A DNA stretch of 43,572 nucleotides from Oscillospiraceae bacterium. GTDB lineage: Bacteria; Bacillota; Clostridia; Oscillospirales; Oscillospiraceae. The notes beneath the pieces were generated by a model. It did not search any database. It was not told where the DNA came from and saw nothing but the letters and a program-made list of their open reading frames with translations. Location of the stretch: positions 1 to 43,572 of the forward strand of contig JAFRPC010000035.1 of assembly GCA_017429325.1 (NCBI GenBank). Reading direction: 5' to 3'. A program made the position numbers and the translations under genes. This document shows positions 1-43,572 of this stretch, one piece after another (within the stretch, counting starts at the first letter, position 1; each line of letters opens with the position of its first letter).

Positions 1-147
1 CTCGCAGTACATGTTTTTCATGACCTTATTGTACCGCTTTTCGGTACTGTTGGAAAGACCTTATCTTATTGGCTTGTTTGCTTTTCGTCATTTTGCCATG
101 TGGAAATCTTTGCGCCTTCCGCTTGGCTACTGAATAGATACGTAAAA

Positions 148-202
148 AGTAAGAAGTTAAAAGTTCAGATACTTCTTACTTCTTACCTCTTACTTCTTAC
201 CT
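148..202. repeat. Hairpin and CTTCTTAC repeats upstream of plsX
   Basis: AGTAAGAAGT (148-157) pairs perfectly with ACTTCTTACT (171-180), and the second arm is followed by further imperfect copies of CTTCTTAC. The block lies in the plsX leader. It could be a leader hairpin or a decayed dispersed repeat. I see no recognisable gene or clear promoter in bases 1-243. Confidence 0.5.
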
Positions 203-243
203 CGTACAATACCCCCGAAATAAATACAGGGAGGCAAATAAAC

Positions 244-1272
244 ATGAAGATAATCATCGACGCCATGGGAGGCGACAACGCGCCGCTGGCATTCCTGGAG
301 GGCGGTTTCCGGGCCGCGCAGGAGCTGGGCGTGGAGGTCGTTTTAGTGGGCCGCACAGAGCAGCTCCTGGGCATCATGAAGGAGCGGGGCATCGAGACCC
401 TGCCCAAGGGCGTGGAGCTCATGGACGCCGAGCAGGTGGTGGACATGCACGACGACCCCGCCACCGTGGTCCGGGCCAAGAAGGAATCCTCCATGGTCAA
501 GGGCCTGCGGCTGCTCTCGGAGGGCGGCGGCGACGCCTTTGTCTCCGCGGGCTCCACGGGCGGTCTGCTCTCCGCGGCGACCCTGGTGGTCAAGCGGGTG
601 CGAGGCATCCGCCGGGCGGCCTTCGGCCCCACCATCCCCACCAAGACCGGCAATTTGATCCTCATCGACTCCGGAGCCAACGTGGAGTGCACCCCCGAGT
701 TCCTGCTCCAGTTCGGCGTCATGGGCTCCTTCTACGCGAAGCTGACCCTGGGCTTGGAAAAGCCCCGGGTGGCCCTGCTGAACAACGGGGCCGAGGACTC
801 CAAGGGCGACCCCCTCCACAAGGAGGCCTACCGGCTGCTGAAGGAGGTCGGGGACAAGGGCCTGATCCACTTCGTGGGCAACATTGAAGGCCGCGAGGCC
901 ATGTTAGGGGACTGCGACGTGCTGGTGGCCGACGGCTTCTCCGGCAACGTCTTCCTCAAAGGCGCCGAGGGCACCGCCATGTTCCTGGGCTCTCTGCTCA
1001 AGCGGATGTTCCTGCGGAACCTCCGGACCAAGCTGGCAGGCCTGCTGCTGAAGAAGGAGCTGAAGCAGACCTTGGAGGTCATGGACTACCGCCGGGTCGG
1101 CGGGACCCTGCTGCTGGGCATCTCCAAGCCCGTGGTCAAGGCCCACGGCGCCGCCGATACCGAGGCCGTGCTGGGCGCCATCCGGCAGGCCGTGGCGGCG
1201 GTGGAGGCCGGGATCTGCCAGGCCATCACCGACAACGTGGACCAGATGATCCTGCCCAGGGAGGCTCAGTGA
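244..1272 (+). CDS. plsX: Phosphate acyltransferase PlsX
   Basis: PlsX makes acyl-phosphate from acyl-ACP, the first step of the PlsX/PlsY route to phosphatidic acid; it is a peripheral membrane enzyme. The 342-residue protein starts MKIIIDAMGGDNAP, the family N-terminus, and carries the typical SAGSTGGLL and VADGFSGNVFLK segments. The frame is open all the way to base 1, but the start at 244 is preceded by GGGAGG and matches the family N-terminus; the upstream sequence is low-complexity and unlike PlsX. It overlaps rnc, so the two are translationally coupled. The usual partners rpmF and fapR are not seen upstream in the window. Confidence 0.95.
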   Translation: MKIIIDAMGGDNAPLAFLEGGFRAAQELGVEVVLVGRTEQLLGIMKERGIETLPKGVELMDAEQVVDMHDDPATVVRAKKESSMVKGLRLLSEGGGDAFVSAGSTGGLLSAATLVVKRVRGIRRAAFGPTIPTKTGNLILIDSGANVECTPEFLLQFGVMGSFYAKLTLGLEKPRVALLNNGAEDSKGDPLHKEAYRLLKEVGDKGLIHFVGNIEGREAMLGDCDVLVADGFSGNVFLKGAEGTAMFLGSLLKRMFLRNLRTKLAGLLLKKELKQTLEVMDYRRVGGTLLLGISKPVVKAHGAADTEAVLGAIRQAVAAVEAGICQAITDNVDQMILPREAQ

Positions 1273-1955
1273 TGCACACACTGCAAAAGACCATCGGCTA
1301 TACCTTCCGGGACCTCTCCCTGCTGGAGACGGCCCTGACCCACACCTCCTACGCCAACGAGGTGTACAAGGACGGGCTGCGCAGCTATGAGCGCCTGGAA
1401 TTTTTGGGCGACTCCGTTCTGGGCTTCACCGCGGCGGACTACCTGCTCAGCGCCTTCCCCCAGCTCCACGAGGGGGAGCTGACCAAGCTCCGGGCGGAGC
1501 TGGTCTGCGAGGCCAGCCTGGCCGAAACGGCGCGGAAGCTGGACCTGGGGGCCTACCTGCGCCTGGGCAAGGGCGAGGAGAGCGGCGGCGGCCGCAGCCG
1601 GGTCTCCATCATCGCCGACGTGGTGGAGGCCGTCATCGCCGCCATCTACCTGGACGGCGGCCTCCCGGCGGCCCGGCGCTTCATCTACGACCACGTGCTG
1701 GTGGACGTGAAGGAGCGGGTGCGCCAGAACGCGGACTACAAGACCATGCTCCAGGAGCAGGTCCAGCAAAAGAAGAACCAGAGCCTGAGCTACGAGCTGC
1801 TGGGCGAGACCGGCCCGGACCACGACAAGGAATTCTCCGTCCGGGTCCTGCTGAACGGGCGGGAAGTGGGCCGGGGCACCGGCACCAGCAAAAAGCGGGC
1901 CGAGCAGTCCGCCGCCGGTGCAGCCCTGGAAACCCTATTTCCAGACGTTTTATAA
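1272..1955 (+). CDS. rnc: Ribonuclease III
   Basis: Cleaves double-stranded RNA in rRNA precursor processing and mRNA turnover. The 227-residue protein has the RNase III signature ERLEFLGDSVLGF near residue 40, the second acidic cluster around DVVEAVIAAIYLDGG, and a C-terminal double-stranded RNA-binding domain with a GTGTSKKRAEQSAA motif. Its ATG overlaps the plsX stop codon (TGATG), and AGGGAGG lies a few bases upstream inside plsX; a GTG three bases earlier is an alternative start. The length is normal for the family. A strong hairpin follows. Confidence 0.95.
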   Translation: MHTLQKTIGYTFRDLSLLETALTHTSYANEVYKDGLRSYERLEFLGDSVLGFTAADYLLSAFPQLHEGELTKLRAELVCEASLAETARKLDLGAYLRLGKGEESGGGRSRVSIIADVVEAVIAAIYLDGGLPAARRFIYDHVLVDVKERVRQNADYKTMLQEQVQQKKNQSLSYELLGETGPDHDKEFSVRVLLNGREVGRGTGTSKKRAEQSAAGAALETLFPDVL

Positions 1956-1961
1956 TACAAC

Positions 1962-1999
1962 AATACACGCGAGGCTGCCAAGACAGTCTCGCGTGTATT
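1962..1999. terminator. Bidirectional hairpin between rnc and the SPFH gene
   Basis: AATACACGCGAG (1962-1973) pairs perfectly with CTCGCGTGTATT (1988-1999), and T-rich sequence follows. It sits between convergent genes and probably ends rnc transcription. Confidence 0.75.
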
Positions 2000-2009
2000 A
2001 TCTTTCTCA

Positions 2010-2033
2010 TCGTTCAAATCGCAATTTGAACGA
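2010..2033. repeat. 10-bp perfect inverted repeat
   Basis: TCGTTCAAAT and ATTTGAACGA flank a four-base loop. Three CTTTCAACT-type direct repeats follow at about 2041-2072. It lies just past the 3' end of the SPFH gene and may be a second terminator or a decayed dispersed element. Confidence 0.5.
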
Positions 2034-2072
2034 TACCGCAACTTTCAACTATTCACTTTCAACTTTCAACTA

Positions 2073-3011
2073 TTATTCCTCCGGCTCCGTCTCGCTGGGC
2101 AGGAGCTGGTTCACGTCCAGCACGGGGATCATGGAGGAGCTGCTGTCGCCGCCGGTCATAACGGTGGGCAGCTTGCCGTTCCAGGACTGGGCGTAGGTGT
2201 AGTTGATGAGCTCCTGAGTCAGGGACTCGCTGATCTTGCGGTTGGCCTCTGCCTCGGCCTCCGCCTTTGCCAGCAGCTCATAGGCCGCGGCGTCGGCGTT
2301 GACCTTGCGGACCTCCGCGGCGGCCTTGGCCTCAATGACCTTCTGCTCGGCCTCGGTCTCGGCGCGGAGCTTGTTCTGCTGGGCCACCTGCTTGGCCTCG
2401 ACCGCGTCGGTGAAGGCGTTGGTGAAGTCCATGTTCTCAATGGAGGTGGAGACCAGCTCAATGTTGTAGCTCAGCAGCTTCTCAGCCAGGTCCGCCTCAA
2501 TGGCTCCGGCCAGCTCGTTGCGCTTGCCCACCAGCTGCTCGGCGGTGTAGCGGGCTGTGACGACCTTGACGGACTCGGTGATGCAGGGCTGTATCACGGT
2601 CTGGTAGTAGTCCTCGCCAATGGTTCGGTAGATGGTCTGGGCGTCGGATTTCTTGATTTGATAGTTGATGGTGTAGGTCAGGTTGACCTCCTGGATGTCA
2701 GAGGAGAAGCAGGCGAGGTCCACGGTCTGCTTCTGGACCCGGTTGTCCATCTTGACCACGTTCTGCCAAGGCAGGACGAAGTGTACGCCGGAGTCCAGGG
2801 TGGTGTTCTCCACCCGACCGAAGGTGGTGACGACGCCGGTGTGGCCGGTGGGGACGGTCTGGACGCAGGACAGGACGAGGGCGCCGACGCAGAGGACGAC
2901 GGCCAGCACCAGCGCCAGGGAGGCGAGGGCCTTCTTCTCCTTGCTCTTCAGGCCGATGTAGACGGTGATGCCCACGAGGAGGGCAATGACAGCGAAAATC
3001 AGTTTTGCCAT
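2073..3011 (-). CDS. SPFH/band-7 (prohibitin-like) membrane protein
   Basis: The 312-residue protein has two N-terminal hydrophobic segments (about residues 2-22 and 29-52), then a band-7 domain starting VPTGHTGVVTTFGRV. An Ala/Glu/Lys-rich coiled coil follows (about 195-260, with repeated AEAEAE and EAKAAAEV patterns). SPFH proteins oligomerise on membranes and organise microdomains or protect membrane proteases. AAGGAG stands at good distance before the ATG. It lies downstream of pspC on the same strand with a repeat-filled 170-bp gap. Both families belong to envelope-stress biology, so a shared role is plausible. The exact subfamily (prohibitin, HflC/K or stomatin) is not settled. Confidence 0.85.
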   Translation of the reverse strand: MAKLIFAVIALLVGITVYIGLKSKEKKALASLALVLAVVLCVGALVLSCVQTVPTGHTGVVTTFGRVENTTLDSGVHFVLPWQNVVKMDNRVQKQTVDLACFSSDIQEVNLTYTINYQIKKSDAQTIYRTIGEDYYQTVIQPCITESVKVVTARYTAEQLVGKRNELAGAIEADLAEKLLSYNIELVSTSIENMDFTNAFTDAVEAKQVAQQNKLRAETEAEQKVIEAKAAAEVRKVNADAAAYELLAKAEAEAEANRKISESLTQELINYTYAQSWNGKLPTVMTGGDSSSSMIPVLDVNQLLPSETEPEE

Positions 3012-3072
3012 GGTACAGGCTCCTTTCTTTTTTTACGGTTTTCTTCGTAATGGCCGCGCAGCTGCGCGGCCT

Positions 3073-3142
3073 CGTAGGGGCCGATGCCCACATCGGCCCT
3101 GCGGAGCGGCCACGTAGGGGCCGATGCCCACATCGGCCCTGC
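3073..3142. repeat. Two tandem copies of a GTAGGGGCCGATG palindromic repeat
   Basis: A 30-bp unit (3073-3102) is repeated exactly at 3113-3142. Inside each unit GGGCCGATG and CATCGGCCC form a hairpin. The same motif occurs at 43450. A further hairpin, CCCCCTGC/GCAGGGGG, follows at about 3146-3164, then a run of ten G residues. Confidence 0.85.
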
Positions 3143-3173
3143 CATCCCCCCTGCGGAGCAGGGGGGGGGGGCT

Positions 3174-3195
3174 GCCGGAGGCTTAAGCCTCCGGC
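3174..3195. repeat. 22-bp perfect palindrome over the pspC stop codon
   Basis: GCCGGAGGCTT and its complement meet at the centre of the site, so the pspC TAA stop is the middle of the palindrome. On the minus strand a C-run follows. It may act as an mRNA 3'-end hairpin. Confidence 0.6.
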
Positions 3196-3362
3196 ATGAG
3201 GATGGCGCCGGCGATGTAGAGCAGCACCCCGCAGCCGCCCAGGAGGGTGGCGCCGACCCAAATCATACGAACAACGGTGGGGTCCACCTCCAGGTACTCG
3301 GCGACGCCGCCGCAGACGCCGGACAGGACACGATTTTGAGACTTGCGCAGCTTCTTTTCCAT
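3183..3362 (-). CDS. Small PspC-domain membrane protein
   Basis: A 59-residue protein starting MEKKLRKSQNRVLSGVCGG. The LSGVCGGVAEYLEVDPTVVR segment is the classic PspC signature, followed by one long transmembrane segment. PspC proteins act at the inner face of the membrane in envelope stress. The start is chosen because AAGGAG lies 7-8 bases upstream; an in-frame ATG 21 bases further up has no comparable site. It is the first gene after the promoter and riboswitch-like leader at 3435-3601 and is followed by the SPFH gene. Confidence 0.85.
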   Translation of the reverse strand: MEKKLRKSQNRVLSGVCGGVAEYLEVDPTVVRMIWVGATLLGGCGVLLYIAGAILMPEA

Positions 3363-3425
3363 GATGATACTCCTTTCTTTCATGACGCACGAAATACGGT
3401 TTCATTTGGTTTGCGAGAGCGCCGG

Positions 3426-3467
3426 AAAACAAAAACTCATGGGCCAGGCCTTTCCCTGTCCATGAGT
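3426..3467 (-). terminator. Intrinsic terminator in the pspC leader
   Basis: On the minus strand ACTCATGG and CCATGAGT pair perfectly around a loop holding a second small stem, followed by TTTTTGTTTT. It lies between the promoter and the gene, so it is an attenuator; its 5' arm overlaps the last strand of the proposed aptamer. Confidence 0.8.
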
Positions 3468-3555
3468 CTCGTGTTTCAAGGCAACCCGGCGGGGATTCCC
3501 GCGTGCTGACGAATTGCCTCCGCGGCCCCGCCGCGGTACTACTCCCTCAAGAGCA
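3435..3555 (-). ncRNA. Riboswitch-like leader, probable yybP-ykoY (Mn2+) type
   Basis: Read on the minus strand, the leader has TGAGGGAGTAGT near its 5' end. This is followed by a GC stem, CAATTCGTCAG, CCGGGTTGCC, and then AACACGAGACTCA. The GGGAGTAG and CGAGAC elements closed by a TGAG/CTCA helix match the core I remember for the yybP-ykoY manganese aptamer. The closing helix shares bases with the terminator stem, giving a choice between antiterminator and terminator. The class assignment rests on remembered consensus, not a covariance search. The usual targets are Mn2+ exporters; here the target is pspC. Confidence 0.65.
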
Positions 3556-3573
3556 ATATGAAATTGTGGCATT

Positions 3574-3601
3574 ATTATACCAGCTTTTCCCGGTTTGTCA
3601 A
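3574..3601 (-). promoter_or_regulatory. Sigma-A promoter of the pspC leader
   Basis: TTGACA (3596-3601 on the minus strand) and TATAAT (3574-3579) are separated by 16 bases. This is a full consensus, and it places the transcript start just upstream of the riboswitch-like structure. Confidence 0.85.
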
Positions 3602-3629
3602 GTATTTTTGAAAAATATTTTCCGCAAAA

Positions 3630-3690
3630 CCTCCCCTGCTTGCAGGGGAGGGGGACCGGCCTCAAGGCCGGTGGAGGGGTGCGTCCCGGC
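3630..3690. repeat. Dispersed hairpin repeat
   Basis: CTCCCCTGC/GCAGGGGAG is followed by ACCGGCCT/AGGCCGGT and GGAGGGG. Two adjacent palindromes with G-rich links make it look like a dispersed intergenic repeat, similar in style to the block at 25344-25457. Confidence 0.6.
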
Positions 3691-3761
3691 GTGGAGACAC
3701 GTTTCGACACAAATCACATAGTATGGAATGCACGGCAGCCCCGTGCGAAGGAGGGAATGCA

Positions 3762-4616
3762 ATGGCAAGCTTTACGAATCAGGCGACCCTGAGCTACAAC
3801 GGTCTGACGGTGAGCTCCAACACCGTCACGGGGCAGATGATCTCGCCCCTGAGCCTCACCAAGACCGCGGGGGAGGAGCTCTACGCCCCCGGCGACACCC
3901 TCTCCTACGTGATCTCCCTGGTGAACGACGGCACGGCCAGCTATGACGGCCTGAGCCTGAGCGACGACCTGGGGGGCTATCCCGTGGGAGCGGGCGTCGC
4001 CTACCCCCTGGCCTACGTGGAGGGCTCGGTCCGCTATTTCATCAACGGCGTGCCCCAGCCCGCCCCTGCCGTGACCCCGGGCGGGCCGCTGAGCGTCACG
4101 GGCCTCTCGGTCCCCGCGGGCGGGAACGCCATGCTGGTCTATGAGACCGAGGTGACGGCAGCCGCGCCCCTCACGGCGGGCAGCGTCATCACCAACACGG
4201 CGACGGTGACAGGCGCGGGCCTCGCCGCCCCGTTGACGGCTTCCGCGGAGATCACGGTCCAGACCGGCGCGGAGCTCTCGGTGGTCAAGAGTCTCTTCCC
4301 CGCCACCGTGGCCCAGAACGGCCAGCTCAGCTACACCTTCACCATCCAGAACGCGGGCAACGAGGAAGCCGGGGCGGAGGCGGGGGTCACGATCTCGGAC
4401 CTCTTTGACCCGCTGCTGAAGAACGTCTCCGCCTCCCTGAACGGCCAGCCCCTAAGCCTGGGGACAGACTACAGCTACGACGCGGTCAGCGGCCAGTTCA
4501 GCACCACGGCGGGCCGCATCACCGTCCCCGCCGCCACCTACGCCCAGACCGCCTCCACCGGCGACTGGACCGTGACCCCCGGCGAAGCGGTGCTGACCGT
4601 CACAGGCACGGTGTAA
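3762..4616 (+). CDS. DUF11-repeat protein
   Basis: A 284-residue protein with two DUF11-type beta-sandwich repeats. The first has LTKTAGEELYAPGDTLSYVI at about residues 38-57, and the second has LSVVKSLFPATVAQNGQLSY later in the chain. DUF11 repeats are found in bacterial surface and adhesin-like proteins. There is no signal peptide, transmembrane segment or LPXTG signal here, so export is unclear. The start is chosen because AAGGAGGG lies just before the ATG; an upstream in-frame ATG lacks this. A stem at 4645-4687 ends the transcript. A spore or surface structural role is possible but not shown. Confidence 0.75.
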   Translation: MASFTNQATLSYNGLTVSSNTVTGQMISPLSLTKTAGEELYAPGDTLSYVISLVNDGTASYDGLSLSDDLGGYPVGAGVAYPLAYVEGSVRYFINGVPQPAPAVTPGGPLSVTGLSVPAGGNAMLVYETEVTAAAPLTAGSVITNTATVTGAGLAAPLTASAEITVQTGAELSVVKSLFPATVAQNGQLSYTFTIQNAGNEEAGAEAGVTISDLFDPLLKNVSASLNGQPLSLGTDYSYDAVSGQFSTTAGRITVPAATYAQTASTGDWTVTPGEAVLTVTGTV

Positions 4617-4644
4617 TACTAAGCTCCCATTCTCGGAAAATAAA

Positions 4645-4687
4645 CGTCTGTTCACACTTTTTTCGCAGAAAAAAGTGCGAACAGACG
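4645..4687. terminator. Hairpin between convergent DUF11 gene and rlmH
   Basis: CGTCTGTTC (4645-4653) pairs with GAACAGACG (4679-4687). Inside it, ACTTTTTT and AAAAAAGT pair as well, giving a long imperfect stem usable from both directions. Confidence 0.7.
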
Positions 4688-4714
4688 AAACCGCCGTAGG
4701 CGGGGCCCTTCTGA

Positions 4715-5197
4715 TCACTTATGGTATCTCGAACCGGCCTGGATCGACTCGGCCCGGTAAAGCTGCTCCAGCAGCATGACCCGCGCCAGGTGGTGGGGGA
4801 AGGTCATGTCGGAGAAGCTGAGCCGCAGGTCCGCCAGGGCCTTGATCTCCGGGGCGATGCCGAAGCTGGAGCCCAGCAGGAAGCAGGCGGCGGAGCGCCC
4901 GCTGTTCTTGACCTCGGCCAGGGCGGCGGCGAAGCCCTCGGAGGAGAGCTTCTTCCCCTCGGGGGTCAGGACGCAGAACCAGGCCCCCCTGGGGAGCTTT
5001 TCCCGGATGAGCTGGCCCTCCCGGGCCAGCCCCTCCGCGATCTGGGCGGGGGAGGGGTCCTCCGGCAGCCGGTACTCTGGCAGCTCCACGAGCTGGAATT
5101 TGCAGTACCCGGACAGCCGCTTGGCGTACTCCTCCACGGCCTGTTGGAAAAACCGTTCTTTGAGCTTTCCGACGGAGATGACGGTGATGTTGAACAT
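4715..5197 (-). CDS. rlmH: 23S rRNA pseudouridine-1915 N3-methyltransferase RlmH
   Basis: A SPOUT-class methyltransferase that modifies pseudouridine 1915 of 23S rRNA using S-adenosylmethionine. The 160-residue length is normal. The C-terminal trefoil-knot region shows LGSSFGIAPE and then MTFPHHLARVMLLEQLYRA, ending in GSRYHK, a hallmark of the family. The ATG is preceded by GGGAG. The gene stands alone between the DUF11 gene and a palindromic element. Confidence 0.95.
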   Translation of the reverse strand: MFNITVISVGKLKERFFQQAVEEYAKRLSGYCKFQLVELPEYRLPEDPSPAQIAEGLAREGQLIREKLPRGAWFCVLTPEGKKLSSEGFAAALAEVKNSGRSAACFLLGSSFGIAPEIKALADLRLSFSDMTFPHHLARVMLLEQLYRAESIQAGSRYHK

Positions 5198-5220
5198 AAT
5201 ATCGCTCCCGTTTCAAAACT

Positions 5221-5297
5221 GTAGGGGCCGGCGCCCTCGACGGCCCGCTGTAGCGTATCGAAACGCTGGCACGGGGCGTCGTGGCGCCGCCCCCTAC
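5221..5297. repeat. 77-bp palindromic element, GTAGGGG...CCCCTAC ends
   Basis: The element starts with GTAGGGG and ends with the exact complement CCCCTAC, with internal stems GGCGCC and AGCGT/ACGCT. A second element with the same ends and nearly the same length lies at 43450-43528. It fills the gap between rlmH and the permease gene. Confidence 0.75.
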
Positions 5298-5315
5298 GGG
5301 CGGATCGGGCGGGAA

Positions 5316-6800
5316 TTACTTGTCCTTGTCGGAGAAGAACTTCCGCTGACGGAAGTAGAAGGCCGCGCCGATGGCGATCCAGACCACCAGCATGATATAG
5401 CTCTCGGTGCCGAAGTGCACGAACTCCAGACCGGGGATCGGGACGAGCTGGAGGATGATGAAGATCACGCTGAAGGCCACGCCCACGGCAGCCATCACCT
5501 TGAGGAAGGTAGAGCCGTCCCCGTCGCGCTTGGTGGTAATCAGGGTGGCGGCAGCGGTGAAGAAGTAGCCAATGGAGGCGCCGATGGCGCACATGTCCAC
5601 GAACCAGCCCAGGGCTTCCCGGCCCAGGATGGGGCCGGAGAGGCTGACCAGGATGCAGAAGATCATGGCGTTCCGGGGGGTGCCGTACTTCCGGTCCACC
5701 TTGCCGAAGATCTTGGGCAGATAGCCGTCCCGGGCCATAGAGTACATGAGACGGGAGGAGGCCAGATAGAAGCCCATGATGCCGGACAGGACGGCGCAGG
5801 AGACGCCCACGCCCACCAGGACCTTGCCGAAGGTGCCCAGGAGCTCCTCGGCGGCCACTAAGACCACCCACTCCCCGGCCATGACCCGCTCGGGCCAGTT
5901 TTCCAGGGCGGCAGCGGCCACGGTGTTGTTGCTGACGTAGACGAAGCAGCCGAAGACGATGGCGATCATCATAATGAAGCTGACCTTCTTGAAGGAGAAG
6001 TTGAACTCCTCGGCGGCCTGGGGGATGGCGTCAAAGCCCACGTAGGCCCAGGGGGCGATGGCGAAGGTAGCCAGGATGGCGGCCAGGATGCCGGAGGTGC
6101 CCTTGTGGGCGTACTCGCCGATCTCGGAGGTGACGGCGTTGGCGTCCATCGCGGCCTTCTTGTCGAAGCCCCAGATGGGAGCCAGGTTGACACCCTTGGC
6201 CTTGGCGCTGAAGAGGGCGGCCACGAAAAGGACGAAGACGCAGAGCACCAGCAGGGAGGCCAGGACGGTCTGGACGAAGCCGGCCTTCTTGACGCCGATG
6301 ATGTTCAGCCAGCCGAAGAGGATCAGGATGAACATGGCCGGGAGCATCTGGCCGAAATAGATGTCCGTCCCGGCCAGGGTGTAGTGGAAGCCGAAGTTCA
6401 GGATGCCCTTGTGGCCGGTGAGGCCGTCGATGATCAGGGCAATGGCGGTGGAGTTCATGGGGACGTTGGTCAGGTAGGCGGCCACTAAGAACCAGCCGCA
6501 GATGAAGGCCAGGGTCTTGCCGAAGCAGTTCTTGGTAAAGGTGAACTCGCCGCCGGCCTTGGGGTACTTGGGCACCATGTAGGCGTAGGAGAAGGCGATG
6601 ATGATCATGACGATGGCGCCCAGAATCATGGCGATGGCAGTGCCCGCCACGCCGGAGGTGGCAAGGAACTTCTTGCCGGGATTGATGAAGGAGCCCCAGC
6701 CGATGACGCAGCCAAAGGCGATGGCCCAGACGTGCATGGGGGAGAGCTGACGCTTCAGCGCCCCGTCGGGCGTCTGGTTTTTGACGGGTTTCTTACTCAT
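5316..6800 (-). CDS. APC-family amino acid/amine permease
   Basis: A 494-residue polytopic membrane protein of the amino acid-polyamine-organocation superfamily with about 12 hydrophobic helices. The first helix contains the family's glycine-rich GWGSFINPGKKF segment, and a further conserved block is FAIAPWAYVGFDAIPQAAEE. The substrate cannot be read from the sequence. It follows the LicC-like gene on the same strand about 70 bp downstream, so it may import the amine or amino acid whose phosphate that enzyme activates; this is inference. AAAGGAAA precedes the ATG. Confidence 0.85.
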   Translation of the reverse strand: MSKKPVKNQTPDGALKRQLSPMHVWAIAFGCVIGWGSFINPGKKFLATSGVAGTAIAMILGAIVMIIIAFSYAYMVPKYPKAGGEFTFTKNCFGKTLAFICGWFLVAAYLTNVPMNSTAIALIIDGLTGHKGILNFGFHYTLAGTDIYFGQMLPAMFILILFGWLNIIGVKKAGFVQTVLASLLVLCVFVLFVAALFSAKAKGVNLAPIWGFDKKAAMDANAVTSEIGEYAHKGTSGILAAILATFAIAPWAYVGFDAIPQAAEEFNFSFKKVSFIMMIAIVFGCFVYVSNNTVAAAALENWPERVMAGEWVVLVAAEELLGTFGKVLVGVGVSCAVLSGIMGFYLASSRLMYSMARDGYLPKIFGKVDRKYGTPRNAMIFCILVSLSGPILGREALGWFVDMCAIGASIGYFFTAAATLITTKRDGDGSTFLKVMAAVGVAFSVIFIILQLVPIPGLEFVHFGTESYIMLVVWIAIGAAFYFRQRKFFSDKDK

Positions 6801-6843
6801 TCTTGTTGTTTCCTTTCAAATAATGTGTGTATGTCGAAGGAGC

Positions 6844-6866
6844 GGGCGCTCAATGAGCGCCCCTAC
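6844..6866. repeat. GGGCGCTC hairpin with CCCCTAC end
   Basis: GGGCGCTC (6844-6851) and GAGCGCCC (6855-6862) form a hairpin ending in CCCCTAC. It looks like a partial copy of the GTAGGGG/CCCCTAC element family and lies between the permease and cytidylyltransferase genes. Confidence 0.6.
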
Positions 6867-6873
6867 ACGGGGG

Positions 6874-7770
6874 TCATACGTCATAAGTCTTGTCGATGGC
6901 CTTGAGCTCCTTGAAGGTGTCAATCTCCACGATGTCCTCCTCGAAGCACTCCCGGACCTCTACGGCGTAGTGCTCCTTGCGGTAGACCAGGGGGACCTGC
7001 TCCCAGTAGCGTTCGCGCCCGCCAGGGGAGGCGAACACGTCGGGGATGTCCTGGCTCAGCTTGTGGCCGTCGATCTCGTTCCAGTAGGAGATGCCCACCA
7101 TCTGCCAGATGTCGTCTCCCTCGCCGCCGACCTTTTCCTCCACGATGACGCCGTCCCTGACCCGGAAGCACCAGTCGTCGGTCCTGTCCTTTTTGATGGC
7201 CAAAAAGTCGGAGCGGTAGTGGTATTTCCGAATGATCTTCGGGTTGTCGATCAGCAGGTCCGCCTCAAAGACATAGGCGTTGGAGAGCAGATACCGGGCC
7301 ACCAGGGAGGAGCTGATGTTGTTGGCCTCGTTGTAGATGGGATTCTCCAGGAACTTGATCATGGGGTACTTGTAGAGGAGCTGGTCGAAGAGCTCCGCCA
7401 GATAGCCCCGGACCACATAGATCTCGTTGATCCCCGCGGCCAGGCAGGCGTCGATGAGCCGGTCGATGATGCGCACGCCGTGGACCCGGACCAGGGGCTT
7501 GGGGGTGTTGAGGGTGATGGGCACCAGCCGGGTGCCGAAGCCCGCCGCGATGAAGACGACCCGCTTGGCCCGGTAGGGCTCCAGGGCCGTGAGGCCGCCG
7601 TTGGTGATGGACCCGCCGGAGACGAGACCGGCCTCCGCCAGCTCCTTGACGCTGCGGTTGATGGTCCCCAGGGAATAGCCGGTGGCCTTTTCCAGCTCCC
7701 GCTGCTTCATGGGGGCCTTGGCCTCCGCCAGCTCCGCTAAGATGTCGAATTGCTTTCTTGTGAGTTCCAT
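6874..7770 (-). CDS. HTH-fused LicC-like choline/ethanolamine-phosphate cytidylyltransferase
   Basis: Residues 1-65 form a winged-helix domain (KQRELEKATGYSLGTINRSV). Residues 70-298 form a nucleotidyltransferase domain starting VVFIAAGFGTRLVPITLNTP, with the G-x-GTR...PKP nucleotide-binding loop. A NNISSSL segment and FEADLLID resemble LicC enzymes, which make CDP-choline from CTP and phosphocholine. The true substrate could be phosphocholine, phosphoethanolamine or another alcohol phosphate. The HTH fusion suggests self-regulation or substrate sensing. It is the first gene of a two-gene transcript with the permease, behind its own promoter. Confidence 0.8.
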   Translation of the reverse strand: MELTRKQFDILAELAEAKAPMKQRELEKATGYSLGTINRSVKELAEAGLVSGGSITNGGLTALEPYRAKRVVFIAAGFGTRLVPITLNTPKPLVRVHGVRIIDRLIDACLAAGINEIYVVRGYLAELFDQLLYKYPMIKFLENPIYNEANNISSSLVARYLLSNAYVFEADLLIDNPKIIRKYHYRSDFLAIKKDRTDDWCFRVRDGVIVEEKVGGEGDDIWQMVGISYWNEIDGHKLSQDIPDVFASPGGRERYWEQVPLVYRKEHYAVEVRECFEEDIVEIDTFKELKAIDKTYDV

Positions 7771-7812
7771 AGACGGTTTCCTTTCCGCGGACGAAGCCGC
7801 TATTTGTTCATA

Positions 7813-7840
7813 ATTATAACATAAATGTTCAAAAGTGCAA
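7813..7840 (-). promoter_or_regulatory. Promoter of the LicC-like gene
   Basis: TTGCAC (7835-7840, minus strand) and TATAAT (7813-7818) are spaced 16 bases apart. TGTTC copies around the -10 element (7805-7809, 7826-7830) could be binding sites for the gene's own HTH domain, which is speculative. Confidence 0.7.
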
Positions 7841-7880
7841 GCATTATTTTTCAGAATGGAACAAAAACAGGAAAAAACCG

Positions 7881-7918
7881 CACAAAAAACCGGCCTGCGC
7901 TTTCAAAACGCAGGCCGG
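7881..7918 (-). terminator. Rho-independent terminator of the flippase-like gene
   Basis: CCGGCCTGCG (7890-7899) and CGCAGGCCGG (7909-7918) pair perfectly, followed on the minus strand by TTTTTTG. It separates the upstream lipid genes from the LicC-permease transcript. Confidence 0.9.
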
Positions 7919-7932
7919 ATGGAAACAATTTG

Positions 7933-9012
7933 TTACAGATGGTCCTTTCGCAGGCGGAGCATGGCGTACTTGACCAGCACGATCAGCCCGCAGAGCAGGA
8001 TGCAGATATAGAAGGAGGTGGCCCGGGCCAGCAGCTCTAAGTTGGCGGACTGCTGCTCCGACATCAGGGAGGAGAAGCCGTCCAGCATCAGCAGGTCCGT
8101 CACGCCCATGGAGCCGGGGATGGGGATGCAGTAGGCGCCGATGACCACGTTGGACTGCATCGCAAAGAGCTTCGGCGCCAGCTTCAGGGAGCCGCCGCCC
8201 GCCAGGAAGCAGAAGACCGTCACCATAATCTGGCTGGAGCGGTGGGCGAGGTTCAGCAGCAGGGTCTTCAGCAGCAGCCTCCGCCGCCCCTTGAGCATCC
8301 CGGTGGCCGCGGCGTACTGGTCCATGGTGGCGTCCAGCTTTTCCTTCCGCCGCTCGAAATTGTGGAGGATGCGGAGCTTTGCCAGCACCCGCAGGCCCCA
8401 GTGGAGGATCTTCCGCAGCATGTCCTTGTTCCACAGCAGCAGGGCGTAGAGGAAGGCCAGGGAGAGCTGGATCACCGCGCCGACGGCGATGAAGATGCGG
8501 CCCAGGGTGCCGAAGGCCAGGAAGGAGCTGGGCACGAAAATCAAACAGACGACGCCGATGATGATGATGGACAAGGTGTAGAGCAGCAGGTAGGTCAGCA
8601 TCACCACGGTGGAGATGACCCCCGGCACGCCGTCCTTCATCATGAAATAGGCCTCCATGGGCTGGCCGCCGGTGGCGGAGGGGGTGATGGCGGAGAAGTA
8701 CAGGTCCGCGGCAGCGTAGGAGACGCACTTCGGCAGGCTTCTGGGATAGCCGAAGCCCCGGAGCAGACAGCGTATCATCAGCGCGTCAAAGCCGATGTAG
8801 GCCAGCATGGACAGAAAGGCTGCCGCCAGCCACCAGGGGTTGTTGCGTTCCAGATATTCCAGAAAGTGCTTGGGGGAGAAGCCCTTGGCCTGGGACGTGA
8901 CCGTCCAGACGGAGAGGGCGGCGATCAGCAGGAACAGAAAGCTCCAGAGAAAGCGCTTGCCCCCGCTGACAGGCTTGCCGCCGGCTGCGGGCGTTTCAGT
9001 CTTCGTTTTCAT
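7933..9012 (-). CDS. LPG-synthase-TM/UPF0104 flippase-like membrane protein
   Basis: A 359-residue polytopic protein of the lysylphosphatidylglycerol synthase transmembrane family (YbhN/UPF0104 type). Family features seen are ADLYFSAITPSATGGQPMEA at about residues 101-120, and a late IPIPGSMGVTDLL loop. The family includes MprF flippase domains and proteins that move or modify lipid-linked compounds. No C-terminal aminoacyltransferase domain is present, so it is not a complete MprF. AAGGAG precedes the ATG. It ends the minus-strand lipid gene set at a strong terminator. Confidence 0.8.
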   Translation of the reverse strand: MKTKTETPAAGGKPVSGGKRFLWSFLFLLIAALSVWTVTSQAKGFSPKHFLEYLERNNPWWLAAAFLSMLAYIGFDALMIRCLLRGFGYPRSLPKCVSYAAADLYFSAITPSATGGQPMEAYFMMKDGVPGVISTVVMLTYLLLYTLSIIIIGVVCLIFVPSSFLAFGTLGRIFIAVGAVIQLSLAFLYALLLWNKDMLRKILHWGLRVLAKLRILHNFERRKEKLDATMDQYAAATGMLKGRRRLLLKTLLLNLAHRSSQIMVTVFCFLAGGGSLKLAPKLFAMQSNVVIGAYCIPIPGSMGVTDLLMLDGFSSLMSEQQSANLELLARATSFYICILLCGLIVLVKYAMLRLRKDHL

Positions 9013-9093
9013 GGGTAACTCCTTGCGATAATCAGGGGTTAGGGGTCAGCATAGGTGGGGCAGCGGCGCACATCGTGCGCCACGGAAACGCCG

Positions 9094-9747
9094 TCACCGC
9101 CGCCGTTCAAAGATCCGCTCCGCGTGGAGCAGGCGGCCCAGCAGCAGGCCCAGCTCCGCCGCGGCGACGCCGCCCAGGATGTCGGGCCAGACGTGCTGCT
9201 TCACCAGCACCACCGAGGCGAAGACCAGCAGGGTGAAGACTCCCTGGACCCAGCCGTACCAGCGGGGCATCCGCCGGAGGCCCAAGGAGCCCCGGAAGCA
9301 GATCCAGCTCGCCAGGCAGTGCATGGAGGGAAAGAGGTTCGTGGGGGTATCACAGCGGTAGATGAAGGCGGTCAGCCAGGTGGTGAGGTCCGTGACCCGG
9401 ATCTCGGGCCGGGCGAAGGTGGTGGGGTAGACCAGCAGGACCGTCATCGCCAGCAGCCGTGCCAGCAGGTCCCCGGAGAAGACGCGGAAGCAGCGCTCCC
9501 GGCTGTCCCGGGCGATGATGAGATAGCCGACGACCCACTGGACGTAGGCCAGCACGTAGATGAAGATAAAAGCCGGGATGCGGGGCAGGGCGTCGTCCAG
9601 CGCTGTGGAGAGGACGTGCAGCTCGCGGCTCCTCTCCAGCGCTTTGGGGAGGTAATAGGCGACAAAGTTCATCAGCAGCACTGCCAGCACAGGGGGCCAC
9701 GCATAGGACGGCAGCAGCCGTTCCAACCAGATTCGGAATCGTTTCAT
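9094..9747 (-). CDS. PAP2-superfamily, AUR1-like membrane enzyme
   Basis: A 217-residue membrane protein with about five hydrophobic segments. It has CDTPTNLFPSMHCLASWICF and later VVLVKQHVWPDILGG, which correspond to PAP2 motifs 2 and 3 (PSMH and H-x3-D). This spacing resembles the AUR1/inositol-phosphorylceramide synthase branch as well as phosphatidic acid phosphatases. It could supply diacylglycerol or transfer a head group. The ATG has only a weak ribosome site (ACAAGG). It lies between the CYTH and flippase-like genes. Confidence 0.75.
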   Translation of the reverse strand: MKRFRIWLERLLPSYAWPPVLAVLLMNFVAYYLPKALERSRELHVLSTALDDALPRIPAFIFIYVLAYVQWVVGYLIIARDSRERCFRVFSGDLLARLLAMTVLLVYPTTFARPEIRVTDLTTWLTAFIYRCDTPTNLFPSMHCLASWICFRGSLGLRRMPRWYGWVQGVFTLLVFASVVLVKQHVWPDILGGVAAAELGLLLGRLLHAERIFERRR

Positions 9748-9807
9748 GGTAAAAGCCTTGTGTCAATTTCAGAGTATAAGCTTTCTCCGGGGAAAAAGCT
9801 GTCGATT

Positions 9808-10407
9808 TCAGCCCAGAGCCCGGGCTCTGGCGAATTTGCTCAAAGGCTGCGGGGCCAGGCCGAAGCGCTCCGTCAGCCGGGCGAGGAGGGCCAGGGAGGC
9901 GTCGGGGGCGCCTTCCTTTAGCTCCAGCTCCGCCTCGCAGAGGGGGAGAGACTCGGTGGGGCCGAAGAGGCGGCCCGCGTCCAGGGCCAGCTCACAGGCG
10001 CTCCCGTCGTCCAAGCGCAGCAGCACGGCGCGGCGGTGGAAATCCGCCCCGCAGATGGGGCGCAGCTCCCCCAACTCCGTCAGGAGGGCGGGGGCGCCCA
10101 GGGCCGTCAGCCGGGGCAGGGCGGCGGCGAGCTCGTCGCCTTCCACCTCCCATTCGCCCCGGAGATGGGAGTCCTCTGCGCCGAGGGGGGCCTTACAGCA
10201 GATCACGGAGCGCTCGTTCTCCATCCGGCGGCGGAGGGTCAGGCGGCGCCGGGTCAGCAGACGCTCCGGCGTGTCAAAATAGGTGGTCCGCATGTGGTAG
10301 TGCCGCAGGGGCTCCGCCGTCAGACGGCGAAGCTCCTCCCAGGCCAGAAGCTCCTCCAGCAGGGCAGGCTCCGGCACCGCCAGCTTCCACTCCAGCTCGG
10401 TCCCCAT
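9808..10407 (-). CDS. CYTH-domain protein (triphosphate-binding family)
   Basis: A 199-residue protein starting MGTELEWKL, which holds the ExExK signature of CYTH (CyaB/thiamine triphosphatase) proteins. Paired basic residues follow in strands TRRRLTLRRR and WEVEGDEL, as expected for a triphosphate tunnel. Members hydrolyse inorganic or nucleoside triphosphates or make cAMP; the exact substrate is unknown. It begins four bases after the CDP-alcohol phosphotransferase gene, so coupling is likely. Confidence 0.75.
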   Translation of the reverse strand: MGTELEWKLAVPEPALLEELLAWEELRRLTAEPLRHYHMRTTYFDTPERLLTRRRLTLRRRMENERSVICCKAPLGAEDSHLRGEWEVEGDELAAALPRLTALGAPALLTELGELRPICGADFHRRAVLLRLDDGSACELALDAGRLFGPTESLPLCEAELELKEGAPDASLALLARLTERFGLAPQPLSKFARARALG

Positions 10408-10411
10408 GGGC

Positions 10412-11419
10412 TCAGTTCCCCACGGTGGGCAGCAGGCGGCGGGCCAGGTTCTCGTACTTCCGCAGCAGCACCAGCCGAATGGGCTCCAGCACCACCCAGA
10501 CGAAGAGCAGCCCGGCCAGCTCCCAGTGCAGGAGCATACAGACCAGCAGCACCGCGGTCCGGAGGTTGAAGGTCAGCAGGTTCGTCAGCTTCACCAGCTT
10601 CCGGCTCTCGGCGTAGAAGGCGTCGCAGAGCTCGTCGCTCTTGCCGTGGAGCTCCACAGCGTCCAGCAGCTTCTGGGTCTGAGGGGCGCGGCGCTCCTGG
10701 GCCCTGGTGTAGACGTAGTAGCACAGGCAGGAGAAGCGGGCAAAGCTGAACCTGGGGGCCTGCTTCAGCTCCGCCAGGATGTGCTTGGAGCGGGAGAGCT
10801 CGTTGCCCTTGGAGTTGTCGATCATGTACATGTGCAGGTTCTTGAAGTAGTCGGGGAGCTGGCACTGGGCTACGTAGAGCAGATAGGTGACAAGCCCCAG
10901 GACGATCAGCAGCCCATGCCAGAGGGAGGCGTTGGTGAGAGGGCTGCGGTCCCAAAGCCGGATGACGCAGGCGATGTAGAGGGAGATATAGACCGTGGCG
11001 TCGCTCATGCCGTCCAGCATCCGGCCCAGGCGGCTGAAATGTCTCGTCAGCCGGGCCACCTGCCCGTCGCTGGCGTCGAAGACCGCCGAGAGGAAGACCA
11101 GCAGGGCCCCCACCAGGTCCAGGCCCAGGCCCCGGTCCAGGGCCAGCAGTACGCCGCCCGCCACGCCGGAGGCCATGGAGAACATGGTGACGACGTTGGG
11201 GATGATGTGGAGCTTGATAAAGAGCTTGGAGAAGGCCATCGCGATGTAGTCCACAAAGTGGGTGTCCACCGGGTCGTTGATGTTCTCGCACTTCCGGGCG
11301 GCAATCACGTCCTCCCTGGCAGAGCGCAGATTGTCCTTGAGATTGCCGAGATTCCCCTTGAGGCTGTCCAAATTGCCCTTGAGATTCTCCTTGAGGTTGT
11401 CCTTTAAGCTGGTATTCAT
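10412..11419 (-). CDS. CDP-alcohol phosphatidyltransferase-family enzyme
   Basis: A 335-residue membrane protein with the full CDP-alcohol phosphotransferase signature D-x2-DG-x2-AR-x8-G-x3-D-x3-D, seen as DASDGQVAR followed by GRMLDGMSD at about residues 115-140. Such enzymes move an alcohol phosphate from a CDP-alcohol (or a phosphatidyl group from CDP-DAG) to make phospholipids. The N-terminus is a 30-residue Leu/Asn/Lys repeat (NLKGNL, SLKGNL, NLKDNL) in near-repeated DNA, ahead of the membrane domain. With the LicC-like enzyme it could complete a Kennedy-type CDP-choline/ethanolamine route; a choline kinase is not seen. Confidence 0.85.
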   Translation of the reverse strand: MNTSLKDNLKENLKGNLDSLKGNLGNLKDNLRSAREDVIAARKCENINDPVDTHFVDYIAMAFSKLFIKLHIIPNVVTMFSMASGVAGGVLLALDRGLGLDLVGALLVFLSAVFDASDGQVARLTRHFSRLGRMLDGMSDATVYISLYIACVIRLWDRSPLTNASLWHGLLIVLGLVTYLLYVAQCQLPDYFKNLHMYMIDNSKGNELSRSKHILAELKQAPRFSFARFSCLCYYVYTRAQERRAPQTQKLLDAVELHGKSDELCDAFYAESRKLVKLTNLLTFNLRTAVLLVCMLLHWELAGLLFVWVVLEPIRLVLLRKYENLARRLLPTVGN

Positions 11420-11454
11420 ACCGTTTCGCTCCCAAATTCGTTCAAATCTAAGAT

Positions 11455-11483
11455 ATTATAGCACAAACCGGTCGCCTTTTCAA
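11455..11483 (-). promoter_or_regulatory. Promoter of the CDP-alcohol phosphotransferase gene
   Basis: TTGAAA (11478-11483, minus strand) and TATAAT (11455-11460) are 17 bases apart, about 35 bases before the ATG. Confidence 0.8.
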
Positions 11484-11494
11484 TAGGAATTATA

Positions 11495-11535
11495 AGAAGG
11501 AAGGGGAATCCGGTCTGTCGGCTCCCCTTCTTTCT
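11495..11535 (-). terminator. Hairpin after the GT-B-like gene
   Basis: AGAAGGAAGGGGA (11495-11507) pairs with TCCCCTTCTTTCT (11523-11535) with one wobble, just past the stop codon of the minus-strand gene. No clean T-run follows, so termination may be partial. Confidence 0.55.
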
Positions 11536-11553
11536 TTGCCTTCTGCTTTTCGA

Positions 11554-12993
11554 TTACTTTTGGACTGCCAGCTTGACCACCTCATAGGCGCCGTTGTAGA
11601 GTCCGGCGGCCTTGTTTTCGAGGATGCAGGCGTTCATGTCCAGCAGGATCTCCGGCTCGTCCTGGAGCAGGCGGAGCATGTCGGTGGTCTCCCGGCCCGG
11701 GGCCACCTCGTAGGTGCCGTCACCCAGCTCCGCGGCGTGGATGGCGCCCCAGATCTCGTGGCCGCCCACGTGCTGGATGAAGAGCTTCGGGATGGGGTAG
11801 AAGGCCAGCTCCGAGGGCTTTGTCACCAGCACGTCGCTGGCCCGCATCAGCAGGTTTGTGATGTAGACCGCGGCGAAGATGTCCTCGTGGCAGAAGCCCA
11901 CAATGCCCTCGGCATCCCCGGTGCGGGCGGCCTCGGCATAGGCCCGGGCCTTGTCGTATTCGTTCAGGAAGACCTTGGCCTGGGCCAGCTCCGGCACGGC
12001 GGACTTCAGGCTGTCCCAGACGTTCTTGTGGTCGCCCACGTTGACGAAGAGCACGGCCTTTTTCGCCCGGATGTCCGGCAGCAAGGCCTTGATGATGTCG
12101 GCGAAGAGGGCCTGCTGGGCCCCCGCGCCGCCCACGGTCAGCAGGTAGCGCTTGGCCTTGCCGCTTTGGACCCGGTCCACCCGGAGGGCGGTGTCGGCCT
12201 CTAACTCCTGCACCAGCTCGTGGTCCACGTAGTGGCCGGTGTAGACGATGCTGCCCTCCGGCATGGGCTTCAGGCTCCGCTTCTTGTCCATGCCCCGCAG
12301 GGCCTTGTAGCCCAGCCAGGCGGAGCGGGTCTGGATGGTGTGGGTCGCGCCTTCGGCCAGGTGCAGGGCCATGGGCCAGTTGTCGGGGATGGCGTTGACG
12401 ACCCGGGTGAAGCCTGCGTGGATGGCCGCCTGGGCGGGCCAGACGTGGGTCGCCACGTAGGGTTTGTCCTTGGGCAGGTTTTTGAGCAGCTTCGCCATCA
12501 GCTCGGCGCTGGCCTGGTCGGAGCAGTTGTAGCTGAGCTTGCGGAAGCCCTCGGAGTTCAGGGGCTCCCAATAGAGCTTGTTGAAGAGCTTGCTCTTCTG
12601 GCTGAGGCGGGAGCCCATGGAGTAGAGCTCGTTCTGGCCCGAGATGATCTTGGTGCAGGTGGACTCGGTGAAGGAGTTCAGGTCCACCCACACGGGCTCA
12701 TAGCCCAGGGCTCTGGCGCAGGAGGCCATCGCCATGGAGATGCGGTAGTGGCCGAAGCCCATGCGGATGTTGCCGATGAACACGGTCTTGTCCGAGAAGG
12801 CCGCGCCCTCGCCGAAGACCAGGTTCTTCGTCCCCAGCTCCGCCAGCACGGGGTTGTCCGCCAGGGCGAAGCGGTAGTCCTTTCCGCTGTCGTCGCCGTA
12901 CTTCTTCAAAAATTTCTGCTGGGTCTTTTCCGCCTTTTTCACGTCCTTTTCGGACATGGTGTTGTTGAAAATCGTTTTGGATTTCTCTAACAT
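11554..12993 (-). CDS. GT-B-like protein, possible glycolipid glycosyltransferase
   Basis: A 479-residue soluble protein. IGNIRMGFGHYRISMAMAS at about residues 70-90 resembles the G-x-GH-x-R/K N-terminal motif of MGDG-synthase and MurG-type GT-B enzymes. GGAGAQQALF in the middle and VTKPSELAFYPIP late in the chain resemble the C-domain nucleotide-sugar loops of that fold. I do not recognise a named family, so the activity is inferred from fold-like motifs and from the neighbouring lipid genes. GGAGG stands before the chosen ATG; an in-frame ATG 36 bases upstream lacks such a site. Confidence 0.6.
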   Translation of the reverse strand: MLEKSKTIFNNTMSEKDVKKAEKTQQKFLKKYGDDSGKDYRFALADNPVLAELGTKNLVFGEGAAFSDKTVFIGNIRMGFGHYRISMAMASCARALGYEPVWVDLNSFTESTCTKIISGQNELYSMGSRLSQKSKLFNKLYWEPLNSEGFRKLSYNCSDQASAELMAKLLKNLPKDKPYVATHVWPAQAAIHAGFTRVVNAIPDNWPMALHLAEGATHTIQTRSAWLGYKALRGMDKKRSLKPMPEGSIVYTGHYVDHELVQELEADTALRVDRVQSGKAKRYLLTVGGAGAQQALFADIIKALLPDIRAKKAVLFVNVGDHKNVWDSLKSAVPELAQAKVFLNEYDKARAYAEAARTGDAEGIVGFCHEDIFAAVYITNLLMRASDVLVTKPSELAFYPIPKLFIQHVGGHEIWGAIHAAELGDGTYEVAPGRETTDMLRLLQDEPEILLDMNACILENKAAGLYNGAYEVVKLAVQK

Positions 12994-13015
12994 AGCGCTG
13001 CCTCCGTGATTTTTA

Positions 13016-13044
13016 TTGACATTTTCCACAAACTCTTATATAGT
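13016..13044 (+). promoter_or_regulatory. Promoter of the alpha-galactoside operon
   Basis: TTGACA (13016-13021) and TATAGT (13039-13044) are 17 bases apart, about 70 bases before the first symporter gene and inside the divergent intergenic region. Confidence 0.75.
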
Positions 13045-13116
13045 ATAGTTGCTGATTTAGGCTACCATTCCATGAGCCTTTTGTCAAGTGTCTATTTCAC
13101 AAGGAGACAGGAAATC

Positions 13117-14514
13117 ATGAAAAGACTGAGCAAAAAGCAAATGATCATCTTTGCCATCGGCCAGCTGGGCTGGTCCATCCTCAGCGGCATCATCGGGGCC
13201 TGGTTCGTCACCTTCTATCTGCCCACCCAGGGCGACATCGACGCCGGCGCCACCCAGTACATCAAGCCGGGCCTCATCGTCCTCGGCTTCCTGACCATCT
13301 TAGGCCTCATCACGGCCCTGAGCCGGGTCTTCGACGCTATCACCGACCCGCTGATCGCCAACCTCTCCGACCGGAGCACCAACAAGCGGGGCCGCCGCAT
13401 CCCCTTCATGCAGTACGCGGCCATCCCCCTGTCCATCGTGACGGTCCTTCTGTTCTGCGCCCCCGTGGAGGCCATCAGCGGCGTTAACGTGGCCTGGATC
13501 TCCGTGTTCGTGGTGCTCTTCTACCTGTTCATGACCATGTACTGCACCCCCTACACCGCCCTGATCTCCGAGTTCGGCAAGACTCAGGACGACCGGATGT
13601 TCATCTCCACCGCCATCTCCCTGACCTTCTTCGCCGGCACGATGCTGGCCTACACCCCCTTCGTCTTTGCGGGGATGCTGCGGCAGTCCGTGGGCTTCAA
13701 CTGGAGCTACCGCATCTGCTTCATCGTCCTGGCGGTCGTCGCCTGCATCTGTATGCTGCTGCCCACCTTCCTGCTGAAGGAGAAGGAGTTCGTGGACACC
13801 AAGCCCTCCAACTCCTCCGTCTTCAAGTCCCTGGCCGCCACCTTCAAGAACCGGGAGTTCCGGGTCTTCGCCGCCTCCGACATCATGTACTGGGTGGGCC
13901 TGACCCTCTTCCAGACCGGTCTGCCCTTCTTCGTCAAGGTCTCCATGGAGCTGGACGAGAGCATGACCATGGTCTTCATGGGCGGCATGACGGTGCTCTC
14001 CGCCTGCTTCTATCCCTTCGTCAACGGCTTTGTCCGGAAGCACGGCAAGAAGAAGATGGTCATCTGCGGCTTCCTGGGTCTGGCCCTGGCCTACCTGATC
14101 ACCGCCCTGATCGGCGCCGTGAAGCTCCCCAATAACATGATTTGGGGCTTCGCCATCTGCGTCATCGCGGCCTTCCCCATGGCCCTGCTGGGCATCATTC
14201 CCCAGGCCATCGTAGCCGACGTGGCCGAGGCTGACGGCATCGAGACCGGCGAGAACCGCGAGGGCATGTTCTTCGCGGCCCGCACCTTCGCTATGAAGTG
14301 GGGCCAGGCCCTGGCGATGCTGGTCTTCACCTCCCTGGCCATCATCGGCACCACCCAGAACGCCAACTCCAACGAGATCACCGCCTCGGCCCTGGGCCTG
14401 CGCATCGTCGCCATCGTGGCGGTCTGCTTCTGCACCGTTGGCGCCGTGATCCTGGGCCTCTACAACGAGAAGAAGATCATGAAGACCATCGAGAGCAAAA
14501 AGGAGAAGAAGTAA
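13117..14514 (+). CDS. GPH-family (melibiose-type) sugar:cation symporter
   Basis: A 465-residue major-facilitator protein of the glycoside-pentoside-hexuronide group with about 12 transmembrane helices. The family segment RVFDAITDPLIANLSDRSTN after helix 2 and the short loop NKRGRRIPFM are clear. It probably imports alpha-galactosides with a cation. The ATG with AAGGAG ten bases upstream is chosen; the frame is open further up but without a ribosome site. The next gene starts one base after its stop codon, so translation is coupled with the GH36 enzyme. Confidence 0.88.
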   Translation: MKRLSKKQMIIFAIGQLGWSILSGIIGAWFVTFYLPTQGDIDAGATQYIKPGLIVLGFLTILGLITALSRVFDAITDPLIANLSDRSTNKRGRRIPFMQYAAIPLSIVTVLLFCAPVEAISGVNVAWISVFVVLFYLFMTMYCTPYTALISEFGKTQDDRMFISTAISLTFFAGTMLAYTPFVFAGMLRQSVGFNWSYRICFIVLAVVACICMLLPTFLLKEKEFVDTKPSNSSVFKSLAATFKNREFRVFAASDIMYWVGLTLFQTGLPFFVKVSMELDESMTMVFMGGMTVLSACFYPFVNGFVRKHGKKKMVICGFLGLALAYLITALIGAVKLPNNMIWGFAICVIAAFPMALLGIIPQAIVADVAEADGIETGENREGMFFAARTFAMKWGQALAMLVFTSLAIIGTTQNANSNEITASALGLRIVAIVAVCFCTVGAVILGLYNEKKIMKTIESKKEKK

Positions 14515-14515
14515 T

Positions 14516-16135
14516 ATGGAGCTGCTGCGCAACACCGTCCGGACCTCCGGCCAGGTAGCGGCGGAAGAGCGCTGGGAGGCGGGCCGCTACACCCTGCGCC
14601 TTCAGAACACGGGCACGGAGCCCGTGGAGTTAGAGGAGCTCAGCGCCTGCTTCTCCGAGAACTTCGAGTCCGGGGACGCCTTTTTCCTCAACGGCTACCA
14701 GAGCTGGACCTACAGCCCCGAGCGCACCGAGAAGCAGTTCGACAAGGCTATGCGCCGGGTACCCAAGGCTATGGACAAGCGCTTCGGCCTGTCCCAGTAC
14801 GGCGACGGCGCCTTCTGCGAGCCCGTCCCGACAGGAGAGCTGCGCCGGGGCTGCAAGCGGGGCTACAGCTACGCCTACGTCCGCCGAGGCCAGAGCTTCC
14901 GCCTCTATGCCTCCCTGGCGGAGGATACCGGCTTCACCCGCATCGTCCTCCGCTCCCAGGAGGGGACGCTGCAGTTTGAGAAGGACTGCAAGGGCCGCGT
15001 CCTCCAGCCCGGCGAGACTTACTTAGGCCTGGAGCTGCTGAGCGCTGAGGGGGAGGAGAACGCCGTCTTCGACGCCTGGTTCGCCGCTATGGGCGTCAAG
15101 GCCCTGCCCGCAGTGCCGAAGGTTGGCTATACCTCCTGGTACAACTGCTATCAGAACATCTCCGAGGCCCAGATCCTCCGGGACCTGGAGGGGCTCAAGA
15201 CCCTCCCGGTCAAGCCCGACATCTTCCAGATCGACGACGGCTTCGAGCCCTTCGTGGGCGACTGGCTGACGGTGGACCCCGAAAAGTTCCCCAACGGCCT
15301 GGAGCCCATCGTCGGCAGGATTTTGGAGGAGGGCTATCAGGCGGGCATCTGGCTGGCTCCCTACGTGGCCGAGAAGAACTCCGCCCTCTACCGCGACCAT
15401 CCCGACTGGTTCCAGTACCGGGGGAGCGAGCGGGTCTACACCGGGGCCAACTGGTCCGGCGGCTACGCCCTGGACCCCTACAACCCCGAGGTCCGGGACT
15501 ATATCCGCCAGTCCGTGGAGCGCTGCAAAGCCATGGGCGTGACCCTCTTCAAGCTGGACTTCCTCTACGCCGCCTGCATGACCTCCCGGCCCGACAAGAC
15601 CCGGGGCGAGATCATGTCCGAAACCATGGACTTTCTGCGGGAAGTCTGCGGCGACTGTCAGATCTTAGGCTGCGGCGTGCCCCTGGCCTCCGCCTTCGGT
15701 CGGGTGGAGTACTGCCGCATCGGCCCCGACATGTCCCTGAGCTTCGACGACAAGCTCTTTATGCGCTGGCTCCACAACGAGAGGCCCTCCACCCTCCACA
15801 CCCAGCGCAACACCCTCTACCGCCGCCAGCTGGACGGCCGGGCTTTCCGCAACGACCCCGACGTCTTCCTGCTGCGGGAGGAGAATACCACCCTCAGCGA
15901 GGAGCAGAAGCACACTCTGGCCGTGGTCAACGCCCTCTTCGGCTCGGTCCTCTTTGGCTCCGACGATTTCGGCAAGTATGACGAGAAGAAGCGCAAACTC
16001 TTCGCCGCCCTCTGCGCCCTGCAAAAGGCGAAGGTCCTGGCGGTGGAGCACGGCCCCCTGAACGACAAGCTCCGCACCGTCACCGTCCGCTACGAGCAGA
16101 ACGGGCAGGAGAAGCGAATCGAGCTGAAAATCTGA
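14516..16135 (+). CDS. GH36 alpha-galactosidase
   Basis: A 539-residue glycosidase of clan GH-D. The active-site barrel includes YTSWYNCY (about 205-212), FQIDDGF (237-243), KLDFLY (346-351, with Asp348 as the likely nucleophile) and RIGPDMS (401-407, with Asp405 as likely acid/base). No signal peptide is present, so it acts in the cytoplasm on imported melibiose or raffinose-type sugars. It is shorter than classical 700-residue GH36 enzymes because the N-terminal beta domain is reduced. The two flanking GPH symporters support the role. Confidence 0.88.
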   Translation: MELLRNTVRTSGQVAAEERWEAGRYTLRLQNTGTEPVELEELSACFSENFESGDAFFLNGYQSWTYSPERTEKQFDKAMRRVPKAMDKRFGLSQYGDGAFCEPVPTGELRRGCKRGYSYAYVRRGQSFRLYASLAEDTGFTRIVLRSQEGTLQFEKDCKGRVLQPGETYLGLELLSAEGEENAVFDAWFAAMGVKALPAVPKVGYTSWYNCYQNISEAQILRDLEGLKTLPVKPDIFQIDDGFEPFVGDWLTVDPEKFPNGLEPIVGRILEEGYQAGIWLAPYVAEKNSALYRDHPDWFQYRGSERVYTGANWSGGYALDPYNPEVRDYIRQSVERCKAMGVTLFKLDFLYAACMTSRPDKTRGEIMSETMDFLREVCGDCQILGCGVPLASAFGRVEYCRIGPDMSLSFDDKLFMRWLHNERPSTLHTQRNTLYRRQLDGRAFRNDPDVFLLREENTTLSEEQKHTLAVVNALFGSVLFGSDDFGKYDEKKRKLFAALCALQKAKVLAVEHGPLNDKLRTVTVRYEQNGQEKRIELKI

Positions 16136-16163
16136 CGCCGCACGGCGATTGAAAGGACAAGCC

Positions 16164-17603
16164 ATGGAACAGAACCAAAAACTCTCCGGAAAGTCGAAGC
16201 TTTCCTACGCCCTGGGCGCCGTGGGCAAGGACATGGTCTACATGCTCTCCGCCAGCTACGTCCTCTACTACTTCCAGGACCTGCTGGGGGTGGACGCCAT
16301 CGCTATGGGCGTCATCCTGCTGGCGGCCCGCATCTTTGACGCCTTCAACGACCCGATCATGGGCACCATCGTCGCCAAGACCCGGACCCGCTGGGGCAAA
16401 TTCCGCCCCTGGCTGATGATCGGCACCCTGACCAACGCTGTGGTCCTCTATCTGATGTTCGCGGCCCCTCCCTCTCTGGACGCCAAGGGCCTGGTGGCCT
16501 ACGCTGCCATCTTCTACATCCTCTGGGGCGTCACCTACACCATGATGGACATCCCCTACTGGTCCATGATCCCCGCCTTCACCCAGGGCGGCCGGGAGCG
16601 GGAGAATCTCACCACCCTGGCCCGCACCGCCGCGGGCGTGGGCGCGGCCATCATCACCGTCGCCACCATGATGGCGGTGCCCTGGCTGGGCGGCCTCTTC
16701 GCCTCCGCAGACGCCGGAGAGAAGCTGATCGAGGTGGAGGGCTTCAAGTGGTTCTCCCTGATCGTCGCCGTGCTCTTCGTGGTCTTCATCACCCTGACCT
16801 GCGTCAACATCAAGGAGAAGTCCACCGCCGAGATGAAGACCGCCTCCGTCAAGGAGATGTTCCGGGCCCTGATCCAGAACGACCAGGCCATGACCGTCAC
16901 CGTCGCCATCGTCCTCATCAACTGCGCGGTCTACATCACCTCCAACCTGGTCATCTACTTCTTCAAGTATGACTTCGGCACCACCGGCTGGAACGGGGCC
17001 TACGTCCTGTTCAACACCTTCGGCGGGGCGGTGCAGGTCCTGTCCATGATGCTCTTCTACCCCCTGCTGCGGAAGAAGTTTACCAGCCTCCAGATCTTCT
17101 ACATCTGCCTGGGTATGGCCGCGGTGGGCTACCTGGTGCTGCTGGGCCTGGCCTTCACCAACATGAGCAGCGTCTTCCTGCTCTTCATCCCCGGCTTCTG
17201 CATCTTTGCCGCCAACGGAATGCTGACGGTCATTACCACGGTCTTCCTGGCGAATACCGTGGACTACGGCGAGCTGAAAAACGGTCGCCGGGACGAGAGC
17301 GTCATCTTCTCCATGCAGACCTTCGTGGTAAAGCTGGCCTCCGGCATCGCCATTATGGCCGCCTCCATCTGCCTGAAGATCAACAAGCTCTCCGACGAGG
17401 CCATCACCGAGGAGGCCAAGAAGATCGACTGGTCCCTGAACGTCTCCGCCGCCGCCAAGACCGGCCTGCGCATGACTATGACCGTCATCCCCATCATCGG
17501 CCTCATCATTGCCTTCTTCTGGTTCCGCAAGAAATTCATCCTGACCGACCAGAAGGTGGAGGAGATCGCCCAGGAGGTCAAGGCCCTCCACGAGGCCCCC
17601 TGA
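16164..17603 (+). CDS. Second GPH-family sugar symporter
   Basis: A 479-residue major-facilitator protein of the GPH group. RIFDAFNDPIMGTIVAKTRT and RWGKFRPWL after helix 2 are the family's diagnostic loop, and YGELKNGRRDE in the later cytoplasmic loop is also typical. It is only distantly similar to the first symporter, so the two probably take different glycosides. AAAGGA precedes the ATG. It closes the three-gene sugar operon. Confidence 0.88.
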   Translation: MEQNQKLSGKSKLSYALGAVGKDMVYMLSASYVLYYFQDLLGVDAIAMGVILLAARIFDAFNDPIMGTIVAKTRTRWGKFRPWLMIGTLTNAVVLYLMFAAPPSLDAKGLVAYAAIFYILWGVTYTMMDIPYWSMIPAFTQGGRERENLTTLARTAAGVGAAIITVATMMAVPWLGGLFASADAGEKLIEVEGFKWFSLIVAVLFVVFITLTCVNIKEKSTAEMKTASVKEMFRALIQNDQAMTVTVAIVLINCAVYITSNLVIYFFKYDFGTTGWNGAYVLFNTFGGAVQVLSMMLFYPLLRKKFTSLQIFYICLGMAAVGYLVLLGLAFTNMSSVFLLFIPGFCIFAANGMLTVITTVFLANTVDYGELKNGRRDESVIFSMQTFVVKLASGIAIMAASICLKINKLSDEAITEEAKKIDWSLNVSAAAKTGLRMTMTVIPIIGLIIAFFWFRKKFILTDQKVEEIAQEVKALHEAP

Positions 17604-17684
17604 CAGACGGAGCGCCTTGGAGCGGCGGGGATCCATGGATTCGCGGACAGGATAGACCCATGATACAAAACAGGAGGAACTTTC

Positions 17685-18923
17685 ATGATTGATAGTTCAA
17701 TCTTTCACCACCAGACCGAGGAGCGGCTGCTGCGCTACGCCGCCATCACCACCCAGTCCCGCAATCAGACGGAGGACTGCTGGCCCACCACCGACTGCCA
17801 GCGAGACCTGGCGAAGCTGCTCTACGACGAGCTCCACGCTCTGGGCGTCCGGGCTGCCTACGATGAAGCCCGCTGTCTGGTCTATGGCTGGCTCCCCGCC
17901 GTGGGAGTGGAGGAGGACCGGCCCATTGCGCTGATCGCCCATTTGGACACCGCCCCCGACGTGAAGGGCTCCGAGGTCCGGCCCTGGGTGCTCCGGGCCT
18001 ACCCCGGCGGCGACATCCTGCTGAACGAAGCGGAACAAATCGTCATGCGGGCGAAGGACTACCCGAATTTAGAGCAGTACATCGGGCAGGACCTGGTGCT
18101 CACCGACGGCACCACCCTCCTGGGCGGCGACGACAAGGCCGCCATTGCCGCCCTGATGACCCTGGCGCAGTACTATCTGGACCACCCCGAAGCGCCGCAC
18201 CGCAGCATCTGCCTGGCCTTCACCCCCGACGAGGAGGTGGGCGGCCTGGCCCGGGACCTGGACCTGGAGCAGCTTGGTGCCAAATACGCCTACACCATCG
18301 ACGGGGACCATCTGGGCTGGTATCAGGACCAGACCTTCAACGCCGCCGCGGCGGTCGTCACCATCACGGGCCGCAGCGTCCACCCCGCCACCGCCAAGGG
18401 CATTATGGTCAACGCTGCCGACCTGGCCGGAGAGTTTCTCGCCCTCCTGCCTCGGCTGGAAAAGCCCCAGTACACCGACGGGACCGAGGGCTTCTACTAT
18501 GTGACCTCCGTGCAGGCCGTCTGCGAGCGGGCGGAGATCCGTCTCATCGTCCGGGATTTCGACGCCATGCGCTTTGAGATCCGCCAGGAAATGCTTCAGG
18601 TCTACGCCCGGATGCTCAACGAGCGCTGCGGCGAGGAGCGGGTCACGGTGGAGCTCACCCAGCAGTACCGCAACATGGGCGAGGTCCTGAAGGACTGCCC
18701 CTTCCTGGTGGAGGACCTGCAAAGGGCCATCCGGGCCGCGGGCCTGGAGCCCAAAAGCGAGCCCTTCCGGGGCGGCACCGACGGCTCAGCCCTGAGCTTC
18801 CGGGGGCTGCCCTGCCCAAACCTCTCCGCAGGATACGAAAACGCCCATGGTCGCTTTGAGTTCGTTCCTGTCCCCTCTATGGCAAAGAATGTTGAGATCC
18901 TGCTCCATCTGACAGAAAGCTGA
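17685..18923 (+). CDS. pepT: Peptidase T-like M20 metallopeptidase
   Basis: A 412-residue cytoplasmic tripeptidase-type enzyme of family M20. Metal-site motifs are AHLDTAPD (85-92), GGDDKAA (147-153), TPDEEVGG (180-187) and DGD (206-208), with the dimerisation-domain SVHPATAKG after them and GGTDGSALSFRG near the end. The family's usual length is about 410. AGGAGG precedes the ATG. The C-terminal His ligand lies in a variant context (AGYENAHGRFE). It probably releases amino acids from N-termini of tripeptides. Confidence 0.9.
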   Translation: MIDSSIFHHQTEERLLRYAAITTQSRNQTEDCWPTTDCQRDLAKLLYDELHALGVRAAYDEARCLVYGWLPAVGVEEDRPIALIAHLDTAPDVKGSEVRPWVLRAYPGGDILLNEAEQIVMRAKDYPNLEQYIGQDLVLTDGTTLLGGDDKAAIAALMTLAQYYLDHPEAPHRSICLAFTPDEEVGGLARDLDLEQLGAKYAYTIDGDHLGWYQDQTFNAAAAVVTITGRSVHPATAKGIMVNAADLAGEFLALLPRLEKPQYTDGTEGFYYVTSVQAVCERAEIRLIVRDFDAMRFEIRQEMLQVYARMLNERCGEERVTVELTQQYRNMGEVLKDCPFLVEDLQRAIRAAGLEPKSEPFRGGTDGSALSFRGLPCPNLSAGYENAHGRFEFVPVPSMAKNVEILLHLTES

Positions 18924-18931
18924 GGCCCCCT

Positions 18932-19789
18932 ATGGCAAAGAAAGCAAAGCAGAGCGAGAATATTCGCTACGCCGTCAACAAAAAACATCAGAAACTGGCC
19001 CGGGAGCGGGCTGCCCAGGAGCAGGCCAAGCAGGAAAAGCGGGCTGAGACCAACCGCAAAAACCGGCAGGCAGGCCAGCTTTTCCTCTGGTCCGTTCTGT
19101 CCCTGGTAGGCGTCTTCTGCCTTTACACGCTGATCCGCGGTCTCTTTTTCCAGGCGGCTTCCGTTTCGGAGCTGCGCTCCAGCCTGCTTTTTGTCAGCGT
19201 CGTGGCGATCCCCTATCTGCTGGCGGCGGCAGCCGTCATCCTGCGGGCGCTGACGAAAAAGAAGCGGGAGGCCGCCGGCAGTCAGGCGCGGCGCGCTCAC
19301 AACCTGATTTTTCTGGCAGCTCTTCTGGCGGCCTTTCTCCTCTTCGGCGGTCAGTTCCTCCGGGGCAAGCGGGACGCCTCCAATCTCGCGGCCTATTCCC
19401 GGACCGCCGCCGCCCTGGAGCAGTCAGGCCTGAGCTTTTCCCGCCCGGAGCAGCCGGAGGCTTTTCGCTCCCTGCTGGAGCTGGACCTGGAGACAGACCT
19501 GCTCTGCGGAAAAACCGTGGTGCGCTTGAATTCTCACGCGGGCTCCACAGGCTGGACAGCGCAGCGCTTCCTCGGACAGGTCGCCCTGGATTACGCCGAC
19601 TATCCCAGTGAGAGCGCTGGGGAGGCCCCCGCCGTCACGGTATGGGGCCCTGTAGAGCAGAACGGCTCTGCCCGGGCAGCCCTCGCCGCCCGAATCGGGA
19701 ACGAGGTCCGCATCCTGGAGCTCTTCGGCCCACCGGAAGAAGTGGAGACCCTGGTCCCGCTGCTCACCGCCTCCCTGAATCAGCCGTAA
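18932..19789 (+). CDS. Uncharacterised membrane protein with basic N-terminus
   Basis: 285 residues, not recognised as a named family. The first 50 residues are very rich in Lys, Arg, Gln and Glu (a charged helix). They are followed by two or three transmembrane helices (about 51-73, 88-112 and 127-145) and a roughly 135-residue soluble C-terminal domain. It starts eight bases after pepT and is likely cotranscribed. The ribosome site is weak, so translation may depend on coupling. Confidence 0.7.
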   Translation: MAKKAKQSENIRYAVNKKHQKLARERAAQEQAKQEKRAETNRKNRQAGQLFLWSVLSLVGVFCLYTLIRGLFFQAASVSELRSSLLFVSVVAIPYLLAAAAVILRALTKKKREAAGSQARRAHNLIFLAALLAAFLLFGGQFLRGKRDASNLAAYSRTAAALEQSGLSFSRPEQPEAFRSLLELDLETDLLCGKTVVRLNSHAGSTGWTAQRFLGQVALDYADYPSESAGEAPAVTVWGPVEQNGSARAALAARIGNEVRILELFGPPEEVETLVPLLTASLNQP

Positions 19790-19800
19790 CTGACGCAGCC

Positions 19801-19835
19801 GTAGGGACAAGCATTGCTTGTCCGCCATCCGCGCT
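19801..19835. repeat. GTAGGGACAAGC hairpin repeat
   Basis: GGACAAGC and GCTTGTCC form a hairpin after a GTAGG start. It resembles a diverged, single-ended member of the GTAGGGG repeat family. Confidence 0.5.
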
Positions 19836-19872
19836 TCCACGTGCGATGATAACCTGAAAAGGAGGTCCCTCT

Positions 19873-20454
19873 ATGGAACCCACCGCCCTGCTGAATGCCC
19901 TCCACGTCGCCGAGGGCCTCAAAAACACCACCCGCCACTGCTACACCTCCGGCGGACGCCACGAATCCGTGGCGGAACACAGCTGGCGGCTGGCCCTGAT
20001 GGCCTACTGGCTGCGGGACGAATTTCCGACGCTGGATATGGAGCGGGTGGTGCGGATGTGCCTGATCCATGACCTGGGTGAGGCCTTCACCGGCGACATC
20101 CCCTCCTTCCAAAAGACCCAGGCCGACGAGGCCCGGGAGGAAAGCCTTCTGTCCGGGTGGGTGGACAGCCTGCCGGAGCCCTTCCGGACCGAGATGGCCG
20201 CCCTCTACCGGGAAATGAGCGCCCGGGAGACCCCGGAGGCAAAGCTCTTCAAAGCCCTGGACAATCTGGAGGCCGTCATCCAGCACAACGAATCCGACCT
20301 GTCCACCTGGTCAGAGAACGAGTTCGCCCTGAACCTGCGCTACGGCTATGACAAGTGCGCCTGGTCCCCGGAGCTGCTGGCTCTGCGGGACGCGGTGCGG
20401 ACCGAGACCGAGGCGCGGATCGACGCCTTCCGAAAGGAGCAATCGACATGCTGA
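19873..20454 (+). CDS. HD-domain phosphohydrolase (YfbR/HDDC2-like)
   Basis: A 193-residue HD-superfamily protein. Conserved metal-site residues are His36 in SVAEHSWR, His66-Asp67 in LIHDLGE and Asp130 in ALDNLEA. This pattern matches the 5'-deoxyribonucleotidase YfbR and HDDC2 group, which dephosphorylate deoxynucleoside monophosphates. GGAGG precedes the ATG. Its 3' end overlaps the next gene by seven bases. Confidence 0.85.
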   Translation: MEPTALLNALHVAEGLKNTTRHCYTSGGRHESVAEHSWRLALMAYWLRDEFPTLDMERVVRMCLIHDLGEAFTGDIPSFQKTQADEAREESLLSGWVDSLPEPFRTEMAALYREMSARETPEAKLFKALDNLEAVIQHNESDLSTWSENEFALNLRYGYDKCAWSPELLALRDAVRTETEARIDAFRKEQSTC

Positions 20455-20900
20455 TCGTCATCGCCGGGGAACGCTGTACCGGCAAATCCGACCTGGCCCG
20501 TGCCATTATGGAGAAGATCCACGCGGAATTCTTTTCAGGCCGCGACTATGTGCGCCTGGCGCCCACGGAGCCCGAGGCCGTAGACCGCTTCCAGCTCCTT
20601 CTGGCGGAGAAGCAGCATTCCGAGGACTACGTCATCTTCCTGCTGACGGAGCCGGACCTCTACGCTCTGGTGCCCCCCGGCAGCTTCGTGGTCATGTGCA
20701 AATCCCGGCTGGAGACCAGCAAGGCCCGCTTCGCCCGGCAGATGCCCGACGGTGAGCTCTCTCCTGCCATTGCCGCCATGCTGGAGCGGCAGCGGGGCTG
20801 CTTCGACCACATCCCCCACAGTCTGATCCTGGACACCGACGGCGCGGACCTCTCTCTGCTGGCCGTGGAGGTCCTGGAGCAGGCGGAGCAGATGGGATAA
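20448..20900 (+). CDS. P-loop NTPase, kinase-like
   Basis: A 150-residue protein starting MLIVIAGERCTGKSDLA, which is a Walker A loop (G-x4-GKS) at residues 7-14. No lid domain or named-kinase signature is seen. VVMCKSRLETSKARFARQM could be a phosphate-binding or Walker B-distal helix. It overlaps the HD phosphohydrolase gene, so the two may act on related nucleotides. AAGGAGC lies upstream within that gene. Confidence 0.7.
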   Translation: MLIVIAGERCTGKSDLARAIMEKIHAEFFSGRDYVRLAPTEPEAVDRFQLLLAEKQHSEDYVIFLLTEPDLYALVPPGSFVVMCKSRLETSKARFARQMPDGELSPAIAAMLERQRGCFDHIPHSLILDTDGADLSLLAVEVLEQAEQMG

Positions 20901-20905
20901 CCCCT

Positions 20906-21340
20906 CTGCTCCCCGTTTCACGGTACCCTACCCTCGCTGTCCCCCGTTTCACGGCCCCCCGCTTTCTCCGCTCCCCACTTCACGGCACCTTGCCCGCTCT
21001 GCTTCCCCGCTTCACGGCACCCCGCCCTCTCTGCTTCCCCGCTTCACGGCGCTCTGCCCTTTCTGCTCCTCGCTTCACGGCGCCTTGCCCGCTCTGCTCC
21101 CCCACTTCACGACACCTTTCCCCTCTGCTCCCCCGCTTCACGGCGCCCTGCCCTCTCTGCTCGCCACTTCACAATCCCCTGCCCGCTCTGCTCCCCGCTT
21201 CACGGCACCTTTCCCCTCTGCTCCCCCGCTTCACGGCGCCCTGCCCTCTCTGCTCGCCACTTCACGGCACCCTGCCCGCTCTGCTCCCCACTTCACGATA
21301 CCTCGCCCGCTCTGCTCCCCGCTTCACACTCCCCCTCCGG
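20906..21340. repeat. Phased tandem array, fourteen 31-32 bp units
   Basis: A pyrimidine-rich unit resembling CTCTGCTCCCCGCTTCACGG is repeated without spacers. The TTCAC motif occurs at 20917, 20948, 20979, 21011, 21043, 21074, 21106, 21137, 21168, 21199, 21230, 21261, 21292 and 21323. The steps are always 31 or 32 bases, close to three helical turns. Frames through it encode only low-complexity Pro/Leu/Ser sequence, so I do not call a gene. It ends about 90 bp before tRNA-Thr. Confidence 0.9.
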
Positions 21341-21381
21341 CACTCCCTCCAATGCAAAAATGGTCCAGTAATATTTTTTTG

Positions 21382-21410
21382 TTGACGAACCGAAGATTCT
21401 GTGATAGAAT
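21382..21410 (+). promoter_or_regulatory. Promoter of tRNA-Thr
   Basis: TTGACG (21382-21387) and TAGAAT (21405-21410) are 17 bases apart and 19 bases before the tRNA. Confidence 0.75.
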
Positions 21411-21429
21411 ATCAAAGCAATCAAATCAT

Positions 21430-21505
21430 GCTACTGTGGCTCAGTCGGTAGAGCAGCTGATTCGTAATCAGCAGGTCGCCGGTTCAAGTCCGGCCAGTAG
21501 CTCCA
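21430..21505 (+). tRNA. tRNA-Thr (CGT anticodon)
   Basis: A 76-nt cloverleaf with acceptor arms GCTACTG/CAGTAGC, anticodon stem GCTGA/TCAGC around TTCGTAA (anticodon CGT), T-arm CCGG-TTCAAGT-CCGG, and encoded CCA. Its 3' half from the anticodon loop is duplicated at 25101, which marks it as the integration site of a mobile element. Confidence 0.97.
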
Positions 21506-21619
21506 CTGGCACCCGGTTTTCGCAAGAAAGCCGGGTGTTTTGTCTCCAAAAGTGCCTCAAAAACAGCATTTTTCCTCCACTTTTGCAAAAATACGGTTTG
21601 GGTCAGCGTCTGGGTCAGG
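21461..21619 (+). repeat. Attachment-site repeat, copy 1 (with tRNA terminator)
   Basis: From TTCGTAATCAG in the anticodon loop, the tRNA 3' half and downstream DNA are shared with the copy at 25101; the first 60 bases are identical. It contains the tRNA terminator CACCCGG.../...CCGGGTG (21510-21537) followed by T residues. An IS3 element interrupts the repeat after GGGTCAGG. The missing tail, with GACCCAAACGCGGAAA, appears beyond the four-gene cassette near 24970. Confidence 0.85.
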
Positions 21620-21706
21620 TGGAATGCTATCATGTAAGTAGAGTCGTCAAACACCCAAAAGTATGATATAATCGACAAGAAAGAATCAAACGAAAGGGTG
21701 AAAGAA

Positions 21707-22000
21707 ATGACGACCTACGATAAGAGCTTCAAAGAAGAAGCGCTCAAGCTGTCGGACGAGATCGGCGTGACGAAGGCGGCAGCGCAGCTTGGTATTCCTT
21801 ACTACACGTTGTCAAACTGGAGGTACAAGCAGCACGCCTACGGAGACCTGGCTCACGTCGGCAGCGGCCATAAGCGAGAGCCCGGCGACGAAAAGGATCA
21901 GCGCATTCGGCAGCTCGAAAAGGAAAATGCGGAGTTGCAGCGTGCCAATGAGATTCTCCAGGAGGCACTCGGTTTTTTCGCAAAGAACCGAAAGAAGTAA
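21707..22000 (+). CDS. IS3-family transposase OrfA
   Basis: 97 residues with an N-terminal helix-turn-helix (SFKEEALKLSDEIGVTKAAA) and a C-terminal leucine-zipper-like helix (RIRQLEKENAELQRANEILQ). These are the DNA-binding and multimerisation parts of the IS3 transposase. The ATG is preceded by GAAAGGG. A slippery T TTT TTC (21973-21979) lies near its end, so part of the ribosomes should shift to the orfB frame. Confidence 0.9.
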   Translation: MTTYDKSFKEEALKLSDEIGVTKAAAQLGIPYYTLSNWRYKQHAYGDLAHVGSGHKREPGDEKDQRIRQLEKENAELQRANEILQEALGFFAKNRKK

Positions 22001-22878
22001 AAGCTCATCGGCGGTATGAATTTGCCGACCGGAACCGTGGGAGATGGCCGGTCAAGACCATCTGCAAGGTTCTCGGTGTCAGCGAATCCGGGTATTACCG
22101 TTACCGGAAAAACGCAGGAAAACCGGATCGGGATGAGGTTCTTTCGGCAGCGATGCAACAGATCCTTGACGAGCATCCCTGCAACGACAACTACGGCGCT
22201 CCTCGGATGCAGCTTGCGCTGCGGCAGAGAGGAATCGAGGTCGGCATCCGCAGGATCACGCGAATCATGCGGAAACACGGCTGGCTGCATACGCGCAGGC
22301 GCCCAAAAGGTCTGACAAAGGCTGATCCGGAAGCAATGGCGTCGGAAAACCTGCTGAAACAGGATTTCAGCGCTGACGAACCGTACAAAAAGCTGCTGAC
22401 GGACATTACTCAGGTTCAATGCCGGGACGGAAAGCTGTATATCTCTCCAATCCTGGATTGTTACAACGGCGAGATCCTTTCGCTGATTATGCGGAACAAC
22501 ATGAAGAAGGAGCTGTGTATGGACACGGTCAAAGCTCTGAACCGCTATCCGGTCAGAGGCGCGATCCTGCACAGCGACCGCGGCAGTCAGTATACAAGCG
22601 GAGGGTTCCGCGAGACATTGGAGAAGATGGGCCTCACGCAGAGCCTCAGCGGCGTCGCGCATTGCTATGACAATGCCAGGATGGAGAGCTTCTTCGCTAC
22701 GTTGAAGAAGGAACTGCTTTATCGTATCCCGACTTACAGAATGACCATTGAGCAGGTCAAGACGAGCGTGTTCCGGTACGTATTTACCTATTACAACCAG
22801 ATGAGAGTCTACACCAGCAACCCGGATGGTCTGCCTCCGGCGGTATACCGGAGAATGCAGATGGAGAAGGCGGCATAG
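21952..22878 (+). CDS. IS3-family transposase OrfB (made by -1 frameshift)
   Basis: The DDE integrase part of the transposase. The catalytic residues lie in LLTDITQVQ (Asp), HSDRGSQYTS (Asp) and ARMESFFATLKKE (Glu), with an N-terminal HTH_21-like region (GAPRMQLALRQRGIEVGIRR). The frame opens after a stop at 21949-21951 and has no good start codon until 22153, so an OrfAB fusion through the slippery heptamer is expected. The element looks intact and may be active. Confidence 0.88.
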   Translation, partial: DSPGGTRFFRKEPKEVKAHRRYEFADRNRGRWPVKTICKVLGVSESGYYRYRKNAGKPDRDEVLSAAMQQILDEHPCNDNYGAPRMQLALRQRGIEVGIRRITRIMRKHGWLHTRRRPKGLTKADPEAMASENLLKQDFSADEPYKKLLTDITQVQCRDGKLYISPILDCYNGEILSLIMRNNMKKELCMDTVKALNRYPVRGAILHSDRGSQYTSGGFRETLEKMGLTQSLSGVAHCYDNARMESFFATLKKELLYRIPTYRMTIEQVKTSVFRYVFTYYNQMRVYTSNPDGLPPAVYRRMQMEKAA

Positions 22879-23063
22879 CCTGGCGGCCCGCGCCGACTTC
22901 TGAAACCGCCCTCCGCTACGCTCCGGGCGGTTTCAGAAGTCGCAGACCCCGGCAGAAAACTTTGGGCGTTTCAAAGACTGCACTTTTCTTGACAATTCCA
23001 CTATGAGCATATATATTGATTATCTATATTCGTTTTTTATCCTTCCACAAAAAACTCCATTAA

Positions 23064-23092
23064 TTGACTTTTTTCGTGTTTTATGATATTAT
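23064..23092 (+). promoter_or_regulatory. Promoter of the AT-rich four-gene cassette
   Basis: TTGACT (23064-23069) and TATTAT (23087-23092) are 17 bases apart; an overlapping TATAAT starts at 23090. The region is strikingly AT-rich compared with the host genome. Confidence 0.7.
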
Positions 23093-23113
23093 AATAATAT
23101 ACAACTCAGGGGG

Positions 23114-23536
23114 GTGACGCATATCCATCGCCGGGGTCTTAACAGCGAGTATAAAAACATTAAATCGATTGAATATAAACAGAAACAAATCGAGGAAAAA
23201 ATACAAGCGCTGCAGAAGAAGCATCAAGAATTAGAGGAAAAAAAGGAAGATAGAACCAATGCATTGACAATTAAAGGTCTGCAGTATTATACTCCGGATA
23301 AACGCCGAGTATTGTTAGATAAAGCAGAAACTCTGTGTTATTCAAAATCTTCAATAGAAAGTATGCGCAAGATACGAGAAGATGAATGGAATATGGACAG
23401 TGTCGCTGCCACAACAATTGAAGAGTTAATGACAATTGAAGATTATATCAATGATAACACTCCAATTTGGACAAAACCATTTGCAATAATAGGTGAAGCG
23501 TTTTTAGGTGGAGGCAACGAAACCAATGAAGACTGA
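23114..23536 (+). CDS. Uncharacterised coiled-coil protein (cassette gene 1)
   Basis: 140 residues, not recognised. Residues 15-50 form a charged coiled coil (KQIEEKIQALQKKHQELEEK), followed by a globular-looking region and a Gly-rich end (FLGGGNETNED). The GTG start overlaps an unusually strong ribosome site (AGGGGGGTGA), so the real start may lie slightly downstream at a rare codon. It overlaps gene 2. The base composition is much more AT-rich than the surrounding genome, indicating recent transfer. Confidence 0.65.
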   Translation: MTHIHRRGLNSEYKNIKSIEYKQKQIEEKIQALQKKHQELEEKKEDRTNALTIKGLQYYTPDKRRVLLDKAETLCYSKSSIESMRKIREDEWNMDSVAATTIEELMTIEDYINDNTPIWTKPFAIIGEAFLGGGNETNED

Positions 23537-23816
23537 AATACTCTACCGGAATATTATATCCCAAGTTATAGTCCCAATAAAAACCCTCAGGTATTTTGGC
23601 GCAAGAGGCTTTCTATATCGTCATCACGTTTTAACTCATCCAGAGTCGAATTATTCTGTCTGGTTACATAAAGGCATTATTACTTTCTTCTATCCCCAGT
23701 TAACAGAATCAGATAAAAAAGAGATAAATCATTACGCGAATAATGTATTCAGTGAAATTAAGCACTATGTTTTGAAGGATTCATCAGATAGTATAATGTT
23801 AAGCACACGGGGATAA
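23526..23816 (+). CDS. Uncharacterised protein (cassette gene 2)
   Basis: 96 residues, not recognised, with no signal peptide or transmembrane helix. It is basic and aromatic in the middle (RYFGARGFLYRHHVLTHPES). The chosen ATG has GGAGG eleven bases upstream; an in-frame GTG at 23508 is an alternative. It overlaps gene 1 by eleven bases and ends three bases before gene 3, so the set is an operon. Confidence 0.65.
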   Translation: MKTEILYRNIISQVIVPIKTLRYFGARGFLYRHHVLTHPESNYSVWLHKGIITFFYPQLTESDKKEINHYANNVFSEIKHYVLKDSSDSIMLSTRG

Positions 23817-23818
23817 TT

Positions 23819-24172
23819 ATGAAAAAACGGATAGCATCATATTTATCGATAATTTTGTTGCTCATTCTAATAGGAATCCGACTTTTTCTTACAGATGATC
23901 AACAGTTATGGATCGATGTAGTAAATTGTTTGGGGTTGTTGTGCGCCTCGATTTTACTTGGGCTCAAAATACAAGAAAGAATAAAAGATAAAGAAAAAAA
24001 GAAAGTATTTATAGGACTTTTCGTTTTAGTGCTCACCTCTTTGCTAATTATCATTTGCCTAGTGTTCACAGGTGCAATAACGTTATCAGCAAAAGCCGCC
24101 GATGTAATTATGCTAATAACGCTACTACTTTCCCTCCCTACGGATGTGTATCTAAGTTGGGTTAAAGATTAA
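23819..24172 (+). CDS. Small polytopic membrane protein (cassette gene 3)
   Basis: 117 residues with about four transmembrane helices (roughly residues 5-23, 30-48, 62-82 and 90-108) and a Lys-rich cytoplasmic loop (KIQERIKDKEKKKV). No family is recognised. It starts two bases after gene 2. A membrane component next to coiled-coil and helical proteins is common in abortive-infection systems, but this is analogy only. Confidence 0.65.
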   Translation: MKKRIASYLSIILLLILIGIRLFLTDDQQLWIDVVNCLGLLCASILLGLKIQERIKDKEKKKVFIGLFVLVLTSLLIIICLVFTGAITLSAKAADVIMLITLLLSLPTDVYLSWVKD

Positions 24173-24200
24173 TTGAATTAAAACGGAGGTAATGATTGGA

Positions 24201-24872
24201 ATGGAAAATCATTTTGAACTAATCGATAATTATCTGAAAGTATGCTCAGGAAAGGCAATAGATGTTTTTTACGAGTTATACCAATTTGTTGAACCTTTGG
24301 ATTTTGCCAAACAAGCAAGTGCTATAAAGTATATCTGCGAAAAAGTCGAAGAAATCGATAGTGACTTCAGTTACACCGCAAAAAGTCATTTTAGCGAACT
24401 GCAATACTCCAAAATAGACATCAAGTTTCAAAAAAAGAACCTGCTTCAAAAAATATCTGCGTTAACGATTAGTTCGTCTATAAATGCCGAAGATCCATGT
24501 GTATTTTATGAAAAATTGTGGTCTCTCGTCATCAAGCTTACATCAAAAACAACCCGTGAACGAGCGCTTGCTTTGTATATGTTATCGCGTAGTGAGTTGA
24601 TTCCCTATCGTCCGATAGGCACGGGAATCTCCATGGAAGATGAAGAGTATAGAAGAATCCTTCGCAATTTGGACCCCTCGTTGATTGATAACGTAGAATA
24701 TATCGTTAAGTTACATTATGATCAAAAGACACAGTTTAGCTCTTTACTCTTGGATTGGTTACTGAGTATAAACGGCAGGGAATCTCAAGTTGTCTTCTTA
24801 TCGATTATCTTAAATAACATAAAACGCACAACTAAGAGAAATATTCAAGAAGCTATTGAAAACGCCGATTAA
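24201..24872 (+). CDS. Uncharacterised all-helical protein (cassette gene 4)
   Basis: 223 residues, not recognised. The sequence looks entirely alpha-helical (for example FVEPLDFAKQASAIKYICEK and FYEKLWSLVIKLTSKTTRER) with no catalytic motif that I can see. The ATG at 24201 is chosen because GGAGG lies eleven bases upstream; an earlier ATG at 24192 is too close to that site. It is last in the AT-rich operon. After it, 228 bases without a gene hold the displaced tail of attachment copy 1. Confidence 0.65.
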   Translation: MENHFELIDNYLKVCSGKAIDVFYELYQFVEPLDFAKQASAIKYICEKVEEIDSDFSYTAKSHFSELQYSKIDIKFQKKNLLQKISALTISSSINAEDPCVFYEKLWSLVIKLTSKTTRERALALYMLSRSELIPYRPIGTGISMEDEEYRRILRNLDPSLIDNVEYIVKLHYDQKTQFSSLLLDWLLSINGRESQVVFLSIILNNIKRTTKRNIQEAIENAD

Positions 24873-25100
24873 CATCAAGCTGAATAAGCAGATTTGGAAA
24901 AATACATTTCTATGGCAGTTCCCTGAAAAGGAACCAAAAACGAATTGGTGTAGTTTGACCCAGACCGTGACCCAAACGCGGAAACGAGCCGATGGAATCA
25001 GCGGAGCGGAGACCAACTTCGGCCCGCTAAACTGGCCAAAACACCCGGCAGAAAGGGCCGGAAAGGCCTATAGAGCAGGGTGCGGAAGCTCGGATGAACG

Positions 25101-25275
25101 TTCGTAATCAGCAGGTCGCCGGTTCAAGTCCGGCCAGTAGCTCCACTGGCACCCGGTTTTCTTGCGAAAACCGGGTGTTTGTCTCCAAAAACGCCTCGAA
25201 AATGGAGTTTTTCCTCCACTTTGGCCTCAAATCGGTTTGGGTCAGCGTCTGGGGCAAGCGCCTGACCCACACAAG
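25101..25275 (+). repeat. Attachment-site repeat, copy 2
   Basis: The first 60 bases are identical to the tRNA-Thr 3' half plus its downstream sequence. Then comes a diverged copy of the terminator (ACCCGGTTTTC/GAAAACCGGGT, followed by GTTT), GTCTCCAAAA, and TTTGGGTCAGCGTCTGGG. The 5' half of the tRNA is absent. This is the expected product of site-specific integration into tRNA-Thr, and the integrase remnant lies next to it. Confidence 0.88.
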
Positions 25276-25343
25276 ACCCAAACGCGGAAATGACCGGAAA
25301 GCACCGCAGACCATGTTAGGTCCGCAGTGCTTTCCGGTCGTTC

Positions 25344-25457
25344 TGTCATTGCGAGGCTCCGCAGGAGCCGCGGCGATCCGTTCCCCAAAGCCTTCCCCTT
25401 GAGGGGAAGGTGGCATCGGGCGTCTCACGGAAGCCCGATGACGGATGAGGTGGCGTC
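25344..25457. repeat. Composite dispersed hairpin repeats
   Basis: A block of three hairpins: GGCTCC/GGAGCC within a GTCATTGCGAGGCTCC-type repeat, CCTTCCCC/GGGGAAGG, and ATCGGGC/GCCCGAT, ending GATGAGGTGGCG. Such chains recur between genes of many Clostridia. It sits between attachment copy 2 and the broken integrase. Confidence 0.65.
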
Positions 25458-25595
25458 AGTTTTTTGTTTCTGGATTATTGACTATTGACTATATAATGGC
25501 CTTATGTTATTCTGCCTACGGATGGACCAGCGTCTTGGCTGCTTTTTGCAGATGCCTCAAATGGGGTAGCGCTTCCATCCACTTTTTACATTTCT

Positions 25596-26497
25596 TCACC
25601 CAGTTAGGGGCTTGTTTTGTTCGGATACCCCAGTCCCGATTAGGTTTCCCATGATCGCCGCTGCCTGGTGCTGGGCGGCGGTGGTGGTGTGGGTGTAGGT
25701 CGCCAGGGTGAAGCCCGCGTTGCTGTGGCCCAGCATGGCGGAGACCGTTTTCACGTCCACGCCGTTTTGTAAGGCCAGCGTTGCGAAGGTGATTCCCCCG
25801 GTGAAGCGGGGGAAATGTCGCGAAGCGACAAAAGGGGGCCGTCGCCGGCGAGGCGATGCCGCAGATCGTGGAAGCGGATATGCTCCAGCCCCGCTTCTTT
25901 CAGGATCTTCTTGTGGAGGTTCACCACAGAATCCGGGTGGTACATCTCTCCAGCCACCGGAGAGGGGAAGATATACGGACTGCTCGGATGACTTTCTTTG
26001 TTTGCTTTTTTCTGCTGCTTCAACATGGTCAGCGTCTCCTCCGACAGGGCGATCTTCCGTACCGAGTTGGCTGTCTTGGGCGGGACCACCGTCAGCTTTC
26101 CGTCCGTCACGTAGGCCTGTTTGTTGACAGAGATCGTTCGCTCCTTCCAGTCCACATCTGTCCATTTCAGGGCCACCAGCTCGCTCTTTCTCATGCCGGT
26201 GGTCAGCTCCAGGAAGAACATGGGCAGCAAGCTTCTGGCGTCCGCCGCTTTCAGGTAGGCCTGGACCTGCTCCGGCTCCAGGGTCTTCATTTCCTTCCGC
26301 ACCAGCTTCGGAGGCTTGCAGTCGTCCACCGGATTGTATCGCAGCAGCTTCTCCCGGGCCGCTGCCTGGAGACAGGTATTGAGCATCGTGTGGATGCCCC
26401 GTATATAGGAAGCGCTGAATCCGGGCTTTTTCTCCCTCTGCGCTTCCCGCAAACGTCCGTTTGTGCGAAGGATCTTGTAAAACTATTGGATATACCT
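25596..26497 (-). pseudogene. Tyrosine integrase, broken by stop, truncation and 65-bp insertion
   Basis: The phage-type integrase catalytic domain is clear: ELTTGMRKSELVALKWTDVD (first Arg), HIRFHDLRH (H-x-x-R), TFATLALQNGVDVKTVSAML, GHSNAGFTLATYTH with the Tyr. The gene is dead. A 65-bp insert at 25791-25855 splits HDLRH from TFATLA and shifts the frame. An in-frame TAG (26483-26485) lies in YIQ-stop-FYKIL, and the N-terminal 70 or more residues are missing. It once served an element integrated at tRNA-Thr. The promoter of the EVE nuclease abuts its lost 5' end. Confidence 0.9.
25791..25855. repeat. 65-bp hairpin-chain insertion inside the integrase
   Basis: The insert starts GATTCCCCC and ends GGCGAGGCG. 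It holds CCCCC...GGGGG, GTCGC/GCGAC and TCGCCGGCGA palindromes in a row. Removing it restores the expected HDLRH-TFATLA join exactly. No transposase is encoded, so it is a very small non-autonomous mobile repeat. Confidence 0.85.
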
Positions 26498-26509
26498 GCT
26501 GAAACGGCA

Positions 26510-26538
26510 TTGATTTCATTTTCGTATTGATGTATAAT
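26510..26538 (+). promoter_or_regulatory. Promoter of the EVE nuclease gene
   Basis: TTGATT (26510-26515) and TATAAT (26533-26538) are 17 bases apart, about 35 bases before the GTG start. Confidence 0.75.
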
Positions 26539-26572
26539 CAATACGAAATTTGGTTGTTCGGAGGGAGAAAGT

Positions 26573-27550
26573 GTGGCAGCACATATTTTTGTTTTGAACG
26601 AGGACAATTACCAAGTGTGCGTGAGAAAAGGCATTGTAGGACTTCCGGAGGTTTCGCCGGATGCGAAAAATGCAAGCAATACGATAGACGGTCTAATTTC
26701 CCGACTATCGCTGATTAAAGAAAATGACTATATCCTGTTTTATATCACGGGAAAGAAGGAACTGCGTGGTTTATGGAAAGCTTGTGGTGACGCCTTTTAT
26801 GATGAAACGCCGGTGTGGACAGACAAGATCTATCCCTTTCGATATCGGCTGTCCAATACTGAATATAGTTTTGAGAAGCCGCTCCATCTGCATGATATAT
26901 TTGACTTGCAAAGTGCGGGAAAGATCTGGACTTTTGCATTAAACCGCGCTTCAGGCTCCAATGCAGTTTTTTCAATTACTGATACTGAATTTTCCGTCCT
27001 CTTGAATGAATACTTTAAGATCAATCCGTTTTCTATAAAACGGAATATTATTATGGAGCCATATCCGGTTCGCCAACCAAATCTGTTTGAGCACCTCCAT
27101 TTTACACCTGCGCAAGAACCTAAGTACGAATACACGCTTATGTCACTTCTACTGAGAGATTTTGCCCAAAGACGCCATGTAGAAACATTTGGGCAGTATA
27201 CAGATTTTTTACCATATGTTCCCACAAATTTACAAACCGAGATGGATATTCTTCTTCTTTTCGGCAGTCCAAGCAATCCCAAAGAAATTGTGTCCTATGA
27301 TGTTTTGGAACTGAAACGAGACCTCTTTGACGAGAAAGCGTTAAAACAACTCATCGGGTACGAATCGTGGTTTATCCAGAAAAAAGTCCATGGCGATTTG
27401 AATATGGTTCGTACTACGGCAATAGCCGCTCGGTTTGAACCATCTGTTGTTGCCTATGTGCAAAAAAGGAAGCAAATTGAAGACAAAGAAATAAAGCTGC
27501 TGCGCTATGAATATCGGGACAATGCTATCCAACTCCTTCCAGTGTGTTAA
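26573..27550 (+). CDS. EVE-domain / PD-(D/E)XK nuclease, putative modification-dependent restriction enzyme
   Basis: 325 residues. The N-terminal part (about 1-140) looks like an EVE/PUA-like domain that binds modified bases: KENDYILFYITGKKELRGLW at 49-68 and then ETPVWTDKIYPFRYRL. The C-terminal part has a PD-(D/E)XK nuclease core: Glu186 in the first helix, Asp225 in EMDILLLFG, Glu246 and Lys248 in VLELKRD, and Gln259 in the following helix. This order of base reader plus nuclease suits a type IV enzyme that cuts DNA with modified cytosine. No methylase lies nearby, as expected for that type. The GTG start follows GGAGGGAG. The gene is AT-richer than the host. Confidence 0.7.
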   Translation: MAAHIFVLNEDNYQVCVRKGIVGLPEVSPDAKNASNTIDGLISRLSLIKENDYILFYITGKKELRGLWKACGDAFYDETPVWTDKIYPFRYRLSNTEYSFEKPLHLHDIFDLQSAGKIWTFALNRASGSNAVFSITDTEFSVLLNEYFKINPFSIKRNIIMEPYPVRQPNLFEHLHFTPAQEPKYEYTLMSLLLRDFAQRRHVETFGQYTDFLPYVPTNLQTEMDILLLFGSPSNPKEIVSYDVLELKRDLFDEKALKQLIGYESWFIQKKVHGDLNMVRTTAIAARFEPSVVAYVQKRKQIEDKEIKLLRYEYRDNAIQLLPVC

Positions 27551-27657
27551 TCCAACACGCAACAGGAAAGCGGGCCAGAATACAAAAACCTTCCCGCGCT
27601 GAATCGGGTCAGGAAAAAGCTTGTGAATGACATGTCGAAATGAGGGGACACTAAATT

Positions 27658-27981
27658 GTGAGAGACGTAAACGAAAAAGACTGGAAGCTGTTTCGCAGCA
27701 AGCTCCCCGGCTGGCAGGAAGCGTATATGGAAAAGCTGGTCGAGGATTATAAGGCCCTGCTGAGCGGCACTGAGAATGCCTCTGAGAAATATTGGGCCTT
27801 GGCGGAAAGAATCAGACAGGACAAGCGCAGTCCCGGCGTGGTGCTCTATGATGTAAGGCGATCAAGAATGGAGATACATCTCCTCCAGCTGCTTCGCTGC
27901 AAGGTGATCCAGTTACAGGATCTGGAGGACTTCAGCGAGGAGCTGCGTGAAAGGCTTGCTTGGATTATGGGTAATGTATAA
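27658..27981 (+). CDS. Conserved hypothetical protein (DKRSPGV family)
   Basis: 107 residues. It resembles a small protein common in Clostridia with the pattern KDWKLFRSKLPGWQEAYMEK, AERIRQDKRSPGV and LEDFSEELRERL. Its function is unknown. It is helical with no signal peptide. The GTG start follows GAGGGG. It lies between the EVE nuclease and attachment copy 3. About 100 bases on its 5' side and 130 on its 3' side hold nothing recognisable. Confidence 0.7.
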   Translation: MRDVNEKDWKLFRSKLPGWQEAYMEKLVEDYKALLSGTENASEKYWALAERIRQDKRSPGVVLYDVRRSRMEIHLLQLLRCKVIQLQDLEDFSEELRERLAWIMGNV

Positions 27982-28115
27982 ATCATTTTTTGAATATCTA
28001 TCTGCAAAAGCAGGCAGAACAGGAAAAAAGCGCTTTGCGAAAACAGCAAATACAACCACAACTTATAAAACTGACTTACGCGGTAATATTGATATCTATA
28101 TCTTTTTTTCCCGCA

Positions 28116-28275
28116 TAGCCACTGGCACCCGGTTTTCTTGTGAAAATCGGGTGTTTTGTCTCCAAAAACGCCTCAAAATTGGCATTCTTCCTCCGCTTTT
28201 GCCTCAAGGCGGTATGGGTCAGCTTCTGGATCAAGCGCTTGACCCAAACATGACCTAAACGTGGCAGTCAGCGGA
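28116..28275 (+). repeat. Attachment-site repeat, copy 3 (flank only)
   Basis: Starts at TAGCCACTGGCACCC, matching the end of tRNA-Thr and its flank, then follows the other copies with about 80% identity: terminator stem ACCCGGTTTTC/GAAAATCGGGT, GTCTCCAAAA, ATGGGTCAGC and GCTTGACCCAAAC. The tRNA part itself is missing, so this is an older or deleted boundary of an accreted element. Confidence 0.8.
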
Positions 28276-28462
28276 AACCACCGGAGAATGTCAAGACCGA
28301 AATCCGGCAGGTCCTGACTCCATCATATTATACGCTTCCTCTATTTCTCTGTGATTCATATTGAAAGCTATGCTTAGATTGATTATAATATCGCAGGAAG
28401 CCGAAAAGGCATCGAAACCTTTTGACTATCGATATAATGACAGAAACGAGGAGGAAAACCAT

Positions 28463-29275
28463 ATGAATAACAAGGTTACTCCCATCGGTGCACATGCGGA
28501 GCACGATACTGTCTTACAAGCGCTTCGGAACGTTGTGCACCGCATTAGCCCAAAGATAGCCGCAAACGCTTTTCTGTATAGTCTTTCCACGCGGGCTTTA
28601 GAATATCGCTCAGTACTTGGAAGTTACTGGTATGCTGTTGCGATTCCAGATCATACGCCCACTGACAGTTGGCATTGTTACGATTGCGGGTGGTACAGCA
28701 AAAACCGAACTCGCTATTCTCCAAACAATCAAGCGGCAATGGAAAGCGTTTTAGAGCAATTGATAACGCCAGAAACTGCTGCTCTAAAGGATGCGCTGCT
28801 GCTGGCACTGGAGTCCGTTATTCTGGGAAACTCCGGAAAGCCTGATTACAGTTGTGTACATACATCTCCTCAACAATGTCTGCTTGTATTGCAGCATTTT
28901 CTCACATTGCCGCCTGTACAGCACACAGAGCAGGACGAACTGCTTCTGCAAAAGCTCTTGCAGTGTGTGTACGCAATAGAGCCTCATCAGCGGGGACGTG
29001 TTCTGCAAAAGACAATAACAAAAGCGAGGATCATTAGGTCCAATGCATACGAAATTGACGACCTTCTGAATGCATTGGGCATTTGCGGTGTACTGTCGTC
29101 TAAGCGAGCTCCCTGTTATATAGAGTTTTTCCCTAATGAATATCAACGGAGTCCAGAAACAGACACAGATCTGTTGTACCCACTCAATTGGTGGCGTGCT
29201 AGTGACGGCGTCAACCAAGAACGCTACCAAATAGTCTTTGGCAAGCCCTGGCCGGGACCTATCATGATAGAGTGA
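28463..29275 (+). CDS. Uncharacterised 270-residue protein
   Basis: Not recognised as a named family. It is mostly helical. A CYDCGWY pair of cysteines sits near residue 64, and the C-terminal part has DDLLNALGICGVLSS, then LNWWRASDGVNQERYQIVFG, which look conserved-domain-like and could be a nucleic-acid-binding or winged-helix end. The ATG is chosen because GAGGAGG lies ten bases upstream. It lies between attachment copy 3 and an integrase remnant, so it is cargo of an accreted element. Confidence 0.65.
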   Translation: MNNKVTPIGAHAEHDTVLQALRNVVHRISPKIAANAFLYSLSTRALEYRSVLGSYWYAVAIPDHTPTDSWHCYDCGWYSKNRTRYSPNNQAAMESVLEQLITPETAALKDALLLALESVILGNSGKPDYSCVHTSPQQCLLVLQHFLTLPPVQHTEQDELLLQKLLQCVYAIEPHQRGRVLQKTITKARIIRSNAYEIDDLLNALGICGVLSSKRAPCYIEFFPNEYQRSPETDTDLLYPLNWWRASDGVNQERYQIVFGKPWPGPIMIE

Positions 29276-29279
29276 GTCG

Positions 29280-29425
29280 GAGACAGTTCTAATCGGGTAT
29301 TCTCGGATCCGACTATACTCCCCATGATTGCCGCTGCCTGGTGTTGGGTTGACGTGGTGGAGTAGGTGCAGGCAGCCAGGGTGAATCCTGCGTTGCTGTG
29401 GCCCAGCATTGCGGAGACGGCTTAC
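29280..29425 (-). pseudogene. Remnant of a second tyrosine integrase (C-terminus)
   Basis: Only VSAMLGHSNAGFTLAACTYS and STQHQAAAIMGSIVG remain, clearly homologous to the C-terminus of the integrase at 25.6-26.5 kb but diverged from it. The catalytic Tyr is in the remaining part; everything before VSAML is gone. It marks a second, older integration event at the same tRNA. Confidence 0.85.
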
Positions 29426-29440
29426 ACAAATAAATCAGCG

Positions 29441-29469
29441 TTGCCATCCTGATGCAAACATGATATAAT
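29441..29469 (+). promoter_or_regulatory. Promoter of the TOTE-like gene
   Basis: TTGCCA (29441-29446) and TATAAT (29464-29469) are 17 bases apart, about 85 bases before the ATG and just past the integrase remnant. Confidence 0.7.
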
Positions 29470-29554
29470 TGCTTTATCAAATCACAGTGTTTGTGAAAAG
29501 ATGTTTCCGCATCAAACGGAATAGGAAATATGAAAAGAGCGATGAGCGAAGCTT

Positions 29555-32500
29555 ATGGATGCAAAAGATCGGCAAATTGAACGGCTGACAGCGCGGGTCG
29601 AAGCGTTGGAGCGGGAGAACAAGATGCTTTGGGATCTGCTGCGGAGGGGGACGGGCGAAGAAGATTGTTGGCCGCCGCTCTCGTTTGCGGAGGATGCGCA
29701 TCTTGACGACTGCTTGCAGGCGGGCAGGGCTTCCGAGAAATCGGCACCGCCGACCACAGCGCCTCTTGCCGCATCAGAGCCGATGACGATTGCGCCTCCT
29801 GTCGCATCAGAGCCGACGATAATTGCAGCTCCCGCTGTACCGGAAGCGAGGAAAGTGCGCAGCGGCCTCAATCAATATGCGCCGCCTGACGAGAAGATCG
29901 CGTTGTTTCGGTCGTTGTTTCGAGGGCGGGAGGACGTCTATGCCCGGCGCTGGCAGAGCTTGAAGACTGGGAAAAGCGGATATTCCCCCGCCTGCGCCAA
30001 CGAGTGGGTGCCCGGCGTCTGCCCGAAGCCGAAGGGCAGCTGCAAGGACTGTGCACACCGGGAGCTGCTGCCGCTGACTGACGCGGTGATCGAAACCCAT
30101 TTGCGCGGGCGCGACGCATACGGGCGGGACGTGATAGGCATCTATCCGATCCTGCCCGACGACACCTGCTGCTTTCTGGCCCTGGACTTCGACGACGAGG
30201 GATGGCGAGAGAACGTGACCGCCGTCCGGGAGGTCTGCCGCCGCTGGGAACTGCCCTGCGCGGTGGAGCGCTCCCGGAGCGGGGAAGGTGCGCATCTCTG
30301 GCTGTTTTTTGAGGCTGCCGTTTCCTGCGCCGAGGCCCGGCGGCTGGGGACGGCTCTTTTGACTGCCGCGATGACAATCGGAGGCACCCTGAAACTGACC
30401 GCCTATGACCGCATGTTTCCCAATCAGGACACCCTGCCAAAGGGTGGATTTGGGAATTTGATTTCCTTGCCCCTCCAGGGGCAAGCTCGGAAAAACGGCA
30501 ACAGTATCTTTGTGAACGAGCAATTTGCGCCATATCCGGACCAGTGGGCGTTCCTGGCCTCCACCCGAAAACTGTCTGCGGACGAATTTGAAGCGGCTTG
30601 TCAACTCCATGCCCGAGGCAACATTTTTGGCAATCTGCTCCCCAGCGAGGAAACGCCGAAGCCCTGGGAAAAGAAGACGCCTGTCCGATTGACTGCCATG
30701 GACTTTCCCGCTGAGCTGGAGATCATCCGGAGCAATCTGCTCCATCTGCCCCAGGCGGGGCTGTCCCCGCGGGCAAAGGACCAACTCGTCCGGCTGGCAG
30801 CCTTCCGCAACCCGGACTTTTACCGAGCTCAGGCCCTGCGCCTGCCCATCTACAATAAGCCCCGCATTCTCAACACCGCCGAGGAGCGGGACGGGTACCT
30901 GGCCCTGCCCAGGGGCTGCGAGGAAGGACTGACGGAGCTGCTGGACTGTGCCTACGCCGCATATACCTTTGCCGAGCGTCGGAACGCGGGTCGGGAGATC
31001 CGGGTCAGCTTCACCGGCGAGCTTCGCCCGGAACAACTCCCGGCAGCGAAGGCACTGCTGGCCCATGATACCGGCGTTCTGGCCGCGGCGACAGCCTTCG
31101 GGAAAACCGTAGTCGCCGCCTGGCTGATCGGCAAACGGAAGGTCAACACGCTCATTTTGGTCCATTCCCAAGCCCTGCTGAATCAGTGGCGTTCCGCCCT
31201 GGAGGAATTCCTGCGAATCGACGAGATTCTGGAGCCCCTCCCCGGCAAGCGAGGTCGAAAAAAGAGTCGCCCGCTGATTGGGCAGCTCGGCGGCGGCAAA
31301 AACACACTCTCCGGCCTTGTGGATGTAGCAATCATGCAGTCTCTCCTGTCCGGCGACGAGGTGAGTGGGCTGGTCAAAGACTATGGGCAGGTCATCGTGG
31401 ACGAATGCCACCACGTCTCCGCTGTGACCTTTGAACGGATCATGAAGGAGGTTGCAGCGAAATATGTGCACGGGCTCAGCGCCACGCCCACCCGTGCGGA
31501 CGGCTGTCAACCGATTGTATTTCTGCAATGCGGGCCGATTCGGTATCAGGTGGACGCAAAGGAGCAGGCAAAGAAACGCGGCTTTGTACAGTTCATTATC
31601 CCGCGCTTTACAGCATTTCGTACCGCTGCGGAAGAGAAGGGCGTCGCTTCAATGTATAACGCTCTGGCGGAGGACGAGCAGCGAAATCTAATGATCGTTC
31701 GGGATGTAAAGCGGGCTCTTGCTCAGGGCCGCAGCCCGATCCTGCTGACGGAGCGGCGCGAGCATGTGGAACGACTGGCAGCTCTGTTGGCCCCGTGCTG
31801 CCCTAATGTGATCACGATGTACGGGACGACTTCCGCAAAACTGCGCCGGGAAACCATGGAACGGTTGGAAGTCGTTCCGCCGACAGAGCCGCTGGCAGTC
31901 ATTGCCACCGGAAAATATGTGGGGGAGGGCTTCGACTGTCCCCGACTCGATACTCTGTTCCTCGCCCTGCCTGTGGCCTGGAAGGGTACCGTGGCGCAGT
32001 ATGTCGGTCGGCTTCATCGGAACTATCCCAGCAAAGATGAGGTACAGGTTTACGACTACGTAGATATTCATGTGCCGATGTTGGAAAATATGTACCAGAA
32101 GCGATTGAAAGCCTACGCTGCAATAGGTTATCACATAAAGGCTGACGCCGAAACGCCGCTTACAAAGGACTTGATCTATGACGGCAAAAGCTTTTACCCG
32201 GTGATCTGTCAGGATCTGCAAAGTGCTGAAAAGGAGATCCTGATTGTCAGTCCGTTTATGTCAAAAGTCCGACTGAAAAAGCTGGTAAAGGTTCTAACAG
32301 AGCCGATCCTGCGTGGGGTCGCAGTCAAGGCAATCGTTCGCCCGCCGGAAGATTTGCCGCTCAGGGATCGAAAGGCCGTGCCGGACGATGCGGAATACTT
32401 AATGGATTATGGCATTCAGGTGGTGTTTCGTTCCGGGTTTCATCAGAAGTTCACGGTGATCGACGGTCGCATCTCCTGGTACGGCAGTGTCAACATTCTC

Positions 32501-32602
32501 AGCTTCGGCAAGTCGGAGGAGAGCGTCATGCGACTGGAGAGCTCTGAAATCGCGGGCGAACTGATCGGCACCGTGACAAAAGAAACAGAAACGGAGAAAT
32601 AA
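29555..32602 (+). CDS. TOTE-type conflict protein: primase-polymerase, SF2 helicase and PLD nuclease
   Basis: A 1,015-residue multidomain protein. An N-terminal coiled coil (1-30) and a Pro/Ala linker lead into an archaeo-eukaryotic primase domain. That domain has a Cys cluster (Cys147, 156, 163, 166), the metal motif LALDFDDE (Asp211, Asp213) and SGEGAHLWLFF (His247). Then comes a superfamily-2 helicase: ATAFGKT (512-518), DECHH (616-620), SATPTR (642-647), QYVGRLHR (815-822). The end is a single phospholipase-D motif HQKFTVIDG...GS (963-978), a nuclease fold. This order is that of TOTE conflict-system effectors, thought to attack invader nucleic acid. RecQ follows after 44 bases. Confidence 0.82.
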   Translation: MDAKDRQIERLTARVEALERENKMLWDLLRRGTGEEDCWPPLSFAEDAHLDDCLQAGRASEKSAPPTTAPLAASEPMTIAPPVASEPTIIAAPAVPEARKVRSGLNQYAPPDEKIALFRSLFRGREDVYARRWQSLKTGKSGYSPACANEWVPGVCPKPKGSCKDCAHRELLPLTDAVIETHLRGRDAYGRDVIGIYPILPDDTCCFLALDFDDEGWRENVTAVREVCRRWELPCAVERSRSGEGAHLWLFFEAAVSCAEARRLGTALLTAAMTIGGTLKLTAYDRMFPNQDTLPKGGFGNLISLPLQGQARKNGNSIFVNEQFAPYPDQWAFLASTRKLSADEFEAACQLHARGNIFGNLLPSEETPKPWEKKTPVRLTAMDFPAELEIIRSNLLHLPQAGLSPRAKDQLVRLAAFRNPDFYRAQALRLPIYNKPRILNTAEERDGYLALPRGCEEGLTELLDCAYAAYTFAERRNAGREIRVSFTGELRPEQLPAAKALLAHDTGVLAAATAFGKTVVAAWLIGKRKVNTLILVHSQALLNQWRSALEEFLRIDEILEPLPGKRGRKKSRPLIGQLGGGKNTLSGLVDVAIMQSLLSGDEVSGLVKDYGQVIVDECHHVSAVTFERIMKEVAAKYVHGLSATPTRADGCQPIVFLQCGPIRYQVDAKEQAKKRGFVQFIIPRFTAFRTAAEEKGVASMYNALAEDEQRNLMIVRDVKRALAQGRSPILLTERREHVERLAALLAPCCPNVITMYGTTSAKLRRETMERLEVVPPTEPLAVIATGKYVGEGFDCPRLDTLFLALPVAWKGTVAQYVGRLHRNYPSKDEVQVYDYVDIHVPMLENMYQKRLKAYAAIGYHIKADAETPLTKDLIYDGKSFYPVICQDLQSAEKEILIVSPFMSKVRLKKLVKVLTEPILRGVAVKAIVRPPEDLPLRDRKAVPDDAEYLMDYGIQVVFRSGFHQKFTVIDGRISWYGSVNILSFGKSEESVMRLESSEIAGELIGTVTKETETEK

Positions 32603-32646
32603 AGGCAGCGCAAGGATAAAAACATTGACAGGGCAAGGAGACAAAC

Positions 32647-34920
32647 ATGGACAAACAGACGGTTTTGCGGGAACGCTTTGGGTTTCGTTCCTTCCGGGAC
32701 GGGCAGGAGGCGCTGATCGACGCGATCCTGGCCGGGCGGGACGCCTTTGGGGTCATGCCGACCGGCGGCGGAAAAAGCTTGTGCTATCAGCTCTCGGCGC
32801 TCCTGCTGGAAGGACTGACATTGGTGATCTCCCCGCTGATCTCGCTGATGAAGGACCAGGTGGCGGCGTTGAAGGAGGCGGGGATCCCCGCGGCCTTTCT
32901 CAACTCCTCCCTGACGGCTGGACAGCAGCGGGAGGTACTGCGCCGGGCGGAGGCTGGGGCCTACCGCCTGATTTATGTCACCCCGGAGCGGCTCATGACC
33001 GAGGGCTTTCTCTCCTTTGCCGCCGGGCAAAAGCTCTCCCTGCTGGCCGTAGACGAGGCCCACTGTGTCAGCCAATGGGGACAGGACTTCCGGCCAAACT
33101 ATCTGGACATTCCTGCGTTTGTGCGCCGCCTGCAGCGTCGTCCCGTCATCGCAGCCTTTACGGCTACGGCCACTGCGGAGGTGGGGGACGACGTTGTGCG
33201 GCTATTGGGGCTGCGGGAGCCCTGCCGGGTCGTTACGGGCTTCGACCGCCCCAATCTGTTCTTTGACGTGCGCCGGGAGCGGGACAAGCTCGCCTGGCTC
33301 AAGAACTATCTTCTGGCGCACCGGGACAGGAGCGGGATCGTCTACTGCGCCACCCGGAAGACTGTGGAGCAGGTCTGCGAAAAACTGCGGGCAGCCGGTT
33401 TTGCCGCGACCCGCTACCATGCGGGCCTGGATGAGGCCGAACGCCGGGAGAACCAGGAGGACTTCGCCTTTGACCGCGCCGCGGTCATGGTGGCGACCAA
33501 CGCCTTCGGCCTGGGGATCGACAAATCCAACGTGAGCTTCGTGATCCACTACAACATGCCGAAGAACATCGAGAGCTACTATCAGGAGGCCGGACGCGCC
33601 GGACGGGACGGAGCTCCCGCGGACTGTATTCTGCTGTTTTCCGCCGGAGACGTGATCACGGCGAAGTACCTGATCGAGAACGGCAGTGACCGCGACCAGC
33701 TCCCGGAGGAGCTGCGGGAGGAACTGCTGCGACGGGATATGCGGCGGCTCCGGCAGATAGAGGACTACTGCAAAAGCTCTGGCTGCTATCGTGCCGCACT
33801 GCTGGATTATTTCGGCGAACCGCATCGCCCGACCTGCGCTTGCTGCGGGAATTGCCTGCAAACTGAGGAGACTCCCTCCGGCGAGACGGTGGAGGAGGAC
33901 ATCACCCTCGCCGCGCAGAAGATCCTCTCCTGCGTTCGCCGGGTGGAACGGCAGAATCGGATCGGCCTTGGCGAGACCATGATCGTATTGATTTTGGCGG
34001 GCAGCAGAGACAAGACCCTGCTGGCGCGGGAGTATGACCTGCTCTCCACCTATGGCCTGATGAAGGGCACGAACCGAAATCTGCTGCACGAATACATCCG
34101 CGCTTTGAGTAAACAAGGGTATCTGACCCGGCCGCCCGGAGAGTATGACGTGCTGCAAACCACGGAGCGGGCGGATGCCGTCCTCTTCCGCGGTGAACAG
34201 GTCCTGTGGCGTCACGCGGCTGCGGAGGAACCGCAGTCACAAAAGAAAAAGCCCGCCGCGCCCGGAAGACAGGCGGCAGCGGAGCAGAGCTTATTTGACC
34301 AGCTCCGGGCCCTGCGCACAGAACTAGCGATGCAGGCCGGCGTGCCGGCCTACGTGATCTTCCATGACGCGACGCTGCTGAAGCTCGCGGAGGCAAAGCC
34401 GGGCACGGAAGAAGAACTGCTCGCCGTTCCCGGCATCGGGGAGCAGAAGGCGGCGAAATACGGAAAGGCCGTGTTGGAGCTCATTGCCGCTTGCACGGCA
34501 AAGCAAGCGCAGAATACAAAGGCCCCCGGAAAAAACGAGGCAAAGCCGCTGCTGCGGCTTCGCCCTGACCAGCTGGCCCGGTATGCCTGCGACCCCGAGG
34601 GGATCTCCATGTCCACCTTTGCCCGCCGCCTCACCGAATTGAAGGATGCGGATCAGCCCGGCATCCTGACTGGTCGGCAGATCTCCGACCAGCTGCTGGC
34701 GGAGGGCTTGCTCACCGAGGAGCTTGCCGATACGGGCCGCCTCCGCCGCCGTCCCACCCCTGCCGGGGAAGCGGCGGGAATCATTATGACCGAACGTACA
34801 AAGGAGAACGGAGAAAGCTATGTCATGGTCACGCTGACAGAGCCAGCCCAGCGCCGCCTGATCTCCCAACTGTCGGCCAACAGCGAAGCCGATGCAATTG
34901 TACAGCCGGAGAGATTATAA
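32647..34920 (+). CDS. recQ: RecQ-family DNA helicase
   Basis: A 757-residue 3'-5' DNA helicase. Motif I is MPTGGGKSLCYQ (37-48), motif II DEAHCVSQWGQDFRP (136-150), and motif VI is in YYQEAGRAGRDG. The zinc cluster of the RQC region includes CACCGNC, and an HRDC domain follows (LRALRTELAMQAGVPAYVIF, about residues 555-620). A further 100-residue tail, with LARYACDPEGISMSTFARRL, is longer than in E. coli RecQ. GGGCAAGGAG lies before the ATG. Being downstream of the TOTE-like gene, it may serve that system rather than be the housekeeping copy. Confidence 0.92.
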   Translation: MDKQTVLRERFGFRSFRDGQEALIDAILAGRDAFGVMPTGGGKSLCYQLSALLLEGLTLVISPLISLMKDQVAALKEAGIPAAFLNSSLTAGQQREVLRRAEAGAYRLIYVTPERLMTEGFLSFAAGQKLSLLAVDEAHCVSQWGQDFRPNYLDIPAFVRRLQRRPVIAAFTATATAEVGDDVVRLLGLREPCRVVTGFDRPNLFFDVRRERDKLAWLKNYLLAHRDRSGIVYCATRKTVEQVCEKLRAAGFAATRYHAGLDEAERRENQEDFAFDRAAVMVATNAFGLGIDKSNVSFVIHYNMPKNIESYYQEAGRAGRDGAPADCILLFSAGDVITAKYLIENGSDRDQLPEELREELLRRDMRRLRQIEDYCKSSGCYRAALLDYFGEPHRPTCACCGNCLQTEETPSGETVEEDITLAAQKILSCVRRVERQNRIGLGETMIVLILAGSRDKTLLAREYDLLSTYGLMKGTNRNLLHEYIRALSKQGYLTRPPGEYDVLQTTERADAVLFRGEQVLWRHAAAEEPQSQKKKPAAPGRQAAAEQSLFDQLRALRTELAMQAGVPAYVIFHDATLLKLAEAKPGTEEELLAVPGIGEQKAAKYGKAVLELIAACTAKQAQNTKAPGKNEAKPLLRLRPDQLARYACDPEGISMSTFARRLTELKDADQPGILTGRQISDQLLAEGLLTEELADTGRLRRRPTPAGEAAGIIMTERTKENGESYVMVTLTEPAQRRLISQLSANSEADAIVQPERL

Positions 34921-35017
34921 AATCAGCACCTTGGAAATACGGATCGATTCCGGGAACAAGGGCTGATTGGGATGCAGAATATAAATATTTTCCATAATTG
35001 AGTCGTATATTATTTTA

Positions 35018-35042
35018 CCAGAATGATTGTCTGTCATTCTGG
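35018..35042. terminator. Hairpin between recQ and the LysR gene
   Basis: CCAGAATG (35018-35025) and CATTCTGG (35035-35042) pair perfectly between convergent genes. No T-run is seen. I see nothing else in the 231-base gap apart from a weak AATCAGC/GCTGATT stem at 34921-34968. Confidence 0.5.
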
Positions 35043-35151
35043 GTTCCTTCGGCGTTCTGTCTCCTATACATCTTTGCACTACCTTTAGCATTGCTGAATA
35101 CTGCTGTTCAAACCATTCCGTTTGGCATGATTTGATACAAGTTCATGAAAC

Positions 35152-36039
35152 CTACAGCGGGAACGCGACTGCGTTGCGGTAGAGGCCTTTCAGGATTGCG
35201 AGAAACGACGCAAGGCTTGGGCGTTGGTCGTCTCTGTGGCTGCAAAGGACGCAGGAAAAGTGTTCTTCACAGGCAAAGGGAATCCAGGCGAACTGGCCGC
35301 TGTGGTCGTTCAGAAAGCCCGGCGCGAGACAGACGCCGCGGCCGGCGGCCACGTTGGTCAGGGTGGTGTCGTGGTCGGCGCTGTTGAAGTAATCGACCCG
35401 GCCGCTGCCGATCAGCCGGTGCTGAACCGCCCGCAGCGCCGGAGGGGATCCGCCGCCCACCATCAGGGTCCTGCCGTAGAGATCCGCCTCCGTGATCCGG
35501 TTTTTCGCGGCAAGCGGGTCCTCCCGCTGGGCGATCAGGTAGATTCGGCTTTCAAACAGCTCGTGGACCCGGATGCCGGGGATCTGCCTGGTCTGCTCCT
35601 TCAACGCAAACAGCAGGTCCGTCTCATTTTTCAGGAAGCCCTCGATCCCGTTTTCATACTCGAACTTCGGGACAATCTGCACCTCGGGGAACTGCCCGGC
35701 AAAGAGCCGCATGGCCTCCGGCAGAAAGAAGAGGGCCTGGCGGACCATCATGCTGACGGAAATGCTGTCCCGATATTTCGCGCTGAAATTCTGCCCCTGT
35801 TCGACGGCGCGTTTCAGATCCTCCCGCATTCCGGACAGAAAGCTCACAAACTGCGCCCCGGCAGGGGTCAGGGCCGCGCCCTTGCCGCTGCGGGTGAAGA
35901 TCGGGAAGCCCACCTCGTCCTCCAGCAGCTTGATCTGATAGGTCAGGGTCGGCTGGCTCACAAACTGGTTCTCCGCGGCACGGGTGAAATTCAGCGTTCT
36001 CGCCAGCTCGATGCAGTAATCCATTTGTTTCGTCGTCAT
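35152..36039 (-). CDS. LysR-family transcription regulator
   Basis: 295 residues. The N-terminal winged helix (MDYCIELARTLNFTRAAENQ, FVSQPTLTYQIKLLEDEVG) is the LysR signature; the effector-binding domain follows (about 90-290). The ATG at 36039 has GGAGGA just upstream. It is divergent from the flavodoxin operon, the usual arrangement for a LysR protein controlling its neighbours. The effector is unknown; redox or quinone stress is a guess from the flavodoxins. Confidence 0.9.
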   Translation of the reverse strand: MTTKQMDYCIELARTLNFTRAAENQFVSQPTLTYQIKLLEDEVGFPIFTRSGKGAALTPAGAQFVSFLSGMREDLKRAVEQGQNFSAKYRDSISVSMMVRQALFFLPEAMRLFAGQFPEVQIVPKFEYENGIEGFLKNETDLLFALKEQTRQIPGIRVHELFESRIYLIAQREDPLAAKNRITEADLYGRTLMVGGGSPPALRAVQHRLIGSGRVDYFNSADHDTTLTNVAAGRGVCLAPGFLNDHSGQFAWIPFACEEHFSCVLCSHRDDQRPSLASFLAILKGLYRNAVAFPL

Positions 36040-36085
36040 ATTGTCCTCCGGCGATTTAATTCTTAAATCAATTATATACATTTTC

Positions 36086-36123
36086 GATTGGACTTTGCAA
36101 GAAAAACTTGCTATAATCCAATC
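36086..36123 (+). promoter_or_regulatory. Promoter and dyad operator of the flavodoxin operon
   Basis: TTGGAC (36088-36093) and TATAAT (36112-36117) form a promoter with 18-base spacing. They lie inside a large dyad: GATTGGA...GCAAG, five A residues, CTTGC...TCCAATC. The two arms agree at about 14 of 16 positions. This is the likely LysR-binding site. Confidence 0.65.
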
Positions 36124-36151
36124 AGAAAATACAGAAACGGAGGACAACACA

Positions 36152-36673
36152 ATGTCGAAAACCCTGATTGCTTTCTTTTCCAGAGCGGACGAAAACTACT
36201 TCGGCGGTGCGATCCGCTTTGTGAAGGTGGGCAACACCGAGATCGTCTGCAATCTCATGAAGGACATGATTGATGCGGATCTGTTCAAAATCGAAATGAA
36301 GAACCCCTATTCCCCGGTCTACATGACCTGCATCGACGAGGCCAAGCGGGACCTTCGGGAGAAGGCCAGGCCCGAACTGACCCACTACCCGGACAGCATC
36401 GACGGTTACGCTACCGTGATTCTGGCCTACCCCAACTACTGGGGGACCATTCCCATGGCGGTGGCCACCTTCCTGGAGCGCTATGACTTCACGGGCAAGA
36501 CGATCCTTCCGCTCTGCACAAACGAGGGCAGCGGCATGGGCGGCAGCGAGAAGACCATCCGCCAGTGTGCGCCGGGCGCCGAGGTGAAGAAGGGCCTTCC
36601 CATCACCGGCAGCAGCGCCACGGGCTCCGGTGAAAGCGTCCGGCGCTGGCTGACGGCCAACGGCCTGCTGTAA
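36152..36673 (+). CDS. Flavodoxin-family protein
   Basis: 173 residues, an alpha/beta flavodoxin fold. The start MSKTLIAFFSRADENYFGG is an FMN phosphate-loop variant. AYPNYWGTIPMAVATFLERY and the end-loop THEG-like CTNEGSGMGGSE match the flavodoxin_4 type seen in clostridial redox operons. The ATG follows GGAGG; the frame is open further up but without a ribosome site. It probably carries electrons or reduces quinones. Confidence 0.88.
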   Translation: MSKTLIAFFSRADENYFGGAIRFVKVGNTEIVCNLMKDMIDADLFKIEMKNPYSPVYMTCIDEAKRDLREKARPELTHYPDSIDGYATVILAYPNYWGTIPMAVATFLERYDFTGKTILPLCTNEGSGMGGSEKTIRQCAPGAEVKKGLPITGSSATGSGESVRRWLTANGLL

Positions 36674-36685
36674 AGGGGATTTCCG

Positions 36686-37270
36686 ATGGAGTACGAAAAG
36701 GGCTACGTCTACCGGCTGATGGATCAGGGCGGCCCCACCGACAACCGGGAGCCCTATTTCAAGGAGGCCGTGGAGGAAATGATGCGGGCCAGAACGCTCT
36801 GTGCCAAGGCCAACGCGACTTTGCCGGACGATCCGAGCTACGTGCGTTATCTGGAGGAGCTGTTCGGAAGACCGCTGGATGACGTCCGCATCCTCACGCC
36901 GTTCCTCTGCGATTTCGGCAACCGGGTGAAGCTTGGCAAGGGCGTGTTTCTCAATCACTCCGCCATCCTTTCCGCCTCCGGCGGGATCGAATTCGAGGAC
37001 GGCGTCATGTCTGCGCCGGGGCTGCGGATCGCCACGATTAACCACGACATGAACGAGCGCCACACCAAATACACCTACGGAAAAGTGCTTGTGAAGAAGA
37101 ACGCCTGGCTGGGCATGAACGTCACGATCTGCCCCGGCGTGACCATCGGCGAATATGCCGTGGTTGCTGCCGGCGCCGTGGTGACAAAGGACGTGCCGGA
37201 CTACGCCGTTGTCGGCGGCGTTCCGGCAAAGGTCATCCGTTTCCAGAACCCGGAGGAGCAAAAAGAATGA
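36686..37270 (+). CDS. Sugar O-acetyltransferase (Maa/LacA family)
   Basis: A 194-residue left-handed beta-helix acetyltransferase. N-terminal features of maltose/galactoside acetyltransferases (KEAVEEMMRARTLCAKAN) precede hexapeptide repeats (VTIGEYAVVAAGAVVTKDVP). The catalytic His is in IATINHDMNERH. It transfers acetyl from acetyl-CoA to a sugar hydroxyl. It overlaps the next gene by four bases (ATGA), so the operon is tightly coupled. Confidence 0.88.
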   Translation: MEYEKGYVYRLMDQGGPTDNREPYFKEAVEEMMRARTLCAKANATLPDDPSYVRYLEELFGRPLDDVRILTPFLCDFGNRVKLGKGVFLNHSAILSASGGIEFEDGVMSAPGLRIATINHDMNERHTKYTYGKVLVKKNAWLGMNVTICPGVTIGEYAVVAAGAVVTKDVPDYAVVGGVPAKVIRFQNPEEQKE

Positions 37271-37638
37271 CGGACGACCGGGAGCTGATCCGGGAAATGT
37301 ACCGGAGGTACTGGCGCTGCATGATCGAGAAGGACGCGGACGGCCTGCGCAGCCTGATGGCAGAGGACTATTCTCTGCTTCACATGACCGGAGTAAGGCA
37401 ATCGGCTGACGTGTTTTTGAAGGGGCTAATGGACGGCACCTTCAACTACTACGCGGCGGACCATGACAGCATCGAGGTCGCTCTGAACGGGAACAGCGCG
37501 CTTATGATCGGCAGAAGCCGGGTGACAGCCGCCGTCTATGGGGGCAGAAAGCACAGCTGGCGGCTGCAGGGGGATTTTACCCTGCGCAAAGAAAACGGGA
37601 CCTGGAAATTCACCGGGTCCAGAGCATCTACATATTAA
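37267..37638 (+). CDS. NTF2-like (SnoaL/DUF4440-type) protein
   Basis: 123 residues with a helix-helix-cone pattern: IREMYRRYWRCMIEKDADGL, LMAEDYSLLHMTG, and late beta strands ending WRLQGDFTLRKENGTWKFTG. NTF2-like proteins of this size bind small hydrophobic molecules or catalyse isomerisations. No catalytic residues can be assigned. It overlaps the acetyltransferase gene by four bases. Confidence 0.8.
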   Translation: MTDDRELIREMYRRYWRCMIEKDADGLRSLMAEDYSLLHMTGVRQSADVFLKGLMDGTFNYYAADHDSIEVALNGNSALMIGRSRVTAAVYGGRKHSWRLQGDFTLRKENGTWKFTGSRASTY

Positions 37639-37646
37639 GGAGTAAC

Positions 37647-38396
37647 ATGCAGATGAAAAAGACTACAACCGTCCTTGCAATCCTGCTGTGCGCCGTGCTG
37701 CTGGTTTCCCTTGCGGCCTGCGACGATGCCGGCAGCGCCGGTAAGACCTCCGGCCCGACCGGGAGCACCGCCGGCAGGGAATCATCGCCGGAGCCAAAGC
37801 AGACCGAACCGGAATCGGAACCGGGGGAAGCAGCGGAACCTGCTTCAGCGCCGCCGGAACCGGCCGCTTCCGACAGTACCATTCTGGTCGTCTACTTTTC
37901 CAGAACCGGTGAGCAGTACACCGTCGGCGTCATCGACAAAGGGAACACTGCGATTGTGGCGGAAATGATCGCGGAACAGACCGGCGCGGATCTCTTTGAG
38001 GTGATCCCTGCGGATGACCATTATCCCATGACCTATGACGAACTGACGGACGTGGCAAAGCGGGAACAAAACGAGAACGCAAGACCCGCCTATGCGGGAA
38101 GTCTGCCGGATTTGTCCCGGTATGACACCGTCTTCATCGGGTCCCCTGTCTGGTGGGGCGACTGGCCCATGATCCTGTATACGGTATTTGAGAACAACGA
38201 TTTCTCCGGAAAGAAGCTGATTCCGTTCTCTACGCACGAGGGAAGCGGACTTGCCGGCTTTGATTGCAAGCTTGCTACCGCCTGCCCCGATTCGGAGATT
38301 CTGGACGGCCTGGCGGTCAGAGGAAACGACACGCAAAATCAGCAGGAGCAGGTCAGAGACTCCGTGAACGACTGGCTGGCCGGACTCGGCTATTGA
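37647..38396 (+). CDS. Flavodoxin-domain lipoprotein
   Basis: 249 residues. A lipoprotein signal peptide ends in the lipobox LAAC (Cys about residue 25), followed by a Ser/Pro/Glu linker and then a flavodoxin domain (STILVVYFSRTGEQYTVGVI, SPVWWGDWPMILYTVFENND, FSTHEGSGLAG). It would be anchored outside the membrane, an unusual place for a flavodoxin, and may act in extracytoplasmic electron transfer. AAGGAG precedes two possible ATGs, six bases apart; the first is used here. Confidence 0.85.
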   Translation: MQMKKTTTVLAILLCAVLLVSLAACDDAGSAGKTSGPTGSTAGRESSPEPKQTEPESEPGEAAEPASAPPEPAASDSTILVVYFSRTGEQYTVGVIDKGNTAIVAEMIAEQTGADLFEVIPADDHYPMTYDELTDVAKREQNENARPAYAGSLPDLSRYDTVFIGSPVWWGDWPMILYTVFENNDFSGKKLIPFSTHEGSGLAGFDCKLATACPDSEILDGLAVRGNDTQNQQEQVRDSVNDWLAGLGY

Positions 38397-38407
38397 CCTC
38401 CGGAATC

Positions 38408-38446
38408 AGGAGAGGTTTTGGATCAAATTGAGCCAAAACCTCTCCT
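38408..38446 (+). terminator. Terminator of the flavodoxin operon
   Basis: AGGAGAGGTTTTGG (38408-38421) and CCAAAACCTCTCCT (38433-38446) pair perfectly over 14 bases. Only a weak T-rich tail follows. Confidence 0.75.
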
Positions 38447-38489
38447 GTCGTTATGTTGCGCTCAAACAGGCGCGGAAAACGATGTGGCG

Positions 38490-38600
38490 ATCTGCTCCTG
38501 AAAGCGCTCCGCGGGGAGCAGATTCTTCTTGAAATCCAGCCTCTGATTTCCACCAAAATCGGTGGTGTGGGGGTTCGATTCCCTCCACTGCGTAAAAATC
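38490..38600 (+). other. Structured, degenerate tRNA-like sequence
   Basis: ATCTGCTCC/GGAGCAGAT form a stem (38490-38523). Further on, CCACC/GGTGG and a T-arm-like GGGGGTTCGATTCCCTC (about 38570-38586) resemble the 3' half of a tRNA, but no anticodon stem of normal size and no CCA follow. It may be a decayed attachment site. It is not a functional tRNA. Confidence 0.35.
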
Positions 38601-38653
38601 GGGGTTTGGCATCTACGGAAAAACCTTGTACTTTTTGCCCCCCCTGAGTGCCA

Positions 38654-38680
38654 AAAAACCCAGGAAATTCCTGGGTTTTT
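38654..38680. terminator. Bidirectional terminator
   Basis: AAAAACCCAGGAA (38654-38666) and TTCCTGGGTTTTT (38668-38680) pair perfectly around one base, with A and T tracts on either side. It lies next to the tRNA-Leu fragment and would end its transcript in the minus direction. Confidence 0.85.
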
Positions 38681-38710
38681 CGGGTGTGTATCTTTTTTGC
38701 ACTACCTTTC

Positions 38711-38767
38711 TGGTGCCGGTGGTGGGACTCGAACCCACACGCCATCGCTGGCAACGGATTTTGAGTG
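38711..38767 (-). pseudogene. 3' fragment of tRNA-Leu (CAA), old attachment site
   Basis: On the minus strand the sequence runs from an anticodon loop CTCAAAA through a variable arm (TGCC/GGCG), the T-arm GTGGG-TTCGAGT-CCCAC and the acceptor CACCGGC to ACCA. The 5' half, with GCCGGTG, is absent. A tRNA cut at the anticodon loop is the usual product of tyrosine-integrase insertion. No integrase remains in the window nearby. Confidence 0.85.
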
Positions 38768-38807
38768 ATACAAGAAATCCTGATTTTGACGGAACCTGAA
38801 CCCCGTT

Positions 38808-38991
38808 GGAGGTCGCAGAGGAAGATCGAGAGTCCCACGTTTTCGGGTAAAATCGGCTCCAAACGGTCAAAAATCCTTGTCACGCCTGCTGTTGCGAGGT
38901 CTCAGCCTTTGCTGGATCGAAAATCGGAAATCGGAGGTCGATCGGAGGTCGATTTCAAAACAGCAAACGCAACGACGCCATCCCGAGGTCG
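38808..38991 (+). repeat. Repeated GAGGTCG motifs beside the tRNA-Leu fragment
   Basis: GGAGGTCG occurs at 38808-38815, 38933-38940 and 38944-38951, and GAGGTCG at 38985-38991, with a related GAGGTCT near 38896. Short direct repeats next to an attachment core resemble the arm-type binding sites of integrases or excisionases. No gene is seen between 38768 and 39119. Confidence 0.6.
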
Positions 38992-39119
38992 AAAACAAAT
39001 ACAAAAATAATACGAATAAAACTGAAACAGCTTGTCGGATCATCTGCCGTCGGAAAACAATCCGCTTTGTAGCGGCGCACAGTGTGCCATCTGCATAGCC
39101 TTGAAAAAGGAGAACGATC

Positions 39120-39362
39120 ATGACAAAAAAAGATTTAGAAAAACGGTTTGAAGGCTTTCCGGACGTGGTGAATCTCACCGAGCTGCGGGCCATGATGGGC
39201 GGCATCGGGGAGTCCCCGGTGCGAAAGCTCCTGCGGTCAAACCGCATCGAGCACTTCTATATAAACACGACCTACTTCATCCCCAAGGAGAAGGTCATCG
39301 ACTACCTGCTCAGTCCCCACTACGCACAATATCGCCTCAAGCTCAAGCACTGGGTCAAATAA
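39120..39362 (+). CDS. Small DNA-binding, excisionase-like protein
   Basis: 80 residues. VVNLTELRAMMGGIGESPVRKLLRSNRIEHFYINTTYFIPKEKVIDYL is split over a helix-turn-helix and a wing, the usual plan of excisionase/MerR-like small proteins found beside integrases of clostridial conjugative elements. AAGGAG precedes the ATG. No integrase gene follows. Together with the tRNA-Leu fragment and GAGGTCG repeats it suggests the remains of an element end. Confidence 0.6.
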   Translation: MTKKDLEKRFEGFPDVVNLTELRAMMGGIGESPVRKLLRSNRIEHFYINTTYFIPKEKVIDYLLSPHYAQYRLKLKHWVK

Positions 39363-39420
39363 CGCGCTCCTGGGCGGCGGAATCCTCCGCTGCCCCGCTT
39401 TTTATTCTGTCCTTGAGAGC

Positions 39421-39795
39421 TTATTCCGCACCGTATTGGAGCATGTGCGCTTTGATGGCCTCGAAGCTCCGGTCGCTGATATAGTGCTCGATCCGGCAGG
39501 CGTCCTCGGTGGCGGTGGCCTCGTCGACGCCGAGGTTCATGAGAAGTCTGGAGAGAACGGTATGCCGCTCGTAGATCCGCTTCGCCTTTTCTTCGCCGGC
39601 CTCCGTGAGCTTCAGTTCGCCCGTCTCGTCCATCAAAAGCAGGCCGTCCTTTCTCAGCAGGCCCACAGCCCGGCTGACGGATGGCTTGGAGTAGCCCATC
39701 TCCTCGGCAACGTCGACGCTGCGGACGCTGTTTGATTTTTGAGAAAGCACGTAGATCGTTTCCAGGTACATTTCGCCGGATTCCAGCAATGCCAT
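39421..39795 (-). CDS. DtxR-family iron-dependent repressor (short form)
   Basis: 124 residues, similar in length to MntR and without the SH3-like third domain of DtxR. A winged helix (SVDVAEEMGYSKPSVSRAV) is followed by dimerisation helices. Metal ligands can be matched by alignment: Met9 (EMYLETIY), Cys100, Glu103 and His104 (ACRIEHYISD). This Met/Cys/Glu/His set is that of DtxR and points to Fe2+, whereas MntR has Asp in the first position. It is divergent from the feo operon, which it probably represses when iron is plentiful. Confidence 0.88.
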   Translation of the reverse strand: MALLESGEMYLETIYVLSQKSNSVRSVDVAEEMGYSKPSVSRAVGLLRKDGLLLMDETGELKLTEAGEEKAKRIYERHTVLSRLLMNLGVDEATATEDACRIEHYISDRSFEAIKAHMLQYGAE

Positions 39796-39877
39796 TGCGA
39801 ACGCCTCCCTCTTCTGTTTCTCTTACCTTACCACAATTTTCCCCGTAAATCAACGATAAAAATTTTTTCATTTCCAC

Positions 39878-39906
39878 TTGACAAATAAGCGGGCGCTAAC
39901 TATAAT
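39878..39906 (+). promoter_or_regulatory. Promoter of the feo operon
   Basis: TTGACA (39878-39883) and TATAAT (39901-39906) are 17 bases apart, a perfect sigma-A consensus. GCGCTAAC sits just upstream of the -10 element. Confidence 0.9.
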
Positions 39907-39912
39907 ATAGTC

Positions 39913-39930
39913 GGTTAGGAAGCGCTAACC
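39913..39930. promoter_or_regulatory. Putative DtxR operator 1
   Basis: GGTTAG-N6-CTAACC, a perfect inverted repeat just downstream of the -10 element. Bound repressor would block the feo promoter. Confidence 0.7.
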
Positions 39931-39946
39931 GTTTTTCAAGCCCCGT

Positions 39947-39964
39947 GATTAGCGGTGGCTAATC
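39947..39964. promoter_or_regulatory. Putative DtxR operator 2
   Basis: GATTAG-N6-CTAATC, the same TTAG-N6-CTAA geometry as operator 1, 34 bases further into the feo leader. Confidence 0.6.
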
Positions 39965-40057
39965 GCGCTGAGAACGAGATGGGCCGATATGGGCATACTT
40001 GCGAGACTCTTCGAGTTCGGCCCCTATGAACAAATTCCTGAAGATCGGAGGGAGAAT

Positions 40058-40270
40058 ATGATGCCTCTTACGTTTGCGGACGTCGGGCAGACCCAGATCA
40101 TCAAGCGGATCGGCGGCAGCCCGGAGGTCAAAAAGCATTTGGAGGATCTCGGCTTCCACGTTGGCGGCGAGATCAGCGTAGTCAACGCGATCGGAGGCAA
40201 CTTGATCGTGAACGTCAAGGAATGCCGTGTCGCCGTCAGCAGGGAGCTGGCGAACAAGATCATGATTTAG
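40058..40270 (+). CDS. feoA: FeoA-domain protein, first copy
   Basis: A 70-residue SH3-like FeoA protein (MMPLTFADVGQTQIIKRIGG, VKKHLEDLGFHVGGEISVV, VNVKECRVAVSRELANKIMI). FeoA is a small cytoplasmic partner that stimulates FeoB. The ATG at 40058 is chosen because GGAGG lies six bases upstream; a second ATG follows directly. The frame is open upstream to 39989, but that part does not resemble FeoA. Confidence 0.9.
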   Translation: MMPLTFADVGQTQIIKRIGGSPEVKKHLEDLGFHVGGEISVVNAIGGNLIVNVKECRVAVSRELANKIMI

Positions 40271-40353
40271 GTGCTTTGCGCCATGACTGATGCAGGCATC
40301 GCATCATGGCCGCTGAGGTCAGCGGCCACTACAATGAAAAGGAGGAACGCACA

Positions 40354-40575
40354 TTGAAAACACTCAGAGACGCAAAAATCGGCGAAACCGTCACGGTGGT
40401 GAAGATCCACGGCGAGGGCGCGGTCAAGCGCCGGATCATGGACATGGGCATCACCAAGCACGTGGAGATCTACGTCCGCAAGGTGGCTCCGCTGGGCGAC
40501 CCCGTGGAGCTGACCGTCCGCGGCTACGAGCTGAGCCTGCGAAAGGCTGACGCCGAAATGATCGAAATCGCATAA
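40354..40575 (+). CDS. feoA: FeoA-domain protein, second copy
   Basis: A 73-residue FeoA protein (LRDAKIGETVTVVKIHGEGA, VKRRIMDMGITKHVEIYVRK, VELTVRGYELSLRKADAEMI). The start codon is TTG, placed eight bases after a perfect GGAGG; an in-frame ATG 48 bases upstream has no site. Two unlike FeoA proteins ahead of FeoB are frequent in Clostridia and may form a heteromeric regulator. Confidence 0.9.
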   Translation: MKTLRDAKIGETVTVVKIHGEGAVKRRIMDMGITKHVEIYVRKVAPLGDPVELTVRGYELSLRKADAEMIEIA

Positions 40576-40590
40576 AAAATTTACACAGGG

Positions 40591-40606
40591 GTTAGGAATC
40601 GCTAAC
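40591..40606. promoter_or_regulatory. Putative DtxR operator 3, before feoB
   Basis: GTTAG-N6-CTAAC in the feoA-feoB gap; its spacer GAATCG is close to that of operator 1 (GAAGCG). Position inside the operon suggests a roadblock or an extra promoter. Confidence 0.6.
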
Positions 40607-40630
40607 TTCTGTCGAGAAAGGAAGAACGCT

Positions 40631-43144
40631 ATGAGTATTCGCATCGCCCTCGCGGGCAACCCGAACAGCGGCAAGACGACCCTGTTCAACGCGCTGACCG
40701 GCGCGAACCAGTTCGTCGGCAACTGGCCCGGCGTCACGGTGGAGAAGAAGGAAGGCAAGCTGAAAAAGCACGACGACGTGGTCATCACGGACCTGCCCGG
40801 CATCTACTCCCTCTCCCCCTACACCCTGGAGGAGGTCGTGGCCCGGAACTACCTGATCGGCGAGCGCCCCGACGCCATTCTGAACATTGTGGACGGCTCC
40901 AACCTGGAGCGCAACCTGTACTTAACGACCCAGCTCACCGAGCTGGGCATCCCCGTCGTCGTCGCCATCAACATGATGGACGTGGTGAAGAAGAGCGGGG
41001 ATAAGATCGACACCGCCCAGCTCAGCAAACAGCTCGGCTGCAAGATCGTAGAGATCTCCGCCCTGAAGGGCACCGGCGTCCAGGAGGCCGCCGAAGCCGC
41101 CGTCCAGGCCGCGAAGGGCGGAAAGACCGTACCGATGCACAGTTTCTCCGGTCCCGTGGAGCACGCCCTGGCCCACATCGAGGAGCACGCGGTCTCCAAC
41201 ATGCCCGAAGAGCAGCAGCGCTGGTACGCCGTCAAGCTCTTCGAGCGGGACAGCAAGGCCCTGGAGCAGCTGAACCTGTCTTCCGCCGTCAGCTCCGACG
41301 TGGAGCAACACATCGCAGACGTGGAAAAAGAGATGGACGACGACGCGGAATCCATCATCACCAACGAGCGCTATATCTGGATCGGCAATATCATCAAGGG
41401 CTGCTACAAAAAGAAATCCGCCGGAAAGATGACCGTTTCCGACAAAATCGACCGGATCGTCACCAACCGCTGGCTGGGCCTTCCGATCTTTGCCATCGTG
41501 ATGTTCGCGATCTACTGGATCGCCATGGTGGGCGTAGGCGCGCCGGCCACCGACTGGGCCAACGACGGCCTGTTCGGAGACGGCTACCATCTGCTGGGCA
41601 TCGGCTCCTCCAAGGCGGAGGCTGCCGCGGACGACTATACCGCCGCCGTCAACGCCATCAACGCCTACGGCTATGAGTTCGACCTCGAGGACGAGGAGAA
41701 CCCCTTCGATCCCGACGCCTTCCTGGCCGAGATCAAGGCGGACGCTTCCGCCGAGAAATCCGCGACCGTCGTGGTAGAGGACGAGGAGACTCTGGAGGAA
41801 TCCGAACTGACCGTCTACTACGACGCGATCCCCGAGGACGCGGAGGAGGAATCCACCAACTCCATGACCTTCAAGGACGCCCTGGCCTACTTTGAGGAAA
41901 CCGGCTTCGAGGAGCCCGATCCCGCCGATTACGGCGTCTGGGTCCCCGGCATTCCCGCGCTGATCGGCAAACTGCTCGATAAGCTGAACGTCCCCGAGGA
42001 TGGCTGGCTCCGGGGTCTGATCCTGGACGGCATCGTGGCCGGCGTCGGCGCGGTGCTGGGCTTCGTGCCCCAGATGCTGGTGCTCTTCTTCCTGCTGGCC
42101 TTCGTGGAAGCCTGCGGCTACATGGCCCGAATCGCCTTCGTGCTGGACCGGGTGTTCCGCCGCTTCGGCCTGTCCGGCAAGTCCTTCATCCCCATCCTGA
42201 TCGGCACCGGCTGCGGCATCCCCGGCATTATGGCCTCCCGTACCATAGAAAACGAGCGTGACCGCCGCATGACGGTCATGACCACCACCTTTATCCCCTG
42301 CGGCGCGAAGGTGCCCTTCATCGCCATGATCGCCGGCGCCATCTTCGGCGGCAGCGCATGGATCTCCACCGGCGCCTATTTCATCGGCCTCGCGGCCATC
42401 ATCGTCTCCGGCGTCATCCTGAAAAAGACGAAGATGTTCGCGGGCGACCCGGCTCCCTTCGTCATGGAGCTGCCCGCCTACCACTGGCCCACCCTGGGCA
42501 ACGTGCTCCGTTCCATGTGGGAGCGCGGCTGGTCCTTCATCAAGAAGGCCGGTACGATCATCCTGCTGTCCACCATCCTGGTCTGGTTCCTGACCTTCTT
42601 CGGCTGGGTGGACGGCGCCTTCCGGATGCTGTCTGAGGACGAGATCGAGTTCTCGATCCTGGCCCGGGTCGGCAGCGCCATCGCCTGGATCTTCGCGCCT
42701 CTCGGCTGGGGCAACTGGCAGGCCACCGTGGCCTCCATCACCGGCCTCGTCGCCAAGGAGAACATCGTCGGCACCATGGGCATCCTCTACGGCGGCGGCG
42801 AGGGCGGCGCCTGGGCAAGCATGTCCCATGCCTTCACGCATCTGTCCGGCTTCAGCTTCCTGACCTTCAACCTGCTGTGCGCCCCCTGCTTCGCGGCCAT
42901 GGGAGCCATCAAGCGCGAGATGAACAGCCGCAAGTGGACCTGGTTCGCCATCGGTTACGAGTGCCTGTTTGCCTACCTGGTTGCCTTGGCCATCTACCAG
43001 ATCGGCGCGATCTTTGCCGCTGATGTCTCGGTCAGCGTCATCGGCCTGATCGCGGCCATTGCCGTGGTTGCCCTCGGCGTCTATATGCTGGTCCGGCCCT
43101 ATAAGGAAGCCACCATGCTGACCAAGAAGGTTAAGGTCAATTGA
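40631..43144 (+). CDS. feoB: Ferrous iron transporter FeoB
   Basis: An 837-residue membrane protein that imports Fe2+. The N-terminal G domain has GNPNSGKTT (9-17), the Thr switch in WPGVTVEK, DLPG (54-57) and NMMD (114-117). Two Gate motifs follow, with the Cys-containing GTGCGIPGIMASRTIENERD and PCGAKVPF. An acidic segment of about 115 residues (about 324-438, including DLEDEENPFD and EDEETLEESE) lies after the first transmembrane helix, outside the membrane, and makes the protein longer than most. GAAAGGA precedes the ATG. Confidence 0.95.
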   Translation: MSIRIALAGNPNSGKTTLFNALTGANQFVGNWPGVTVEKKEGKLKKHDDVVITDLPGIYSLSPYTLEEVVARNYLIGERPDAILNIVDGSNLERNLYLTTQLTELGIPVVVAINMMDVVKKSGDKIDTAQLSKQLGCKIVEISALKGTGVQEAAEAAVQAAKGGKTVPMHSFSGPVEHALAHIEEHAVSNMPEEQQRWYAVKLFERDSKALEQLNLSSAVSSDVEQHIADVEKEMDDDAESIITNERYIWIGNIIKGCYKKKSAGKMTVSDKIDRIVTNRWLGLPIFAIVMFAIYWIAMVGVGAPATDWANDGLFGDGYHLLGIGSSKAEAAADDYTAAVNAINAYGYEFDLEDEENPFDPDAFLAEIKADASAEKSATVVVEDEETLEESELTVYYDAIPEDAEEESTNSMTFKDALAYFEETGFEEPDPADYGVWVPGIPALIGKLLDKLNVPEDGWLRGLILDGIVAGVGAVLGFVPQMLVLFFLLAFVEACGYMARIAFVLDRVFRRFGLSGKSFIPILIGTGCGIPGIMASRTIENERDRRMTVMTTTFIPCGAKVPFIAMIAGAIFGGSAWISTGAYFIGLAAIIVSGVILKKTKMFAGDPAPFVMELPAYHWPTLGNVLRSMWERGWSFIKKAGTIILLSTILVWFLTFFGWVDGAFRMLSEDEIEFSILARVGSAIAWIFAPLGWGNWQATVASITGLVAKENIVGTMGILYGGGEGGAWASMSHAFTHLSGFSFLTFNLLCAPCFAAMGAIKREMNSRKWTWFAIGYECLFAYLVALAIYQIGAIFAADVSVSVIGLIAAIAVVALGVYMLVRPYKEATMLTKKVKVN

Positions 43145-43175
43145 CAATTATCCCATTGGAAAGGAGTTGCCTCAA

Positions 43176-43367
43176 ATGATATCCTGGCTGCAAACGAATA
43201 TCGGATCAATCGTGGTCGTTTTATTCCTCCTGGGTATGGTTGCTTTGATTGTACGGCGGTTGATCCTGGACAAGAAGGCGGGCAAGCACATCTGCGGCGG
43301 CTCCTGCGGCTCCTGCGGGGGCGGCTGCCAAGGCTGCCCCATGGCAGGAAAATGCCACAGCAAATAA
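43176..43367 (+). CDS. FeoB-associated Cys-rich membrane protein
   Basis: 63 residues: one N-terminal transmembrane helix (about 9-27) and a Cys-rich tail, CGGSCGSCGGGCQGCPMAGK. Such proteins follow feoB in many Firmicutes and may handle iron at the membrane. The ATG with AAGGAG nine bases upstream is preferred over a TTG directly after that site. Confidence 0.88.
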   Translation: MISWLQTNIGSIVVVLFLLGMVALIVRRLILDKKAGKHICGGSCGSCGGGCQGCPMAGKCHSK

Positions 43368-43370
43368 CCC

Positions 43371-43410
43371 AAACCGGACCCACGGGAGCACCTGTGGGTC
43401 CGGTTTCCTT
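43371..43410 (+). terminator. Terminator of the feo operon
   Basis: AAACCGGACCCAC (43371-43383) and GTGGGTCCGGTTT (43394-43406) pair perfectly and are followed by CCTTTCTC. Confidence 0.88.
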
Positions 43411-43449
43411 TCTCACATTAAAACAAAAAACGTAATTGTTCAGTCGCCC

Positions 43450-43528
43450 GTAGGGGCCGATGCCTACATCGGCCCTACCTACCGATTTTTGCCTGCAAGC
43501 GAGGGCGGATGTGGGCATCCGCCCCTAC
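43450..43528. repeat. 79-bp palindromic element, GTAGGGG...CCCCTAC ends
   Basis: The element begins GTAGGGGCCGATG and ends CATCCGCCCCTAC. It has two internal hairpins: GGGCCGATG/CATCGGCCC at the left and GGGCGGATG/CATCCGCCC at the right. The outer seven bases are complementary, as in the 77-bp element at 5221-5297. Confidence 0.75.
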
Positions 43529-43572
43529 GACGAAGGGGGCTACTGAATAGACAATATGAAGTGACTCCCGAC

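Follow-up and report, generated by a model that had tools for sequence, protein, structure and literature searches.

Four small genes lie beside a tRNA gene in the 43,572-nucleotide stretch of DNA analyzed here (the window). They raise two questions: whether they form a genuine system and, if so, whether that system serves in defence. Our answer is that they constitute a rare conserved four-gene unit, that their fourth gene recurs, with different partners, across a family of operons, and that the unit is probably a defence system. The relevant features of the window are as follows.

21430..21505, + strand: tRNA-Thr (CGT), located with ARAGORN; integration site of the island
21461..21540, + strand: left attachment-type repeat (tRNA 3' end plus flank)
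21698..22878, + strand: IS3-type element, with an HTH_Tnp_1 ORF (21698-22000) and an integrase-core ORF (22153-22878), both by Pfam
23064..23092, + strand: promoter-like site, TTGACT-17-TATTAT, 10/12, consensus match only
23114..23536, + strand: gene 1, 140 aa, coiled coil at the N-terminus (by reading)
23526..23816, + strand: gene 2, 96 aa, small protein
23819..24172, + strand: gene 3, 117 aa, membrane protein, putative effector
24192..24872, + strand: gene 4, 226 aa, all-helical, putative control subunit
25101..25180, + strand: right attachment-type repeat
29555-32602: AEP-TOTE (E 3e-98), a TOTE-type primase-helicase-PLD protein
32647-34920: RecQ

The cassette and its island

The genes are tightly arranged, with the overlapping or near-touching ends described in the initial annotation: genes 1 and 2 overlap by 11 nt, and gaps of 2 nt and 19 nt follow. 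The AT-richness it reported is equally clear (35.4% GC, against 58.6% for the whole window). Its proposal of one promoter is less secure. A consensus-like site does lie at 23064, and promoter-like sequence is found upstream of the cassette both here and (by reading) in the second genome that carries it, G439. However, better 11/12 matches occur at 22989, reading out of the IS end, and at 23264, inside gene 1, and nine promoter-like sites were found where 6.1 were expected. Because the site at 23064 is a match to consensus only, with these rivals and this background, the single promoter is unproven.

The start of gene 1 is uncertain, lying at GTG 23114 or at an in-frame ATC at 23123 (window 23108-23125). 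In both cassettes the gene lacks a normal start codon suitably spaced from a ribosome-binding site. The GTG in the window overlaps the ribosome-binding AGGGGGGTGA site, and in G439 (L007 about 9870-9910, - strand) an in-frame ATC follows a GGAGG site. The distance from the ATC to the GLQYY motif, counted by hand, is 51 residues in the window and 53 in G439. The start is possibly a non-standard AUC.

Protein 1 contains the conserved region GLQYY...LCYSK...WNxDS. Protein 2 had been called basic, which it is, but mildly (12 K+R vs 8 D+E); its structure model, of low confidence (pLDDT 52.5), shows strands and one helix. The four membrane helices assigned to protein 3 are a reading of hydropathy: the windows cluster at four places in the window's protein but at only three in its G439 relative. 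Protein 4 is all-helical as claimed, with eleven helices predicted in its structure model. The best model reached a pLDDT of 84.8 and the other four 70-77. Comparison of the protein 4 model with PDB and viral models gave no good match, a result that does not establish a new fold.

None of the four families had been recognized from the sequence, and library searches concur: Pfam, NCBIfam, PHROGs and PADLOC yielded no convincing match. Searched against PADLOC to E 1, the four proteins had no match, and PHROGs gave none better than E 0.002, that one on the coiled coil. Matches to phage-structural or plasmid-maintenance families, which had been named as evidence against the defence reading, were absent above cut-off for all four proteins in the same four libraries.

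The cassette was said to lie between attachment repeats, and two copies of the tRNA-Thr 3' end indeed flank it, at 21461 and 25101. The repeats (21461-21540 and 25101-25180) share 94% identity over 80 nt and are exact for at least the first 45 nt. The IS3-type element separates the cassette from the left repeat. Its ends were placed by reading and are not firm; the right end is at about 23003, and there is no clear terminal repeat. The segment carrying the cassette is without an integrase. Since the flank homology of the left repeat stops at 21617, about where the IS begins, insertion of the IS may have removed an integrase from this segment. Just upstream of the tRNA, a tandem repeat with a spacing of about 31 nt occupies 20911-21347.

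Past the right repeat come, in order, a split integrase, a near-threshold EVE protein, a further, diverged copy of the repeat's flank, the TOTE-type protein and RecQ. The integrase (25596-26519, - strand) reads over two frames, and a second integrase C-terminal fragment, recognized by reading and by an 82% DNA repeat, lies at 29224-29409 on the - strand. The island thus looks like several integrations with decayed integrases. The protein encoded at 26573-27550 has a weak EVE match (E 1.2e-4, 22.5 bits against a cut-off of 23) and, by reading, a nuclease-like C-terminal part; it is a possible modified-base restriction factor. The 304-aa protein encoded at 28361-29275 had no Pfam match at E 0.01 and no PADLOC match at E 1. 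The nuclease, TOTE and RecQ neighbours named in the initial annotation are present, the nuclease-like part by reading, but all lie beyond the first repeat pair. Literature searches found none on TOTE and, judged by title, nothing relevant on the combination of TOTE, PNP and nitrilase. The tRNA-Thr locus was also read in three genomes of the same genus (G020, G018 and G017). Downstream of it, G017 alone has a gene for an McrBC component (L042 890-1684, PF10117, E 1.4e-6), a single example; no defence gene was seen by reading at the loci of G020 and G018.

Recurrence of the unit and the protein 4 family

Whether the set recurs as a unit had been put forward as a check, and it does. All four genes occur together in G439, a genome of the same family, as four ORFs on one strand that match the cassette in identical order. 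Identities over the alignments are 35, 20, 40 and 37-38% for proteins 1-4. The first pair is related at BLASTP E 3e-21 over 78 residues, and the weakest pair (20% identity) at E 6e-06. Because all four genes recur together, the cassette, of which two copies are known (window and G439), is a genuine unit beyond chance.

The G439 operon has 59% GC in a locus of 61% GC. AT-richness is therefore a trait of the window copy and not of the system; in the window it perhaps reflects recent arrival. Recurrence beside known defence genes, the second part of the proposed check, is weak: the G439 cassette stands among housekeeping genes, flanked by acpP and a phosphoglucomutase gene (names by reading translations), and no defence gene was seen in the 16 kb around it that were read in translation. 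Its proteins had no PADLOC match except Cas5 at E 0.0053 for one of them. The phage family nearest to its membrane protein was Phage_holin_2 (E 0.019, 15.7 bits against a cut-off of 32). A protein 3 profile run against 300 family genomes returned the window plus two chance-like matches; G185 and G203, matched inside ORFs of 418 and 318 aa, were dropped.

Protein 4 reaches further. Its family comprises eight loci (window, G439, G044, G047, G210, G270, G616 and G733). Matches at E 0.001, in samples that overlap and with the window's genome counted where sampled, were found in 3/148 relatives, 6/400 genomes of the family (five besides the window's), 5/394 of the order and 2/391 of the class, one of the latter by chance. 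Two other families of the order gave 1/138 and 1/63, each match being already in the profile. The protein 4 family is rare. When genome contigs were scanned with the protein 4 rows of the two cassettes, one locus was confirmed, G439 again. G1073 (E 8.7e-4) was dropped from the family; by reading it encodes a universal-stress-like protein.

The relatives came from searches that used protein 4 or profiles containing it, so part of their score is built in. A profile of the six non-cassette members nevertheless gave protein 4 a score of 81.0 bits and its relative in G439 one of 76.3, against 7.8 for the best of 1000 shuffles and 2.4 for the next best of 387 window ORFs. Aligned by hhalign, two two-row protein 4 profiles matched at 97.5% probability. 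P138, Y139, Q178, T180, S184 and V201 are invariant in all eight aligned sequences, of which two are incomplete at the N-terminus. The family motifs, PY...G..M and QxT...S, are present in the C-terminal half of the cassette's protein 4. That half is better conserved than the N-terminal half (mean majority fraction 0.46 vs 0.31, the lower value being depressed by the two incomplete rows). A Pfam search at E up to 10 found no family for protein 4, and one at E 0.1 none for its relatives P0008, P0010 and P0011. Where we call the family undescribed, we mean that it has no match in Pfam, NCBIfam, PHROGs or PADLOC.

Partners of protein 4

Partners are visible at seven of the eight loci; the gene in G270 starts at a contig end, and this locus is counted as a family member but not for partners. 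They fall into three sets. The first, a coiled-coil protein, a small protein and a membrane protein, is that of the window and G439.

In the second set (G047, G210 and G733) a nitrilase-like gene is followed by a winged-helix gene and then by protein 4, an order kept at all three loci with gaps of 11 to 135 nt. The assignment of the first partner, a protein of 505-516 aa, as a nitrilase is weak. One of the three proteins matches CN_hydrolase at E 0.023, and the other two, scanned to E 0.01, have no match. E284 and C382 are invariant in their alignment, and we take them to be catalytic residues. A nitrilase profile run against 160 family genomes recovered just its two founding members and three chance-level matches, and is thus uninformative on how often the enzyme stands alone; G156, G027 and G234 (E 2e-4 to 8e-4) were dropped. 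A CARF reading of the winged-helix partners was rejected, as the PADLOC Csa3/CARF matches centre on the HTH part. No relation was seen between protein 1 and either the nitrilase-like or the winged-helix partners. As a unit, this set could serve metabolism or regulation. The G047 operon adjoins an AAA_14/DUF4143 ATPase gene (L009 3759-5108), which matches the PADLOC candidate PDC-S01 at E 7.5e-111.

In the third set protein 4 is followed by a PNP-type nucleosidase, at both loci where it occurs (G044 and G616), with gaps of 15 and 4 nt; the G616 protein 4 gene is incomplete at a contig end and has an in-frame stop nearby. Serine recombinase genes lie within about 2.5 kb of both loci. The two nucleosidases match PADLOC PDC-M60C at E 8e-44 and 1.7e-54. 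The match begins at position 139 of 407, and the preceding region is missing. Three plasmid PDC-M60C proteins, by comparison, span the model from position 1 to 399-406, and their genes lie downstream of one small gene plus one or two that are larger. The Klebsiella PDC-M60C reference has a receiver-like domain before position 139 (E 7.5e-06, below cut-off). At the Klebsiella locus a small receiver-domain gene precedes the effector and is itself preceded by a gene for 1159 aa that has no Pfam match (E 1e-5); the other two plasmid effectors showed no receiver by Pfam at E 1e-5.

In their arrangement, in which the small gene comes after the larger one or two, these plasmid loci resemble Detocs, a three-gene system (PMC11249213; see also PMC10952713) whose nucleosidase effectors cleave ATP (PMC11249213). 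We infer that PDC-M60 corresponds to Detocs. The enzyme beside two protein 4 relatives would then be homologous to a Detocs effector, but it lacks the region before position 139, and its neighbour is instead a relative of protein 4. A nucleosidase is missing altogether from the window cassette: the PNP-type domain is absent from its four proteins by Pfam and occurs beside the protein 4 relatives in G044 and G616. The same four proteins gave no match at E up to 10 to Response_reg, the receiver feature of Detocs.

Two further systems invite comparison. A nitrilase domain is the proposed effector of DRT1 (PMC13275509), and three protein 4 operons appear to have one too. There, however, the nitrilase-like enzyme is a stand-alone protein partnered by a winged-helix protein, and it gave no match to a reverse transcriptase; the window cassette is without a nitrilase. 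The reverse transcriptase-nitrilase fusion that marks DRT1 is absent, by Pfam, from both the cassette and the nitrilase-like partners. Panacea (PanA, DUF4065) combines one constant partner with several unrelated toxins, and the validated ones include membrane disruptors (PMC8832971). The protein 4 pattern is alike in setting one constant protein against many unrelated effectors, some membrane-active. It differs in that protein 4 has no Pfam match, DUF4065 included, at E up to 10, and in that the operons comprise three or four genes at five of the seven visible loci. By the features tested, the cassette belongs to none of Detocs, DRT1 and Panacea.

In abortive infection systems with membrane effectors, soluble proteins share an operon with a small multi-TM protein. 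The cassette is built likewise, but no sequence relation to any PADLOC member was found. The abortive-infection look ascribed to it initially gains support through the nucleosidase and nitrilase-like neighbours of the protein 4 relatives; the cassette itself adds none.

Function of the cassette

The reading we prefer, although tentatively and at a little under an even chance, is that the cassette is a four-gene abortive-infection defence operon on a tRNA-integrated element, with protein 4 as a control subunit and an exchangeable killing part. The operon recurs in one other genome, and its fourth protein has a family with differing partners. From here we infer toxicity of protein 3, its restraint or switching by protein 4 and a phage trigger. 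A control subunit with swappable effectors is suggested because protein 4 is the constant element and its partners are enzymes of known or proposed killing types or a membrane protein. Protein 4 would be kept across operons while the killing part is exchanged: the membrane protein here, a nucleosidase or a nitrilase-like enzyme elsewhere. Sensing or coupling, specific to each system, may fall to proteins 1 and 2. Before infection, protein 4, aided by proteins 1 and 2, would silence protein 3; phage infection would break or alter the complex of proteins 1-4, and protein 3 could then damage the membrane before phage maturation.

A bolder version, which we regard as plausible but somewhat less probable, is that these operons represent an undescribed effector-swapping immune family. 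Helical protein 4 would govern at least three unrelated killing modules, namely the membrane protein, an ATP-type nucleosidase and a nitrilase, and would replace in trans the receiver domain of Detocs effectors. If this reading is true, one small family marks defence operons that are unmodelled in the PADLOC and Pfam copies used, and a new membrane effector is tied to nucleosidase and nitrilase-like effectors by one control subunit. The question that becomes testable is whether one regulator can serve chemically unrelated effectors and, if so, what it senses.

The main rival explains much of the same pattern on the Panacea model. The cassette would be a toxin-antitoxin module that stabilizes the island, with protein 3 (or protein 2) as toxin, protein 4 as a promiscuous antitoxin and no phage sensing. 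Tight packing of the genes and mobile-element signs at three loci (window, G044 and G616) are consistent with this, as is a constant partner with several unrelated potential toxins, the pattern of Panacea (PMC8832971). Set against it, five loci have three- or four-gene operons and not pairs; at those five the constant gene comes last, and either the winged helix or proteins 1 and 2 are retained. The PDC-M60C-type nucleosidase is, moreover, a type of defence effector. We consider the toxin-antitoxin explanation somewhat unlikely.

Less probable again is a structural or envelope complex that kills nothing, in which protein 4 serves unrelated operons as a helical adaptor of general use. The all-helical model of protein 4 would suit an adaptor, and the second cassette is chromosomal, with normal GC and housekeeping neighbours, but the sporadic spread of the family (five other genomes among 400) speaks against housekeeping, and two of the partners are PDC-M60C-type nucleosidases.

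Cargo of a phage satellite or prophage remnant, of use to the element and not to the host, is the least likely reading, quite improbable in our view: the attachment repeats around the cassette and the integrase remnants alongside would fit it, but protein 4 had no relative in the phage and plasmid records searched, the best PHROG match was the coiled-coil one already noted, and viral contigs scanned with proteins 1, 3 and 4 or their relatives or profiles gave no relative, in scans that rely on short patterns and can miss distant relatives. Plasmids scanned with the G439 proteins P0007 and P0005 likewise gave no relative, and with the nitrilase-like protein of G733 no match, whereas 61 plasmid records match the G044 nucleosidase. 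In pKTa005_3, an E. coli plasmid, an overlapping gene annotated as DUF4231 (L026 5809-6261) follows a PDC-M60C-type nucleosidase and is a possible fourth component.
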